Source: Acidobacteriota bacterium (lineage in GTDB: Bacteria > Acidobacteriota > Terriglobia > Acidiferrales > UBA7541). Taken from it: DNA of 51,012 nt. Positions 1 to 51,012 of the stretch are shown here, piece after piece. The DNA lies in contig QHYR01000266.1 in assembly GCA_003223315.1 (NCBI GenBank), forward strand, positions 1 to 51,012. The letters run 5' to 3'. The notes below the pieces were generated by a model. That model was given only the letters and a program-made list of their open reading frames with translations, was not told the DNA's origin and did not search any database. The translations under genes and the position numbers were made by a program. The stretch's first letter is position 1, and each line of letters opens with the position of its first letter.

Positions 1-743
1 GGATTTACGAGCATTCCGCCCACAACCAGAAATGTAAGAATAGCGCCAATCTTTATGGCCACCATCACATTGTTCGCTTCGGCCGATTCCCGCACTCCGC
101 GGACTAGCAGCAAACTCAGAATGAACACGATCAAAAATCCGGGAACATTGAAGTAAGCGCCCGTCCACTGGCCCGAGGCCCACACCGGGCTGGCCCATCT
201 GTCCGGTAAACCCAGCCCAAAGGCGGCCAGTTGTGCCTTGGCGTAGCCACTGAATCCGACCGCCACCGCCACGTTGCTTACGGCGTATTCCAAAATTAAG
301 TCCCATCCGATGATCCAGGCAAAAATTTCGCCCAGTGTGGCGTAGGAATAAGTGTATGCGCTGCCGGCGATCGGAATCATCGAGGCCAGTTCCGCGTAAC
401 ACAGTCCCGCGAAACTGCAGGCGATGGCCACCAGCAAAAAAGAAATGGCGATCGCCGGTCCCGCGGGCGGACGGCCGTGCATGAGTACGCCTGCCGAGCC
501 GCCGTGCCGCAGATAATTCAGCAGCAGGTCGAGGACTTGGGCGTGGAGGATGGAAGGCGCTTGGAAATACTCTCCGGCGGCGGCGGTCCCCGTCAAAACA
601 AAAATTCCCGAACCGATAATTGCGCCGATACCAAGCGCCGTGAGCGACCAGGGGCCAAGCGTCTTCTTCAGCCGGTGTTCGGGCGCTTCGGCATCAGCCA
701 ATAACTTGTCGATGCTTTTGACGCTGAAAAGCTGCGAATTCAC
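1..743 (-). CDS. Amino-acid permease, APC superfamily (3' end outside window)
   Basis: I translated this frame by hand, as it runs off the left edge. About 247 codons of the N-terminal part are present. The protein opens with an amphipathic cytoplasmic stretch (SIDKLLADAEAPEHRLKKTL), then the first membrane helix with GIGAIIGSGIFVLTG, the consensus unwound substrate site of APC/cationic amino-acid transporters. Further hydrophobic helices follow, with the conserved YAELASMIPIAGSAYTY. It should be an inner-membrane proton-coupled amino-acid symporter; the substrate cannot be read. I chose GTG at 743 because homologues of this type start shortly before the SIDKLL segment. No ATG lies in frame upstream, and GTG at 749 is an alternative. 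The family assignment is firm, the exact start is not. Confidence 0.85.
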   Translation of the reverse strand, partial: MNSQLFSVKSIDKLLADAEAPEHRLKKTLGPWSLTALGIGAIIGSGIFVLTGTAAAGEYFQAPSILHAQVLDLLLNYLRHGGSAGVLMHGRPPAGPAIAISFLLVAIACSFAGLCYAELASMIPIAGSAYTYSYATLGEIFAWIIGWDLILEYAVSNVAVAVGFSGYAKAQLAAFGLGLPDRWASPVWASGQWTGAYFNVPGFLIVFILSLLLVRGVRESAEANNVMVAIKIGAILTFLVVGGMLVN

Positions 744-903
744 GCCCACCGCCGGCCCATCAAACAAAAAAGAGTGGCGAAACTCTATCCTGACCGACAA
801 TAGGGCGCAACCTTCATGTCCACCCTTGGTCTCTAGTGCTTACCGCGCCGAAGACCCTATCGCCGTCGAGGCCTGCTTGGCGCGAGCGCTATGTGCTCAC
901 GCC

Positions 904-3153
904 CTATTGCGCCCAGGAAAGATTGGCGTAGCGCTCCACGAGCTTTTTCGTGCCGTAATCGGCGAAACTCACGGTGAGCCTGCGGTCATCGTCCTCGCCA
1001 TCCACGTGGATGATCGTGCCCACTCCATAAGTTGGATGGCGGACGCGCTGGCCGATGAGAGGATTGCCGCTGCCCTTCGCCCTCGTCGTCGACGAAACTT
1101 CGGATCGAACCCGCGGCGCGCGCTCCCGCGAAGGAGCCGGCGCCGCGCGGCGCGCCCGGCGCGCGAACTCTTCGGGCGAGTACGAATATTCGGGGTCCGG
1201 TTCGTAGCGGCGCGTTTCGCCCGCCGCGGCGAGCGATCCGACTGCCGTCTCCACGAGTTCCCCCGGGATTTCCTGCAGGAAGCGCGAGGGAGAAGAAGCA
1301 TGCAGCCGCTCACTGCCGTAAATGCGGCGGTAGACAGCCCGCGTGAGCGTAAGCGTTTCGCGGGCGCGCGTCATGCCTACGTAGCACAGCCGGCGCTCCT
1401 CTTCGAGCTCTTCAGGATCGTGCAGGGAACGGCTGTGGGGGAAAGTGCCTTCTTCGAGGCCGGTCAGGAAAACATGATCGAACTCCAGGCCCTTGGCCGT
1501 ATGCAGCGTGAGCAGCGTGACCGTGGCGCGATCATCGAAGTTGTCGGCATCGCTCACCAGCGCGGAACGATCGAGGAAATCGGAAAGCGTCTCGCCGCGC
1601 TCGGCGCCTTCGGCTACGGCATTCACCAACTCATTTAAGTTATCGACGCGCGCCAGATCCTCGGCCGAATCGCGCTGGCGCAGCATGTCCAGATAGCCGG
1701 TGGCTTCCAGAACAAAGGCGATGAATTGCGCGGAAGGCAGCGAAGGCAGCTTCTGGCGCAGTTGCTCGATCAACTCTCGGAAACTGCGCAGCGGAGCCAG
1801 GCCGCGGGCCGAGCCAGAATCAATGATTTCACCCAGTGCGTTCCAGAGGGAGCTATTGCTCTCGCGAGCCAGGGTGCGAAGCGATTCGACGGTGACTTTG
1901 CCGATGCCGCGGGGCGGCGTATTCAGTACGCGCAGCAGCGCGATATCATCGCCAGCAAAAATGGCCAGGCGCACATAAGCGAAAATATCCCGGATTTCGG
2001 CGCGCTGATAGAAGCTGAAGCCTCCCAGGAGGCGGTAGCGAATACCTTGCGCGCGAAAGACTTCTTCGAGCGCCCGAGACTGCGCGTTGGTGCGATACAT
2101 CACGGCGCAGTGCGCGGCGGAATTCTCCCTCTGGATCTCGCTCACGCGCTGGCAGACGTACTCCCCTTCGGTGCGGGCATCGCGGGCTTCATAAAAAATG
2201 AGATTGGAACCCTCGCCCCGCGTCGCGGTGAGTTCTTTTCCGATGCGCTTGACATTTTTCGATACCACGCCTGCGGCGGCGTCGAGAATCTTCTGCCGCG
2301 AACGGTAATTCTGCTCGACGCGAAAAACCCGCGCGTCGGGAAAATCCTTGGCAAAGCTCAGGATGTTGCCCAGGTCGGCGCCGCGCCAGCGATAGATGGA
2401 CTGGTCCTCATCTCCCACCACGCAGAGATTGGGCCGGGGGCCGGCGAGCAAACGCAGCAAATCGTATTGCACGCGATTCGTATCCTGGTATTCGTCGACG
2501 TGCAGATATTGGAATCGCTGCTGCCAGGATTGCCGGGCTTCCTCGAAGCGGCGCAAAATCTCCACGGCGCGCAGCAGCAAGTCGTCGAAATCGAGCGCGC
2601 CATTTCTTCGCAAAGTTTTTTCATAGACTTCGTAGGCGCGCGCCGCGAGCTTGCTGCGCTCGTCAAAAGCATCGGCTAAGGCCCGCTCGGGAGTAACACC
2701 GTGATTCTTCGCAAAGCTGATACCTGCCAGAATGTCGCGCGGGGTGTCGCCGGATTCCTCAGCGCCAAGATCGCTCAAGGCCAGCTTCAGTGCCGCCAAC
2801 TGCTCCTCGTCGTCGTAAATGGCAAATTCGCGCGGCAGACCCAGCCGGGGAGCTTCGCGGCGAAGAAGGCGGACGCAAAAGGAGTGAAAGGTACTGATCC
2901 ACGGATCGCTCACGCCCGCATCCGTACTTTCGAGCAGCACGCGAACCCGTTCGCGCATCTGATCGGCGGCCTTATTCGTAAAGGTGACCGCGAGAATCGC
3001 GCCGCCTGGAATGCCTTGCTGGATGAAATAGGCGATGCGATGGGTGATCACGCGCGTTTTGCCGGTGCCGGCGCCGGCCAGAATGAGGATCGGCCCATCG
3101 GTGGCGAGCACAGCTTCGCGCTGCTGCGGATTCAGGCTATCGAGAATATCCAT
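904..3153 (-). CDS. pcrA: ATP-dependent 3'-5' DNA helicase PcrA/UvrD (superfamily 1A)
   Basis: This 749-residue protein is full length for the family. It shows the Q motif LNPQQREAV (7-15), Walker A AGAGTGKT (26-33), motif II DEYQD (220-224), motif III GDEDQSIYRWRGA, motif IV QNYRS, motif V LLTLHTAKGLEFDHVF and motif VI CYVGMTRARE. The C-terminal 45 residues (QRVRHPTYGVGTIIHVDGED) form the Tudor-like module that PcrA-type helicases use to contact RNA polymerase. It unwinds DNA in nucleotide excision repair, mismatch repair and replication-fork rescue. It is monocistronic as far as visible, with a good sigma-70 type promoter just upstream (3194-3222). The uvrD and pcrA names cannot be separated from sequence alone. 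Confidence 0.96.
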   Translation of the reverse strand: MDILDSLNPQQREAVLATDGPILILAGAGTGKTRVITHRIAYFIQQGIPGGAILAVTFTNKAADQMRERVRVLLESTDAGVSDPWISTFHSFCVRLLRREAPRLGLPREFAIYDDEEQLAALKLALSDLGAEESGDTPRDILAGISFAKNHGVTPERALADAFDERSKLAARAYEVYEKTLRRNGALDFDDLLLRAVEILRRFEEARQSWQQRFQYLHVDEYQDTNRVQYDLLRLLAGPRPNLCVVGDEDQSIYRWRGADLGNILSFAKDFPDARVFRVEQNYRSRQKILDAAAGVVSKNVKRIGKELTATRGEGSNLIFYEARDARTEGEYVCQRVSEIQRENSAAHCAVMYRTNAQSRALEEVFRAQGIRYRLLGGFSFYQRAEIRDIFAYVRLAIFAGDDIALLRVLNTPPRGIGKVTVESLRTLARESNSSLWNALGEIIDSGSARGLAPLRSFRELIEQLRQKLPSLPSAQFIAFVLEATGYLDMLRQRDSAEDLARVDNLNELVNAVAEGAERGETLSDFLDRSALVSDADNFDDRATVTLLTLHTAKGLEFDHVFLTGLEEGTFPHSRSLHDPEELEEERRLCYVGMTRARETLTLTRAVYRRIYGSERLHASSPSRFLQEIPGELVETAVGSLAAAGETRRYEPDPEYSYSPEEFARRARRAAPAPSRERAPRVRSEVSSTTRAKGSGNPLIGQRVRHPTYGVGTIIHVDGEDDDRRLTVSFADYGTKKLVERYANLSWAQ

Positions 3154-3193
3154 CTGTCAGAAAGTCCTGCTGATTCGGCCCTGGGGCAAATGC

Positions 3194-3222
3194 ATTTTAG
3201 CCGAGCGCAAAGAAGTGAGCAA
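3194..3222 (-). promoter_or_regulatory. Predicted sigma-70 type promoter of the pcrA/uvrD helicase gene
   Basis: Reading the minus strand, a -35 box TTGCTC (3222-3217), a 17-nt spacer and a -10 box TAAAAT (3199-3194) lie about 40 nt upstream of the helicase start codon at 3153. Spacing is optimal and the AT-rich -10 stands out in GC-rich surroundings. It is predicted by eye only. Confidence 0.5.
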
Positions 3223-3275
3223 ACCGGCGAGCCAGTCTTGCCTCACCAAGCGCAGCCCTGAGCCAAGCACGCACC

Positions 3276-3935
3276 TCAATGGGCGGAGGGAGCCAGGTCG
3301 ATCTCGAAAAAAAATAGAGGCTTGGTATCGTTCATAAAAGCGAGATCGGGAATCTCCAAACGGGCGTTCGAGATCCAGTCGTAGTGCCGGTCGATATCGA
3401 AGTAAACGAAACCGTGGGTAGTGGCATGAGGCGGAAGCAGATCCGTAGCAAGCCCGGCCGAACGAACGATCCCGGCGAACTCCTCCCAGTTTTTGTCGTG
3501 CTTGCTGGGCGGGGGCCCTACGCGGGGCACGGGAAATCGCGGCGTAGGATCTTTTGTCGGTTTGGCCAGGATGCGATCCGCCACCTCTTCGGCCGAAAGC
3601 GGCTGGAGGCGCTGGCGGGATTCGCCTGGGGCGCCCATGAGCAATTCCATGGTCTTCAAATTGATGCGGATCGGCGAGTCGTTATCGTTGCGGAAGAATA
3701 GTTCTATGGCGATGATGCCGCCCTCGTAAGGGCTACGTTTGCCGAACTTTTCCTTGTAGCGATCCGCGGAAGTGTACGGATCGGCTGCAATCAACAAACC
3801 TTGGTGTGAGTCGCGCGCCGGCAGAGATGCGGGATCGGCCGAGCTAGTTTTTGGCGGCGCAGTTGAGGTTTGACCATGCGCGGCCGCAGAGCCGAGGCAC
3901 AGGGCCATGAAGAGCAGGTGAATTCGTGCTGGCAT
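3276..3935 (-). CDS. Secreted hypothetical protein (219 aa)
   Basis: I do not recognise a named family. Residues 1-21 form a signal peptide ending AAAHGQ, followed by a Thr/Ser/Pro-rich linker. The mature domain reads as mostly beta. It has an EGGIIAIELFFRNDNDSPIRINL segment typical of an immunoglobulin-like extracellular fold, where conserved hydrophobic strands precede asparagine-rich turns. A Pro/Lys-rich loop (PTKDPTPRFPVPRVGPPPSK) divides it from a C-terminal half ending in a hydrophobic strand PLFFFEIDL. The protein is therefore likely periplasmic or secreted, with no catalytic motif visible. It sits downstream of the LPS operon start in divergent orientation, 157 nt from waaA, with no evident functional link. 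Confidence 0.7.
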   Translation of the reverse strand: MPARIHLLFMALCLGSAAAHGQTSTAPPKTSSADPASLPARDSHQGLLIAADPYTSADRYKEKFGKRSPYEGGIIAIELFFRNDNDSPIRINLKTMELLMGAPGESRQRLQPLSAEEVADRILAKPTKDPTPRFPVPRVGPPPSKHDKNWEEFAGIVRSAGLATDLLPPHATTHGFVYFDIDRHYDWISNARLEIPDLAFMNDTKPLFFFEIDLAPSAH

Positions 3936-4010
3936 TGATTATGATCTTGAGATGCGCGGCATCGTAAGGCGTTGCCTTTGCGCCCTGGGGTACCATACTG
4001 ATTGTGCTCC

Positions 4011-4039
4011 TTCTCGCGCCGTGAAGAGGCATTTATAAT
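4011..4039 (+). promoter_or_regulatory. Candidate promoter of the waaA-lpxK-heptose operon
   Basis: A perfect -10 hexamer TATAAT (4034-4039) lies 17 nt after a weak -35 TTCTCG (4011-4016), 53 nt upstream of the waaA start codon. The -10 is striking in this GC-rich sequence; the -35 matches poorly, so an activator or a strong -10 may carry it. Confidence 0.4.
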
Positions 4040-4092
4040 ATCGTTCTAGCTCGTCGCCGTATCGCCATAGCGATGGCGCCGCTCACATCTGC

Positions 4093-5451
4093 ATGTATTT
4101 TCTCTACAGTCTGATCACTGCGGTAGGGGCGATCCTGCTAACACCTTACGTCTTGCTCAGCGGCGTCCGGCGAAGAAAATATCTGCCAAATTTCTCGCAA
4201 CGACTGGGTCTAAAGTTCCCTCAGGAACTGGCCGCCAATGGAGGCCCGTCGCGCGCAATTTGGCTGCATGCCGTCTCGGTGGGTGAAGTTCTGGCCGCGG
4301 TCCCCTTCGCACGCTGTTTGAAACAGCGCTTTCCGGGCTGGCGGCTGGTGATCTCGACGACGACTGTCACCGGGCAAAAGCTGGCCTGCGAGCGAATGAA
4401 TTTTAGCGACGCCGTTTTCTATTTCCCATTCGATTGGAATGGGCCGGTGCGGCGCGCCTTTCGGGCCGTGCGGCCTGGTGTGATCGTGATCCTGGAAACG
4501 GAAATCTGGCCCAACCTGGTGCGCCATGCTCGAAAAACCGGCGTTCCGGTCATATTTGTGAACGGGCGCTTGTCGGAGCGATCGTTTCGCGGATTCTCAC
4601 GAGCGGTGAAGCTGAGCGGCGGAGTCCTCGGTGGCTTCCTCCGGCGCATACTGAATGACGCGGCGCTATATCTCGTGCAGAGCCGGCAGGATGCGGCACG
4701 GCTGATGGCCCTCGGTGCCGCTGCGGATCGCGTCATCGTGACCGGAAGCATGAAATATGACACGGCCCTGTCGGGGCCGAACGCATTTGCAGATTGGCTC
4801 CAAGCCGAGTTGAAACGTTCGCACCGGGGGCCGGTCGTGGTTGCCGGCAGCGTAATTTCCGGCGAGGAGATGCCCGTGCTGGAAGCATTCCGGTCCGTCC
4901 AGCAAAAATGGCCGCAGGCGCTGCTGATATTGGCGCCCCGCAAGCCGGAGCGATTCGCAGCCGCGGGCGAAATCGTAGCGCAAGCGGGCTGGCACCCGAT
5001 TCGGCGAAGCGGGATCTCGCTCGACGGATCTTTCGCGGGAAAATTGGGCAACGCAGCAAACGCGGACCACAGCATTCTTCTGCTGGATACCATCGGCGAG
5101 CTTGCATCGGTGTATGCCGTTGCTGACGCCGTGTTTATCGGCGGGTCGCTGGTGCCCGTCGGCGGGCACAACCCGCTCGAGCCCGCGGCCTTCGCAAAGG
5201 TGCCCGTTTTCGGGCCTTCGATGGATAATTTCCGTGACGTCGCCGAAACTTTGCTCGAAGCAGGTGCGGCGGTTCAAGTAGATTCGGCCGCGCAACTCAG
5301 CGCCGCCTGGAGCGACCTGCTCGAAAATGCTTCGCGGCGCGGCCAGATGGGTTTGGCGGCGCGCGAAATCGTGGAGCGCAACCGCGGCGCGACGGCCGCG
5401 ACGCTGGATCATCTCGCAGCAGTGATCGAGCCGCAGCGAGCGCGTACGTGA
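4093..5451 (+). CDS. waaA: 3-deoxy-D-manno-octulosonic acid (Kdo) transferase WaaA/KdtA
   Basis: The 452-residue protein matches WaaA in length and order of motifs. A single N-terminal membrane anchor spans about residues 3-22. WLHAVSVGEVLA (57-68) carries the catalytic glutamate (E65) of family GT30. ETEIWPN, NGRLSERS, the GSMKYD turn and the CMP-Kdo-binding GGSLVPVGGHNPLEPA follow. It transfers Kdo from CMP-Kdo to lipid IVA on the cytoplasmic face of the inner membrane, the first step of the LPS core. It is the first gene of an operon of overlapping genes: its TGA overlaps the GTG of lpxK (GTGA). One or two Kdo additions cannot be told from sequence. Confidence 0.95.
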   Translation: MYFLYSLITAVGAILLTPYVLLSGVRRRKYLPNFSQRLGLKFPQELAANGGPSRAIWLHAVSVGEVLAAVPFARCLKQRFPGWRLVISTTTVTGQKLACERMNFSDAVFYFPFDWNGPVRRAFRAVRPGVIVILETEIWPNLVRHARKTGVPVIFVNGRLSERSFRGFSRAVKLSGGVLGGFLRRILNDAALYLVQSRQDAARLMALGAAADRVIVTGSMKYDTALSGPNAFADWLQAELKRSHRGPVVVAGSVISGEEMPVLEAFRSVQQKWPQALLILAPRKPERFAAAGEIVAQAGWHPIRRSGISLDGSFAGKLGNAANADHSILLLDTIGELASVYAVADAVFIGGSLVPVGGHNPLEPAAFAKVPVFGPSMDNFRDVAETLLEAGAAVQVDSAAQLSAAWSDLLENASRRGQMGLAAREIVERNRGATAATLDHLAAVIEPQRART

Positions 5452-6476
5452 CGCTCTCGCCCACAACTCGAACGTTACTGCGGCCCCTAGGCCTGCTTTA
5501 TGGCAGTCTGATGCGGCTGCGAACGACCTTCTATGAAAGCGGGCTCCTGCGCCGCCGGCGTCTTCAGGGTACCGTAGTCAGTATCGGCAACCTGACCGTG
5601 GGCGGCACGGGCAAAACGCCGATGGTGCTTTGGGTTGCCGAGCGGCTGGCCGCCGAAGGGCATAGCCCCGCCATCTTGACGCGCGGTTATCACGGCCTCG
5701 GAGACAGCGATGCCAGTTCTCAGGCCACAGCCGACGAAGTCGCCTTGCTGCGGCAAAGGCTCAACGGCCGCGCTCAGTTTGGTGTTGGCAAAAACCGTTA
5801 TAAGAACGGGCTCGCGCTGGCGAAAAATGGAGCAGAATGGTTCATTCTGGATGATGGATTTCAGCATCTGGCGCTTCAACGCGACGCCGATATTGTCCTG
5901 CTCGATGCCACCGATCCTTTTGGAGGCGGCGGGATATTGCCGGCCGGGCGCTTGCGCGAGCCGCGTTCGGGGCTGGCGCGCGCGGATATCGTGGTCATTA
6001 CCCGGGCAAACCATGCTCCGGCAGTCGAAGCCGTTGTACGTAGATTCACCAACGCGCCCGTATTCTACGCGCAGGCCCGGTTGGAGGCGGTGCTCCGAGT
6101 GCCGTCGATGACGGAAGCTTTGCCCGAGAGCGAGCGCCGGGGATACAGCTTTTTCGCATTTTGCGGTATCGGCAATCCTGCGGCCTTCTTCGATGACTTG
6201 CGCAACTGGGGCTTTTCTGTGGCGGGCCGGCGCAGCTTCGCCGATCATCATCGATATTCCGGCGCTGAAATCCGCGACCTGGATGATGCCGCCGCGGCTG
6301 TCGGGGCGCATGCTTTGATTTGCACCGAAAAGGATGTGTTTAACTTGCCGTCATCGATTGCCACGGCGCTTCCCATCTACGCGTGCCGGATTCGATTGGC
6401 GGTCAGTGATGAAGATGCCTTTTGGACGGCAGTGCGAGCCGCGGTCGGTCGGACCCAGCCGGTGACTCGAGCATGA
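5448..6476 (+). CDS. lpxK: Tetraacyldisaccharide 4'-kinase LpxK
   Basis: LpxK phosphorylates the 4' position of tetraacyl-disaccharide-1-P to give lipid IVA. The 342-residue protein has the expected N-terminal membrane-associated helix, then the P-loop SIGNLTVGGTGKTP (45-58), which is diagnostic for LpxK because of its GGTGKTP form. ILTRGYHG, ILDDGFQHLAL (the substrate-contact DDGFQH motif) and PAGRLREP follow. It starts at GTG 5448, overlapping the waaA stop by four bases, and its own TGA overlaps the ATG of the following heptosyltransferase (ATGA), so translation is coupled through all three. Together with waaA this places Kdo-lipid A synthesis in one transcription unit. Confidence 0.95.
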   Translation: MTLSPTTRTLLRPLGLLYGSLMRLRTTFYESGLLRRRRLQGTVVSIGNLTVGGTGKTPMVLWVAERLAAEGHSPAILTRGYHGLGDSDASSQATADEVALLRQRLNGRAQFGVGKNRYKNGLALAKNGAEWFILDDGFQHLALQRDADIVLLDATDPFGGGGILPAGRLREPRSGLARADIVVITRANHAPAVEAVVRRFTNAPVFYAQARLEAVLRVPSMTEALPESERRGYSFFAFCGIGNPAAFFDDLRNWGFSVAGRRSFADHHRYSGAEIRDLDDAAAAVGAHALICTEKDVFNLPSSIATALPIYACRIRLAVSDEDAFWTAVRAAVGRTQPVTRA

Positions 6477-7546
6477 AGATTCTCATTCGAACGACAAACT
6501 GGGTGGGCGATGCGGTGATGTCCATTCCGGCGCTGCAGGCAATCCGCGGCCGCTGGCCAAAAGCCGAAATCGTCATCCTCGCGCGCCCCTGGGTCGCGGA
6601 TTTATATCGCGGGCAAGGTTACGCGGATCGCATCCTCATTTACGAAAACAAGGGCAAACATAAAAGTTTTTGGGGACGGGAACGGCTGGCCCGCGCGCTT
6701 CGCCTGGAGAAATTTGACGTCGCCGTGCTTTTCCAGAACGCCTTCGACGCAGCCTGGATCGCCTGGCGCGCGCGCATACCCGAGCGCATCGGCTATGCGC
6801 GACACGCGCGAAGCTGGCTATTGACTCAGGCTATTGCGGCTCCGGCGAAAGGCGAAGCCCCCGCTCACGAAGCGTACGATTACCTCGAACTGCTCCGCCG
6901 GGCCGGATGGCTCGAGCGTCTGCCCCGGATCGATGAAATCAGCATCGCGGTCTTCGAGGAAGATCGGCTGAAAGCGCAGGAGCGCCTCTTGGCCGCAGGG
7001 GTGCGCAAGAATTCTGTCAGAATTGCCTTTGCATCCGGCGCGGTTTACGGTTCCGCAAAGTGTTGGGAGCCAGAACGCTATGCCGCGCTCGCCGATCGGC
7101 TGATTGCGGCGTTCGATGCCGATGTGATACTTTTCGGCGCGCCTCAAGAAAGTGGTATGGCGGCGCGCATTGCCGGCGCGATGAGCCACCGCGCTTTCAA
7201 TCTCGTCGGCGCGACGAGAATCGGCGAACTTCCCGCGCTGCTTTCCAGCTGTCGTCTGTTTATCGGCAATGATTCAGGAGCGATGCACGTGGCCGGCGCG
7301 GTTGGCGTTCCGGTCATCGGCATATTCGGCCCCACGGACCCCGAAGGCACTCGGCCCATGGCTCCGCAATTCACCCTGATTCGTGAACCAGTGGATTGCA
7401 GCCCCTGTTTTCTCCGCAAGTGCCCCATCGACCATCGTTGCATGACGCGTATCTCCGTCGAGCGCGTCTTTGAAGCCGCGCGATCTGTGCTGGCGTCCGG
7501 CGATCGCATCAAGAGCTCGAACGTTTGGAGCCAACGCCTTGCCTGA
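6473..7546 (+). CDS. waaF: Lipopolysaccharide heptosyltransferase II-like (GT9)
   Basis: The start is ATG 6473, which overlaps the lpxK stop; the longer reading from 6422 lacks family sequence at its N-terminus. The protein has 357 residues. It opens with KILIRTTNWVGDAVMSIPAL, the GT9 N-terminal strand and loop that hold the catalytic Asp. Later come the ADP-heptose-binding motifs FIGNDSGAMHVAGAVGVPVIGIFGPTDP and a Cys-rich C-terminal segment (VDCSPCFLRKCPIDHRC), typical of WaaF-type heptosyltransferases. It adds L-glycero-D-manno-heptose to the inner core. Being followed at once by heptose-precursor genes supports heptose as its donor sugar. Heptosyltransferase I cannot be excluded as the acceptor is not readable. 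Confidence 0.9.
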   Translation: MKILIRTTNWVGDAVMSIPALQAIRGRWPKAEIVILARPWVADLYRGQGYADRILIYENKGKHKSFWGRERLARALRLEKFDVAVLFQNAFDAAWIAWRARIPERIGYARHARSWLLTQAIAAPAKGEAPAHEAYDYLELLRRAGWLERLPRIDEISIAVFEEDRLKAQERLLAAGVRKNSVRIAFASGAVYGSAKCWEPERYAALADRLIAAFDADVILFGAPQESGMAARIAGAMSHRAFNLVGATRIGELPALLSSCRLFIGNDSGAMHVAGAVGVPVIGIFGPTDPEGTRPMAPQFTLIREPVDCSPCFLRKCPIDHRCMTRISVERVFEAARSVLASGDRIKSSNVWSQRLA

Positions 7547-8108
7547 AGCGAAGGCTTTGCGCCCGGCAGTTTTCCTCGATCGCGATGGAACCATTTGCGA
7601 AGAGATGGGTTATCTCAATCATCTCAGCCGGCTGCATATGTTTCCGTTTGCCTCCGCGGCAATCAGCAAGCTGAATAAGGCAGGCTTGCCGGTAATCGTG
7701 GTTACCAATCAATCGGGCATTTCGCGGCGAATTTTTCCGGAGTCTCTGGTGTCTCAGATTCACGCCCGCATCAGCCAGGAATTGTCCGCTGCCGGGGCTC
7801 GCGTCGATGGCTTCTACTATTGTGCGCACAGCAGTCGGGACGACTGCTCCTGCCGCAAGCCTTTGCCAGGATTGCTGGAGCAGGCGGCCCGGGAGCACGG
7901 CCTGCGCCTCGCGGGCTCTTTTGTTGTGGGCGATCGTTACGCTGACGTCGAGTTGGCGCACGGCGTGGGTGCGCGCGGAGTCCTGGTGCTGACAGGCTAC
8001 GGCCGCGGCGAATATGAATTGCACCGGCAGGAATGGCCGCGCCAGCCCGACTCAGTGGCGGAGGACCTTTCGGAGGCCGTGGACGCTATCCTTGGAGAAC
8101 TTTCGTGA
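7539..8108 (+). CDS. gmhB: D-glycero-D-manno-heptose 1,7-bisphosphate 7-phosphatase GmhB (TTG start)
   Basis: This is a HAD-superfamily phosphatase that makes heptose 1-phosphate in the ADP-heptose pathway. From TTG 7539 it has 189 residues, the usual size. Motif I is FLDRDGT (D14 nucleophile, D16). VVTNQSGI is motif II. C95, H97, C103 and C105 (CAHSSRDDCSC) are the structural zinc ligands that mark GmhB among HAD enzymes, and GDRYADVELA is motif IV. I prefer TTG 7539 over the far upstream ATG 7470. It has GGAG at 7527-7530 eight bases before it, it overlaps the waaF stop, and the 23 extra residues of the longer reading are waaF-overlapping and unlike the family. Confidence 0.92.
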   Translation: MPEAKALRPAVFLDRDGTICEEMGYLNHLSRLHMFPFASAAISKLNKAGLPVIVVTNQSGISRRIFPESLVSQIHARISQELSAAGARVDGFYYCAHSSRDDCSCRKPLPGLLEQAAREHGLRLAGSFVVGDRYADVELAHGVGARGVLVLTGYGRGEYELHRQEWPRQPDSVAEDLSEAVDAILGELS

Positions 8109-9199
8109 ACGGAGCGCGCGGTGCGGATGTGGCGCGGTTAATCGATATCATCGATCAGTTTCGCCGGGAGAGCATTTTGGTCTTAGGCGATTTTGTCGCC
8201 GATGAATTCGTCTTCGGTGAAATCTCCCGGGTGTCGCGCGAAGCGCCCGTGCTCATTCTGCGTCGCCGGGAAATGCACACGTTGCCCGGAGGGGGCGCCA
8301 ATGCGGTCAACAATCTGGCGGATCTCGGCGCGCGGGTGCACCCGGTAGCCACTCTGGGCGACGATGCCGCGGGCGATGGGCTGGCGGAATATTTCCGTAA
8401 AAAGAAAGTCGATACCGCAGGACTCCTGCATAGGAGCGGCTGGACGACCCCTGCGAAGACGCGTTTTCTTGCCGGCTGGCCTCATACGGCGCAACAGCAG
8501 GTGTTACGGGTTGACCGCGAGCCGGACGGATTGCCCGATGCGGCCATCGAAATGATCGTGCGCAAGGCGCGCGAAAGGATTGCCGGCGTTTCCGCGGTTC
8601 TCATCTCCGATTATGGATATGGCTCGGCCACACCGGAAATCGTTGCGAGCATTCGCGGCCGCAAGCGGTGGGCGCGGCCGGTAACGCTCGATTCCCGCCA
8701 TCGGCTTCACGCATATGCGGGGCTCGATTTGACCGCGGCCACGCCAAATGAAGCGGAAATCGAGGCCGCCCACAACGCGCAGATCGCCGGAGACCCGTCC
8801 AAGCTGGATTCTTTCGCGCGGCGTACCATGGCGCGGCTGAATCTGGGAGCTTTGGTGGTCACCCGTGGGCGCCACGGTATGACGGTCTTCGAGCGCGGGC
8901 GCGCGCCGCAGCCGCTCGCCGTATTTGGCAGCGACCAGGCGGTCGACGTGACGGGCGCAGGAGACACGGTGATCGCAGCCTTCACTCTGGCCCTGGCGGC
9001 AGGCGCAAGCGTGCTGCAAGCCGCGCGCATTGCCAATTATGCGGGAGGCATCGTGGTCATGAAGCGCGGCACGGCAACCGTCACGCGCGAAGAACTTGTG
9101 GCGGCGATTCGATCCGATGCCAGCGAGAAATGCGCAGAGCCCGGCTGCAGTAGCGCCGGTGTCCCCGGCTCTTCGCCGCGAACGTCACCTACAGGGTGA
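8105..9199 (+). CDS. rfaE1: D-glycero-beta-D-manno-heptose-7-phosphate kinase (RfaE domain I)
   Basis: The start is GTG 8105, overlapping the gmhB stop (GTGA), giving 364 residues. The PfkB/ribokinase fold is evident. An N-terminal VLGDFVADEFVFGEISRVSREAP substrate lid is followed by LPGGGANAVNNLADLGA. The C-terminal ATP/anion-hole motif DVTGAGDTVIAAFTLALAAG carries the catalytic Asp of the GAGD motif. In Enterobacteria this kinase is fused to the cytidylyltransferase-like domain in HldE; here the two are separate, adjacent genes. It phosphorylates heptose 7-phosphate at position 1. The C-terminus carries a short Ser/Pro-rich tail of about 20 residues not expected in the domain. Confidence 0.93.
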   Translation: MNGARGADVARLIDIIDQFRRESILVLGDFVADEFVFGEISRVSREAPVLILRRREMHTLPGGGANAVNNLADLGARVHPVATLGDDAAGDGLAEYFRKKKVDTAGLLHRSGWTTPAKTRFLAGWPHTAQQQVLRVDREPDGLPDAAIEMIVRKARERIAGVSAVLISDYGYGSATPEIVASIRGRKRWARPVTLDSRHRLHAYAGLDLTAATPNEAEIEAAHNAQIAGDPSKLDSFARRTMARLNLGALVVTRGRHGMTVFERGRAPQPLAVFGSDQAVDVTGAGDTVIAAFTLALAAGASVLQAARIANYAGGIVVMKRGTATVTREELVAAIRSDASEKCAEPGCSSAGVPGSSPRTSPTG

Positions 9200-9235
9200 G
9201 CTTCGCGGCGCAAATAAGTCGCCCGGCGCGTTAAA

Positions 9236-9724
9236 ATGGATACGCGAAATAAAATCCTTCCGCTCGAGCCGTTGGCCCTTAAGGTTGCTGAGCACAAGGA
9301 CCGCGGGGAGCGCGTGGTGCTGGCCAATGGCTGCTTTGATGTGCTGCACGTCGGGCATGTCCGATATCTTCAAGGGGCCCGCCGGGAAGGAGATGTGCTC
9401 GTCGTGGCCATCAATTCGGACCAGAGCGTGCGATCGCTGAAGGGCAAGGGACGCCCGGTGCTTCCCGCCGAAGCGCGCGCGCGTCTTGTTGCTGGGCTGG
9501 CGGCTGTGAGATACGTCGTCATATTCGACGAGCCCGACGTGACCCGCTTGCTTTCGATCCTGCGCCCGGACGTGCACGCCAAGGGCACCGATTACACAAC
9601 CGAAACCGTACCCGAGCGCGAAACCGCGCGGCGCCTCGGGGTGCGCATCGCCATCGTGGGCGATCCGAAGGGGCACTCCACGCGCGATCTGCTGGCGCGA
9701 CTCCGCACGCTGTCTCATGCGTAA
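9236..9724 (+). CDS. rfaE2: D-glycero-beta-D-manno-heptose 1-phosphate adenylyltransferase (RfaE domain II)
   Basis: This 162-residue nucleotidyltransferase has the signature ANGCFDVLHVGHVRYL with HVGH at 38-41 (the HxGH nucleotide-binding motif). GRPVLPAEARARLVAGL, LRPDVHAKGTDYT and a late GHSTRDLL block, equivalent to the ISSTxI motif, follow. It activates heptose 1-phosphate with ATP to ADP-heptose, completing the pathway begun by rfaE1 and gmhB. gmhA, the isomerase, is not in this window. ATG 9236 follows rfaE1 by 36 nt without a convincing Shine-Dalgarno sequence. The stop overlaps a 24-codon ORF that leads into the next gene. Confidence 0.93.
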   Translation: MDTRNKILPLEPLALKVAEHKDRGERVVLANGCFDVLHVGHVRYLQGARREGDVLVVAINSDQSVRSLKGKGRPVLPAEARARLVAGLAAVRYVVIFDEPDVTRLLSILRPDVHAKGTDYTTETVPERETARRLGVRIAIVGDPKGHSTRDLLARLRTLSHA

Positions 9725-9791
9725 GAACCTGCCGCCGGAGCTGGGTAAATTGCTGTCTGCGGTCGTGCGGGGAATCGGCGCGAACGCATGA
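9717..9791 (+). CDS. Candidate 24-residue coupling ORF between rfaE2 and the ICMT-like gene
   Basis: ATG 9717 overlaps the last codons of rfaE2. The frame runs 24 codons to a TGA (9789-9791) that overlaps the ATG of the next gene (ATGA at 9788-9791). The peptide is MRKNLPPELGKLLSAVVRGIGANA, split here as MRKNLPPELGKLL and SAVVRGIGANA, and is weakly amphipathic. Perfect stop/start overlap at both ends argues that ribosomes pass from rfaE2 through this ORF into 9788, as in the rest of the operon. Whether the peptide itself matters is unknown. Confidence 0.4.
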   Translation: MRKNLPPELGKLLSAVVRGIGANA

Positions 9792-10336
9792 ACGCACCGG
9801 GGCCGGCTTGGGCACGCTGGCGCGCGCCTCTAGGTTACCCCACTGCGGCGCTCTGCCTCTGGCTGGCTCGTCCGGCGCCGCGCGCGATTCTCGTCGGCTC
9901 TGTTGTTGCTGCACTGGGGCTGCTGATTCGCGCTGCCGCGGCCGGGCATTTGCGCAAGCGCGAAGCACTGGCCCGCAGCGGTCCATATGCGCATACGCGG
10001 AATCCCTTGTATTTTGGCAGCGCCCTGATTGCGGCGGGATTTGCCGTGGCCAGCCAGTCCTGGATCGTAGCCGCCCTGCTGGCGCTCTATTTCGGCGTCT
10101 TTTACGCCCAGGTAATGCGCCGGGAGGAATCGGAGCTCCGCGAACAATACGGAAAGGCCTTCGACGATTACGCGGCGCGCGTGCCGCTATTCTGGCCGAG
10201 ACTCCGAGTGAAGGCTTCCCCGAACGGCACGCAGTTTTCCTTCGCGCAGTATATGCGCAATCGTGAATACCACGCCGCCATCGGCGCCGCGCTCATAATT
10301 GCGGTGCTCTTCGCCTTGGCCGCTTGGAGGGAATAA
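9788..10336 (+). CDS. Isoprenylcysteine carboxyl methyltransferase-like membrane protein (ICMT/PEMT family)
   Basis: The 182-residue protein has about four hydrophobic segments (roughly 15-30, 33-52, 74-92, 93-110) and a C-terminal hydrophobic anchor. The family signature is clear: SGPYAHTRNPLYFGS (64-78) binds S-adenosylmethionine together with RREESELREQYGKAFDDYAARVP. Members methylate membrane-bound or lipid substrates at a carboxyl, amine or hydroxyl group; bacterial substrates are mostly unknown. Position at the end of the LPS operon suggests an envelope lipid substrate, which is inference only. The start overlaps the stop of the tiny upstream ORF, so it is probably translated by coupling. 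It converges on the gene ending at 10348. Confidence 0.85.
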   Translation: MNAPGPAWARWRAPLGYPTAALCLWLARPAPRAILVGSVVAALGLLIRAAAAGHLRKREALARSGPYAHTRNPLYFGSALIAAGFAVASQSWIVAALLALYFGVFYAQVMRREESELREQYGKAFDDYAARVPLFWPRLRVKASPNGTQFSFAQYMRNREYHAAIGAALIIAVLFALAAWRE

Positions 10337-10347
10337 GAGAATAAGAA

Positions 10348-10608
10348 CTACTGCAGGTGGTAAACCTCATTGATGAGACGGCGGAATTTTGGCCGGTAAA
10401 GCAAGTCGTAAACCTCGCCCTTGCCTGGAAAAAGCGCTTCCGCCAGCCTCCGCGCTGCCGCGGCAATCTCCTGCGCTTCCGCATAAGGCAAGTTGCCTTG
10501 CGCAATGATGCTCAGGGAAAGGTTGACGACGATGCGCAGGCGGCGAACCCGCCTCGATTCTTCGTCAATTTCTGCCTTACTTGGAGAAACCGGCTGAATG
10601 GAACTCAT
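10348..10608 (-). CDS. Small conserved-looking protein of unknown function (86 aa)
   Basis: I do not recognise a family. The protein is soluble and mainly helical, with Arg-rich RRVRRLRIVVNLSLSIIAQ, then an amphipathic AEAQEIAAAARRLAEALFP and a basic C-terminal VYDLLYRPKFRRLINEVYHLQ. No signal or membrane segment is seen. The longest reading starts at 10620. However, a near-consensus promoter (10624-10652) would begin transcription near 10617, so ATG 10608 is the likelier start, leaving a leader of only about nine bases. It lies 84 nt downstream of comEC's stop on the same strand and converges with the LPS operon. Confidence 0.65.
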   Translation of the reverse strand: MSSIQPVSPSKAEIDEESRRVRRLRIVVNLSLSIIAQGNLPYAEAQEIAAAARRLAEALFPGKGEVYDLLYRPKFRRLINEVYHLQ

Positions 10609-10623
10609 GGACCCGTCCAAAAG

Positions 10624-10652
10624 ATTATAGTGACCGCCCTAACTTGCAGCAA
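10624..10652 (-). promoter_or_regulatory. Strong predicted sigma-70 promoter of the 86-aa gene
   Basis: On the minus strand TTGCTG (10652-10647), a 17-nt spacer and a perfect TATAAT (10629-10624) form one of the best promoter matches in the window. Transcription would begin about seven bases after the -10, around 10617, which decides between the two possible start codons of the downstream gene. Confidence 0.6.
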
Positions 10653-10704
10653 GAAAGGTCTCGCGCCCTTGTTTCGCACCTGTTAATTGGACTCGCGATC
10701 CAGA

Positions 10705-13362
10705 CTAGAAGAGCGGCGTTTCCGCAGGCGACGCGACGGAGGAGGAGAGTTCCGAGCAAGGAGTAGCACAAGTGAGGAACGAGCGAACGTTCATCGACCG
10801 GCCATCCGTGGTGATTGTGACAGCACCATCGCGGTCGGTGCGAAGGAGGCGCGTTCCCTCAGCCAGGATGCGCTCCACTGCATCAAGGCTCGGATCGCCG
10901 TATGGGTTCGCCTCGCCCACGGAAATAGCCGCGATGGTCGGGTGAACGGCCTGTAAAAAAGCCGGAGTACTTGACGTTCTTCCGCCGTGGTGCGGAACTT
11001 TCAGGAAATTCGCGGCGAGCTCATCGCCGTTGGCCAGTATGCTGCGCTCCACAGCGCGTTCGATGTCCCCCGTCAGCAGAAGCGAATTCTCGCCGTCTTT
11101 TAGGCGCAGGACGACGGAGTCATCATTGCTGGCCGCGCGCACTGGCTCGCTTGTGGCCGGCCAGAGAACGCTTACGCGCACGCCGGCCCAATCGAAATGC
11201 TCGCCCCTCACGCGATGGATGACGGGAATCCTCCTTGCGTTGGCCTCCGCGAGCACCTTCCGATAAGCGGCGGATTCCACGTCGCGCCCCACCCATAGTT
11301 CGCCAACGTGAAAATTTCGCAGCACCGCGGGCAGGCCGCCGAGGTGATCTTCATGCGCATGCGTCAGCACAACCGCATCGATGTGCTTCAGCCCGCGCGA
11401 CCACAGAAATGGCGAGACGACATCTTCGCCAATGTCGAGTCCTGCCCTCATCCCGCGCACGTAAGTGGCGCCGGGCAAACCGCCGGCATCCACGAGCATA
11501 GTGCGACCATCAGGGAAAGCCACAAAAATTGAGTCACCCTGCCCCACGTCCAAGACGGTCACTTCGAGGCGTCCACGCTGCAATCGAGCGGAGAAGGGAT
11601 AGGTGACGATCAAGCCTGCGAACGCGAGCACCACGGCGAGTGCGGCCCTCGAGGCCCATCGGGCGGAGGTCAGAATTGCCGCCGCAACGATTACCGCAGC
11701 CAGGAGCAAGCCGATCAGTAGAGCCGTGGGCGGCGAAGGAACGCGCATGGAAGAGGAGGGAAGTCGTGCAAACCAATGCATCGATGCCGCAAGAGTCCCA
11801 ATCAAAAAACCCAGCACGCGCCCGAAGACAAGTCCGAGTCCTTTCCACACCGCGCTGACTGCGAGCGATGCGAACCCAAACGGCACGATAACGGCGGTCA
11901 GCAGTACGGCGGGAATGTTTGCAACTGGCGCTATAAAAGAGACGCGGTGAAAATCCCGGGCCATCAGCGGAAGCATTCCGATCTGGAGAGCGATCGAGAG
12001 TACGGCCAATTCCCACAGCCGCAGTCCGACGCGGCAGGGGAAGACAACCATCTGATCGGAATGGCCTGCCAGTTTTGAAGGCAGCATCGAGCCCAGCCGC
12101 GCTGACAGGGACCGGAGATCGAGGCGAAGTTCCGCTGCTTTCGGCGAGTGGCTGCCGTCGCGCGTTACATCGCCGAGATGTTCGAGCGCGTGACGATAAG
12201 GTTCTGCCGTTCGTTCGAGCAGCGGCCCGGCGAAGGCGGCAATAATTCCGGCCGCAAGGAAAGAGAGCTGAAAGCTGGCCTGGGCGATCTCTGACGGCCG
12301 GAACAGAAGGATGGCAATCGCCGCCAGGCTGACTGCGTTGAGCAGAGCCACACGGCGATAGAGAATGCGCGCGAGCAAATAGATGATCGCCATCAATGCG
12401 GCGCGAATAATGGGCGGCCGATCCTCAATAATGGCCATATAAAAACAGAGAGCCGCAATCGTCAGCATCGCTCTCGCGGCGATCGGCAAGCGGAGCTTTT
12501 TCCCCGCCCACAAAAAGAGCGCTGCCAGTACTCCGACGTGCAGGCCGGCCAGGACGAGAACGTGAAACGCTCCCGTCTCCCGGAAAGACTCGGCCTGCTG
12601 CGAATCAAGAAAGCTGCGATCTCCCAGCAGCATGGCTCGCGCAATCGCCGCGCGGTCGTCCGCCGGCGAGAGCATGGCGTCCAGCTCATTCAGCAGCCGC
12701 CCGCGCAGCCGTGCCAGATAATGAGAAAGCCTTGGCGCCGGCCCGGACAGCGCATGCAGCAAAGCCGGATTCCGTAGCGTTGCCGTGAGGTCGATCCCTT
12801 GTTGCCGGAGCGCTCCGCGATAATCAAAGGCTCCCGGGTCGCCGAAATTTCGTACCAGGCGCGCGCGAGCCAAAATCTCAATCCGTTCGCCCGCACGAAC
12901 CGGCGCCGGATTTCCCGGCACGCGCGCGTCAAAAAAATAGGTTGTCCGCAAGCCGCCGTGCACGGCCCGCCACTCGCCCGCGGTTTGCACCTGCTCGAGG
13001 TCGATGTCGTAGCGGAGGCCCCACGGCAGGCGCAACGCATCCTCGCGCAGGATCCCTCGCCAGCGCAGCGGCTCGTTGAGATCCAACTGCCCGAGGGCCG
13101 CCAGATTCGTGACTTCATTCGGTGGAACCGCCAACCGCTCGATTTGCGCCGCTGCCGCGGCAAGAAAAAACCACGCCAGCAGGCCGGCGCTCCAGACGAG
13201 CTCTACCCGCCTGAGTTTCAGGAGCCAGAAACCCGCGAGGATGCAGCACACGGCGATCCCCAGAGACACACCGAGGCCGTGCGTAACGTGAGCAGCAATC
13301 GGAGCCGCCGCGAGGACCCCTGCGGCAACGAACATCGCGATCAGCAGGGCAGGAAGCTTCAT
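10705..13362 (-). CDS. comEC: DNA internalization / competence protein ComEC/Rec2
   Basis: The 885-residue protein has the full three-part ComEC layout. Hydrophobic N-terminal helices with an OB-like domain (about 1-215) are followed by the multi-spanning Competence domain (about 230-560, including LGDRSFLDSQQAESFRETGAFHVLVLAGLHVG). A C-terminal metallo-beta-lactamase-like domain begins at VTVLDVGQGDSIFVAFPDGR and holds the metal motif THAHEDHLGGL, then LLTGDIE and VPHHGG. It is the inner-membrane channel for single-stranded DNA in natural transformation, and the MBL domain is thought to degrade the other strand. The start overlaps the rlmD stop by four bases, so they are co-translated. The last 20 residues are low-complexity. 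Other competence genes are not visible here. Confidence 0.94.
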   Translation of the reverse strand: MKLPALLIAMFVAAGVLAAAPIAAHVTHGLGVSLGIAVCCILAGFWLLKLRRVELVWSAGLLAWFFLAAAAAQIERLAVPPNEVTNLAALGQLDLNEPLRWRGILREDALRLPWGLRYDIDLEQVQTAGEWRAVHGGLRTTYFFDARVPGNPAPVRAGERIEILARARLVRNFGDPGAFDYRGALRQQGIDLTATLRNPALLHALSGPAPRLSHYLARLRGRLLNELDAMLSPADDRAAIARAMLLGDRSFLDSQQAESFRETGAFHVLVLAGLHVGVLAALFLWAGKKLRLPIAARAMLTIAALCFYMAIIEDRPPIIRAALMAIIYLLARILYRRVALLNAVSLAAIAILLFRPSEIAQASFQLSFLAAGIIAAFAGPLLERTAEPYRHALEHLGDVTRDGSHSPKAAELRLDLRSLSARLGSMLPSKLAGHSDQMVVFPCRVGLRLWELAVLSIALQIGMLPLMARDFHRVSFIAPVANIPAVLLTAVIVPFGFASLAVSAVWKGLGLVFGRVLGFLIGTLAASMHWFARLPSSSMRVPSPPTALLIGLLLAAVIVAAAILTSARWASRAALAVVLAFAGLIVTYPFSARLQRGRLEVTVLDVGQGDSIFVAFPDGRTMLVDAGGLPGATYVRGMRAGLDIGEDVVSPFLWSRGLKHIDAVVLTHAHEDHLGGLPAVLRNFHVGELWVGRDVESAAYRKVLAEANARRIPVIHRVRGEHFDWAGVRVSVLWPATSEPVRAASNDDSVVLRLKDGENSLLLTGDIERAVERSILANGDELAANFLKVPHHGGRTSSTPAFLQAVHPTIAAISVGEANPYGDPSLDAVERILAEGTRLLRTDRDGAVTITTDGRSMNVRSFLTCATPCSELSSSVASPAETPLF

Positions 13363-14645
13363 GCGCGACGCGAGAGTCGCACTAAGGCCTCGATATGATA
13401 AGTCTGAGGGAAAATATCTACAAGGTGAAGTTCCCTGATTCGATAGCCACCCGGTTCCCCGGCGAGAACCGCGAGATCGCGCGCAAGCGTGGCCGGGTCA
13501 CAGGAGAGATAAACAATCTCTGGCGGCGCGATCTTGATCAAGCGAGCGAGCGCCCGCGCGGCCACGCCCGTTCGCGGCGGATCGAGCACAACCAGGTCGG
13601 GCCGCTCGTGCCAATGCTCGAGAAAAGCTTCCACCGTCGTATGCCGCCAATTTGGCGAGACAGCGCCGCTGGCCTGAAGATTGATTTCGAGGTCGCGGGC
13701 CGCCGCGATATTCGATTCCACCGCGATGAGCCGTTCAAAGCGATTCGCGAGTGGCACGCTGAAAAGGCCGACGCCGGCAAACAGATCGAGCGCCAGCTTG
13801 CCTCGCGCTTCACCAACGACGGTGCGCACCAGCTCATCCAGAACGAATCGGTTGGCCTGAAAAAAGGAGAGATGGCCGATCCGGTAGTTCTGGTTTCCGA
13901 CGCGATAGCTGATGTAACCCTGCCCGCTGAGCTCAAAACGGTCGGCGCGTCGATCGTGCATTAAAATTGTATCAATGGACGGCAGCGCCGAGCGAAAGAG
14001 CGCGGCAATTTCGTTAGGAGCTTCATTGGCTGCATCCAGCGCTACATTTAAGAGAAGTCTTGTGTCATCCTGATCGGCCAAAACTTCGATCTCTCGCAAT
14101 CCGGCCGGCAGCTTGCCTGACTGCAACAAATTTACGATCGCGCCCAGGGCCTCGTTCAGCCGTGGCGAGGCGATGGGGCATTGCCGGATCGCGCAGAGCT
14201 TCTGCGAGCCTGCCTGAAAATAGCCGATTTCAGCCGAGCTGCCTTCATCGCGCGTGATTTTCCACTGCACGCGATTGCGATAACCGAAAGGCGGAGAGGC
14301 ATGCGGCACGATCGGCTCATCCCAATGCAGCCGCCCCAGCCGCGAAAGCGTTTCACGCAGAATTTCGGCCTTGTACCTAAGCTGCAATTCGTAGGGAATG
14401 TGCTGATAGTCGCATCCGCCGCACACGCCGAAATAAGGGCAGAGTGCGACCGCGCGATCCGCCGAAGGCGTCTTGATCTGTGCCACCCGGCCGCGAATGA
14501 ATTTCTTACGGGTCTCGACCGGCTCGATGGATACGCTTTCATCCGGCAAGACGAAAGGAACAAACACGGTGTGGCCTTCGTGATGTGCCAGGCCCTCGCC
14601 ACCATACACCAGCTTCTCGATGCGCACTTCAATCGGATCAGTCAT
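13359..14645 (-). CDS. rlmD: 23S rRNA (uracil-C5)-methyltransferase, RlmD/TrmA family
   Basis: The 428-residue protein begins with a TRAM RNA-binding domain (IEVRIEKLVYGGEGLAHHEG). A cysteine cluster follows, CPYFGVCGGCDYQHI with CAIRQC further on, fitting the 4Fe-4S cluster of RumA/RlmD. The SAM domain has LDLFAGVGLFSVPLA. The catalytic nucleophile lies in YLSCDPATLARDL near the C-terminus. It methylates a uridine of 23S rRNA (U1939 in Escherichia coli) to 5-methyluridine. Family members that modify U747 or tRNA U54 are hard to separate, so the site is an inference. It follows the 241-residue protein by 12 nt and overlaps comEC. Confidence 0.88.
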   Translation of the reverse strand: MTDPIEVRIEKLVYGGEGLAHHEGHTVFVPFVLPDESVSIEPVETRKKFIRGRVAQIKTPSADRAVALCPYFGVCGGCDYQHIPYELQLRYKAEILRETLSRLGRLHWDEPIVPHASPPFGYRNRVQWKITRDEGSSAEIGYFQAGSQKLCAIRQCPIASPRLNEALGAIVNLLQSGKLPAGLREIEVLADQDDTRLLLNVALDAANEAPNEIAALFRSALPSIDTILMHDRRADRFELSGQGYISYRVGNQNYRIGHLSFFQANRFVLDELVRTVVGEARGKLALDLFAGVGLFSVPLANRFERLIAVESNIAAARDLEINLQASGAVSPNWRHTTVEAFLEHWHERPDLVVLDPPRTGVAARALARLIKIAPPEIVYLSCDPATLARDLAVLAGEPGGYRIRELHLVDIFPQTYHIEALVRLSRRA

Positions 14646-14657
14646 CAGGAGTTCGTT

Positions 14658-15383
14658 TCAGTTGAGATAAAAAAGACTGAGCCGCGGCAGGCCAAATCGC
14701 TCCATCAGACGCTTCCGTGTGTACTGCCTTTCGAGCTGGCCCAGCTGTTCGGCCGACATGCGGCGCCGGTAAGGCGCCAGTTGCCGGTCCAGTTCCGTGT
14801 GGATGTCGACCAGCAGACTCTCATCCGCGGCAGCCAGGAGCGCCGCGCTAAGCTTTTCCTCAACAGCGCTCAGCCGCCGTTCCAGGTTCTCGAGATCGAG
14901 AGCGGCAGGGGAATCCAGCAGAGGCGTCATATCGGCGAGACTCCTCCGAGCTTGCGCAATTCGCCACGCCATCTCGGCGTCTGAAGAATGAAGTCGCTCC
15001 GCAGCTTGCTCCAGTTTCTCGATATTGCGGCGCAAAAAATTACGCAGCTCCTCGCGCGAAAACGGCTCCGCGTGTTTTTCGTTCCGTTTTGGCTCGGGAC
15101 CCGAGCCTGCGGATGTCTCCTGCTTTTCCGCAGCGGCGTCTAGCACGGCGTCAACGCAATAGGCCAGGTTCTTCAGTGGCCTTCCCGCACCCCGCCGGGA
15201 GCGCTGATAACTTTCAAACGCGCTGTCAATGCCACGCAGCACGGCCTCCAGCGGAATCCCCGCCCTTTGCCATGTTTCTACAATTGCCCAATCCAGAGGC
15301 GAAACCAGCAGATGCGCGCCACGCTTACGCCAGAAGTATTCTTCGATTTCCGTGAAATAGTTGAAATAGTTGAACGAATCCAT
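14658..15383 (-). CDS. Hypothetical protein in the birA-comEC operon (241 aa)
   Basis: I do not recognise a family. The N-terminal 85 residues look like a compact helical domain with aromatic start FNYFNYFTEIEEYFWRKRG and the conserved-looking LLVSPLDWAIVETWQRAGIP followed by LEAVLRGIDSAFESY. This has the rhythm of a winged-helix or helical nucleic-acid binding fold. A charged linker (about 90-115) leads to a long helical, probably coiled-coil region (about 118-200). The basic C-terminus is RKRLMERFGLPRLSLFYLN. No signal or membrane segment is seen. Spacing is nine bases after coaX and 12 before rlmD, so it is firmly inside the operon. Function is unknown. Confidence 0.75.
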   Translation of the reverse strand: MDSFNYFNYFTEIEEYFWRKRGAHLLVSPLDWAIVETWQRAGIPLEAVLRGIDSAFESYQRSRRGAGRPLKNLAYCVDAVLDAAAEKQETSAGSGPEPKRNEKHAEPFSREELRNFLRRNIEKLEQAAERLHSSDAEMAWRIAQARRSLADMTPLLDSPAALDLENLERRLSAVEEKLSAALLAAADESLLVDIHTELDRQLAPYRRRMSAEQLGQLERQYTRKRLMERFGLPRLSLFYLN

Positions 15384-15392
15384 CAGCCGAGT

Positions 15393-16244
15393 TTACGATT
15401 CGCGCTTTCGCGCCGATCTTGTCCCGGCCCGTACGGCGGCTATGGGTGCTTTCTCTGCCGCCGGCGCAGCATGACGGGAAGGTTGATTTCGTTCCCAAAT
15501 GATGAACAGCCCTTCGAGCGTGAGAAATTCGTCCACCTGCTGGATATGCCGCGACGCCTGCGCGATCAAGGACGCCTGCCCGCCGGTAGCGACGACGCGC
15601 GTGTCTTTGCCCAGCACGCTCTTGATGCGCTCGAGAATTCCGTCCACCAGGTCGGTGAAGCCATAGAAAAGGCCCGCCTGCATGGAGTGCGCTGTATTCG
15701 TGCCAATGATTTTTCCCGGATCCCGAATCTCCACGCGCCAGAGCCGCGCCGCGCGTGAAAAAAGCGCCTCGGCCGAAATGCCAATCCCCGGCGCCAGCGC
15801 CCCGCCCAGATATTCGCCGCGTTCGGAAACCACGTCAAAATTGATAGCCGTGCCAAAATCGACCACGATGCACGGCCCGCCGTATTTCGCGTATGCGGCG
15901 ATACTGTTCACGATGCGGTCGGCGCCCACTTCCTGCGGATTGTCATAATGCACCGGCATGCCCGTGCGAATACCCGGCTCCACGAAAAGCGCCTTCGTGT
16001 GAAAGTATCGCTCGGCCATTCCCGCCAGCGTGGAGTTGAGCGGAGGCACAACCGAGCTGATGATCACGCCGCGAATTTCGTGAGGATCGAGCTTGGCGAT
16101 GGTGAAAAGATCGCGCGTGAGGATTCCGTATTCATCGACGGTCTGATCACGTGCCGTGGTCAGACGCCAGTTGGCGATCAGATCCCGGTCCCGAAAGACG
16201 CCCAGCACCGTATTGGTATTGCCGACGTCAACCGCAAGCAGCAT
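15393..16244 (-). CDS. coaX: Type III pantothenate kinase CoaX
   Basis: CoaX catalyses the first step of coenzyme A synthesis (pantothenate to 4'-phosphopantothenate). The start is ATG 16244, which shares one base with the birA stop (TGATG); the longer frame up to 17114 is an out-of-frame shadow of birA. The 283-residue protein has the ASKHA-fold phosphate-1 motif [16 protein letters not shown] at the N-terminus. The central pantothenate/ATP site is EVGADRIVN, and phosphate-2 is [25 protein letters not shown] follows. These identify the type III kinase, not type I CoaA. The C-terminus has about 30 extra basic/alanine-rich residues. birA and coaX are commonly adjacent, and both serve cofactor metabolism. 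Confidence 0.95.
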
Positions 16245-17284
16245 CAAGTCGCCTCGGAAACATCGCCGGAGATAACCACCGCGCTCTGCCCATCGTCGCG
16301 CCGCACGCGCAGAAGCCCGTTGGGTTCCAGCCCGTCGGTCGTACCGACGTACGATTCGCCCCCCGCGCTGACGCGCACGCGCTTGCCGCGCGCGTAAGTG
16401 GATACCTCTGCGAACCGCGTCAGGATCGGCTGGGCGCCCTCGGCCAAAAACCGATTGTAGTAGCTGTCCAGGTGGCGCAGCAACCGCACAAGCAGTTGCA
16501 GGCGTGAAATGGGCTTTCCGGTAATAAGGCGCAGCGATGTCGCGATGCCGGCGAGCTCCGCAGGCATTGCGGCGTGGTTGACGTTGATCCCTATCCCCAC
16601 GATCACGAACCGCACCTGGCTCGGCTCCGCGTACATTTCCGTGAGAATGCCGCCAAATTTTTTCCCGCTCGCCAGCAGATCGTTCGGCCAGCGCAGGTCC
16701 GCCGCCACTCCGGTTTCCTCCTGCACGGCGTCTCTCACCGCCAGCCCGGCGACCAGGGTGATCACCGGCGCGACAATCGGTGAAATCTGCGGGCGCAGCA
16801 GCGCGCTCATATAAATTCCGCTGGTCTTCTCGGAATGCCAGCTCCGGCCGGCGCGGCCCCGCCCGCCAGTCTGCTCTTCCGCGATGACGATGGCCCCGTG
16901 AGGCTCGCCGGCGTGCCCGAGTTCGAGAGCAATGCTGTTGGTGGAGGCGGTTTTGAAGTAATGGTAGACGCGTTTCCCGAATGGCGAATCGCGCAGCCGC
17001 CGCCGCAGCAAGCTGGGCGACAGCACGTCGGGCACGCGCTCGATGCGATAGCCCGTCCGGGGATGGCCCTTGACGCGCACTCCCAGCGCGCGCAACCGCT
17101 GCGTCCAGCGCCATACCGCCGAGCGGCTCACGCCGATTTGCCGCGCGATTTTCTCGCCGCTGATGACGATCATGGGATTTTCCGAGAGCAACGTAAGCAG
17201 CGCATCGATCCGCCGGTCCGTCGTCCCGGTCCGGTCGGTGGTTCCAGCCCGGTTGGTCGTTGCCACAAGATTGCGCGCGGGCAT
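16244..17284 (-). CDS. birA: Bifunctional biotin-protein ligase / biotin operon repressor BirA
   Basis: The 346-residue protein contains an N-terminal helix-turn-helix (about 28-75, [24 protein letters not shown]), so it is the class II form that can also repress transcription. The catalytic domain follows. [24 protein letters not shown] (biotinyl-AMP loop), [18 protein letters not shown] and VGIGINVNH are visible, and a C-terminal SH3-like domain completes it. It attaches biotin to acetyl-CoA carboxylase carrier protein. The first 25 residues carry a three-fold near-repeat TT(N/D)R(A/T)G that is not part of the family; the true start may be further in. No biotin biosynthesis gene is in the window. 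Confidence 0.93.
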
Positions 17285-17405
17285 GTAAGGAGGATCGAAG
17301 CTCCTGGATCAGCTAATTCGATCAACAATGCGATCGACGCGAAGGCACAGAGCTTATCTGCCGCGGAACGAATGGGCAAGCGGAGAGCTTCGCAAATCGT
17401 CGAAG

Positions 17406-20342
17406 CTAAGTACTCGCGGGATTGTCCGCCCGTTTTTCGAGTTGTGCCAGGCGCTCCGCTAACTTATCGAACTCCAGCCGGCGTTCCGCAAACGTCACTT
17501 CGAGCTGACGTACGATTTCCGCGGGCGCGCGGCTGCGAAAGGCCTTGTCCGCCAGGCGGTTTTGTTTCGACTCCAGATCGCGCACCAGGCGCTCTTTTTC
17601 CTTGCGCAAACGAGCGACCTCCGCTCCCATTTCCGCGCCTTCGCCGTAGGCAATGCGCAGTTCGAACTGCGCAGTCGAGCGCACCGGCCCGGCTGTAGGC
17701 TCGAGCTTGGCATCGGAAAAGCGCAGGTCGGATAGCGTGGCCAGCCTCAGAATTATCGCGCGATTCCCCTCCACCACCTCGCGCACAGCAAGAGTCGCCG
17801 CGGCAAAATCCGCAGCCACACGGCGCTTGGGATCGAGTTTGAGCTCCGCGCGAACATTGCGCGCCGCTACAATCACTTCCTGCAAGAGTTTCACTTCTTC
17901 CTCGGCGTCGGGGTCGGACCATTGCGGCGCGGGCCGCGGGAACGGCTGCAGCGCGATAGATCTTGCGTTTTTGTCCTTTTCGGGGGCGTGTTGCGGCAGT
18001 CGGTGCCACAATTCCTCGGTCAGAAAAGGCATAAACGGATGCAGCAGCCGCAGCGCCGCCTCGAATACTGCAAAAAGATTGCGCCATGCCGGCAGGGCAA
18101 CATTGCGATCCGTATCCGCCATCGCCGGCTTCACCCACTCGATATACCAATCGCAGAAATCTCCCCAGAAGAAGTGATAGACGACGTGCGCGGCTTCGTG
18201 AAAGCGAAAATTTTCGAGTGCATCGTCGACCGTAGCGATGGCCTCGGCCAGCCGCGAGAAAATCCAGCGGTCCACCAGACTGACGGCGCTGCCTGCGGGA
18301 TAGGGCGCGGCGGCGCGAACCTGGGGTGAGGCGAGTTCCTCGATGCTCATTTCGGTGGCGGACTGAAATTTCTCCAGATTGACGAAGACGAATCGCGCCG
18401 CATTCCAGATTTTGTTGGCGAAGGCGCGATAGCCCAGGACGGCGTCTTCGCTGAGCGCGATATCCGTGCCCGGCGCGGCTTTGATGGCCAGCGTGAAGCG
18501 CAGCGCGTCGGTGCCGTACCTTTCCATCCATTCGAGCGGGTCAACCACGTTGCCGCGCATCTTCGACATCTTTTGTCCCTGCGCGTCGCGAACGAGCGAG
18601 TGCAGGTAGAGCGTGCGGAAGGGAATGCGTTCGGCGGTTGTTTTTCCGGGTGCGAGATGCAGGCAGAGCATGACCATGCGCGCATCCCAGAAAAACAGAA
18701 TGTCGTAGCCGCTGATGAGCAGCGTCGTGGGATAAAACGCGCGCAGGTCTGGTGTTTCGTCGGGCCAGCCCAGCGTAGAGAGCGGCCACAGGCCCGAGCT
18801 GAACCACGTATCCAGCACGTCGGGATCCTGCTCGAGCTTTCCGCCGCCGCATTTCGCGCATTTCTCCGGAGGGCTGGCGGGCAGCGCGCGGCCGTCAACG
18901 ATGGCAACTCGCGAATCGCGCGCGGGCGTGATGCCGCCGCAGGGGCAGTGCCACATCGGAATGCGATGACCCCACCAGAGCTGCCGCGAGATGCACCAAT
19001 CGCGGATATTGGCCAGCCAGTCTGTGAAAATCTTTCGCTGATTATCGGGCACGATGTGGATTTGCCCCCCTTCGACTGCGGCTGCGGCCGCGTCTGCCAG
19101 CGGGCGCATCTTGCAAAACCATTGCGTGGAGATGCGCGGCTCGACCACGGTTTTGCAGCGATCGCACACGCCCGCCGCGAGCGCATGGTCTTCCACTTTG
19201 ACGAGCAGGCCTTGCGCGTCCAAATCAGCCACGATTCGTTTGCGCGCCTCGAATCGATCGAGGCCCGCATACGCACCTGCGGTCGCATTCATGCGCCCCT
19301 CTTCGGTCATCACGTCGACCTCAGGGAGCTTGTGCCGGCGTCCCATTTCAAAATCGTTCGGGTCATGCGCTGGTGTGACCTTCACGGCTCCCGTGCCGAA
19401 TTCACGGTCCACGGCGGCATCCGCGATCACGGGAATTTCGCGGTTCATCAGCGGCAGCAGAACTTTTTTCCCGATCAGGTGCCGGTAGCGCTCGTCTTCC
19501 GGATTTACGGCCACGGCCGTATCGCCGAGCATGGTTTCCGGACGCGTAGTGGCCACCACGAGCGATTCGCTCGAGCCCACCACAGGATAGCGAATGTGCC
19601 AGAGGTGCCCCTTGCGTTCCTCGTGCACCGTCTCGAGGTCGCTCAGCGCGGTCTGACAGCGCGGACACCAGTTGACGATATAGCGGCCACGATAGATGAG
19701 CCCTTCGCGGTAAAGACGCAGAAAAGCTTCCAGAACCGCGCGGTAAAGCGCTGGATCGAGCGTGAACCGTTCGCGCGACCAGTCGCAGGAATCGCCCAGG
19801 CGGATCATCTGCTTTTTGATCGTGCCGCCGCTCTGCCCTTTCCATTCCCATACCCGCCGCTCGAACTCTTCGCGCCCCAGCCCTTTGCGCGTGAGGTTTT
19901 GCTTGGCCAGTTCGCGCTCCACCACCACCTGCGTTGAGATGCCGGCATGATCCATGCCGGGCAGCCACAGCGTCCGCTCGCCGCGCATGCGGTGCCAGCG
20001 CGTGAGCGCATCGATTTGCGTGTGCTCGAGCATGTGGCCGATGTGGATGTACCCGGTCACGTTCGGCGGAGGAATGACGATCGAAAATACCTCTCCCGGA
20101 CCATTCGCATCAGCGCGAAAGAACTGCTCGTCTACCCAAGCCTTGGCCCAGCGCGGCTCAATCAGCCCCGGTTCGTAAACTTTAGGGAATTCGGCGGCTC
20201 CGGGCGCCCCTTCGGAAGCTTCTCTTGGTGGCCCGGTTGTTGCCGCTTTTGCTGCCCCTTTGGATGTCCTTTTTGCTAAACGATCCGGCACGCGTATTCT
20301 CTCCACTCCGGCTGGCGCGGACTTCAGCGAAGAATGAACCAC
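17406..20342 (-). CDS. valS: Valyl-tRNA synthetase
   Basis: The 978-residue class I synthetase has PPPNVTGYIHIGHML (HIGH motif) near residue 95 and GQKMSKMRGNVVDP (KMSKS motif) in the C-terminal half. A large CP1 editing domain lies between them (TTRPETMLGDTAVAV, GTGAVKVTPAHDPND). An anticodon-binding helical bundle and a C-terminal coiled coil (about 905-970) complete it. Cys pairs CDRC and CAKC suggest zinc knuckles. The N-terminus is extended by about 55 basic, Ala/Gly/Pro-rich residues before FPKVYEPGLIEPRW. The GTG at 20342 lacks a good Shine-Dalgarno sequence. A GTG at about 20294 with GGAGAG upstream is an alternative start. A large inverted repeat precedes the gene. Confidence 0.95.
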   Translation of the reverse strand: MVHSSLKSAPAGVERIRVPDRLAKRTSKGAAKAATTGPPREASEGAPGAAEFPKVYEPGLIEPRWAKAWVDEQFFRADANGPGEVFSIVIPPPNVTGYIHIGHMLEHTQIDALTRWHRMRGERTLWLPGMDHAGISTQVVVERELAKQNLTRKGLGREEFERRVWEWKGQSGGTIKKQMIRLGDSCDWSRERFTLDPALYRAVLEAFLRLYREGLIYRGRYIVNWCPRCQTALSDLETVHEERKGHLWHIRYPVVGSSESLVVATTRPETMLGDTAVAVNPEDERYRHLIGKKVLLPLMNREIPVIADAAVDREFGTGAVKVTPAHDPNDFEMGRRHKLPEVDVMTEEGRMNATAGAYAGLDRFEARKRIVADLDAQGLLVKVEDHALAAGVCDRCKTVVEPRISTQWFCKMRPLADAAAAAVEGGQIHIVPDNQRKIFTDWLANIRDWCISRQLWWGHRIPMWHCPCGGITPARDSRVAIVDGRALPASPPEKCAKCGGGKLEQDPDVLDTWFSSGLWPLSTLGWPDETPDLRAFYPTTLLISGYDILFFWDARMVMLCLHLAPGKTTAERIPFRTLYLHSLVRDAQGQKMSKMRGNVVDPLEWMERYGTDALRFTLAIKAAPGTDIALSEDAVLGYRAFANKIWNAARFVFVNLEKFQSATEMSIEELASPQVRAAAPYPAGSAVSLVDRWIFSRLAEAIATVDDALENFRFHEAAHVVYHFFWGDFCDWYIEWVKPAMADTDRNVALPAWRNLFAVFEAALRLLHPFMPFLTEELWHRLPQHAPEKDKNARSIALQPFPRPAPQWSDPDAEEEVKLLQEVIVAARNVRAELKLDPKRRVAADFAAATLAVREVVEGNRAIILRLATLSDLRFSDAKLEPTAGPVRSTAQFELRIAYGEGAEMGAEVARLRKEKERLVRDLESKQNRLADKAFRSRAPAEIVRQLEVTFAERRLEFDKLAERLAQLEKRADNPAST

Positions 20343-20378
20343 TTACTATAAGGAGCGCGGCAGGAGGGGTCAAATCCC

Positions 20379-20449
20379 CAGCAGCGAGTGATCTTCCGCT
20401 CTGCCTCGATCAAATCGTTAAGAAAACTGATCGAAGATCCGCGCTGCTG
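20379..20449 (-). promoter_or_regulatory. Long interrupted hairpin upstream of valS (candidate leader RNA)
   Basis: Three nested complementary pairs lie in order: CAGCAGCG (20379-20386) with CGCTGCTG (20442-20449), GATCT (20390-20394) with AGATC (20435-20439), and TCGATCA (20406-20412) with TGATCGA (20428-20434). They form a 71-nt stem with small internal loops, 37 nt upstream of the valS start. I see no T-box core and no terminator run of T, so the mechanism, if any, is unknown. It could also be a folded element on the plus strand. Confidence 0.4.
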
Positions 20450-20488
20450 AGATTCGCGTCGCGCGCAGCCCGTCGCCATATAAATGCA

Positions 20489-20517
20489 TTGGACTATGCA
20501 GAAGGCTTCTCTAGAAT
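20489..20517 (+). promoter_or_regulatory. Predicted promoter of the first DUF6152 locus
   Basis: TTGGAC (20489-20494), a 17-nt spacer and TAGAAT (20512-20517) lie about 53 nt upstream of the GTG start at 20570. The spacer holds an 11-bp dyad AGAAGGCTTCT (20500-20510), between the -35 and -10, where a repressor could bind; that last point is inference. Confidence 0.5.
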
Positions 20518-20569
20518 AAGCCATCGCCACCGAAGCGATTGAAAGGCACGTGCGCGCAGGAGGTCTGGC

Positions 20570-21001
20570 GTGAAGAATAAGCACATCGTCGTTCTTCTAG
20601 GGCTGGGATTTCTCGTCGGTATGGCCCCGCTTTTTGCACATCATGGCAACTCCAGCTTCGACATCGATAAGAAGCTCACCATGAAGGCGACGGTCACAGA
20701 ATGGTTCTGGGCCAATCCACATTGTTTCCTGAAATTCGATATAACGGATGAAAAAGGAAACGTCGTCCATTGGGTTGCCGAAACGAGTAATCCCTCGGAC
20801 ATGGCCAATCTCGGGTGGAGCAAGCAAATCTTCAAGCCCGGCGACCACGTTACCGTTACTTTGCAGCCAGTCAAGAATGGCGCGCCCATTGGCCGTGTCA
20901 TGCAGGTTGTGCTCGCGAATGGCCAGACCTTGGGCACGCGGATCGCAGGGGTATTCGGGCCCGAGGTCGACGCGCCCAAGCCGGCAGATTCTTCCAGGTA
21001 G
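20570..21001 (+). CDS. DUF6152 family secreted protein with predicted N-terminal His-His (copy 1)
   Basis: The 143-residue protein starts at GTG 20570, five bases after AGGAGGT. Residues 1-23 are a signal peptide ending PLFA, so signal peptidase I would leave HHGNSSF as the mature N-terminus (H24, H25). The mature domain of about 110 residues reads as beta strands. It has EWFWANPHCFLKFDI (H51), EKGNVVHWVAE (H67) and GWSKQIFKPGDHVTV, typical of DUF6152. The family has no described function that I know of. An exposed N-terminal His plus other conserved His residues resembles copper sites of CopC or LPMO type, which is hypothesis. It is followed by a larger secreted partner at 21158. Confidence 0.85.
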   Translation: MKNKHIVVLLGLGFLVGMAPLFAHHGNSSFDIDKKLTMKATVTEWFWANPHCFLKFDITDEKGNVVHWVAETSNPSDMANLGWSKQIFKPGDHVTVTLQPVKNGAPIGRVMQVVLANGQTLGTRIAGVFGPEVDAPKPADSSR

Positions 21002-21157
21002 GAGCATTCGTGAAAAGCTCGCACGGAATGAACTGAGGGTCCGGTGGTCCAGCGGCGTGCGTTGCAACAGGAGGAAGACTCCGAGGCGCGCCGTCCCAGG
21101 TCTGGGCTTATGGGCTGCCTTGGTTATCGGAAGCCTTATCGGAAGGAGGTCCAAAAA

Positions 21158-22006
21158 ATGTCCAAGCGATCGGTGACTCCAGTCCTTCCTGTGGCGGCTC
21201 TGCTGTGCTTTTCCGTCACCTCCAGCGCCGCAACTCAGGCGCAGCAAGCGGGAGCCGCACAAAAGCAGAATGCGGCACCCACGGCGCTTTGGAATAGCCC
21301 GAGCATTGCGCCCAAGCAGCCGCAGCCGTCTTTCGGCCCCCGGCCGCGCCACGACATCAGCGGAACTTGGGATGCCTTCGCGGCCGGAATCCAGCCGACT
21401 GGAGTTAAGAGCCATGCGCCTTTTACGGAGTGGGGCGAAAAAATGGCCAATACCTACAAGCCTGGCGATGGCCCTCGAAAGGTCGCACTCGGCCTCATCA
21501 ATGATCCTTTGGACGACTGCGATCCGGCAGGTTTCCCCCGCAATTTGTTTTTCGAACTCCGTCCCTTTAAGGTCGCTCAGACCTCCGATCAGGTGCTCAT
21601 GTTGTACGAATATCAGAAGGTGTGGCGTGCCATCTGGACCGATGGCCGAGAATTGCCCAAGGATCCCGAATCCAGATGGTACGGCTACTCCGTTGGCCAT
21701 TGGCAGGATGACTACACGTTTGTCGTGGACACCGTCGGATTGGACGAAAGAACTTGGCTCGATAACGCCGGCGACCCGCACAGTGCCGATATGCGCGTCG
21801 AGGAAACCTACCGTCGCGTAGATCAGGATACGCTGGAGCTCACCGTGAAGGTCGACGACCCGAAGGCGTATAAGGAACCTTGGTTCGGCCTCAACAAATT
21901 CATTTTGCACCGACAGCCGTCCAGTTTCGATATTCGCGAGATGATCTGCGCGCCGTCAGAGGCGGAAGAATACCGGAAGGAGGTCGCCGAACCCGCTACG
22001 AAGTAG
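21158..22006 (+). CDS. Secreted partner protein of DUF6152, family B (copy 1)
   Basis: The start is ATG 21158, seven bases after a perfect AGGAGGT (21144-21150); the frame is open from 21044 but without such a site. The 282-residue protein has a signal peptide (about 1-28). After a Gln/Ala/Pro-rich linker come HDISGTW (calycin-like G-x-W entry), CDPAGFPRN (C121), LYEYQKVWRAIWTDGRELP, WYGYSVGHWQDDYTFVVDT (H181), DPHSADMRVEE, LTVKVDDPKAY and MICAPSEAEEY (C264). These blocks recur in 42126-42995 and 43105-43989. It is always next to a DUF6152 gene in this window, so the two probably act together outside the cytoplasm. No known catalytic motif is recognised. Confidence 0.8.
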   Translation: MSKRSVTPVLPVAALLCFSVTSSAATQAQQAGAAQKQNAAPTALWNSPSIAPKQPQPSFGPRPRHDISGTWDAFAAGIQPTGVKSHAPFTEWGEKMANTYKPGDGPRKVALGLINDPLDDCDPAGFPRNLFFELRPFKVAQTSDQVLMLYEYQKVWRAIWTDGRELPKDPESRWYGYSVGHWQDDYTFVVDTVGLDERTWLDNAGDPHSADMRVEETYRRVDQDTLELTVKVDDPKAYKEPWFGLNKFILHRQPSSFDIREMICAPSEAEEYRKEVAEPATK

Positions 22007-22098
22007 CTTCAAAACGGTCGCCTGGGGTGTGCCGAGAATACCGACAGCGCCTGCGAGTTAAATAAATGGAAACAGAGCCGTCAGGCGGCCGTAAACGT

Positions 22099-23568
22099 TC
22101 AGCCTTTTTCCATTACCCGGCGCACCATGGCTTCGATCGCCGGTCGAAGTACTTCCCGATTCACCACTTCCATTAGTTCCGGCTGCATGCGCTCCAGGAG
22201 TCGGTTTACAACGGCTTCGATCATTTCTGGGCTTGGAGAAGGAGATGCCTTAGTCGGCGAAGAAGGAGAGACCGCATCCTTCTGCGTTACGCTGGCATTT
22301 CGATCGGAACTTTCGGCTGAACCGCCGGAGCCCGGCAAGGTATTCAGCTCCGAAAAGGCCAGCCGGGCAGCCTCGGTTGCCGCGGTAATCACCGAATCGT
22401 GATCCGGCAGCGGCGGCAACTCCAGTTCGATGGGCTCGATTTGCTCGTGAGTATCGTGCGGTTTTTCGGCCGCCGCGGGCGGCTGGGCAGTTGCATGCGC
22501 CCCGGCAGGCCGCGAAAGCGGCGCAGCATCCTCGGCCGGCGCCTCTGGCGTCGCGGCCGGGAACGTCAGCGCGGGGTCAAATTTGAACATTTCAATCGGC
22601 GTTTCGAGCGATGCAGACGAGGGTGGCGCGTCGTTCTCGGACGGTGCTAAGACGGTGTCGCTGTCGTCTTCACCTGCCGCTGCCGGTTGTGAACTCGTTT
22701 GCTGGGGAACGGCCGGTTCATTTTGCGGGACAATCGTTGCCCCCACATCAGCGCCCAAATCGGCGCTGTCGAAAAGAGGTGGGTCCGGCCGAAAATAGGA
22801 CTGCTCTTCCGGCTCGACCGAGGACTCGTCTTTGCCGAAGGAATGCAAATCGAGCATATCCTGCGGCTGAGTTTCGGTTTTTTCCTCCAACTCCTGGGGT
22901 TCCGCAGGCGTTGCCCAAAACGGGTCGCCCAGGTTCGCATCGCGCGCCGATGTCACCACCTCGTCGGAATCCTGGACCTTGGCAGTCTGGGGCGCGGGCT
23001 GCTTCGCGGGGGGCATGAACGGAGGCGGCGGCTGCTGCTGCTGCGGGGAGCTGACTTTGCTCCGCTGGCGCGATTCTTCCGTAGCTGTCGTGTCCATCCC
23101 GCTGCTTGAACTTGGTTGATTCAGGGGGACAGGCGTCATCTGCGCGGGCGTTGCTGGCTTGACCGGCGTCACCGCCGGGACCGGCAGAGGTTTTTGCCCA
23201 TTTTTCGCCAGCAGCGCCTTGACCATGTTGATCAACGGGTCGGGCGGAACAAAGGGTTTCTTCAGGACGCCGTCGGCGCGCACCCGCTGCGTCTCTTGTT
23301 CGTCGAGGGGATCGAACGCGCCAACCAGCAGCACCACAGGCGTGTTCATATAGCGCGAATCGCTCTTAACGAATTCACAAACTTCGTAGCCGTTGCGTAC
23401 GGGCATGAAGATGTCTGCAAGGACCAGATCGGGGCGGAGGTCCGGAATTTTACGCATGGCCGCTTCGCCATTGCCAACTGCCACGACATCGATGCCTTCG
23501 TCCTTCAAGGCCAAGGCAACCATCTTTTGGATGTTGCTATTGTCGTCGGCCACGAGTATGCGAGACAC
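22099..23568 (-). CDS. Response regulator with long Pro/Glu-rich linker and C-terminal helix
   Basis: The 489-residue protein starts at GTG 23568 behind AAGGAG. Residues 1-120 are a receiver domain: acidic pair D8/D9, phospho-acceptor D52 in LVLADIFMP, and the conserved Lys in GVLKKPF. The usual Ser/Thr after strand 4 seems replaced in VVLLVGAFDP. From about 130 to 445 it is low-complexity, rich in Pro, Glu, Ser and Gln. It ends in an amphipathic helix (MIEAVVNRLLERMQPELMEV and on to VMEKG) like those closing some acidobacterial and myxobacterial regulators. There is no DNA-binding or enzymatic output domain, so output is probably by protein contact. It has its own promoter candidate downstream of bamD. 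Confidence 0.85.
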   Translation of the reverse strand: MSRILVADDNSNIQKMVALALKDEGIDVVAVGNGEAAMRKIPDLRPDLVLADIFMPVRNGYEVCEFVKSDSRYMNTPVVLLVGAFDPLDEQETQRVRADGVLKKPFVPPDPLINMVKALLAKNGQKPLPVPAVTPVKPATPAQMTPVPLNQPSSSSGMDTTATEESRQRSKVSSPQQQQPPPPFMPPAKQPAPQTAKVQDSDEVVTSARDANLGDPFWATPAEPQELEEKTETQPQDMLDLHSFGKDESSVEPEEQSYFRPDPPLFDSADLGADVGATIVPQNEPAVPQQTSSQPAAAGEDDSDTVLAPSENDAPPSSASLETPIEMFKFDPALTFPAATPEAPAEDAAPLSRPAGAHATAQPPAAAEKPHDTHEQIEPIELELPPLPDHDSVITAATEAARLAFSELNTLPGSGGSAESSDRNASVTQKDAVSPSSPTKASPSPSPEMIEAVVNRLLERMQPELMEVVNREVLRPAIEAMVRRVMEKG

Positions 23569-23640
23569 CGAGGACTCCTTCGCGCGAGCACCAGCTCCAG
23601 AACAGTCTCAAGCGACCGCCGCTATGCGTTAGCTTGGGTT

Positions 23641-23669
23641 ATTGGAGCACCCGCGCGCAAGTGAGTCAA
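23641..23669 (-). promoter_or_regulatory. Candidate promoter of the response-regulator gene
   Basis: On the minus strand TTGACT (23669-23664), a 17-nt spacer and TCCAAT (23646-23641) lie about 70 nt upstream of GTG 23568. The -35 is strong, the -10 moderate. It suggests the regulator can be transcribed independently of bamD. Confidence 0.4.
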
Positions 23670-23729
23670 CGAGCTTCGCTTAGGGATGTGCCGGAGCGTA
23701 AACTCGCGTAAACCATGATTGGGAAGGAT

Positions 23730-25064
23730 CTACTGGGGCTGAAGCTGGACCTGCTTCTTGCTCTTTTTCTTCTTGCTGGACGATTCCCCCTGAGGTGTCC
23801 CTTGACTGGCCTGGCTGGGCGGATCGGCGGTGCCGTTCGCGTTCTGTCCAGCATTCGTACTTGTGGCGGCCTGGCCGCCTTGGGCGCTTTGGTCCTGGGC
23901 CGAAGCGTCTGCAGTTGGGGGAACATTTGACCCCGGGGTAGGTCCCGAATTGGCCGCGCTTCCCGAAGGGCCGGCTGGAGGATCCGAAGCTCCGGGCGAG
24001 ACCGTTTGGACGTAGGCCCCAGTTCCGCTGCCGTTGTTTCCGCCGGAACCGCCGCCTGCTGCCACCACACTCAGCCCCGCCCCCGGACTGAGGGTATCGG
24101 TGGCATCTTCTGTTTGCGGCGTCAATGTCGGTGTGCCTACCCGTGCCGCCGTACTGACGTCTGGGCCGGACTTGAGAAGCTCACCCGGTCGTTTCAGCAA
24201 ACCAGGCCGCTCGCGCGGAATCTGTTGCTCCCTCTGCATGCGAGCCAATGCGGTGGGATCGGGTTGCGGCACAGGAGCGCCAAATTTGACGAGCTTGGCT
24301 TTCCCCTCGGCGGCCAGCGGCGAGAGAGGGTATTCCTTCACCAATCTCGCGTAATAGGTCGAGGCCACGTCCTTGTGTTCGTTGCGCTCGTAAATCGAAG
24401 CCAGCATCCAATTGGCCCGGTCGGCTGCGCTAAAGAGTGGATAGCGATTCACTAGATCAAGAAGCCGGGGAGCCGAGGCTTTATCCATGCGCCGGATGTA
24501 ATAAAAACTGGCAATGCGAAAGTCGCCATCGGCCAGAACTTCCTGCACCTCTCTTAACCGCTGCTCGGCTCTCGGCGTGAGCTCCGTCTGGGGATACTTC
24601 TGCAAAAACGTCTGCAAGGCGGCCTCCGCCTCCAGCGCTTCGCTGCGGTCCCGGTCGGACTTTTCCATGCGCCGGTAGTGCGCCATGCCGATCTGCATCT
24701 GCGCGTAGGAGGCCTCATCTAGAAATGGGAAAAACGTGATGAAATCCTGGTACTCTGCGACGGCCTGTGTGAGGCCTGTGCTCCCGCCTTCCTTGAAATA
24801 GGAATCGGCTATAGCCAGTTTTGCTTTCGCCAGGTATTCGCTGTCAGGATAGGTATTGATCAGCGTCTGCATGCTGAGCCGGGCCAATTCGAAACGGTTG
24901 TGCTGCAGGTCGTTGATGGCCCGCTCGTACAAAAGCTTGTCGGCCTCGGCCGACTCATTCGCTTCCGGTTTAGCGGAGTTCGTCGTTGCTTTCTTGCCCG
25001 CGCAGCCCGTGAAGATCATCACGGCTAGGACCGCGCCCATCCAGTTGTAGTTCCGCGTAGGCAT
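23730..25064 (-). CDS. bamD: Outer-membrane assembly lipoprotein BamD with a long low-complexity tail
   Basis: From ATG 25064 the protein has 444 residues; the longer frame from 25109 would overlap rpe and lacks a proper signal start. The N-terminus is a lipoprotein signal with lipobox FTGC. TPR repeats of the YfiO/BamD family follow (ALYERAINDLQHNRFELA-like first helix, TLINTYPDSEYLAKAKLAIADSYF, LQTFLQKYPQTELTPRAEQRL). BamD is the essential helical partner of BamA in inserting beta-barrel proteins. Family members have about 240-290 residues. Here roughly 150 extra residues rich in Gly, Ser, Asn, Gln and Pro follow, ending in a Lys cluster KKKKSKK. It is preceded by rpe at 19 nt. Confidence 0.85.
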   Translation of the reverse strand: MPTRNYNWMGAVLAVMIFTGCAGKKATTNSAKPEANESAEADKLLYERAINDLQHNRFELARLSMQTLINTYPDSEYLAKAKLAIADSYFKEGGSTGLTQAVAEYQDFITFFPFLDEASYAQMQIGMAHYRRMEKSDRDRSEALEAEAALQTFLQKYPQTELTPRAEQRLREVQEVLADGDFRIASFYYIRRMDKASAPRLLDLVNRYPLFSAADRANWMLASIYERNEHKDVASTYYARLVKEYPLSPLAAEGKAKLVKFGAPVPQPDPTALARMQREQQIPRERPGLLKRPGELLKSGPDVSTAARVGTPTLTPQTEDATDTLSPGAGLSVVAAGGGSGGNNGSGTGAYVQTVSPGASDPPAGPSGSAANSGPTPGSNVPPTADASAQDQSAQGGQAATSTNAGQNANGTADPPSQASQGTPQGESSSKKKKSKKQVQLQPQ

Positions 25065-25083
25065 CCGCTTCAAACAGCCTTTC

Positions 25084-25773
25084 TTAAACTCTTTGCGCCA
25101 AAGCCTCACTGGCTAAATGCGCCATCTCCCGAACCGCCGCGGCCGGGTCAGCGCTATGGAAGATCGAAGTGCCGGCCACCAGAATCTGCGCGCCGGCCCG
25201 GACCACCTCGGCCACGTTTTCCGGGCCGATTCCTCCATCCACTTCGATCCGGTAGTTATAATGATGCCGATCGCGAATTTCCCGCAACTCCCTTATTTTT
25301 TCGGTGGCCTCGGGAATGAACGCCTGCCCGCCGAATCCCGGATTGACCGACATGACCAACACGTGGTCGACCTTGCCCAGTACCTCCGAAAGCATCACCA
25401 CCGGCGTGGCCGGATTGATCACGGCTCCAGCCTTACAGCCGTGCTCCCGAACCATCGTGAGGGCGCGGTCCAGGTGGGGCGTGGCTTCTTGGTGCACGGA
25501 AATCATGTCTGCGCCGGCAGTGGCGAAGGCTTCGATGTATTGCTCCGGGTTTTCGATCATAAGATGCACGTCGAGCTGGAGCCTGGTTGCCTTGCGCAGC
25601 GACGCAACTACAGGTACACCAATGGAAATATTCGGAACGAAGTGTCCGTCCATTACATCCACGTGCAGCAGGGAAACTCCGCCGCGTTCCACGGCGCGTA
25701 TAGCGTCACCCAGACAGGCAAAATCCGCGGCCAAAATCGACGGGGCGACTTCAACGGCAGCCGACGCTCTCAC
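25084..25773 (-). CDS. rpe: Ribulose-phosphate 3-epimerase
   Basis: The 229-residue TIM-barrel enzyme interconverts ribulose 5-phosphate and xylulose 5-phosphate in the pentose phosphate pathway. VAPSILAADFACLGD opens strand 1. LLHVDVMDGHFVPN carries the metal ligands His and Asp. LDVHLMIENPEQYIEAF, VINPATPVVML, VLVMSVNPGFGGQAFI, RIEVDGGIGPENV and ILVAGTSIF follow in family order. It lies 89 nt downstream of the PASTA-domain gene and 19 nt before bamD on the same strand, probably in one transcript. The neighbours do not suggest a dedicated pathway. Length and motifs leave little doubt. Confidence 0.96.
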   Translation of the reverse strand: MRASAAVEVAPSILAADFACLGDAIRAVERGGVSLLHVDVMDGHFVPNISIGVPVVASLRKATRLQLDVHLMIENPEQYIEAFATAGADMISVHQEATPHLDRALTMVREHGCKAGAVINPATPVVMLSEVLGKVDHVLVMSVNPGFGGQAFIPEATEKIRELREIRDRHHYNYRIEVDGGIGPENVAEVVRAGAQILVAGTSIFHSADPAAAVREMAHLASEALAQRV

Positions 25774-25862
25774 TCGCAGAATTCTATCATACGGGAAACC
25801 CGTGTTCTGGGTGATTTTCGCGGGATTTTCGCCGTTCCACGTCCGCCAATTGCCTTCGGCTG

Positions 25863-26618
25863 TCAGTCCGCGACGCCCAGTTCCACCGTCGTGTCGGCGG
25901 GGACGCGTTCCCCGCCCGGCGGATTTTGCCCCACGATCGTGCCCTTCGGGGAGCCCGCTTGCCCGATGTGATTTAATTTCGCAATTTTCAGTCCCGCTGC
26001 CGCCAGCGTTTGGCTCGCTTCCTGCTGTTCCAGGCCCACTACACTGGGCATCACGTAAAATGGCTGGCGATCGGCGCTCGAAACGAGCAAATCCACGTGC
26101 GGGCTCGATGCCGTTGTCCCTTCCAGCGGATCTTGTTTCAGCACGACATCGGGCTGCACTCCGGGAAGATAGATCTCCGTTAACTCTCCGAACTGCAGTC
26201 CCGCCTGAAGCAAGGAGATCCGCGCCGCCCGCATCGTTTGGCCTTCGAGAGCCGGAATCTTCACCGTCTTCTGCCCGAGGCTCAGCACAACGTGAGCGTC
26301 TTGCGAAACCTTCATCTCTTCGCCGGGTGGAGGACTTTGCCTTACGACTGCATTCACCGGCAGTGGACTATATACGCGGTCGACCACCCGCAACTGCAAA
26401 CCGTGAGCAGCAAGGATGCGCTGCGCATCCGGCGCTGATTGCCCGACCAGGCTGGGCATGCTCACGATGCGCCCGCGAATGGCGATGCGGATGGTGGTCA
26501 CCGCGCTGAGAAACGCTGCCGCGGCGAGGACAAAGACCAAAACGGAGAAGCGCAAGACGCGTTCCAGCCGTTCTCGCCATTTCTCCATCGATAGATGCGC
26601 GACGCTCTCGCCGTTCAT
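25863..26618 (-). CDS. Membrane-anchored PASTA-repeat protein without a kinase domain
   Basis: The 251-residue protein has a short cytoplasmic head (residues 1-24), one membrane helix (about 25-50) and three consecutive PASTA repeats outside the membrane. The repeats begin at SMPSLVGQSAPDAQRIL, KIPALEGQTMRAARISL and VMPSVVGLEQQEASQTL, each with the typical strand-helix-strand pattern. PASTA domains bind peptidoglycan stem peptides or beta-lactams and usually sit behind Ser/Thr kinases or on PBP2x. Here no kinase or transpeptidase domain is present. Co-transcription between rsmB and rpe/bamD is likely. A role as a cell-wall sensor or scaffold is inference. Confidence 0.88.
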   Translation of the reverse strand: MNGESVAHLSMEKWRERLERVLRFSVLVFVLAAAAFLSAVTTIRIAIRGRIVSMPSLVGQSAPDAQRILAAHGLQLRVVDRVYSPLPVNAVVRQSPPPGEEMKVSQDAHVVLSLGQKTVKIPALEGQTMRAARISLLQAGLQFGELTEIYLPGVQPDVVLKQDPLEGTTASSPHVDLLVSSADRQPFYVMPSVVGLEQQEASQTLAAAGLKIAKLNHIGQAGSPKGTIVGQNPPGGERVPADTTVELGVAD

Positions 26619-26673
26619 AAGTCAATCACAGTAGCACGCCGAAGCTGCGGCCTCAAACGCCCGCCTGGTTTTC

Positions 26674-26725
26674 TTGTAGCCCAGGGCGCCCCGACGATTT
26701 GGGTCGGGGGCCCTGGGGATTTTCC
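26674..26725 (+). repeat. Hairpin repeat, family 2 (copy 1), between rsmB and the PASTA gene
   Basis: CTTGTAGCCCAGG starts the element and GGGGGCCCTGGGGATTTT ends it. CCCAGGGCGCCCCGAC (26680-26695) pairs with GTCGGGGGCCCTGGG (26703-26717), apart from one bulge. Start, end and inner dyad match a second copy at 34185-34256. On the plus strand it ends in a T run. On the minus strand, the direction of the flanking genes, it does not, so it need not stop their transcription. Confidence 0.6.
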
Positions 26726-26742
26726 CGCGGCGCGTAGACCAC

Positions 26743-28113
26743 CTAACCTCGCGCCAGTACCGCCGCAAAAAATCCGTCGGTCCCGTGCTCTGGCGGAAAA
26801 GTCCTAAAAAAGCCGCCGGATTCAAATAACTTCTCGGCCGATGCCGCTTCGCGCAGGTGTGGCGCCAATATCGCCCGTCCCGAAATCACCTGCCACTCCG
26901 GCGCTTCCGCGAGCGCCGCCGCGACCACGTTTTCATTTTCGTCTGGCTCCAGCGAACAGGTGGAATAAACCACTCGCCCGGATTTGCCGGCCGACCGCAG
27001 CGCGTTCCGCAACATCGCCGTCTGGGAGCGTTGCGCCTCGTTCAAATCCTCGGGCTTGAGCCGCCAACGAATTTCCGCGTTCCGTGAGAGCGTGCCCGTT
27101 CCCGAGCACGGCGCATCAATCAACACGCGGTCAAATCCTGGTGAGAAGGCCAAAGGCCGCGTTGCGTCCAGAGCGACCAGCGACACATTTATGATCCCTG
27201 TGCGCGTCAACTGTTGTTGAATGATGCGCAAGCGGTGCTCGTGGATGTCCCCGGCGATCACGCGGCCGCGCGGGCCCGCGGCACGCGCCAGAATCGTTGT
27301 CTTCCCGCCGGGTGCCGCGCACGCGTCCAGGATGGTCTGCGAATCCCGCGCGTCCACAAGGTGCGCCACCATCTGCGATGCTTCGTCCTGCAGATTGATC
27401 TGCCCGGTGCGATAAGCCTCGCTTGTGGCCGCATTGCCTCCCGAGATTTGAAGTGCCCCGCGAAGCCATCGGCCCGGTGTGACCCCCAAACCCGATTTGC
27501 GCAGCAAATCCGCGACCCGCTCGCTCGCTTCTTCTTCGAGCACTGCGCAGCTCAGCGGCGCCGGCCGGTTATTGGCTTTCAGCAATGCCGTGGTCCGTTC
27601 TTTACCGAAGGAGCCCAGCCATCGCGCAACGAGCCAGGTTGGATGCGAGTTCAAAATTCCCAGCCGCTCCTCGAGCGCTGTTGCCGCGGGGATCAACTTG
27701 TCGACGTCCTCGCCGGCAATCCTGGCATCCGCCGTCGCTCGCCGCAGCACGGCATTGACCATTCCTGCCGCCGAACTCTTGCGCGCCCGTTTGACTAACT
27801 CGACCGATTCATCAATCGCCGCATGCTGCGGCACGCGGTCGAGATAGCGCAATTGGTAGAGTCCCAGCCGCAGCGCCAGGAGCACTTCCAGATCGAGTTG
27901 ATCGCAAGGGCGTTGGAGATAGCGCTGCAGCAGGAAATCGAGGAGCCGCTGCCACCGCAGAACTCCCAGCGTCAGCTCGGTGGCCAGCGAGGCGTCGGCT
28001 TTCTTTATGCCGGGTTCGAGTTTCGCATAGAGCAGGTCGGCCGCGTAGGCCTCTTCCGCAGCCACACGCCGCAGAACTTCAAACGCAATCCTTCTCGCAG
28101 CGGAAATTGCCAT
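26743..28113 (-). CDS. rsmB: 16S rRNA (cytosine-967-C5)-methyltransferase RsmB
   Basis: The 456-residue protein joins an N-terminal NusB-like RNA-binding domain (about 1-140; AISAARRIAFEVLRRV, LDFLLQRYLQRPCDQL, YLDRVPQHAAIDESVELVK) to a Rossmann methyltransferase domain. The latter contains DEASQMVAHLVDARDSQTIL, DACAAPGGKTTILA (SAM binding), LIDAPCSGTGTLSRN with one catalytic Cys and VYSTCSLEPDENE with the other. It makes m5C967 in 16S rRNA. The fmt-rsmB order is conserved in many bacteria. Here a 94-nt spacer with an extragenic repeat separates the two. The other Fmu family member, RsmF, lacks the NusB-like domain, so the assignment is good. Confidence 0.95.
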   Translation of the reverse strand: MAISAARRIAFEVLRRVAAEEAYAADLLYAKLEPGIKKADASLATELTLGVLRWQRLLDFLLQRYLQRPCDQLDLEVLLALRLGLYQLRYLDRVPQHAAIDESVELVKRARKSSAAGMVNAVLRRATADARIAGEDVDKLIPAATALEERLGILNSHPTWLVARWLGSFGKERTTALLKANNRPAPLSCAVLEEEASERVADLLRKSGLGVTPGRWLRGALQISGGNAATSEAYRTGQINLQDEASQMVAHLVDARDSQTILDACAAPGGKTTILARAAGPRGRVIAGDIHEHRLRIIQQQLTRTGIINVSLVALDATRPLAFSPGFDRVLIDAPCSGTGTLSRNAEIRWRLKPEDLNEAQRSQTAMLRNALRSAGKSGRVVYSTCSLEPDENENVVAAALAEAPEWQVISGRAILAPHLREAASAEKLFESGGFFRTFPPEHGTDGFFAAVLARG

Positions 28114-28145
28114 GAGGAGAGTTTAATCTCGAACTAACAACCAGC

Positions 28146-28177
28146 GTTGCCATCCTGAGCGAAGTGAAGCATCTCTC
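28146..28177 (+). repeat. Extragenic repeat, family 1 (copy 1)
   Basis: The gap between fmt and rsmB holds GCCATCCTGAGCGAAGTGAAGCATCTC (written in parts: GCCATCCTGAGCG, AAGTGAAGCATCTC). This is a version of the TCATYCTGAGCGAAG...GAATCTC element scattered between genes in many bacterial genomes. Related copies are at 31949-32041 and 37605-37650. Confidence 0.6.
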
Positions 28178-28207
28178 GTAGGTTTACAAAAAAGTGGGCA
28201 ACGCGCC

Positions 28208-29164
28208 TTACACGCCGAACCGCTCGCCGCTGCCGAGCCGCGCACCATTCACGAATTCTTGCCCGCTGACGCGCTTGCGTCCCTCAATTTGCACGGATTC
28301 AATTTGCAAGCGCGTGCCTTTGCCGCAAATCACCTCGATCGCGGCGTCGCTCACGATCAGCGTGCCCGCATCCTGCGCGATTGCCTTCAGAGCGGGCCCA
28401 GCCGTAGCGGCGGGCGCGCTCGGCCGTCCCCAAATGTGGCACAACCGCCCGCGAAATGTGCTAAACGTCCCCGGCCACGGTGCGAGGCCGCGAATTCGGT
28501 AATAAATCTCGCCGGCCGTTAGTGACCAATCGATGCGCCCCTGCTCTTTCGTGAGCATCGGCGCATAACTGGCCTGCGTGGACTCCTGCGGAATCGGCCG
28601 GATCTCCCCACGCTCGAGTTTGATCAGCGACTCCACAACCAAAGGCGCGCCCAATTCCGCCATGCGCTTCGCCAATTCCGGCGCTGTTTCATCGCTGCCG
28701 ATGGCGATTTCTCGCTGCATCAGAATCGGGCCGGTATCGAGCCCCGGATCGAGTCGCATGGTCGTGAGACCGGTTGTGCTCTCCCCATTGATAATGGCCC
28801 ACGCAATGGGGGCTGCGCCCCGATATTTCGGCAGCAACGAGGCATGCAGGTTCATCCACCCCAGGCGCGGAATCTCCAAGAGGCGCCGCGGAATGATTTG
28901 TCCATAGGCGATAATGACTACGGCATCCGGCTGGATCTCGGCGAAAAAATCGTACGCCCCATCCGACTTTACGCTCTCCGGCTGGTAAATTCGCACGGCG
29001 TCCGCCGCCACTTCTTTCACCGCCGACACCGAGACCCGCTGACCGCGCCCGCGGGGCCGGTCCGGCTGCGTCACCACCGCTGCTACGGCAAATTCAGGAT
29101 TCGCGAGCAATCCTCGCAGCGTGGGAACAGCGAATTCCGGCGTGCCGCAAAAGACGATGCGCAT
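28208..29164 (-). CDS. fmt: Methionyl-tRNA formyltransferase
   Basis: The 318-residue enzyme formylates initiator Met-tRNA with 10-formyltetrahydrofolate. The N-terminus RIVFCGTPEFAVPTLRGLL is characteristic. The catalytic loop is MNLHASLLPKYRGAAPI, with the Asn, His and downstream Asp (LDPGLDTGPIL) of the formyltransferase active site. The C-terminal OB-fold domain (about 210-310) contacts tRNA. It follows def by 30 nt, the usual def-fmt pairing, because deformylase removes the group that Fmt adds. No anomaly is seen. Confidence 0.97.
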   Translation of the reverse strand: MRIVFCGTPEFAVPTLRGLLANPEFAVAAVVTQPDRPRGRGQRVSVSAVKEVAADAVRIYQPESVKSDGAYDFFAEIQPDAVVIIAYGQIIPRRLLEIPRLGWMNLHASLLPKYRGAAPIAWAIINGESTTGLTTMRLDPGLDTGPILMQREIAIGSDETAPELAKRMAELGAPLVVESLIKLERGEIRPIPQESTQASYAPMLTKEQGRIDWSLTAGEIYYRIRGLAPWPGTFSTFRGRLCHIWGRPSAPAATAGPALKAIAQDAGTLIVSDAAIEVICGKGTRLQIESVQIEGRKRVSGQEFVNGARLGSGERFGV

Positions 29165-29194
29165 CCTGTCCTCGCTGACTCCGCCGTTGCGGCG

Positions 29195-29710
29195 TCACCA
29201 CTGGCCCGTTTTCTGCAGCTTGCGGATTCTTCGCCGGATCAAATCGCGTTTGAGCAGGCTGAGGTGTTTCAGAAACAGCACGCCGTCCAGATGGTCGATT
29301 TCGTGGCAGAACGCGCGCGCCAGCAACCCTTCGCCATTCATCTCAAAAGTCTTTCCCGCAGCGTCCTGAGCCCGCACGGTAACGTACTGCGGTCGCGCGA
29401 CGTTTCCCCGAAAACTCGGCACGGAAAGGCAACCCTCTTCCTCGCGCTGCTCTCCCTCGGCGTGAATAATCTCCGGATTGGCCAGCACGATCTTGGCTTC
29501 CGGATTTTTCCCCACGGTCACATCGATCACCGCCAGCCGCTTGGCGATGCCAATTTGCGGCGCTGCCAGCCCCACGCCACTGGCCGCATACATCGACTCA
29601 AACATGTCCTGACAAAGCTTCGCCAGTTCCTCGTCGAACTTTTCGATCGGTTTGGCCGTTTTTTCCAGTACGGCATTGCCGTACTTCACCACCGGGTAGA
29701 TCATCGCCAA
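29195..29710 (-). CDS. def: Peptide deformylase
   Basis: The 171-residue metallohydrolase removes the N-formyl group from nascent proteins. All three motifs are present: GVGLAAPQIG (motif 1), EEGCLSVPSF with the metal-binding Cys (motif 2), and CHEIDHLDGVLF, which is HExxH with the catalytic Glu (motif 3). It starts 24 nt after aroC and precedes fmt. The motif 2 form EGCLS fits the type I deformylases of Gram-negatives. Length is normal. Confidence 0.97.
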   Translation of the reverse strand: MAMIYPVVKYGNAVLEKTAKPIEKFDEELAKLCQDMFESMYAASGVGLAAPQIGIAKRLAVIDVTVGKNPEAKIVLANPEIIHAEGEQREEEGCLSVPSFRGNVARPQYVTVRAQDAAGKTFEMNGEGLLARAFCHEIDHLDGVLFLKHLSLLKRDLIRRRIRKLQKTGQW

Positions 29711-29734
29711 TATTCCCGCGCGCCCCGCCGTCGC

Positions 29735-30907
29735 TCAGAAATCATCGAGTTGCCGCATATACCCTTCAAAATTCCGTCGCGTTTCACCGAACGAATCGCC
29801 GCCGAATTTTTCCAGGAATGCTCCCGCCAGCGCCAGCGCCGTCATGGCCTCGCCCGCAATTCCTCCGGCGGGCACCACACACACGTCCGAGCGTTCGTAA
29901 GCCGCCTGTACCGCTTGCTTCGTAACCAAGTCCGCTGTTCCCAGCCCCCGGCGCAAAGTCGAAATCGGCTTCAGGTAGCCACGCACGACCACGTCTTCGC
30001 CGTTCGTGATTCCGCCTTCCAGGCCGCCCGCGCGGTTGCTGGGCCGGCGAAAACGCCGCCTCTGCGCATCATAAGCAATTTCATCTTGCACTTCGCTGCC
30101 ATACGAACCCGCGGCGGCGACCCCTGCGCCAATTTCTACCGCCTTTACCGCCTGAATGGACATGATTGCGCGCGCCAATTGTCCGTCGAGCTTTGCGTCC
30201 CACTGCACATGGCTTCCCAGACCCGGCGGCACCCCGTGCGCCACCACCTCGAAGATTCCGCCCACGGAATCTCCCGCGCGCAATACCTGATCCACCTCCT
30301 GCTTCATGCGCGCTTCGGTTTCTGCATCTACGCAGCGCAGCGGCGAATCGAGGTTGGCGCAGACGGCTTGGATTTCCCTCCAGGCGGCCTGCCGCTCCAG
30401 GCGCGCATGCCCCACCACCACCACGTGGCTTAGGATCTCGCAGCCGAATTCGCGCAGAAGCAGCTTGGCCAGCGAACCGATGGCCACGCGTGCCGCCGTC
30501 TCCCGGGCGGACGCGCGTTCGAGAATGTAGCGCGCATCGTGGAGATTAAGTTTGATTGCTCCGGCCAGATCCGCGTGGCCCGGCCGTGGCGCGGTCAGAG
30601 GACGCCTTGCTTGCCGCTCTTCCTCGCGATCCTCCACGGCCATGGCCCGTTCCCAATTGGCCCAGTCGCGATTTTCGATGCGCAGAGCGACCGGCGCACC
30701 GATGGTTTGTCCGTGGCGGATGCCGGCAAGGGCCTCGGCGCGGTCTTTCTCGATTTTCTGTCTCCCGCCGCGTCCATAACCCAGTTGGCGCCGGTGCAAT
30801 TCGCCGTTGATGAATTCGAAATCCACGCGCAGCCCGGCAGGCAAGCCTGAAATCCAGGCGATCAGCGCTTGCCCGTGCGACTCTCCTGCGGTGGCGAATT
30901 GCAGCAT
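29735..30907 (-). CDS. aroC: Chorismate synthase
   Basis: The 390-residue FMN-dependent enzyme makes chorismate from EPSP, the last step of the shikimate pathway. Signatures are FATAGESHGQALIAWISGLPAG at the N-terminus (motif GESHG), the RRQLGYGRGGRQKIEKDRAE loop, RHGQTIGAPVAL, TAPRPGHADLAGAIKL, RASARETAARVAIG and NRAGGLEGGITNGEDVVVRG. It is the first gene of the minus-strand unit aroC-def-fmt-rsmB, with a good promoter at 30988-31016 and a leader of about 74 nt. Length and motifs are typical. Confidence 0.97.
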   Translation of the reverse strand: MLQFATAGESHGQALIAWISGLPAGLRVDFEFINGELHRRQLGYGRGGRQKIEKDRAEALAGIRHGQTIGAPVALRIENRDWANWERAMAVEDREEERQARRPLTAPRPGHADLAGAIKLNLHDARYILERASARETAARVAIGSLAKLLLREFGCEILSHVVVVGHARLERQAAWREIQAVCANLDSPLRCVDAETEARMKQEVDQVLRAGDSVGGIFEVVAHGVPPGLGSHVQWDAKLDGQLARAIMSIQAVKAVEIGAGVAAAGSYGSEVQDEIAYDAQRRRFRRPSNRAGGLEGGITNGEDVVVRGYLKPISTLRRGLGTADLVTKQAVQAAYERSDVCVVPAGGIAGEAMTALALAGAFLEKFGGDSFGETRRNFEGYMRQLDDF

Positions 30908-30987
30908 TCAGCTTTGTCAGTTTGCGGAAAAAGTTTCCGCGGCACGCCTGCCTTCGGTCTGTCGCGCGGGGCGGCAGGGAATTGCGC

Positions 30988-31016
30988 ATTTTATCGGAGC
31001 CCGCCAGGACCGTAAA
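30988..31016 (-). promoter_or_regulatory. Predicted promoter of the aroC-def-fmt operon
   Basis: On the minus strand TTTACG (31016-31011), a 17-nt spacer and TAAAAT (30993-30988) stand about 80 nt upstream of the aroC start. Both boxes match four or five of six consensus bases with ideal spacing. Confidence 0.45.
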
Positions 31017-31102
31017 GGGATGCGCTTAGCGCAACCGCTCCTTGACGCTTCCGAGCGCGCGACGTTACGCTTGCGAAGTCGTAATGACTGCACTGGGGGC
31101 GA

Positions 31103-31927
31103 ATGGCCACTGAACCCAAATTGATGGACGCGGAGGAGAGTTCTGCGTTCGCCATTTTGATCGAGCCCCTCAAGCGCCAGGTGCAGATTCTCCAGGATTA
31201 CACCTACCTCGCCGCGCGCGCCATCGCCAGCCTGTTCACCCCGCCTGTTTACGTGAATGATCTTTTGCAGCAGATGGATATCATCGGTATCGGCTCGCTG
31301 CCGATCGTCTTGTTGACCGGGGCTTTCATCGGAGCGGTCATGGTGCTGCAGACGGCATCGCAGTTCGAGCGCTTCGGCGAAACCTCGCTTACCGGCGACA
31401 TCGTCTCGCTCGCCCTGGTGCGGGAGTTGGGGCCGACCATCACCGGCTTGCTGGTAGCCGGCCGGAATGCCTCCGGTATGGCCTCCGAACTCGGTTCCAT
31501 GCAGGTGACCGAGCAGGTGGACGCCATGCGCGCCATGGGCACGGATCCGAATCGCAAACTCGTGGCCCCGCGCGTGCTCGCGACCATGTTCGTGCTGCCC
31601 TTGCTCACCGCTATGGCCGATTTCGTCGGTTTAACCGGAGGCTTCATCGTCTCCTACTTCACCCTGCGCATCGGCGCCGTGGAATTCTGGACGCGCGCTC
31701 TGAACGCGCTGGAATTTTCGGACTTGATGCAGGGAATGGCCAAGCCCGTCATCTTTGCCTTCTTGTTAGCCACAATCGGTTGCTACAAGGGTTTAACCGT
31801 GCGGGGCGGTACCCAGGGAGTCGGTCGCGCCACAACTCAGGCCGTGGTGGTCTCTTCCGTGTCGATCCTGGTTTCCGACTTCTTCCTCACGAAGTTCGCG
31901 CTCTTCCTCGCCGGCAAGCCCCTTTGA
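31103..31927 (+). CDS. mlaE: MlaE-type ABC transporter permease
   Basis: The 274-residue inner-membrane permease belongs to the MlaE/YrbE family, which moves phospholipids or other lipids with MCE proteins. After about 35 cytoplasmic residues come an amphipathic interface helix and about five membrane helices. The family core is ALVRELGPTITGLLVAGRNASGMASELGSMQVTEQVDAM followed by MGTDPNRKLVAPRVLA, the cytoplasmic coupling helix. It is followed by the ATPase (289-nt gap with a repeat insertion) and the MCE protein, giving mlaE-mlaF-mlaD order. MlaB and MlaC are not in the window, as is usual in many non-proteobacteria. Confidence 0.93.
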   Translation: MATEPKLMDAEESSAFAILIEPLKRQVQILQDYTYLAARAIASLFTPPVYVNDLLQQMDIIGIGSLPIVLLTGAFIGAVMVLQTASQFERFGETSLTGDIVSLALVRELGPTITGLLVAGRNASGMASELGSMQVTEQVDAMRAMGTDPNRKLVAPRVLATMFVLPLLTAMADFVGLTGGFIVSYFTLRIGAVEFWTRALNALEFSDLMQGMAKPVIFAFLLATIGCYKGLTVRGGTQGVGRATTQAVVVSSVSILVSDFFLTKFALFLAGKPL

Positions 31928-31948
31928 CCGAGCGCCGCTCATTCGCAC

Positions 31949-32041
31949 TGTCATCCCGAGAGAGTCCGCGAGATTGAGCCGAATTCCCATTGTCGAATTC
32001 GGCGAAAACAGCGCGCACGATCGAGGGATCTGCTTGTGTCT
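31949..32041 (+). repeat. Extragenic repeat, family 1 (copy 2), with internal 9-bp palindrome
   Basis: The element begins TGTCATCCCGAG and ends CGAGGGATCTGCTTG, the two halves of the same repeat family as 28146 and 37605. Between them about 60 nt are inserted, including GCCGAATTC (31978-31986), an 8-nt loop and GAATTCGGC (31995-32003), a perfect hairpin. It sits in the mlaE-mlaF gap and is not followed by a T run, so read-through is expected. Confidence 0.5.
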
Positions 32042-32216
32042 TCTGCCGTTGAAAATTTTGCCTCTCGGATGTCCCGCCAACGCGCAAGCGCTTCCAGATC
32101 TAAGCCGTCGGGACACCTGAGGCTTTTCCCACTCTGAAATTTCAATCTCCTCTGCATTTTTGCATCTATAATGGCGAAGACGTGTGCTGGCGACGCCCGC
32201 TCAGCCACGTTCCCGG

Positions 32217-33035
32217 ATGAACGCCGCCTCGAGCGAGCCCGTCATTTCTTTTGAGGACGTTCACCTCGGCTTTGGCGAGGGCGATATCCTGCGCGGCATC
32301 TCCTTCCACGTATTGGCCCGCGAAACCAAAGTGCTCGTCGGCGAGACTGGAACCGGTAAAACGTTGATCCTCAAGCTGGCCGCCGGGCTGCTCAAACCAA
32401 TCGCCGGCCACGTGCGCGTTCTCGGACGCGATCTCGGTGCCATGACCGAGGCTGAACTGCTCCCGTTCCGCCGTGAAATCGGATTCGTGTTCCAGGAGGG
32501 CGCCCTGTTTGATTCCATGAGCGTTGCCGATAACGTGGCTTACTGCCTGAATGAAGAGGGCGTCGACGCGCGCGAAACCGATGCGCGCGTTCGCGAAGCC
32601 CTCGGTTTTGTGGAGATGGAAGACGCCATCGATAAACTGCCGGACGAACTCTCCGGCGGCATGAAGAGGCGCGTGGCCATTGCGCGCGCCCTGGTGAGCC
32701 GTCCTCCCATTGTGCTCTACGACTCACCCACGGCGGGCCTCGATCCCATTACCTCTCAAACGATCATCACTCTGATCCTGCGTCTGCGCGATACGCAGGG
32801 CGTGACCGCGCTCCTGGCCACCCATCGGCTCCAGGATGCCTTCGCCCTCGCCAATTACCACTTCGACCCAGAGCAAAATCGGGTGACGAAGCTTTCTCCC
32901 GTGGCGCTCGCATCGCGCAATGGTCAGCCCTCCACCAATTTCCTGGTTTTACGCGAGGGTCAAGTTTACTTCGAGGGCGGACAGCAAGCCGTGCTCGAAT
33001 CGCCCGATGCCTACCTGAAGAAGTTTTTGGTTTAG
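32217..33035 (+). CDS. mlaF: MlaF-type ABC transporter ATP-binding protein
   Basis: From ATG 32217 the ATPase has 272 residues; the frame opens at 32184 but the extra 11 residues match nothing. Walker A is GETGTGKT, with Thr in place of the common Ser. The Q-loop is in FVFQEGALFDSMSVADN, the ABC signature is LSGGMKRRVAIARAL, Walker B is PIVLYDSPTAGLDP (the Glu after Walker B is Ser in this reading), and the H-loop is LATHRLQDAF. It energises lipid transport by MlaE. The residue after Walker B (D-S-P) replaces the usual D-E-P and merits a check. It is followed 40 nt later by mlaD. Confidence 0.93.
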   Translation: MNAASSEPVISFEDVHLGFGEGDILRGISFHVLARETKVLVGETGTGKTLILKLAAGLLKPIAGHVRVLGRDLGAMTEAELLPFRREIGFVFQEGALFDSMSVADNVAYCLNEEGVDARETDARVREALGFVEMEDAIDKLPDELSGGMKRRVAIARALVSRPPIVLYDSPTAGLDPITSQTIITLILRLRDTQGVTALLATHRLQDAFALANYHFDPEQNRVTKLSPVALASRNGQPSTNFLVLREGQVYFEGGQQAVLESPDAYLKKFLV

Positions 33036-33075
33036 GCGCGGGCTAATTGCATAGCAAGCAAGAGGAGGCCTGATT

Positions 33076-34161
33076 ATGGCGCAACGCAAGCAACTCACCT
33101 GGACCGAGCTGCGCGTAGGACTTTTTGTGCTCGCCGGAATCGTACTCGTGGTCGTGGGCATCTTCTACGTCACCGGCACCGGCGCGTTGGGTCCCAAGTA
33201 CCGTCTGGTGACCTTTCTGCCCGAAGTCGACGGCCTGGCCGTCGGCGCCCCTGTAGCCATCAATGGCGTCGAGGTCGGCAACGTGGATTCCATTGCCATC
33301 GCTCCTTCCCGCAACGCCCAGCCTCCCGCTCCGAACCGCAGCGTTGAAGTGGTCATGAGGATCAACCGCACCTTTCAGGATTATATCCGAACCGATTCTT
33401 ATGCCAGCCTGCTCACTGAAGGCTTCCTGGGAAATCGCGTGGTCACCATTCAGCGCGGGTATACGGGCCAGGTGCTGCGGGATGGCCAGGAGGTGGCCGG
33501 CAGAGAAGAAAGGGCCATGAAGGAAATTGTCGAGCGCGGCGCGGACTTGATGCAAAACCTGAGCACCTTATCCTCGCAGGTCGGCGACATCGTGGCGGCT
33601 CTTCAGCATGGTCAGGGCACCCTGGGTAAGCTGCTTACCGATGAGAGCGCCTACAAGCGCATCAACAGCATCCTCGGGCACGTCGATCAGATCACCGCAT
33701 CCGTGCAACAAGGGCAGGGCACCATCGGCAAGCTGCTCTCTTCCGACGAGCTCTACACCAAGTTCGACTCCGCGGCCGGGCGGCTCGACAACGTCATGAG
33801 CGCCGTCGAACAGCAGAAAGGCTCGCTCGGGAAATTCATCTTCGATCCGAGCATCCATGAGAGCGCGCGGCAATTTTTGAATAATGGCAATGCGCTCCTC
33901 TCTGACGTCCGCGAGGGCCGGGGCACGCTTGGCAAACTGGCCACCGACGATACGCTCTTCGCCACCTGGCGCCAGACCGGGCAAAATCTGCGGGACGCCA
34001 CGGCCAATCTAAATTCCAGGGACGGCACCGCCGGCAAGTTTTTCGCGGACCCCCAGTTTTATGACAATGTGACCGGCGTGGCCGGCGATCTGCGGCTGTT
34101 CCTGAACGAATTCCGCAAAGACCCCAACAAATTCTTGAGGGTGAAGTTCTCGCTCTTCTAG
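33076..34161 (+). CDS. mlaD: MCE-domain lipid-transport protein (MlaD-like)
   Basis: The 361-residue protein has a short cytoplasmic start, one N-terminal membrane helix (about 14-32), a MCE domain (VTFLPEVDGLAVGAPVAINGVEVGNVDSIAI, roughly 45-130) and a long C-terminal helical region. That region contains a recurring GxGTxGKLLxD motif (GQGTLGKLLTDESAY, GQGTIGKLLSSDELY, GRGTLGKLATDDTLF, RDGTAGKFFADPQFY), a four-fold repeat of about 45-75 residues. Such tails form the alpha-helical needle in larger MCE proteins. It serves as the periplasmic lipid tunnel for the MlaEF complex. A strong Shine-Dalgarno AGAGGAGG precedes it. A likely terminator follows at 34192-34256. Confidence 0.93.
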   Translation: MAQRKQLTWTELRVGLFVLAGIVLVVVGIFYVTGTGALGPKYRLVTFLPEVDGLAVGAPVAINGVEVGNVDSIAIAPSRNAQPPAPNRSVEVVMRINRTFQDYIRTDSYASLLTEGFLGNRVVTIQRGYTGQVLRDGQEVAGREERAMKEIVERGADLMQNLSTLSSQVGDIVAALQHGQGTLGKLLTDESAYKRINSILGHVDQITASVQQGQGTIGKLLSSDELYTKFDSAAGRLDNVMSAVEQQKGSLGKFIFDPSIHESARQFLNNGNALLSDVREGRGTLGKLATDDTLFATWRQTGQNLRDATANLNSRDGTAGKFFADPQFYDNVTGVAGDLRLFLNEFRKDPNKFLRVKFSLF

Positions 34162-34184
34162 AGCAGCCCGAAAAGGTAATGCCC

Positions 34185-34256
34185 TTGTAGGCCAGGCGCC
34201 CGCGCCGGCGCGTAAGCGGCAGGATAACAAAGAGGGCGCGGGGCCCTGGGCTTTTT
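34185..34256 (+). terminator. Predicted terminator of the mla operon, also hairpin repeat family 2 (copy 2)
   Basis: An imperfect 16-bp inverted repeat, left arm 34192-34207 (CCAGGCGCCCGCGCCG) and right arm 34234-34249 (GGGCGCGGGGCCCTGG), is followed by GCTTTTT. It lies 30 nt after the mlaD stop, where a factor-independent terminator is expected. Its outer ends CTTGTAGGCCAGG and GGGGCCCTGGGCTTTTTC repeat those of 26674-26725. Confidence 0.6.
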
Positions 34257-34278
34257 CGCACCCTCGATTCGAAGGTTC

Positions 34279-36120
34279 TCACACCGAGGCCGAAAATCGC
34301 AGCGCGGTCGCTGTTTTGAGCGCATTCAGCTTCTTAGCGAAGTCTAGATGCTCAGCAGGATGCAGCGGCATATGAAATCTGATCGTCACGCGGCCACGAA
34401 GATGCGACGCCGCCAGCCGCAGGCGTCCGTCCTCGCTTTGCAGCGGACCGCTCTCCGCGCCGTTTATGGAAACCACCACGATGAGCGAGCGGGTCTCTCG
34501 CAGGTATTCCTCCAGCCGACCTCGCTCCGCCGAATCCTCCACCAGGGCGCTGGCGGCTTCCCCCGCAAGGCAGACCACTTCGCCCGAAGCGAATGCCATG
34601 GCCACGGTTTCCAGGAATCCATTCGCCTTGGCCTTTGCGGGAACTGGCGTGATCCGCAAGGCTCTGCGCACGAGCGCAGTCATGTGGGCCAATAGCCTGC
34701 TATCGGTCACAAATCGGATCGGCCGGTCGGTAGCGGCGGAGAGGAAGATCGCCTCGAGCAGCGTCAGTTCATCCGCCACGAAGAGTGCGCCGCCGCGTTC
34801 GGGAATGTGGTCGCGGCCCTCCACGCGGATGCGGTAAATACTGTGGGTCAGCAGCCATAACGCCAGGCGCAGCACCGAATCCGGCAGAAAGACGACGGCA
34901 TAAAATGTCGCCACCAGCGTCATGCAGGCGCCGGCGAAAAAGATTTCGTCCGCCCGCAGCCGCAGGCCTTGCGCCAGCGCGAAGTAAACGCCCGCGGCGG
35001 CAAATACTCCCACAAACGAGATGAGGTTCGCGGCGGCGATGACTCCGCCCTTGCGCGCCGGATCGGGCCGATGCTGAATCAGCGCGTTCAGCGGAACGGC
35101 ATAAAAGCCGCCAAAAAATCCCAGCAGGCCCAGGTAGACGCCCGCGCGCTCGAGCGAAATCCCCTGCGACGCGGAAAGAAAGCCAAAAACCGTCATTCCC
35201 AGCGCACCCACGGGAATCAGTCCGTACTCGATCTTGGCGTCGGAAAGATAGCCGGTTGCCAGGCTCCCGAATCCGATGCCGATGGCCACCGCCGCCTGCA
35301 GGTAACTGATGTGCCGCTCATCGGTCCTCAGAATGTCGTGCCCATAGATCACAATCGTGAATTGCAGCAGCGCGGCCAGAAACCAGAGATAAAAATTGCC
35401 CACCACGGCCCAGCACAGCACGCGCTCGCTGCGGATCATGCGGACTTGTTCGCCGAGATCGCCGAACGGATTGCTGTTGAATTTGCGCGCCGGATTTGCC
35501 GCCGGCACGCGCGAAATGCCAAAGCTCGCCGCCAGACCAAACAGCGTGCAGCCCACCAGAGCTATGCCGGAGCGTTCCTGGTGCCCACGAAAATAAAAAG
35601 CAAGAAATCCGCTCGCCACGGTAGCCGAGATCGCGGCCAGAAACGTTCCCAGTTCGACCACGCCATTGCCCCAGGAGAGGTCTTTCTCCGGCAGCAGTTC
35701 CGGCAGCAAGCCGTATTTCGAGGGCCCAAAGATGGCTGCCTGTGAGCTCAGCAGAAATACGCCCGCGGCTTCAAGCGCAAGATTCCCGCGCGCCAGCGCC
35801 ATCAGGGCAAACAACATGACCCCGAGCTCCATCCATTTCGTTCCGATCGTGACCGACCGCTTGCTGAAGCGGTCCGCCAGGAATCCGCCCGTCATTGAAA
35901 ACAGAATGAACGGCAGAGCGAAAAGCGCTCCCACCACGAGCACCAGCCAGTCCCGCTCCCGCACCGGCAGGCTCATGCTCACCACCAGATAGATCACCAG
36001 GAATTTCAGTGCATTGTCGTTGAAGGCGCCCTGGAACTGTGTAACCACCAGGCTCCAGAAGCCCGGGTTATACCGCGCTGAGCGGCTCCCCGGTGGGGCA
36101 TTTGGCAATCGCTCCGACAT
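34279..36120 (-). CDS. LplT-like MFS transporter fused to a degenerate acyltransferase (PlsC-like) domain
   Basis: From ATG 36120 the protein has 613 residues (ATG 36168 is an alternative). The first 400 form an MFS transporter of the lysophospholipid-transporter type: QFQGAFNDNALKFLVIYLV, ADRFSKRSVTIGTKWMEL, GPSKYGLLPELLPEKDLSWGNGVVELGTF. The C-terminal 190 residues follow the order of the PlsC/Aas acyltransferase, beginning RIRVEGRDHIPERGGALFVADE. The catalytic NHxSxxD motif is absent, reading VADELTLLEA, and the FPEG motif reads LAGEAAS, so the domain should not be catalytic. There is no acyl-ACP synthetase module as in Aas. The gene converges on mlaEFD, so lipid handling is likely; binding rather than transfer of acyl chains is inference. 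Confidence 0.8.
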   Translation of the reverse strand: MSERLPNAPPGSRSARYNPGFWSLVVTQFQGAFNDNALKFLVIYLVVSMSLPVRERDWLVLVVGALFALPFILFSMTGGFLADRFSKRSVTIGTKWMELGVMLFALMALARGNLALEAAGVFLLSSQAAIFGPSKYGLLPELLPEKDLSWGNGVVELGTFLAAISATVASGFLAFYFRGHQERSGIALVGCTLFGLAASFGISRVPAANPARKFNSNPFGDLGEQVRMIRSERVLCWAVVGNFYLWFLAALLQFTIVIYGHDILRTDERHISYLQAAVAIGIGFGSLATGYLSDAKIEYGLIPVGALGMTVFGFLSASQGISLERAGVYLGLLGFFGGFYAVPLNALIQHRPDPARKGGVIAAANLISFVGVFAAAGVYFALAQGLRLRADEIFFAGACMTLVATFYAVVFLPDSVLRLALWLLTHSIYRIRVEGRDHIPERGGALFVADELTLLEAIFLSAATDRPIRFVTDSRLLAHMTALVRRALRITPVPAKAKANGFLETVAMAFASGEVVCLAGEAASALVEDSAERGRLEEYLRETRSLIVVVSINGAESGPLQSEDGRLRLAASHLRGRVTIRFHMPLHPAEHLDFAKKLNALKTATALRFSASV

Positions 36121-36314
36121 CGGTTTGCCCAGTCTAATTGTCCGTCGCCAGCCCAGGCAAGCTCGCATTCGTGCGCCGATGTATGCTCAAACACGATCTA
36201 ACGGGGGAGGTAGGCGCCTGTGCTCCGCGCTTGGCTGAGAATTACGTATCTTATGTCTGCGCGCGGGCGTATGCTGGAACGCGAAGTGAAGTCTCCCTCC
36301 CTGTGAGGCGACCT

Positions 36315-37598
36315 ATGAACCACCCAGTGGACCGCCCCTCGAATCGCCCTGTGAATGGCCCTGCGTATCGACTGACAGCTTATTCTTTCATCACCGCATT
36401 GCTCCTGTTTCTGACCGTTTTGCCCTCATGGGCCCAGAAATCCGGCTCCCAAGGGCCATCCAGACCGTCAGCTCCGTCTGGAGGCGCTCCTCCGAATGCG
36501 CCCGGGCAACAGGGGCCGCTGGGCCCATCGGCGACTCAAATGCAAACGCCGCTTTACGTGAACGGACGGGTGCTCCTCATAGACACCGGCCAGCCTGCCC
36601 CGGAGCCTGTTTCTGTGCAGCTCCACTGCGGCATGAACCTGTTGCAGGCAATTCAGACGGACCTGAAGGGGTATTTTCAATTCATCCTGGGAGCCGGCCC
36701 TCAAAGCAATGCCAATCTCAGCGCCGCCGATGAAACGCCCATTGGCATGGTGGGGGGTGGCATGGCCTCCCCGGCCTCTTACGGCAGGTACGGCGGTTTT
36801 GGCAATTTGACGGGCTGCGAGCTGCGCGTAGTTGTCGACGGCTATCTGCCGGCTACCCATATTCTCAGCGGCCCTCCCGAATTGTCTTCCATGGATGTGG
36901 GTACTATGCGCCTGACGCGCATTGCCGGAGTGCCAGGGTCCGCCATCAGCGTCACCTCCCTGCTGGTTCCCGGCAGCGCGCGCAAAGAATTCGAGAAGGG
37001 CGACAAGGATGCCCGCAACAACAAACTCAAGTCGGCGACCGAACACCTCGAAAAGACCGTCGGCGAATATGACAAGTTTGCTGCGGCCTGGAATGAGTTG
37101 GGCGGGATTTACGCCGCCTCTCATGATCTGGAAAACGCCCGACAGGCTTTCGCCAAAGCGATCGCGGCTGACCCCCAATACATTCCGCCCTATGTGCATC
37201 TTGCCAACCTCGAACTTCAGAATGAAGAATATGAGAACGCCATCGACACAGCAGGAAAAGCTCTCAGCCTGAATCCCGGAATCGAACTCGCTAACTTCGT
37301 CCAGGCCTTGGCGAATTTCCGGCTGAATCGCCTGGATGCCGCGGAGAAAACTGCTCGAGAGGCCGAAAAGGTACCCGGCCTCATCTTTCCTCAATGGCAT
37401 GCATTGCTCGCCGAGATCTTTCTGGAGAAGCAGGATTACCCCAATGCGACAAAAGAGATGCGGGCGTACCTGAAGCAATCGCCGAAAGGGCCGCTCGCTC
37501 CCGAGATGAAGAAAAACTTAGACAAGATCGAAGCCTCCGGCACCGCCGCCGAAGGCCCCTCCAAGACGTCGACGGTACAGCCCCAAACCACGCCCTGA
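36315..37598 (+). CDS. Secreted TPR-repeat protein
   Basis: From ATG 36315 the protein has 427 residues; the open frame from 36138 is non-family sequence. A signal peptide with a long N-region (PVDRPSNRPVNGPAYR) leads into LTAYSFITALLLFLTVLPSWAQ. A Pro/Gly/Gln-rich linker and a beta-rich domain follow (about 80-220), with VNGRVLLIDTGQPAPEPVSVQLHC, a carboxypeptidase-regulatory or EVE-like outer-surface fold. About four TPR units then run to residue 400 (AAWNELGGIYAASHDLENARQAFAKAIAADPQYIPPY and similar). The protein is likely periplasmic and acts as a scaffold. It is preceded by GAGGCG at a fitting distance. No specific partner is evident. Confidence 0.75.
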   Translation: MNHPVDRPSNRPVNGPAYRLTAYSFITALLLFLTVLPSWAQKSGSQGPSRPSAPSGGAPPNAPGQQGPLGPSATQMQTPLYVNGRVLLIDTGQPAPEPVSVQLHCGMNLLQAIQTDLKGYFQFILGAGPQSNANLSAADETPIGMVGGGMASPASYGRYGGFGNLTGCELRVVVDGYLPATHILSGPPELSSMDVGTMRLTRIAGVPGSAISVTSLLVPGSARKEFEKGDKDARNNKLKSATEHLEKTVGEYDKFAAAWNELGGIYAASHDLENARQAFAKAIAADPQYIPPYVHLANLELQNEEYENAIDTAGKALSLNPGIELANFVQALANFRLNRLDAAEKTAREAEKVPGLIFPQWHALLAEIFLEKQDYPNATKEMRAYLKQSPKGPLAPEMKKNLDKIEASGTAAEGPSKTSTVQPQTTP

Positions 37599-37604
37599 CG
37601 AGCG

Positions 37605-37650
37605 TTGTCATTCTGAGGGTCGCCTTAGTGCGGCCGAAGAATCTCTCTTC
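37605..37650 (+). repeat. Extragenic repeat, family 1 (copy 3)
   Basis: TTGTCATTCTGAGGG at 37605-37619 and GGCCGAAGAATCTCTCTTC around 37632-37650 are the two halves of the TCATTCTGAG...GAAGAATCTC element. It fills most of the 85-nt gap between the convergent TPR protein and O-methyltransferase genes. Confidence 0.6.
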
Positions 37651-37683
37651 CTCTTCGCTCATCGATGCGCACGCTTCAAACTC

Positions 37684-38280
37684 CTATACACCGCGCCGCC
37701 AGGCCAGATGCAATCCTTTCCCCACCGGCGTGAGTGTGCAAACGAAATCGGGCAATTGCTCGACGACGGCCTTGTAGGCGGAGATTTCTTCCGGATGAGA
37801 AAGGGCATTGTCGGCCAGTAAGAGAACGTCCTCGCTCAGCTTGGGTAGCAGCAGCCGTAATTGTGACGGAGCGCTTACGCGGTCTGCATCGAAGAAGACG
37901 CAGTCAAAGGGTCCTCTCAAGCTGGCGACAACGTCGGTCGCACTCCCTTCCATCAAATGCACCCGGCGCTCCAATCCGGCGCGCGTCAGATTCTTGCGCG
38001 CCTGCGCGAGCTTCTCTGGGGAAATCTCGATACTGATGAACGTTGCGTCGTCGCAAGATTTCAGCGCCGCAGCGATCCAAATCGTGCTGTAGCCATTCGA
38101 CGTGCCTATTTCCAAAACGTGTTTGCGCCTGGAGGCTTGCACTAGCACGTGAATCAATTCCGCGGTGGGTCGCTCGAGGTTGAGGAATTTCTTTTTTCTA
38201 TCTTTTTCATACGAGTCATTTCGCTGGCCTTCAATTTCGAGTTCGCGCAGGAGCGCATCCAGTTCTGTCCCCAGTTTCAT
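37684..38280 (-). CDS. SAM-dependent O-methyltransferase (family 3 / COMT-like)
   Basis: The 198-residue enzyme has the class I Rossmann methyltransferase pattern of catechol/caffeoyl-CoA O-methyltransferases. RPTAELIHVLVQ precedes HVLEIGTSNGYSTIWIA (motif I, SAM), ATFISIEISPEKLAQARKNL (motif II region), VHLMEGSATDVVASL, FDCVFFDADR (metal-ligand Asp motif) and VLLLADNALSH (Asn metal ligand). Length is slightly below the 210-220 typical of the family. It is probably a divalent-metal dependent methyltransferase acting on a small phenolic, but the substrate is unknown. It is convergent with the TPR gene and 41 nt from the MFS gene on the same strand. Confidence 0.88.
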   Translation of the reverse strand: MKLGTELDALLRELEIEGQRNDSYEKDRKKKFLNLERPTAELIHVLVQASRRKHVLEIGTSNGYSTIWIAAALKSCDDATFISIEISPEKLAQARKNLTRAGLERRVHLMEGSATDVVASLRGPFDCVFFDADRVSAPSQLRLLLPKLSEDVLLLADNALSHPEEISAYKAVVEQLPDFVCTLTPVGKGLHLAWRRGV

Positions 38281-38320
38281 CGTTCCCCTCCCGTCGCCAT
38301 TCCCTATGTCGCGAAAAGAG

Positions 38321-39655
38321 TTAGGAATGCTCGAGCGCTTTCATCTCAAAGGGAATGTCTGGCCGTAGGCGCGAAGCGAGAAAGGCGCCCAGGATCAGGA
38401 GCAGTACGGAAGTGGCAAAGGGAACGGCCCAGCTTCCCGTGTGGTCCACCAGGTAGCCGAAAATCGAGGGCGAAACGATGCCCGCAAACGCGAACCCGAA
38501 ATTCATCATGCCGCTCGCCGTGCCCGCGAACCTCGGCGCGATATCCATGGGCACCGACCAGATGGGGCCCACGATCAGTTCAGCAAAAAAGAAGGCCAGC
38601 GACAGCGATACCGCCGCGAGTCGAAGATTGTGCAGCAGGATTACCGGCATCATGAAAATGAAGGCGCCCAGGAATCCGGCAATGATCACCGAGCGACGCG
38701 CCACCACCAGGCTTCCCGTCTTGTGCAGCAGTCTGTCGCTGAGCACGCCACCCACCGTATCGCCCACAATCCCCGCCGACAACACGCCCGCCGAGTACAT
38801 TGCTGAGGATTGCAAATTCAAATGGTAGTTTTCAAAAAAGAAGCCGGGAATCCAGCTCAGAAAAAGCCAAAGCACCCAGCCGTAGCAAAAATCGACCGCC
38901 GTGACGGGCAGTATTCGCCGCGCTAACTGCACCCAGGGTATGGCCGCGCGCCTTTGGGTGCGCTGGCCGGGCAGCTCCGCCAAATCGGCAGCGGTGATCG
39001 TGGGGTGCTCGCGGGGATCGTTGCGAAAAAACCAGGCCCACAGAAGAACCCAGGCGGAGCTCACTATGCCCAAAATTGCAAACGACCCGCGCCATGTCAG
39101 CAGCACTGCCATCCAGGCGATCAGCGGAGGCGCCAGGGCATTTCCGATACGCGAAAAGGAATGCGTAACTCCTTGGGCGAAGCCCCAGCGGCTTTCCGGT
39201 ATCCAGCTGCTCATCGCCCGAGTCGCGGTCGGGAAAGTGGCGCTCTCGCCGAAACCCAACGCCAGCCGAACGGCAAATAGCGCCAGAAAGCCGTTGACAG
39301 CGCCCGTAAGCGCCGTGGCTACGGCCACGATACCGCAAGAGACGCAGAGCACCACCCGCGCGCCCCAGCGGTCACCGATCCATCCGCCGATCAGTTGAAA
39401 GATTGCGTACGGGATGGCAAATGCCGAAAACACCAGCCCCAGCTGCGTGTTACTAAGCCGCAGATCCGTTTTGATGAGAGGCGCTACCCCGGATATGGCC
39501 ACCCGCACGACGAACAGAACGAGGTACAGCAGGCAGAGCAGCCCCAGAACGACTCGGGGCGCGCTTAGCCCACGTGATCGCACGCGCGGCTTCTCCGTTG
39601 CTGTTTCCGGAGTCTGGATGGCAATTCTCTGGTTACGGCCTGGGCGCAACTTCAT
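38321..39655 (-). CDS. MFS transporter, anion:cation symporter-like
   Basis: From ATG 39655 the protein has 444 residues with 12 predicted membrane helices, the standard MFS size. The longer frame to 39955 overlaps the dioxygenase and its extra 100 residues read as noise. Motif A of the family is present as GGWIGDRWGARVVL, and the mid-loop is RNDPREHPTITAADLAEL, like phthalate/hexuronate-type ACS permeases. The start lies 23 nt inside the dioxygenase gene, in another frame, so the two are translationally linked. Uptake of the dioxygenase substrate or export of its product is the obvious inference. Confidence 0.88.
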   Translation of the reverse strand: MKLRPGRNQRIAIQTPETATEKPRVRSRGLSAPRVVLGLLCLLYLVLFVVRVAISGVAPLIKTDLRLSNTQLGLVFSAFAIPYAIFQLIGGWIGDRWGARVVLCVSCGIVAVATALTGAVNGFLALFAVRLALGFGESATFPTATRAMSSWIPESRWGFAQGVTHSFSRIGNALAPPLIAWMAVLLTWRGSFAILGIVSSAWVLLWAWFFRNDPREHPTITAADLAELPGQRTQRRAAIPWVQLARRILPVTAVDFCYGWVLWLFLSWIPGFFFENYHLNLQSSAMYSAGVLSAGIVGDTVGGVLSDRLLHKTGSLVVARRSVIIAGFLGAFIFMMPVILLHNLRLAAVSLSLAFFFAELIVGPIWSVPMDIAPRFAGTASGMMNFGFAFAGIVSPSIFGYLVDHTGSWAVPFATSVLLLILGAFLASRLRPDIPFEMKALEHS

Positions 39656-40517
39656 CCCGGATTTGCGTCCGGTGCATGACCCGGCGCGAAGCGGCGTCAA
39701 AGGAATCGCGCCGGTGCATCGTGCAGCGGTTATCCCATAAAACGAGGTCGCCCGGACGCCACTGGTGTCCCCAGGCGAGTTCCGCGCGCGTGGCGTCCGC
39801 CCACAATTCGTTGAGCAACGATTCCGATTCCACGAGGGGCAAGCCGGCGACATAGGCGTTGCGCCGGCGGCCCAGGTAGAGGGCCCGCCGCCGCGTCTCA
39901 GGATGAGTGCAGACGAGCGGATGATAGGTGCCGGGCGAGGTCCTGGGATCGTCAACGGCCGTTACACCCTGCCGCAAATAGCCTCCGCTGTTGTAGGTGC
40001 CGTCGTGTTTCAGCGATAACCCTTCGATCCGGCGCTTGAGCTCCTCCGGCAAGCCCTCGTACGCCGCATACATATTATTGAAATAGGTGTCGCCTCCGGA
40101 GCGTGGCACGTCCAATGCGTAAAGTATGCTGGCTTTGGGCGGCACCTCCAGGTAAGACATGTCCGTGTGCCAGGTTGCCTCGCCCGCTCCCAGGCTTCCT
40201 ATGGGTACGCCTTTTTCGACCACATTGGACACCACGTAGATTTCCGGATGGCCTTCGACGAATCGCCGCCCTGATTCTTGAACGGGCGCCCAATCCAGGT
40301 CGCCGAACCTCTTGCTGAAAGCGGCCAGATCCTCATCGTTAAGTTCTTGGCCGCGAACCAGCAGCACTGAGTGATCGTGCCAGGCCCCGAGGATGACCGC
40401 AAAATCGCGATCGTCGATCGTCCTCAAATCCGCGTTGCGAATTTCCGCGCCCAAAGCGCCGCCCGTGGGGACAACGGTAATCCCGGCTTTGCCGGTCTCT
40501 AATGGCGAAGTGTGCAT
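39633..40517 (-). CDS. TauD/TfdA-family 2-oxoglutarate-dependent dioxygenase
   Basis: The 294-residue non-haem Fe(II) enzyme has the expected facial triad: the HxD in ATWHTDMSYLEVPPKAS and the distal His in LVLWDNRCTMHRRD. The 2-oxoglutarate-binding Arg lies about ten residues after that distal His (DSFDAASRRVMHRTQI). Members oxidise sulfonates, aryloxyacetates or other small acids, and the substrate cannot be read. It is followed by an overlapping MFS transporter, a common uptake-plus-oxidation pairing. The upstream gap to 40823 shows only weak promoter-like boxes. Confidence 0.9.
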   Translation of the reverse strand: MHTSPLETGKAGITVVPTGGALGAEIRNADLRTIDDRDFAVILGAWHDHSVLLVRGQELNDEDLAAFSKRFGDLDWAPVQESGRRFVEGHPEIYVVSNVVEKGVPIGSLGAGEATWHTDMSYLEVPPKASILYALDVPRSGGDTYFNNMYAAYEGLPEELKRRIEGLSLKHDGTYNSGGYLRQGVTAVDDPRTSPGTYHPLVCTHPETRRRALYLGRRRNAYVAGLPLVESESLLNELWADATRAELAWGHQWRPGDLVLWDNRCTMHRRDSFDAASRRVMHRTQIRDEVAPRP

Positions 40518-40822
40518 CGAAGAAAGTTTCCGGGCGCGCTATTTACCTGGCACCGGATCAGCGGGGGCGGCCCTCCGGCGAAACAGTAGCAAACCGCCGC
40601 CGCGCTTCACAAGGAATTTGAACTCCTGGCCGTGGGCAATTTCCGAGAATCCCGTCTATCGGGACCGAACCGTACTAGAGTGGACGGAAGGTAATTCTTG
40701 CTAGCAAGGTTTAAGGGCGAAGCGTTTCCAAACCGTCTGCTTTTCGATAATTGCGCAGAAGATGCACCAGAATGAAAGCAGGGATTCACGGAAAGATTTC
40801 TGCGAATTCGCAGCCGGCCGCG
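40518..40822. other. Intergenic stretch, 305 nt
   Basis: No gene is supported. A perfect 12-bp palindrome CTTGCTAGCAAG lies at 40697-40708. It could be a regulator site, but no T run follows. A weak minus-strand promoter (TTGTGA, 18 nt, TACTGT) for the dioxygenase can be drawn around 40595-40620. Confidence 0.4.
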
Positions 40823-41209
40823 CTATTCGGCGCGAGCCGCCGTCCAATTCACGTGAAACTGGCCCTGCGTGACGGTGCCGGCGATGGAGTTGCCATTGAC
40901 GGTGCCCGCGAATTGCTGGGTCACTTCGCCGTCCGGCGTCTGGCGCTTCACCGTGAACGCGATGTTCTTGCCAGTCACGCTCCCGCGAACCTGAGCGGCA
41001 TTTCCTTGCTGAGCCCTGATCGTTCCGGTGATGGCGCCGCCCTTTTGCTCGATCGCGAGGGTTTGGCTCACCGCGGCGCTCTGCCCCTGCATGCTGACCC
41101 GCCAGGCGCCCGCGACGTTCGCCGCCGGCTCGGCTTGCGCCCGAGCCGCCGGTGCAGTCGCTGCAACGAGCAGAGCGGCGGCAGCCAGTGCAATCATTTT
41201 TCGTTTCAT
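40823..41209 (-). CDS. Small secreted beta-rich protein with G-x-W start (128 aa)
   Basis: Residues 1-25 form a signal peptide with an Ala-rich core (IALAAAALLVAATAPAARAQA). The mature domain of about 100 residues begins NVAGAWRVSMQGQ, a G-x-W pattern seen in the calycin/lipocalin group and in the other secreted proteins of this window. It continues with alternating hydrophobic strands (QTLAIEQKGGAITGTIRAQQG, VRGSVTGKNIAFTVKRQ, FAGTVNGNSIAGTVTQGQF) that read as an up-and-down beta barrel. The start follows GGAGAAG. No catalytic motif is seen and the function is unknown. Confidence 0.75.
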   Translation of the reverse strand: MKRKMIALAAAALLVAATAPAARAQAEPAANVAGAWRVSMQGQSAAVSQTLAIEQKGGAITGTIRAQQGNAAQVRGSVTGKNIAFTVKRQTPDGEVTQQFAGTVNGNSIAGTVTQGQFHVNWTAARAE

Positions 41210-41526
41210 CGGGCTTCTCCTGACGGCTCAGCGATCTTTGTGAGCAGTTGATTTCGCATCAGAAGAACACGTTACCTCGCAGACCCATAGGAGAATTCAC
41301 GGCGCTGTGTCCCAACGGTTCTTTTGATCGGGTCGTGCCCAAGGCACGGCCAACGCCAGTATTCATGCGTCCTTGAGAGCAAAACCAACGCGGATTCTGT
41401 TCCCAACCTTGCGGAACAAGAGATGGGTGTATGATCATGCAGTTTTGGAAGGCAAAAATGGAGAGTCCGGCTTATATTGGTTCCCTGGTTTGGCTGGAAC
41501 CGGAAAGGTTCTTTGCGAGGTGCCGA
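41210..41526 (+). promoter_or_regulatory. Upstream region of the second DUF6152 cluster, weak promoter candidate
   Basis: This 317-nt gap holds no gene. A -10-like TATGAT (41430-41435) with TTGCGG (41409-41414) at a short 15-nt spacer is the best candidate before the DUF6152 start at 41527. The earlier ATG at 41431 in the same frame lies inside the -10 and is unlikely to be used. Confidence 0.3.
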
Positions 41527-41985
41527 ATGAAAAGAAAGCTGCTGGTGGCGTTCGTCTTGGGCGTTGGTCTTTTAGCTGTTTGTGGATCTGTGTTAGCACA
41601 TCACGGAAATGTGGCGTACGAGAACAAGATATCTGAATTCAAGCAAGTCACAGTGACGAAATTTGCGTGGGCCAATCCTCACAGCCTGGTTGAATTCGAT
41701 GTGAAGGATGAAAAAGGCAACGTCGTCCATTGGACCGCCGAAACGGCCAGTCCCGAGGCGCTGAAGCTGATTGGATGGAACAAGAGTTCCCTGCAGCCGG
41801 GGGACGTAATCACCATCTATATGTACGCCGCTAAAACGGGCCTGCCCGCCGGGCGTCTGAATAAGATCGTGCTCGCCGACGGCTCTGTCTTGCACGATAC
41901 CCAGCTTGGGGGCGACGCAGGGAACAAGAGCGGTTACGGCCCCGACGCCGGTGGGAACAGGGGCAACGGCAACGAAGCTAAGTAG
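41527..41985 (+). CDS. DUF6152 family secreted protein with predicted N-terminal His-His (copy 2)
   Basis: From ATG 41527, behind GAGGTG, the protein has 152 residues; the longer frame from 41431 adds 32 residues before a textbook signal peptide. That signal ends CGSVLA, so the mature protein would start HHGNVAYE (H25, H26). FAWANPHSLVEFDVK (H52) and EKGNVVHWTAE (H68) match copy 1, as do GWNKSSLQPGDVITI and PAGRLNKIVLADGSVL. The C-terminus is a Gly/Asn-rich tail of about 25 residues not seen in the others. It heads a cluster A-B-B-A with three more genes. Metal binding is hypothesis. Confidence 0.85.
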   Translation: MKRKLLVAFVLGVGLLAVCGSVLAHHGNVAYENKISEFKQVTVTKFAWANPHSLVEFDVKDEKGNVVHWTAETASPEALKLIGWNKSSLQPGDVITIYMYAAKTGLPAGRLNKIVLADGSVLHDTQLGGDAGNKSGYGPDAGGNRGNGNEAK

Positions 41986-42125
41986 GGAAATCGTCGCTGA
42001 AGCCCGGTGGCCGCGGACCGGCGAACAATTTCGGGCCGGCGCAGCAGTTTTTTGCGCAGACGGTCCTGTTCTTCAAGGGTCGGCCTTCAGATGTTCCGTC
42101 GTTTAAGTCAAGGAGGGCAGTTGAA

Positions 42126-42995
42126 ATGCGAAACCGGGTCGTCGAAGTAATCGTTGCTTTGCTGGCCGTACTGGTCCTTTCGTCGGCTTTAATGGCTCAA
42201 GAACGAGCACCTCGAGCAGTGCCGCCGGGTTATGTCACCGCGGGAGTCCCGAAGATGCCGAATCCGCCCGGCCCCGCTCCCAAGCATGATCTGACTGGCG
42301 CCTGGGTGGGACCCATAATGACAGTAATGGGCCCTTACCCTGATATGACTCCGGCGGGCAAGGCAGTCTTCAACCTCAATATGCCGGTTCCCGAAGCAGG
42401 GCGGCAGGCGCCGGACGCCCCGCAAAATGTGGCGGCCACAAACGACCCCTTCATGATCTGTGATCCTCTTGGCGTTCCGCGCGACCTTTTGAACCACGCC
42501 ATCAGCATGCGAGGAGGAATCGTATTCCAGCCGGCAGGGAACCGCATGCTTATGCTGTTTGAGCAACAGCGAGTGTGGCGAGAAGTCTGGATGGACGGGC
42601 GGCAACTCCCCGCGAAGGTAGACGCGCCGGGAGCGCCCGATTCCAGATTTTACGGATATTCCGTGGGCCACTGGGATGGGGACAATACGTTCGTGATCGA
42701 TACGGCAGGCTTGGATCCCCGAACCTGGATCGATGAGAGAGGACATCCGCACACCAAGGACGCGCACCTGCAGGAGCGCTGGACGCGGCTGGACCAGTAC
42801 AACCTAGAGGCGACGGTAACGGTTGACGATTCGAAGTTCTATACAAAGCCCTTTCAATTAATGAAGACGAATTATTACTGGATGAAGGATCAGGAGTTCG
42901 AAGAGACGCTGTGTGTACCGTCGGAGGCCATCGAGTATCGAGACAAACTGGCCAAGCCGTCTGGTTGGGCTCCTGGGGACGCGCCCGCCAAATAA
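42126..42995 (+). CDS. Secreted partner protein of DUF6152, family B (copy 2)
   Basis: The 289-residue protein starts at ATG 42126 after AAGGAGG. Signal peptide 1-24 ends ALMAQ. The blocks shared with the other two copies are present: KHDLTGAW (57-60 region), MICDPLGVPRD (C112), LFEQQRVWREVWMDGRQLP, FYGYSVGHWDGDNTFVIDT (H182), HPHTKDAHLQERW, TVTVDDSKFYT and TLCVPSEAIEY (C263). The two Cys are invariant in all three copies and could form a disulfide. The rest reads as alternating beta strands. No known enzyme motif is seen. It lies 140 nt after the DUF6152 gene and 109 nt before a second B copy. Confidence 0.8.
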   Translation: MRNRVVEVIVALLAVLVLSSALMAQERAPRAVPPGYVTAGVPKMPNPPGPAPKHDLTGAWVGPIMTVMGPYPDMTPAGKAVFNLNMPVPEAGRQAPDAPQNVAATNDPFMICDPLGVPRDLLNHAISMRGGIVFQPAGNRMLMLFEQQRVWREVWMDGRQLPAKVDAPGAPDSRFYGYSVGHWDGDNTFVIDTAGLDPRTWIDERGHPHTKDAHLQERWTRLDQYNLEATVTVDDSKFYTKPFQLMKTNYYWMKDQEFEETLCVPSEAIEYRDKLAKPSGWAPGDAPAK

Positions 42996-43104
42996 GCAGC
43001 CCGTGATCCGTCTTCCGCCAAAAGGCTACCAACAGGATGAGCTTTTCGCGGTTAACAAAGTCCACGCGGCTTTTGCCGCCTAAAAAAGTCGGAGGACTCT
43101 CGAA

Positions 43105-43989
43105 ATGCGAAATGCGTTCATAGGCGCCATCCTTGGTCTAGCGGCGATGCTTTGTTTTTCTTCAGTCGCTAGCGCTCAAACCGCCCAGTCCCAACCTAAA
43201 CAGGCAAATGAGGCACGTTCTCCTTGGAAATACTACCCTATGGACAGGGCCGTTGGAGACGGTGGGCCGGCGCCGAAGCGCGATTTGACTGGGACCTGGG
43301 CAGGACCGGGCTCGGGCGCAGCGGTTCCCAGGGGTATAAACGCGCAAGACCCCACCGCGCCACCTCTCACTCCTTTGGGGAAACAGTTGTACGATCAGAA
43401 CAAGCCCATCGGCAAATATAGTCCCGCCGGCACCAACGATCCTCATAACCGATATTGTGATCCGTTTGGATTTCCGCAGAACATGACCAACGAAATTCGC
43501 GGAATAACGATCACGACGCTGCCTAATCGGACGTTCATACTGATCCAGTACATGGATGTCTGGCGCGAAATCTGGACGGACGGCCGGGCGCTGCCGGCCA
43601 CGGTGGGCGGGAGCGGGAAAGACGCACTCGACCCGAGATATAACGGCTACTCGGTGGGCCACTGGGAGGACGACTACACATTTGTCGTGGACACAACCGG
43701 GCTTGACGATACCACCTGGACTACCAAGAACGGGTATCCCCATAGCATAGATGCGCATGTGCAGGAACGCTTCAAGCGGGTCGACAAGAATGATTTGACG
43801 CTGACGATAACCATGGACGACCCGAAACTTTATACCCAGCAATTCTTTCTCGGCGAGGAGCATTTCCGCTGGATTCCCAACCAGCAACTCGATGACTTTA
43901 CTTGTATACCGTCGCAGGTTCAGGAGTACTTGAAGGAGATGGGTGATCCGGCTGGCTTTGATCCCAATGCTCGCTCACAGCGTAGGTAA
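43105..43989 (+). CDS. Secreted partner protein of DUF6152, family B (copy 3)
   Basis: The 294-residue protein starts at ATG 43105 behind GGAGG. Signal peptide 1-24 ends VASAQ. KRDLTGTW, YCDPFGFPQN (C118), IQYMDVWREIWTDGRALP, YNGYSVGHWEDDYTFVVDT (H186), YPHSIDAHVQERFKRVD, TITMDDPKLYT and FTCIPSQVQEY (C267) line up with copies 1 and 2. The 60 residues between the G-x-W and the first Cys differ between copies in length and sequence, so they are likely the variable part. The tandem B-B pair looks like a local duplication that then diverged strongly. Confidence 0.8.
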   Translation: MRNAFIGAILGLAAMLCFSSVASAQTAQSQPKQANEARSPWKYYPMDRAVGDGGPAPKRDLTGTWAGPGSGAAVPRGINAQDPTAPPLTPLGKQLYDQNKPIGKYSPAGTNDPHNRYCDPFGFPQNMTNEIRGITITTLPNRTFILIQYMDVWREIWTDGRALPATVGGSGKDALDPRYNGYSVGHWEDDYTFVVDTTGLDDTTWTTKNGYPHSIDAHVQERFKRVDKNDLTLTITMDDPKLYTQQFFLGEEHFRWIPNQQLDDFTCIPSQVQEYLKEMGDPAGFDPNARSQRR

Positions 43990-44039
43990 GCGCGGGCTGC
44001 CGTGACGGCCGGGCGCGATTTCATAAGCGGAGGTTAAAG

Positions 44040-44465
44040 ATGAAAACGAAACTAGTCATATTGGCATCGATCGCCGGACTCCTGGCTATTTCCTGTCCTA
44101 CGTTCGCTCATCATGGGGCGGCGGCGTACGACATGTCCAAACCAGTCGTGCTGAAAGACGCCGTGATAACCCAATTCGCTTGGATCAATCCCCACCCTCT
44201 GATCAAGGCGGACTATAAAGATGATAAAGGCAACGTCCAACATTGGATCATGGAAATGGGCAGCACGCCGGCGTCTCAGCTAATCGGCTGGTCCAGAACT
44301 TCCCTGAAGCCGGGCGACGTGGTCACTCTTTATGTTTGGCAAGCCAAGACCGGGCTTCCAGTTGGGCGTTTTAACAAGGTCGTTTTCGCCGACGGCAAAG
44401 TAATGAGAGACACTCAGACCGGGGCAGATAACGGAGGCCGAGCGGATACTGGAGTTGGCAGGTGA
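44040..44465 (+). CDS. DUF6152 family secreted protein with predicted N-terminal His-His (copy 3)
   Basis: The 141-residue protein starts at ATG 44040 with GGAGGT upstream. The signal peptide ends SCPTFA and the predicted mature start is HHGAAAYD (H24, H25). FAWINPHPLIKADYK (H52), DKGNVQHWIME (H68), GWSRTSLKPGDVVTL and PVGRFNKVVFADGKVM complete the family pattern. It closes the A-B-B-A cluster 50 nt after the last B gene. The position of the His-His directly after the signal cleavage site is kept in all three copies although the signal peptides themselves are unrelated in sequence. Confidence 0.85.
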   Translation: MKTKLVILASIAGLLAISCPTFAHHGAAAYDMSKPVVLKDAVITQFAWINPHPLIKADYKDDKGNVQHWIMEMGSTPASQLIGWSRTSLKPGDVVTLYVWQAKTGLPVGRFNKVVFADGKVMRDTQTGADNGGRADTGVGR

Positions 44466-44530
44466 ACTGCTTCTGGAATGCGGGCCAGAGCCGTGAAACC
44501 GCAGCCTCCGACAAGCGCGTTTATCGGGAG

Positions 44531-44863
44531 CTATGTGGGCTTAGCAGGATGGGCTTCAGATCGTTGATGGCGGGTACGCTGGTCGAGGAGGGCAAGACCC
44601 GATGATGAAGGCCGAATGAGCCTGCGCCCGTTCACTTGCTCGGTCGCGAGGAGTCCCCGATCGTTCGCATCCTCCCAAACCGTAAGTCTGGGACAGGATG
44701 TGCGCCAAGCCTCCATCACTTCTTCATACGTTCTCTCGCCGTTTGCTAGCCACTCAAGAAGATCGAGGATCAGCGCTTCCATTACGTCATCGCTCCTTTT
44801 TGTATTGGTCATCTCGAGCTTCATTTCACCCAAAGTCGTGGCCGTTTGCCTAGTGCTTTCCAC
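44531..44863 (-). CDS. Small hypothetical protein (110 aa)
   Basis: I do not recognise a named family. The centre reads DVMEALILDLLEWLANGERTYEEVMEAWRTSCPRLTVWEDANDRG, with the rhythm of a helical, possibly winged-helix domain, then a basic C-terminal LIRPSSSGLALLDQR. No signal or membrane segment is present. Codon use is compatible with a gene, but the start is uncertain: ATG 44863 or the internal ATG at about 44821 (MKLEMTN). It is convergent with the DUF6152 cluster and divergent from the M48 protease. Function is unknown. Confidence 0.55.
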   Translation of the reverse strand: MESTRQTATTLGEMKLEMTNTKRSDDVMEALILDLLEWLANGERTYEEVMEAWRTSCPRLTVWEDANDRGLLATEQVNGRRLIRPSSSGLALLDQRTRHQRSEAHPAKPT

Positions 44864-45020
44864 GAACTAAGGGATGGATTCTAACTGTTGTCGTTCTCGC
44901 CGCCGCTAGCCAGTCGCGCGACAGAGTCTGTTATCCTCGATCTGCCCCTGCGCATCACATAAGTCAGAGATAAGCCATCATGCTGTATCCTATGTACGCT
45001 GCTGCTCACAGGTCAGGGCC

Positions 45021-46514
45021 ATGAAACTAAATGAGAGAATAAACCAAATCTCGCCCATATGCCGCCTCGGGGCTTACGCGGCTTTGTATCTCGCCGCCGG
45101 GCTGGCTTTCTCGGCGGGGAAACCGCCGGAGTTTCCCGATCCCGGCCATTCTCGCATGTCCCGCGCCCAGCAGGGGAAGCTGGGCTTGCAGGCAGCCGCG
45201 CAAGTTTATCAGCAGATGCCGGTTCTACCCGATTCGAGCCCGGAAACGCAATACATTCAGGCGCTGGGGAAGCGGCTGGTCGCTGTCATTCCCAAAAACC
45301 GCACTTGGCCCTACCAATTCCACGTGGTGGCGCAGAAGGAAGTCAACGCCTTTGCGCTCCCCGGCGGCCCGATGTTTGTGAACGTCGGCACGATCACGAC
45401 CGTGGACAACGAGGCGGAACTGGCGGGCGTGATGGCCCACGAGATGGGCCACGTCTACATGCAGCACTCCGCCAAGCAACAGGAGAAATCGGCCGTCGTG
45501 GGAGGCATTGCAGACATTGTCGGCGCCATTGCCGGAGGCTTGGGCGGCGGCTTGGGCGGGGTGGCGCAGAGCGGCATTCAGATTGGCGCCGGCACCCTGA
45601 TGCTGAAGTACTCTCGAACAGATGAGGCTCAAGCCGATGCCTTCGGCGCGATCGTCTTGTGGAAGGCGCACTTCAATCCTATGGCGCTGGCGGACTTCTT
45701 TCGAAAGCTCGGGGCCAGCAATAAGAATGGGCCGCAATTCCTGAGCGATCACCCGAACCCCGGAAATCGCGACGCGGCCATCGAGAAGGAAGTGCGCGAC
45801 TGGCCCCCTGAAAATTACACGCCGGATAGCCCGCAGTTCGTTAGCGTGCGCGGTCACGCTGGCGGCGTCCATGCCTACACCGCTCAGGAGATCGCCGCGG
45901 GTACAAAAAATGGCCGCTGGCAGGCGGAGAATTCGAAAAATGGAGCGATATTCCGAGGAGCTCCGGCGAATGGCAATGGCACTGCCGCAGCGACAGGCAT
46001 GGTTCCCGCCGCGCCAATGTCGGCCATCCAGCCGAGTTCGAAATTTCAGGGCGCCGACGTCGACGAGGCCACCATCGACCGCCCCGATAATTGGCAGGTG
46101 ATGCCCGGCCAGCAAAGTTCCGTAACCATCGCTCCGCGCGCCGGCGCAGCCGGCGGCGCGGTGGCCTATGGCGTAGTGATCCAGTCCGTCTCATTGCCCG
46201 GCGGATCCGAGGCAAACGCTCAGCAGGTAACTTCAGCCATCGCGCGGAGTCTGGAAAGCGGCGATGGCAATATGAAGCAGAATGGGAATATAGATACGAT
46301 TACGGTCGCCGGTATGCCTGCAGGCAGCCTTCAGCTTACGACCGTTTCTCCCATGCCCGGCCAGGACGGCAAGCCGCAGCCCGAACGCGATTGGCTCGTG
46401 GCCCTACCCCGCGGCGGCGGAAAAGCAATCGCTTTCGTCTTCGTCGCTCCGCAGGCTAACTTCGATCAGCTAAAGCCCACCTTCGATCGCATGCTCTCCA
46501 GCGTCCGCTTCTAG
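45021..46514 (+). CDS. Secreted M48-family metalloprotease (BepA/LoiP-like)
   Basis: The 497-residue protein has an N-terminal hydrophobic signal (about 15-32). The zinc peptidase domain has HEMGH at 140-144 and the third ligand Glu in RTDEAQADAFG (E202). KEVNAFALPGGPMFVNVGTI before it is the BepA/YggG-like subdomain. A Gly-rich segment (GGLGGGLGG, 172-180) lies between zinc motif and third ligand. The C-terminal 150 residues are an extra beta-rich domain (TIDRPDNWQVMPGQQSSVTIAP and on) after a Gly/Ala/Asn linker. Relatives degrade misfolded outer-membrane proteins in the periplasm. Whether this one does so with BamD is inference. The 5' Shine-Dalgarno sequence is weak. Confidence 0.88.
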   Translation: MKLNERINQISPICRLGAYAALYLAAGLAFSAGKPPEFPDPGHSRMSRAQQGKLGLQAAAQVYQQMPVLPDSSPETQYIQALGKRLVAVIPKNRTWPYQFHVVAQKEVNAFALPGGPMFVNVGTITTVDNEAELAGVMAHEMGHVYMQHSAKQQEKSAVVGGIADIVGAIAGGLGGGLGGVAQSGIQIGAGTLMLKYSRTDEAQADAFGAIVLWKAHFNPMALADFFRKLGASNKNGPQFLSDHPNPGNRDAAIEKEVRDWPPENYTPDSPQFVSVRGHAGGVHAYTAQEIAAGTKNGRWQAENSKNGAIFRGAPANGNGTAAATGMVPAAPMSAIQPSSKFQGADVDEATIDRPDNWQVMPGQQSSVTIAPRAGAAGGAVAYGVVIQSVSLPGGSEANAQQVTSAIARSLESGDGNMKQNGNIDTITVAGMPAGSLQLTTVSPMPGQDGKPQPERDWLVALPRGGGKAIAFVFVAPQANFDQLKPTFDRMLSSVRF

Positions 46515-46925
46515 CGCGAGCTAGGGCCTGACTCTGTCTCCAGCTAACGCGGTCGGTTACCTCTCCGATCACGGTTACTATCACATCGACCCGTGTTCCC
46601 CGTCACATCCTTTACCTGCAGGCTGAAGTACAAAGGTCTTGCAAGATTCGAAAGCCACGGAAAGGAGGATGACTCCGCCGGGCTTGGAACAGAGATGCGG
46701 CAGTAGAGAGTGTTTCAAATTGCGCCGCTCACGCGGCGCACAACGCCTGCGACGCTGATTACACGTCGCGACGCTAGCGACAAGCATGAGGATGGGGGGA
46801 CTGCCAAGTCCCCCCATTTTCCATAGAGCGAGAAAAAATCCCGGAATCTGCGCGCAGAAACTGCACCATGGCTAGCACAGAAAGGGATGCTTAACACAAC
46901 GGCCCCGCACCCCACAGTAGCCGTC
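46515..46925. other. Gene-free stretch with two strong hairpins upstream of tRNA-Leu
   Basis: No convincing gene is found in this stretch of about 410 nt. TGCGCCGC-TCAC-GCGGCGCA (46721-46740) is an 8-bp hairpin with a tetraloop. ATGGGGGGACT (46792-46802), loop GCCA, AGTCCCCCCAT (46807-46817) followed by TTT is an 11-bp hairpin that resembles a factor-independent terminator. The minus-strand frame 46581-46817 has no recognisable product. The region may be an old insertion scar beside the tRNA gene. Confidence 0.5.
46792..46820 (+). terminator. Terminator-like hairpin
   Basis: An uninterrupted 11-bp stem with six G-C pairs in a row, a 4-nt loop and three trailing T residues. It lies about 280 nt after the M48 stop, so it could end that transcript or isolate the tRNA gene; the short T run weakens the call. 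Confidence 0.45.
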
Positions 46926-46954
46926 TTGCAGTAACCACCTCGATCAGATAGATT
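46926..46954 (+). promoter_or_regulatory. Predicted promoter of the tRNA-Leu gene
   Basis: TTGCAG (46926-46931), a 17-nt spacer and TAGATT (46949-46954) end 11 nt before the mature 5' end of the tRNA at 46966, giving a short leader suited to RNase P processing. Confidence 0.55.
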
Positions 46955-46965
46955 TGCACCCAAGC

Positions 46966-47048
46966 GCCGGAGTGGCGGAATGGCAGACGCGGCGGACTCA
47001 AAATCCGTTGGCCGCAAGGCCGTGAAGGTTCGACTCCTTTCTCCGGCA
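46966..47048 (+). tRNA. tRNA-Leu (anticodon CAA)
   Basis: The acceptor stem GCCGGAG (46966-46972) pairs fully with CTCCGGC (47041-47047), and the discriminator is A. The anticodon loop CTCAAAA presents CAA (46999-47001), reading UUG. The long variable arm GGCC-GCAA-GGCC and the TTCGACT T-loop confirm a class II leucine tRNA. The CCA end is not encoded, so it is added by the nucleotidyltransferase. Total length is 83 nt. Confidence 0.96.
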
Positions 47049-47061
47049 TGCCTACCTTCTC

Positions 47062-47092
47062 TTGTTTTCCCGGGCAATGCCGGTCGTATAAT
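47062..47092 (+). promoter_or_regulatory. Candidate promoter of the 168-aa secreted protein
   Basis: A perfect -10 TATAAT (47087-47092) is preceded by a weak TTGTTT (47062-47067) at 19 nt. It lies 35 nt upstream of ATG 47127 and just beyond the tRNA end, so tRNA and protein gene seem separately transcribed. Confidence 0.45.
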
Positions 47093-47126
47093 GCTCTCCC
47101 ACAGAAGTCATAGGAGGCAAAGGCCT

Positions 47127-47633
47127 ATGCGCAAATATGCGTTGCACGCCGGGCTCCTCGCCGTCACTTTATTGGCAGGTTTCTCGATTGGGCATCTTCG
47201 AGCGTTTGGACAGGCGTCGGATTCTGCCGATCCCATATTTGGAACGTGGAAGATGGACCAGACCAAATCCGTGAATAATCGCGGCGGCGATCACGCAGCT
47301 TACCCCACTCAGCACATGCGGATATTGGCGCCGGAAAGCGGCGGCCTTCGAAACACCCTCGTTAACAGCCCTGCATCGTCGCCGGTTTACTCCTACTCCG
47401 GCAAATTCGACGGCAAGGATCACCCGGATCCACGCTTTCCGGATAAGGATCAGACCCTGGCTCACTGGCGCCTCGCGCCGGATTTGATCGTGCGTTTGCA
47501 GAAAACGAATGGCAAACCTTCAGAATGGGTAATCTATACCGTTTCATCCGATGGCAAAGTCTTTACCTCCATCAGTTGGGTTCCCACCAATCCCGAACTT
47601 CAAGATTTAGAGGTCTTCACGCGAGCCAAGTGA
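47127..47633 (+). CDS. Secreted hypothetical protein with G-x-W start (168 aa)
   Basis: ATG 47127 lies nine bases after AGGAGG; the longer frame from 46980 would begin inside the tRNA gene. Residues 1-29 form a signal peptide (LLAVTLLAGFSIGHLRAFGQ). The mature domain starts DPIFGTWKMDQTKS, where the F-G-T-W recalls calycin-like or DUF-type secreted barrels. It continues with strands such as RLQKTNGKPSEWVIYTVSSDGKVF. It shares the F-G-T-W...K pattern with many acidobacterial secreted singletons. I cannot assign a function. It is probably periplasmic. Confidence 0.75.
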   Translation: MRKYALHAGLLAVTLLAGFSIGHLRAFGQASDSADPIFGTWKMDQTKSVNNRGGDHAAYPTQHMRILAPESGGLRNTLVNSPASSPVYSYSGKFDGKDHPDPRFPDKDQTLAHWRLAPDLIVRLQKTNGKPSEWVIYTVSSDGKVFTSISWVPTNPELQDLEVFTRAK

Positions 47634-47771
47634 GGCGCGTGTCACGTGAGAGATAGAGTTTTGAACGATATTGGCGGCCGCGTCGTTGATTCGAATCGCC
47701 ACGTTGCCGCTCGCATGCGCACTTCCGGCTGGGAGCTCGATCATTCGAATGCATTACATAGTAAATATATG

Positions 47772-47800
47772 TTGACGGAAAGTACTGGTTGTGCTATGCT
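47772..47800 (+). promoter_or_regulatory. Predicted promoter in a gene-free region
   Basis: TTGACG (47772-47777), exactly 17 nt, TATGCT (47795-47800) is a near-consensus promoter with AT-rich upstream sequence (TAAATATATG). No convincing protein gene follows on this strand, so it may drive a non-coding RNA. Confidence 0.5.
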
Positions 47801-47805
47801 TTGCC

Positions 47806-48132
47806 ATGGTTGCCGGCCAAAGGCTCTGCGTCCTCGATTTCGCCCCTGAACAATTTTCGGCCAACCCACCCGCCGCGAATATTCTCCCTTCCTTTAGCGA
47901 ACGGCGAGACTGCAGCCGAGCGGCTAGACCGGGAGGCCTCCGCTCGGCCCTTCGGCGAAGGGCCAGGCGCCAAGCTCGCTGTGCTCTCGGTCCTGCATAC
48001 CTACCTGCGTGGCGGCCGCCAGTCCCCGGAAATGAACGCCTGCAGATTCCAAGAGCTAAGTTCCTTCAGAATGAACACATACGGAAAAACAGGGAGGGGG
48101 TGGGGCGCCCAGTCTCAACTTCTGCTTTAACT
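47806..48132 (+). ncRNA. Candidate structured non-coding RNA
   Basis: The 499-nt gap 47634-48132 has no credible gene. Downstream of the promoter at 47772 it contains GCCGAGCGG (47915-47923) paired with CCGCTCGGC (47940-47948), and then CCCTTC-GGC-GAAGGG (47948-47962). Both are strong GC hairpins. The 3' end is not defined and no clear terminator is seen before the convergent FAH gene. The frame 47791-48288 is open but overlaps the FAH gene and looks non-coding. Confidence 0.3.
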
Positions 48133-48996
48133 TTATCCTGCGCGAACGTGCACGGTCATCTCCCCGACGCGCTCGATGCTCGCGCGCATCACGTCGCCTG
48201 GCTTTATGGGGCCGACTCCCTCAGGAGTGCCACTGAGCAGCACATCGCCCGGGAGGAGGGTATAAAAGGACGACGCAAATTCAATTAGCTCGGGAATGCC
48301 CAGGATCAGGTAGCGTGTATTGGCTTTCTGCCGCAGTTCGCCATTGACGCTGATCTGCAGATCCAGGTGCGAGGGATCGGCTAATTCGTCGGCGGTCACG
48401 AGCCAGGGGCCTAGCACGGTGTACGTATCCACGGATTTCCGCAGGCTGCGCTCTTCGGGGCCGCGAATGGAAATATCCAGGCCGATGCAATAGCCGGCCA
48501 CGTAATCGAGCGCCTCGGCCGCCAGGACCGCTTGCGCGCGCTTGCCGATCACCACGGCCAGCTCTACTTCTTCGTCCGTGCGCCGGTCGGGATGCCGAAT
48601 CACCACGTTCTGCGAGGGGCCGACAATCGAGCTATTGGCTTTCAGGAAGAAGCCGGATTGATGGATGGCCTGCATGTGCGCCTTGTTCTGGTGGTGCAGA
48701 TTCGGATCGGTCGCCACTTCGGTCAAATGCTTTTGATAATTCACGGGCGCGCCCATCACTTTGCTGGGATTGGCGACCGGACTCAGCAGATGCACCTCCG
48801 ATAGTCGCTTTGTCGAAGCGCTGCGGGCGGCGGTGGCGATGGCATCGCGAAGCGAGGGTAGCAACGCAATGAACGCGTCGCCCTGGGGAAATGGATAGCG
48901 GCGGCTCGGCAGCTTATCGAGAACCGAGGTAACGTCACGTACGGTTTCGTTCTCGACCAGTCCGAGTCGATTTTCGTCAAACAAGCAGACTCGCAT
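48133..48996 (-). CDS. Fumarylacetoacetate hydrolase (FAH) family enzyme, possibly fumarylpyruvate hydrolase
   Basis: From ATG 48996 the protein has 287 residues; the frame is open to 49383 but the extra part overlaps the neighbouring gene. The N-terminal 80 residues are the usual cap domain. The FAH fold follows: VMGAPVNYQKHL, FFLKANSSIVGPSQNV, RRTDEEVELAVVIGKRA with the metal-binding Glu pair, GYCIGLDISIRG with the metal Asp, and LLPGDVLLSGTPEGVGPIKPGD. Members hydrolyse or decarboxylate beta-diketo acids. The divergent gentisate-dioxygenase-like gene 169 nt away makes hydrolysis of maleyl- or fumarylpyruvate plausible. That is inference. Confidence 0.88.
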   Translation of the reverse strand: MRVCLFDENRLGLVENETVRDVTSVLDKLPSRRYPFPQGDAFIALLPSLRDAIATAARSASTKRLSEVHLLSPVANPSKVMGAPVNYQKHLTEVATDPNLHHQNKAHMQAIHQSGFFLKANSSIVGPSQNVVIRHPDRRTDEEVELAVVIGKRAQAVLAAEALDYVAGYCIGLDISIRGPEERSLRKSVDTYTVLGPWLVTADELADPSHLDLQISVNGELRQKANTRYLILGIPELIEFASSFYTLLPGDVLLSGTPEGVGPIKPGDVMRASIERVGEMTVHVRAG

Positions 48997-49165
48997 GAGT
49001 AGCGGGATAGTACACGGATTTGCGCGAACCTCCGCGGCGTAAAGTGAAGTCGCGCTCGCGTCTTGGCTGCGGCCCTGTTCTCTGGGATAGCAGGCGTGCC
49101 TGCGGCTGATATAGAATTTGACCGCGCCGCATCCCTGCTCCGCTTGCGCTCCCGGGAGGTGATCC

Positions 49166-50266
49166 GTGCTCGAGCCCGAGTTTGAAAAGCTGTACAGCGA
49201 AATGGAGCAGTGCCACGTCAAGCCTCTCTGGCTGGCGGAGAGAAGCGTGAATCCCTCGCAGCCGCAGCCGAAAACGGTTCCGTGGCTTTGGAAATGGTCG
49301 CAGCTCTCAAACTTCGCTCGCCGGGCCGGCGAACTCGTGACGCTGGCTCGCGGTGGTGATCGGCGGGCCATGGGCTTGGCCAATCCGGGTTTGGGGGGCG
49401 CGCCTTACGCCACAAGCACTCTCTGGGCCGCTGTGCAGTGGCTTAACGGCAGGGAAGTGGCGCCCGCGCATCGCCACACAGCCCAGGCGATTCGTTTCAT
49501 GATTGATGGGCAAGGCGCCTATACCACCGTGCAGGGCGACAAGATCTATCTTCAACGCGGCGATTTCGCCATCAATCCTCCCTGGCATTGGCACGATCAC
49601 GGCAGCGATGGCGACGAACCGGCCGTGTGGATGGACGCCCTCGATGTGCCGCTGAATAATTATCTCGATGCGCCGTTTTTCGAGCAGGGCGCAAAAGACG
49701 TCCAGCAAGTGACGGCCGTAATTGACGAGTCCGTGCTGAAGTACGGCATCGGCCAGTTGCGGCCCGCCTGGGAGCAGCCCGTTGCGCGTTATTCGCCGCT
49801 TTCCGTTTACAAATGGCAGGTCACCGAACGCGCTTTGAACAATCTAGCCAAAGTGGCTGTGAGCCCCTTCGACGACGTCGCGCTCGAATATACGAATCCG
49901 CATACCGGCCGTCCGGTGATGGACACGATGACCTGCTGGATTCAGATGATTCGGCCGGGCGTGCACACCAAGGCGCACCGGCAAGTGAATAGCGCCGTCT
50001 ATCACGTGGTCGAGGGACGCGGGGTCAGTATCATCGGCGGCGTTCGCTTCGATTGGCAGCAGGGCGATATTTTCGTGGTCCCGAGCTGGACTTATCACGA
50101 GCACCTCAATGAATCGAGGAGCGACAGGGCGATCCTGTTTTCCGCGCAGGATACGCCAGTGCTCGTTGCGTTGGGCAAATACCGTGAAGAAGCACTGACG
50201 GCAAATAATGGCTTCCAGACGGTGAAAGAGACGTTTGACGTCGAGAAGGCGCCGGCGTATGGATGA
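49166..50266 (+). CDS. Gentisate 1,2-dioxygenase-like bicupin protein
   Basis: The 366-residue protein starts at GTG 49166, six bases after a perfect GGAGG. It consists of two cupin domains. The first carries APAHRHTAQAIRFMIDG (H102, H104) and PPWHWHDHG (H141, H143, H145), the Fe(II) site of gentisate 1,2-dioxygenases. The second has GVHTKAHRQVNSAVYHVVEG and SWTYHEHLN, with partial conservation of His. The opening LYSEMEQCHVKPLWL is typical of the family. The enzyme opens the ring of gentisate to maleylpyruvate. Salicylate or hydroxynaphthoate dioxygenases are close relatives, so the ring substrate is not certain. Confidence 0.88.
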   Translation: MLEPEFEKLYSEMEQCHVKPLWLAERSVNPSQPQPKTVPWLWKWSQLSNFARRAGELVTLARGGDRRAMGLANPGLGGAPYATSTLWAAVQWLNGREVAPAHRHTAQAIRFMIDGQGAYTTVQGDKIYLQRGDFAINPPWHWHDHGSDGDEPAVWMDALDVPLNNYLDAPFFEQGAKDVQQVTAVIDESVLKYGIGQLRPAWEQPVARYSPLSVYKWQVTERALNNLAKVAVSPFDDVALEYTNPHTGRPVMDTMTCWIQMIRPGVHTKAHRQVNSAVYHVVEGRGVSIIGGVRFDWQQGDIFVVPSWTYHEHLNESRSDRAILFSAQDTPVLVALGKYREEALTANNGFQTVKETFDVEKAPAYG

Positions 50267-50342
50267 TGCGATGCGTGCCGCGCGCATGGCCATGGGATTC
50301 AGCGGCGCATGCTGCATTCGTTTCGCTGACGTTTGCTTTTCG

Positions 50343-50371
50343 TTGCACTATTGGCCAAGCCCGACTGTAAT
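50343..50371 (+). promoter_or_regulatory. Predicted promoter of the multicopper oxidase gene
   Basis: TTGCAC (50343-50348), 17 nt and TGTAAT (50366-50371) match the sigma-70 consensus well and lie 89 nt upstream of the start codon. The intervening leader contains a dyad (50417-50432). Confidence 0.55.
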
Positions 50372-50416
50372 CTGTTAGAGGTCCCCAGCTGGAGCTTTTT
50401 GTTCAGGCACTCGGAT

Positions 50417-50443
50417 CGGGTGCGAGCACCCGGATTCGGGTGC
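50417..50443 (+). promoter_or_regulatory. Possible operator: CGGGTGC half-sites before the multicopper oxidase
   Basis: CGGGTGC (50417-50423), two bases, then GCACCCG (50426-50432) form a perfect dyad, and a third direct copy of CGGGTGC is at 50437-50443. The dyad has too small a loop to fold as RNA. It looks more like a protein-binding site between promoter and start codon. The regulator is unknown. Confidence 0.4.
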
Positions 50444-50459
50444 GGGGAAGAGAGGAAAA

Positions 50460-51012
50460 ATGGACCGACGCAACTTCATCAAGGTAGGGGGCGCGCTCGC
50501 CAGTGGTTTGGGTCTTGGCAGATTGCTGCCTGCACAGCAAACGCCGCAAATGCCCCTCATGCAGAGCCCGGCGCAAAATCGGAACTCCGGCGCGCCACAG
50601 ACGCCCGCGGATTTCACGCTGAAAATCGCGCCAGTCCTGGTGGAACTCGCCCCTTACCGGTCCCTCAGCACCATCGGTTATAACGGAAGCTCGCCGGGCC
50701 CGCTGATCCGCGTGCGCGAGGGCAAACCGATAACCATCGACGTCGTCAACGATACCGACGTGCCCGAACTCGTCCATTGGCACGGGCAACTCATTCCTTC
50801 CGAAGTGGACGGCGCGGAAGAAGAGGGCACGCCCATGATTCCGCCGCATGGGCGCTACCGATACCAATTCACTCCGGGTCCCGCAGGCTCCCGCTGGTAT
50901 CACACGCACACCATGGCCCTCTCCGATCTGCATCGCGGGACTTATACCGGCCAATACGGTTTCTTTTATATCGATTCCGGAAAAGACCCCGGGAAATACG
51001 ACCAGGAACATT
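50460..51012 (+). CDS. Tat-exported multicopper oxidase (3' end outside window)
   Basis: About 184 N-terminal codons are present, starting at ATG 50460 behind AGAGG. The signal contains the twin-arginine motif DRRNFIKVGGALASGLGLG, so the protein is exported folded with its metals. The first cupredoxin domain shows the type 2/3 copper ligands ELVHWHGQL (HWHG) and SRWYHTHTMALSDL (HTH), followed by GLYG-like YTGQYGFFYID. These fit laccase-like or copper-resistance multicopper oxidases; the substrate cannot be told without the C-terminal ligands. The promoter and a dyad operator are upstream. It follows the bicupin gene by about 190 nt on the same strand. Confidence 0.9.
   Translation, partial: MDRRNFIKVGGALASGLGLGRLLPAQQTPQMPLMQSPAQNRNSGAPQTPADFTLKIAPVLVELAPYRSLSTIGYNGSSPGPLIRVREGKPITIDVVNDTDVPELVHWHGQLIPSEVDGAEEEGTPMIPPHGRYRYQFTPGPAGSRWYHTHTMALSDLHRGTYTGQYGFFYIDSGKDPGKYDQEH

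Follow-up and report, generated by a model that had tools for sequence, protein, structure and literature searches.

DUF6152, an exported protein family with a paired N-terminal histidine and a beta-barrel partner, is a candidate metal-binding system on a predicted OB-fold

The window analysed here, a stretch of 51,012 nucleotides from an Acidobacteriota bacterium, carries three genes for small exported proteins of the family DUF6152 (Pfam PF19649) and three genes for companion secreted proteins of about 290 amino acids (Table 1). The curated Pfam cut-off of 27 bits is exceeded by all three DUF6152 copies as well as by their relatives, and the family is described in Pfam as one of unknown function. 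Predicted signal-peptidase junctions in the three copies are APLFA/HHGNSS (gene at 20570), GSVLA/HHGNVA (41527), and CPTFA/HHGAAA (44040). The companion proteins gave no match to Pfam or NCBIfam. An open reading frame for a TauD-like dioxygenase, assigned by eye, lies on the opposite strand (39633–40517), about 1 kb upstream of the gene cluster at 41527–44465. The literature searched yielded no paper that mentions DUF6152, PF19649, or DUF6644, a second family discussed below. The description of these proteins as an undescribed metalloprotein family, given in a first-pass annotation of the window, is thus fair as a proposal with regard to metal, but the family already has a name in Pfam.

Table 1. 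Features of the window related to DUF6152, and loci of the natural DUF6152–barrel fusions
Feature	Position	Strand	Remarks
DUF6152 copy 1, 143 aa, GTG start	20570..21001	+	ORF; Pfam PF19649, E 5.8e-24, 84.5 bits
Predicted signal peptide of copy 1	20570-20638		mature HHGNSS... starts at 20639
His1-His2 codons, mature N-terminus of copy 1	20639..20644	+	344/345 family-wide
His28 codon, mature copy 1 (NPH motif)	20720..20722	+	345/345
Glu48 codon, mature copy 1	20780..20782	+	337/345; predicted to face His28 from the covariation register
Companion secreted beta-barrel protein 1	21158..22006	+	AlphaFold2 pLDDT 91.7, pTM 0.87
DUF6152 copy 2	41527..41985	+	mature HHGNVA... from 41599; PF19649, E 1.2e-19, 70.6 bits
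Companion secreted beta-barrel protein 2	42126..42995	+	companion profile
Companion secreted beta-barrel protein 3	43105..43989	+	companion profile
DUF6152 copy 3	44040..44465	+	mature HHGAAA... from 44109; PF19649, E 9e-23, 80.6 bits
Fusion loci, part 1			L181, L336, L328, L326, L338, L330, L096, L327, L054, L323, L333
Fusion loci, part 2			L331, L339, L093, L329, L332, L309, L335, L163, L340, L193

Residue conservation was assessed in 345 distinct DUF6152 domains from Acidobacteriota and Proteobacteria, drawn from the genome of the window, its relatives, named genomes, and plasmids. Loci obtained by a scan with His-containing patterns were left out of the unbiased counts, which were made on a profile-only set of 246 domains found without any such pattern. 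The first-pass annotation had placed a His-His-Gly directly after the signal-peptidase site; this holds for the three window copies, and family-wide the His-His pair follows a signal-peptidase-like site in 344 of the 345 domains. The single domain in which His1 and His2 are lacking (L024:2909-3283) is an N-truncated copy that has lost its N-terminal region. Of the two further histidines listed there as invariant among the three copies, that of the NPH motif (His28) is present in 345 of 345 domains. The other, in the HW motif (His44), is common to all three window copies but occurs in only 49 of the 345, and it was rejected as a family ligand. Glu48, Asp8, and Trp45 were found in 337, 315, and 337 domains, respectively. 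The profile-only set gave the same picture: His1, 245; His2, 245; His28, 246; Glu48, 241; Asp8, 217; Trp45, 242; and His44, 46. A divergent member from Cupriavidus lacks Glu48 and retains the His-His pair, Asp8, and the NPH motif. The mature proteins, once aligned, share a mean identity of just 27%. Many of the other near-invariant residues (Pro27, Gly40, Trp45, Gly59, and Gly68) are structural. Judged from these alignments, the His-His pattern is far above chance, and His1, His2, and the NPH histidine show practically no variation in either of the two phyla, nor in the 28 natural fusion proteins.

The residue preceding His1 is mostly Ala (228 of the 246 profile-only domains; Gly in 9 and Ser in 4). 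A signal-peptide check by simple rules (the -3/-1 rule, a hydrophobic core, and a K/R n-region) was passed by 232 of 244 proteins. The signal-peptide sequences themselves vary freely. Since a possible competing A-x-A site is located two residues upstream of the predicted cut in 72 of these 244 proteins, cleavage exactly before His1 is rated as no more than likely. The size of the processed protein is given as 110 residues. Three shortened copies in the genome of the window, L024:2909-3283 (without the N-terminal half), L091:2358-2612, and L092:8899-9219 (both cut short), look like decaying paralogues.

The AlphaFold2 model of mature copy 1, built from 107 sequences, has a mean pLDDT of 89.5, with values of 95–98 across residues 11–100 and a lower confidence (mean 76) in the first ten residues. 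The model comprises strands 13–24, 29–36, and 42–48, a helix at 52–57, and strands 70–78 and 84–91. The predicted fold is an OB-fold, a beta1-beta2-beta3-alpha-beta4-beta5 barrel. Accordingly, OB-folds (Rim1, SSB, PriB, and lysyl-tRNA synthetase) were the top matches of the model in a Foldseek search against PDB (E about 1e-3, TM 0.45–0.5), while CopC and LPMO were absent from the matches. Neither a sequence search against solved structures (best E 0.87) nor a viral structure library, in which the model matched OB-folds only, provided a further lead. The histidine-brace or CopC-like copper site originally suggested for these proteins therefore stands in part. His1 and a second conserved His, as in the LPMO brace, are present, but kinship with CopC or LPMO is ruled out by the predicted OB-fold, whereas CopC and LPMO have an immunoglobulin-like fold. 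The term 'CopC-like' can thus hold for the mechanism at most, with copper itself being a presumed ligand in DUF6152. LPMOs differ in fold as well as in size, and their link to polysaccharides was not seen for DUF6152. Among copper proteins, the periplasmic chaperone CusF is similar in being a small exported OB-fold protein. Its Cu(I) is bound in the interior of the barrel, where two Met, one His, and a Trp act as ligands, and, unlike DUF6152, it is not known to have an N-terminal-His site.

Covariation was analysed in 344 sequences after removal of low-entropy columns. Direct couplings seen at positions 1, 2, 27, 28, and 68 before this removal were set aside, since they arose artificially from columns without variation. 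The couplings 29–49, 30–46, 33–47, and 34–44 define the register of strands beta2 and beta3, in which residue 28 faces residues 48–50, so that His28 would be positioned opposite Glu48. Within the N-terminal arm, residue 7 was coupled with residue 30 in 38 of 40 bootstraps and residue 6 with residue 23 in 25 of 40. These couplings suggest that the His1-His2 arm packs near His28 and Glu48; this evidence is indirect, and part of it may stem from subfamily structure. Taken together, the 7–30 coupling and the register make a His/His/Glu(Asp) site plausible.

The same conservation could have a purely structural cause. His-His and NPH would then serve folding, or signal-peptide cleavage and docking of the barrel, with no metal involved. 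The metal site is, after all, one that we infer, and many other near-invariant residues of the family are structural. An invariant pair of histidines at an exposed N-terminus would, however, be unusual in a structural role, and the signal peptides themselves vary freely. Moreover, the conserved polar residues are all classic ligands, and three of them are placed at the same end of the OB barrel. We regard the structural explanation as improbable.

The companion barrel is an obligate partner of DUF6152. The two genes are adjacent at about 90% of loci: the companion profile places a barrel gene no more than 1.5 kb away in 118 cases out of 127 DUF6152 genes, on the same strand in 110 of them. Of the 76 DUF6152 domains in the genome of the window, 68 are accompanied by a barrel on the same strand, and the median distance between the domains is 113 bp. 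Among 61 relatives, 17 genomes encode both proteins, one encodes DUF6152 only, one encodes the barrel only, and 42 encode neither. In 28 natural proteins the two domains are fused. DUF6152 always comes first in these fusions, with His-His at the mature start in 28 of 28, which is what a requirement for a free N-terminus would predict. Long open frames at DUF6152 matches in one further genome (G052) were not accepted as fusions, being mostly just reading frames that extend upstream of the start. The nearest folds to the barrel model in PDB are of the CRABP/FABP/lipocalin type, a weak similarity (E 3e-3, target TM 0.5); a search against PDB sequences gave no match.

N-terminal-His metal sites as such are known. 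Signal strapping has revealed four families of N-terminal-His proteins, DUF4198, DUF6702, Ang-1, and Ang-2, for which binding of Ni or Cu has been demonstrated and two of which are joined to membrane permeases (PMC12537917). Ang-1 and Ang-2, tied to HupE/UreJ, bind Cu at about 60–70 nM (PMC12537917), which makes an N-terminal-His domain joined to a metal permease a proven arrangement. DUF6152, which is not mentioned in the main text of that paper, likewise has His as mature residue 1 after a signal peptide, along with further conserved potential ligands. Its N-terminal-His signature is stronger than those of DUF4198 and DUF6702, both metal-binding families, in which the N-terminal His is conserved to 79% and 65%, respectively (PMC12537917). 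Where these families start with one His, DUF6152 starts with His-His; it also has another invariant His further along the chain, is partnered by a beta-barrel, and reaches very large copy numbers. The beta-sandwich of Ang-1 is immunoglobulin-like (PMC12537917), in contrast to the OB-fold predicted for DUF6152. To our knowledge, the OB-fold as scaffold, the pairing with a barrel, the fusion proteins, and the expansion in copy number are new.

The distribution of DUF6152 is highly uneven. The genome of the window (4.3 Mb in 381 contigs, 91% complete) contains 75 matches. Genomes of the same genus contain 31–100 copies, the latter number in Acidobacteria gp2 AA82. In other families of the class the distribution is patchy, with anything from none to over 67 copies. 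Copy numbers are also high in Gammaproteobacteria fen_1219 (68 in 3.9 Mb), a marine gammaproteobacterium (75 in 2.2 Mb), and Proteobacteria SB0676_bin_28 (150 in 3.9 Mb). An even draw across the phylum yielded any DUF6152 in only 12 of 149 genomes, and the family was not found in phage records. DUF6152 and the barrel thus reach 40–150 copies per 2–6 Mb genome in Acidobacteriota and Proteobacteria, beside relatives with none.

Recurrent neighbours of DUF6152 genes include OmpA/Oar-type TonB-like barrels, NHL propellers, proteins with a metallo-beta-lactamase fold, and amidohydrolases; copper genes (ATPases, multicopper oxidases) were not recognised among them. Amidohydrolase and cytochrome c genes form catabolic surroundings in the genome of the window; on plasmids of sphingomonads, such surroundings include genes for monooxygenases, TauD, and beta-oxidation. 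On one Sphingobium plasmid (L279), TauD and monooxygenases flank the DUF6152–barrel module. A plasmid of Croceibacterium atlanticum (L276:8503-10139) carries two DUF6152 genes and one barrel gene between genes for G8-domain proteins and a TonB-dependent receptor.

Such numbers and surroundings raise the question of a catalytic copper. DUF6152–barrel modules could be secreted mono-copper oxidases or oxygenases, with a small hydrophobic substrate bound in the barrel and with substrates that vary between paralogues. The 40–150 diverged copies per genome have the appearance of substrate diversification, the barrel is similar to proteins that bind small ligands (CRABP, lipocalins), the two domains are fused in 28 proteins, and the loci lie among catabolic genes. 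Since a carrier needs no 150 versions, copy number gives a substrate-linked or catalytic role more weight than it would have from the sequence data. An activity of the module is putative, however, and we know of no precedent for N-terminal-His oxygenases on an OB-fold. Among the related N-terminal-His proteins DUF4198, DUF6702, Ang-1, and Ang-2, oxidase activity, where reported, was not substantial by comparison with LPMOs (PMC12537917 for Ang-1 and Ang-2). On balance, catalysis appears unlikely. In its fullest form, the proposal is a long shot: a new class of histidine-brace-like copper site on an OB-fold would act jointly with the ligand-binding barrel in secreted mono-copper enzymes, diversified into 40–150 versions per genome, a copy number on a par with that of the largest paralogous nutrient systems known.

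Genes for the membrane protein DUF6644, usually in tandem pairs, are located beside DUF6152 at several low-copy loci (G006, G030, G028, G102, and G165) and on plasmids of Cupriavidus (4 bp apart), Novosphingobium, and Sphingobium. All six DUF6644 matches in the genome of the window are on contigs with DUF6152, within about 7 kb. The contigs concerned are only 4 of about 60 with DUF6152, and in expanded genomes the majority of DUF6152 loci lack DUF6644. The family has an invariant His (63 of 63), an invariant Lys (63 of 63), and a near-invariant Trp. The Pfam CopD model (PF05425) matched a DUF6644 gene from the genome of the window with E 1.6e-4 and 24 bits, below the cut-off of 32.1, and hhalign gave probabilities of about 43–46% for CopD and HemJ. 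An exported N-terminal-His protein beside a membrane protein is reminiscent of CopC/CopD and of the YcnJ-type CopC–CopD fusion. DUF6644 stands as a family of its own, distinct from CopD, with short four-helix members that usually come in pairs. Its role as a CopD/HemJ-like membrane partner of DUF6152 is plausible, not established.

Rather than storing metal, the His-His start might reach into a partner, for instance into the haem or metal centre of a membrane protein such as DUF6644, in the way the N-terminal residue of the OB-fold TIMPs reaches into metalloproteases. An OB-fold with an exposed invariant N-terminus, the flexible arm suggested by the low model confidence of the first ten residues, and the invariant His and Lys of DUF6644, as in HemJ-type haem proteins, would all fit, but the scarcity of DUF6644 in expanded genomes and the covariation that ties the arm to DUF6152's own beta1 and beta2 make this docking doubtful.

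With its near-universal His-His start and a barrel partner that travels with it, DUF6152 is a strong candidate for a new metal-binding system. We consider it fairly probable that the conserved residues bind metal of some kind. The reading that we prefer, to which we assign a probability of about 55%, is a periplasmic module for a transition metal, probably copper, on a new scaffold and mainly with a carrier role. The protein would be exported as an OB-fold with its N-terminus exposed by processing. The amine and imidazole of His1, together with His2, His28, and Glu48 or Asp8, would form a transition-metal site, most likely for copper and carrier-like rather than catalytic. DUF6152 and the exported calycin-like beta-barrel would make up a two-part periplasmic or outer-membrane module, and at some loci the DUF6644 four-helix pair may act as the inner-membrane partner, as CopC serves CopD. 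The 75–150 diverged copies per genome, not obviously needed by a carrier, count against this reading, as do the lack of recognised copper genes among the recurrent neighbours, the weak kinship of DUF6644 with CopD, and the loss of Glu48 in the Cupriavidus member.

If the site is real, exposed N-terminal-His metal sites would occur on a third kind of scaffold, the OB-fold, and the motif would not be tied to the immunoglobulin-like fold. It would also give a function to a family of soil Acidobacteriota and Proteobacteria whose copy number, as high as 150 per genome, represents an investment otherwise without explanation.
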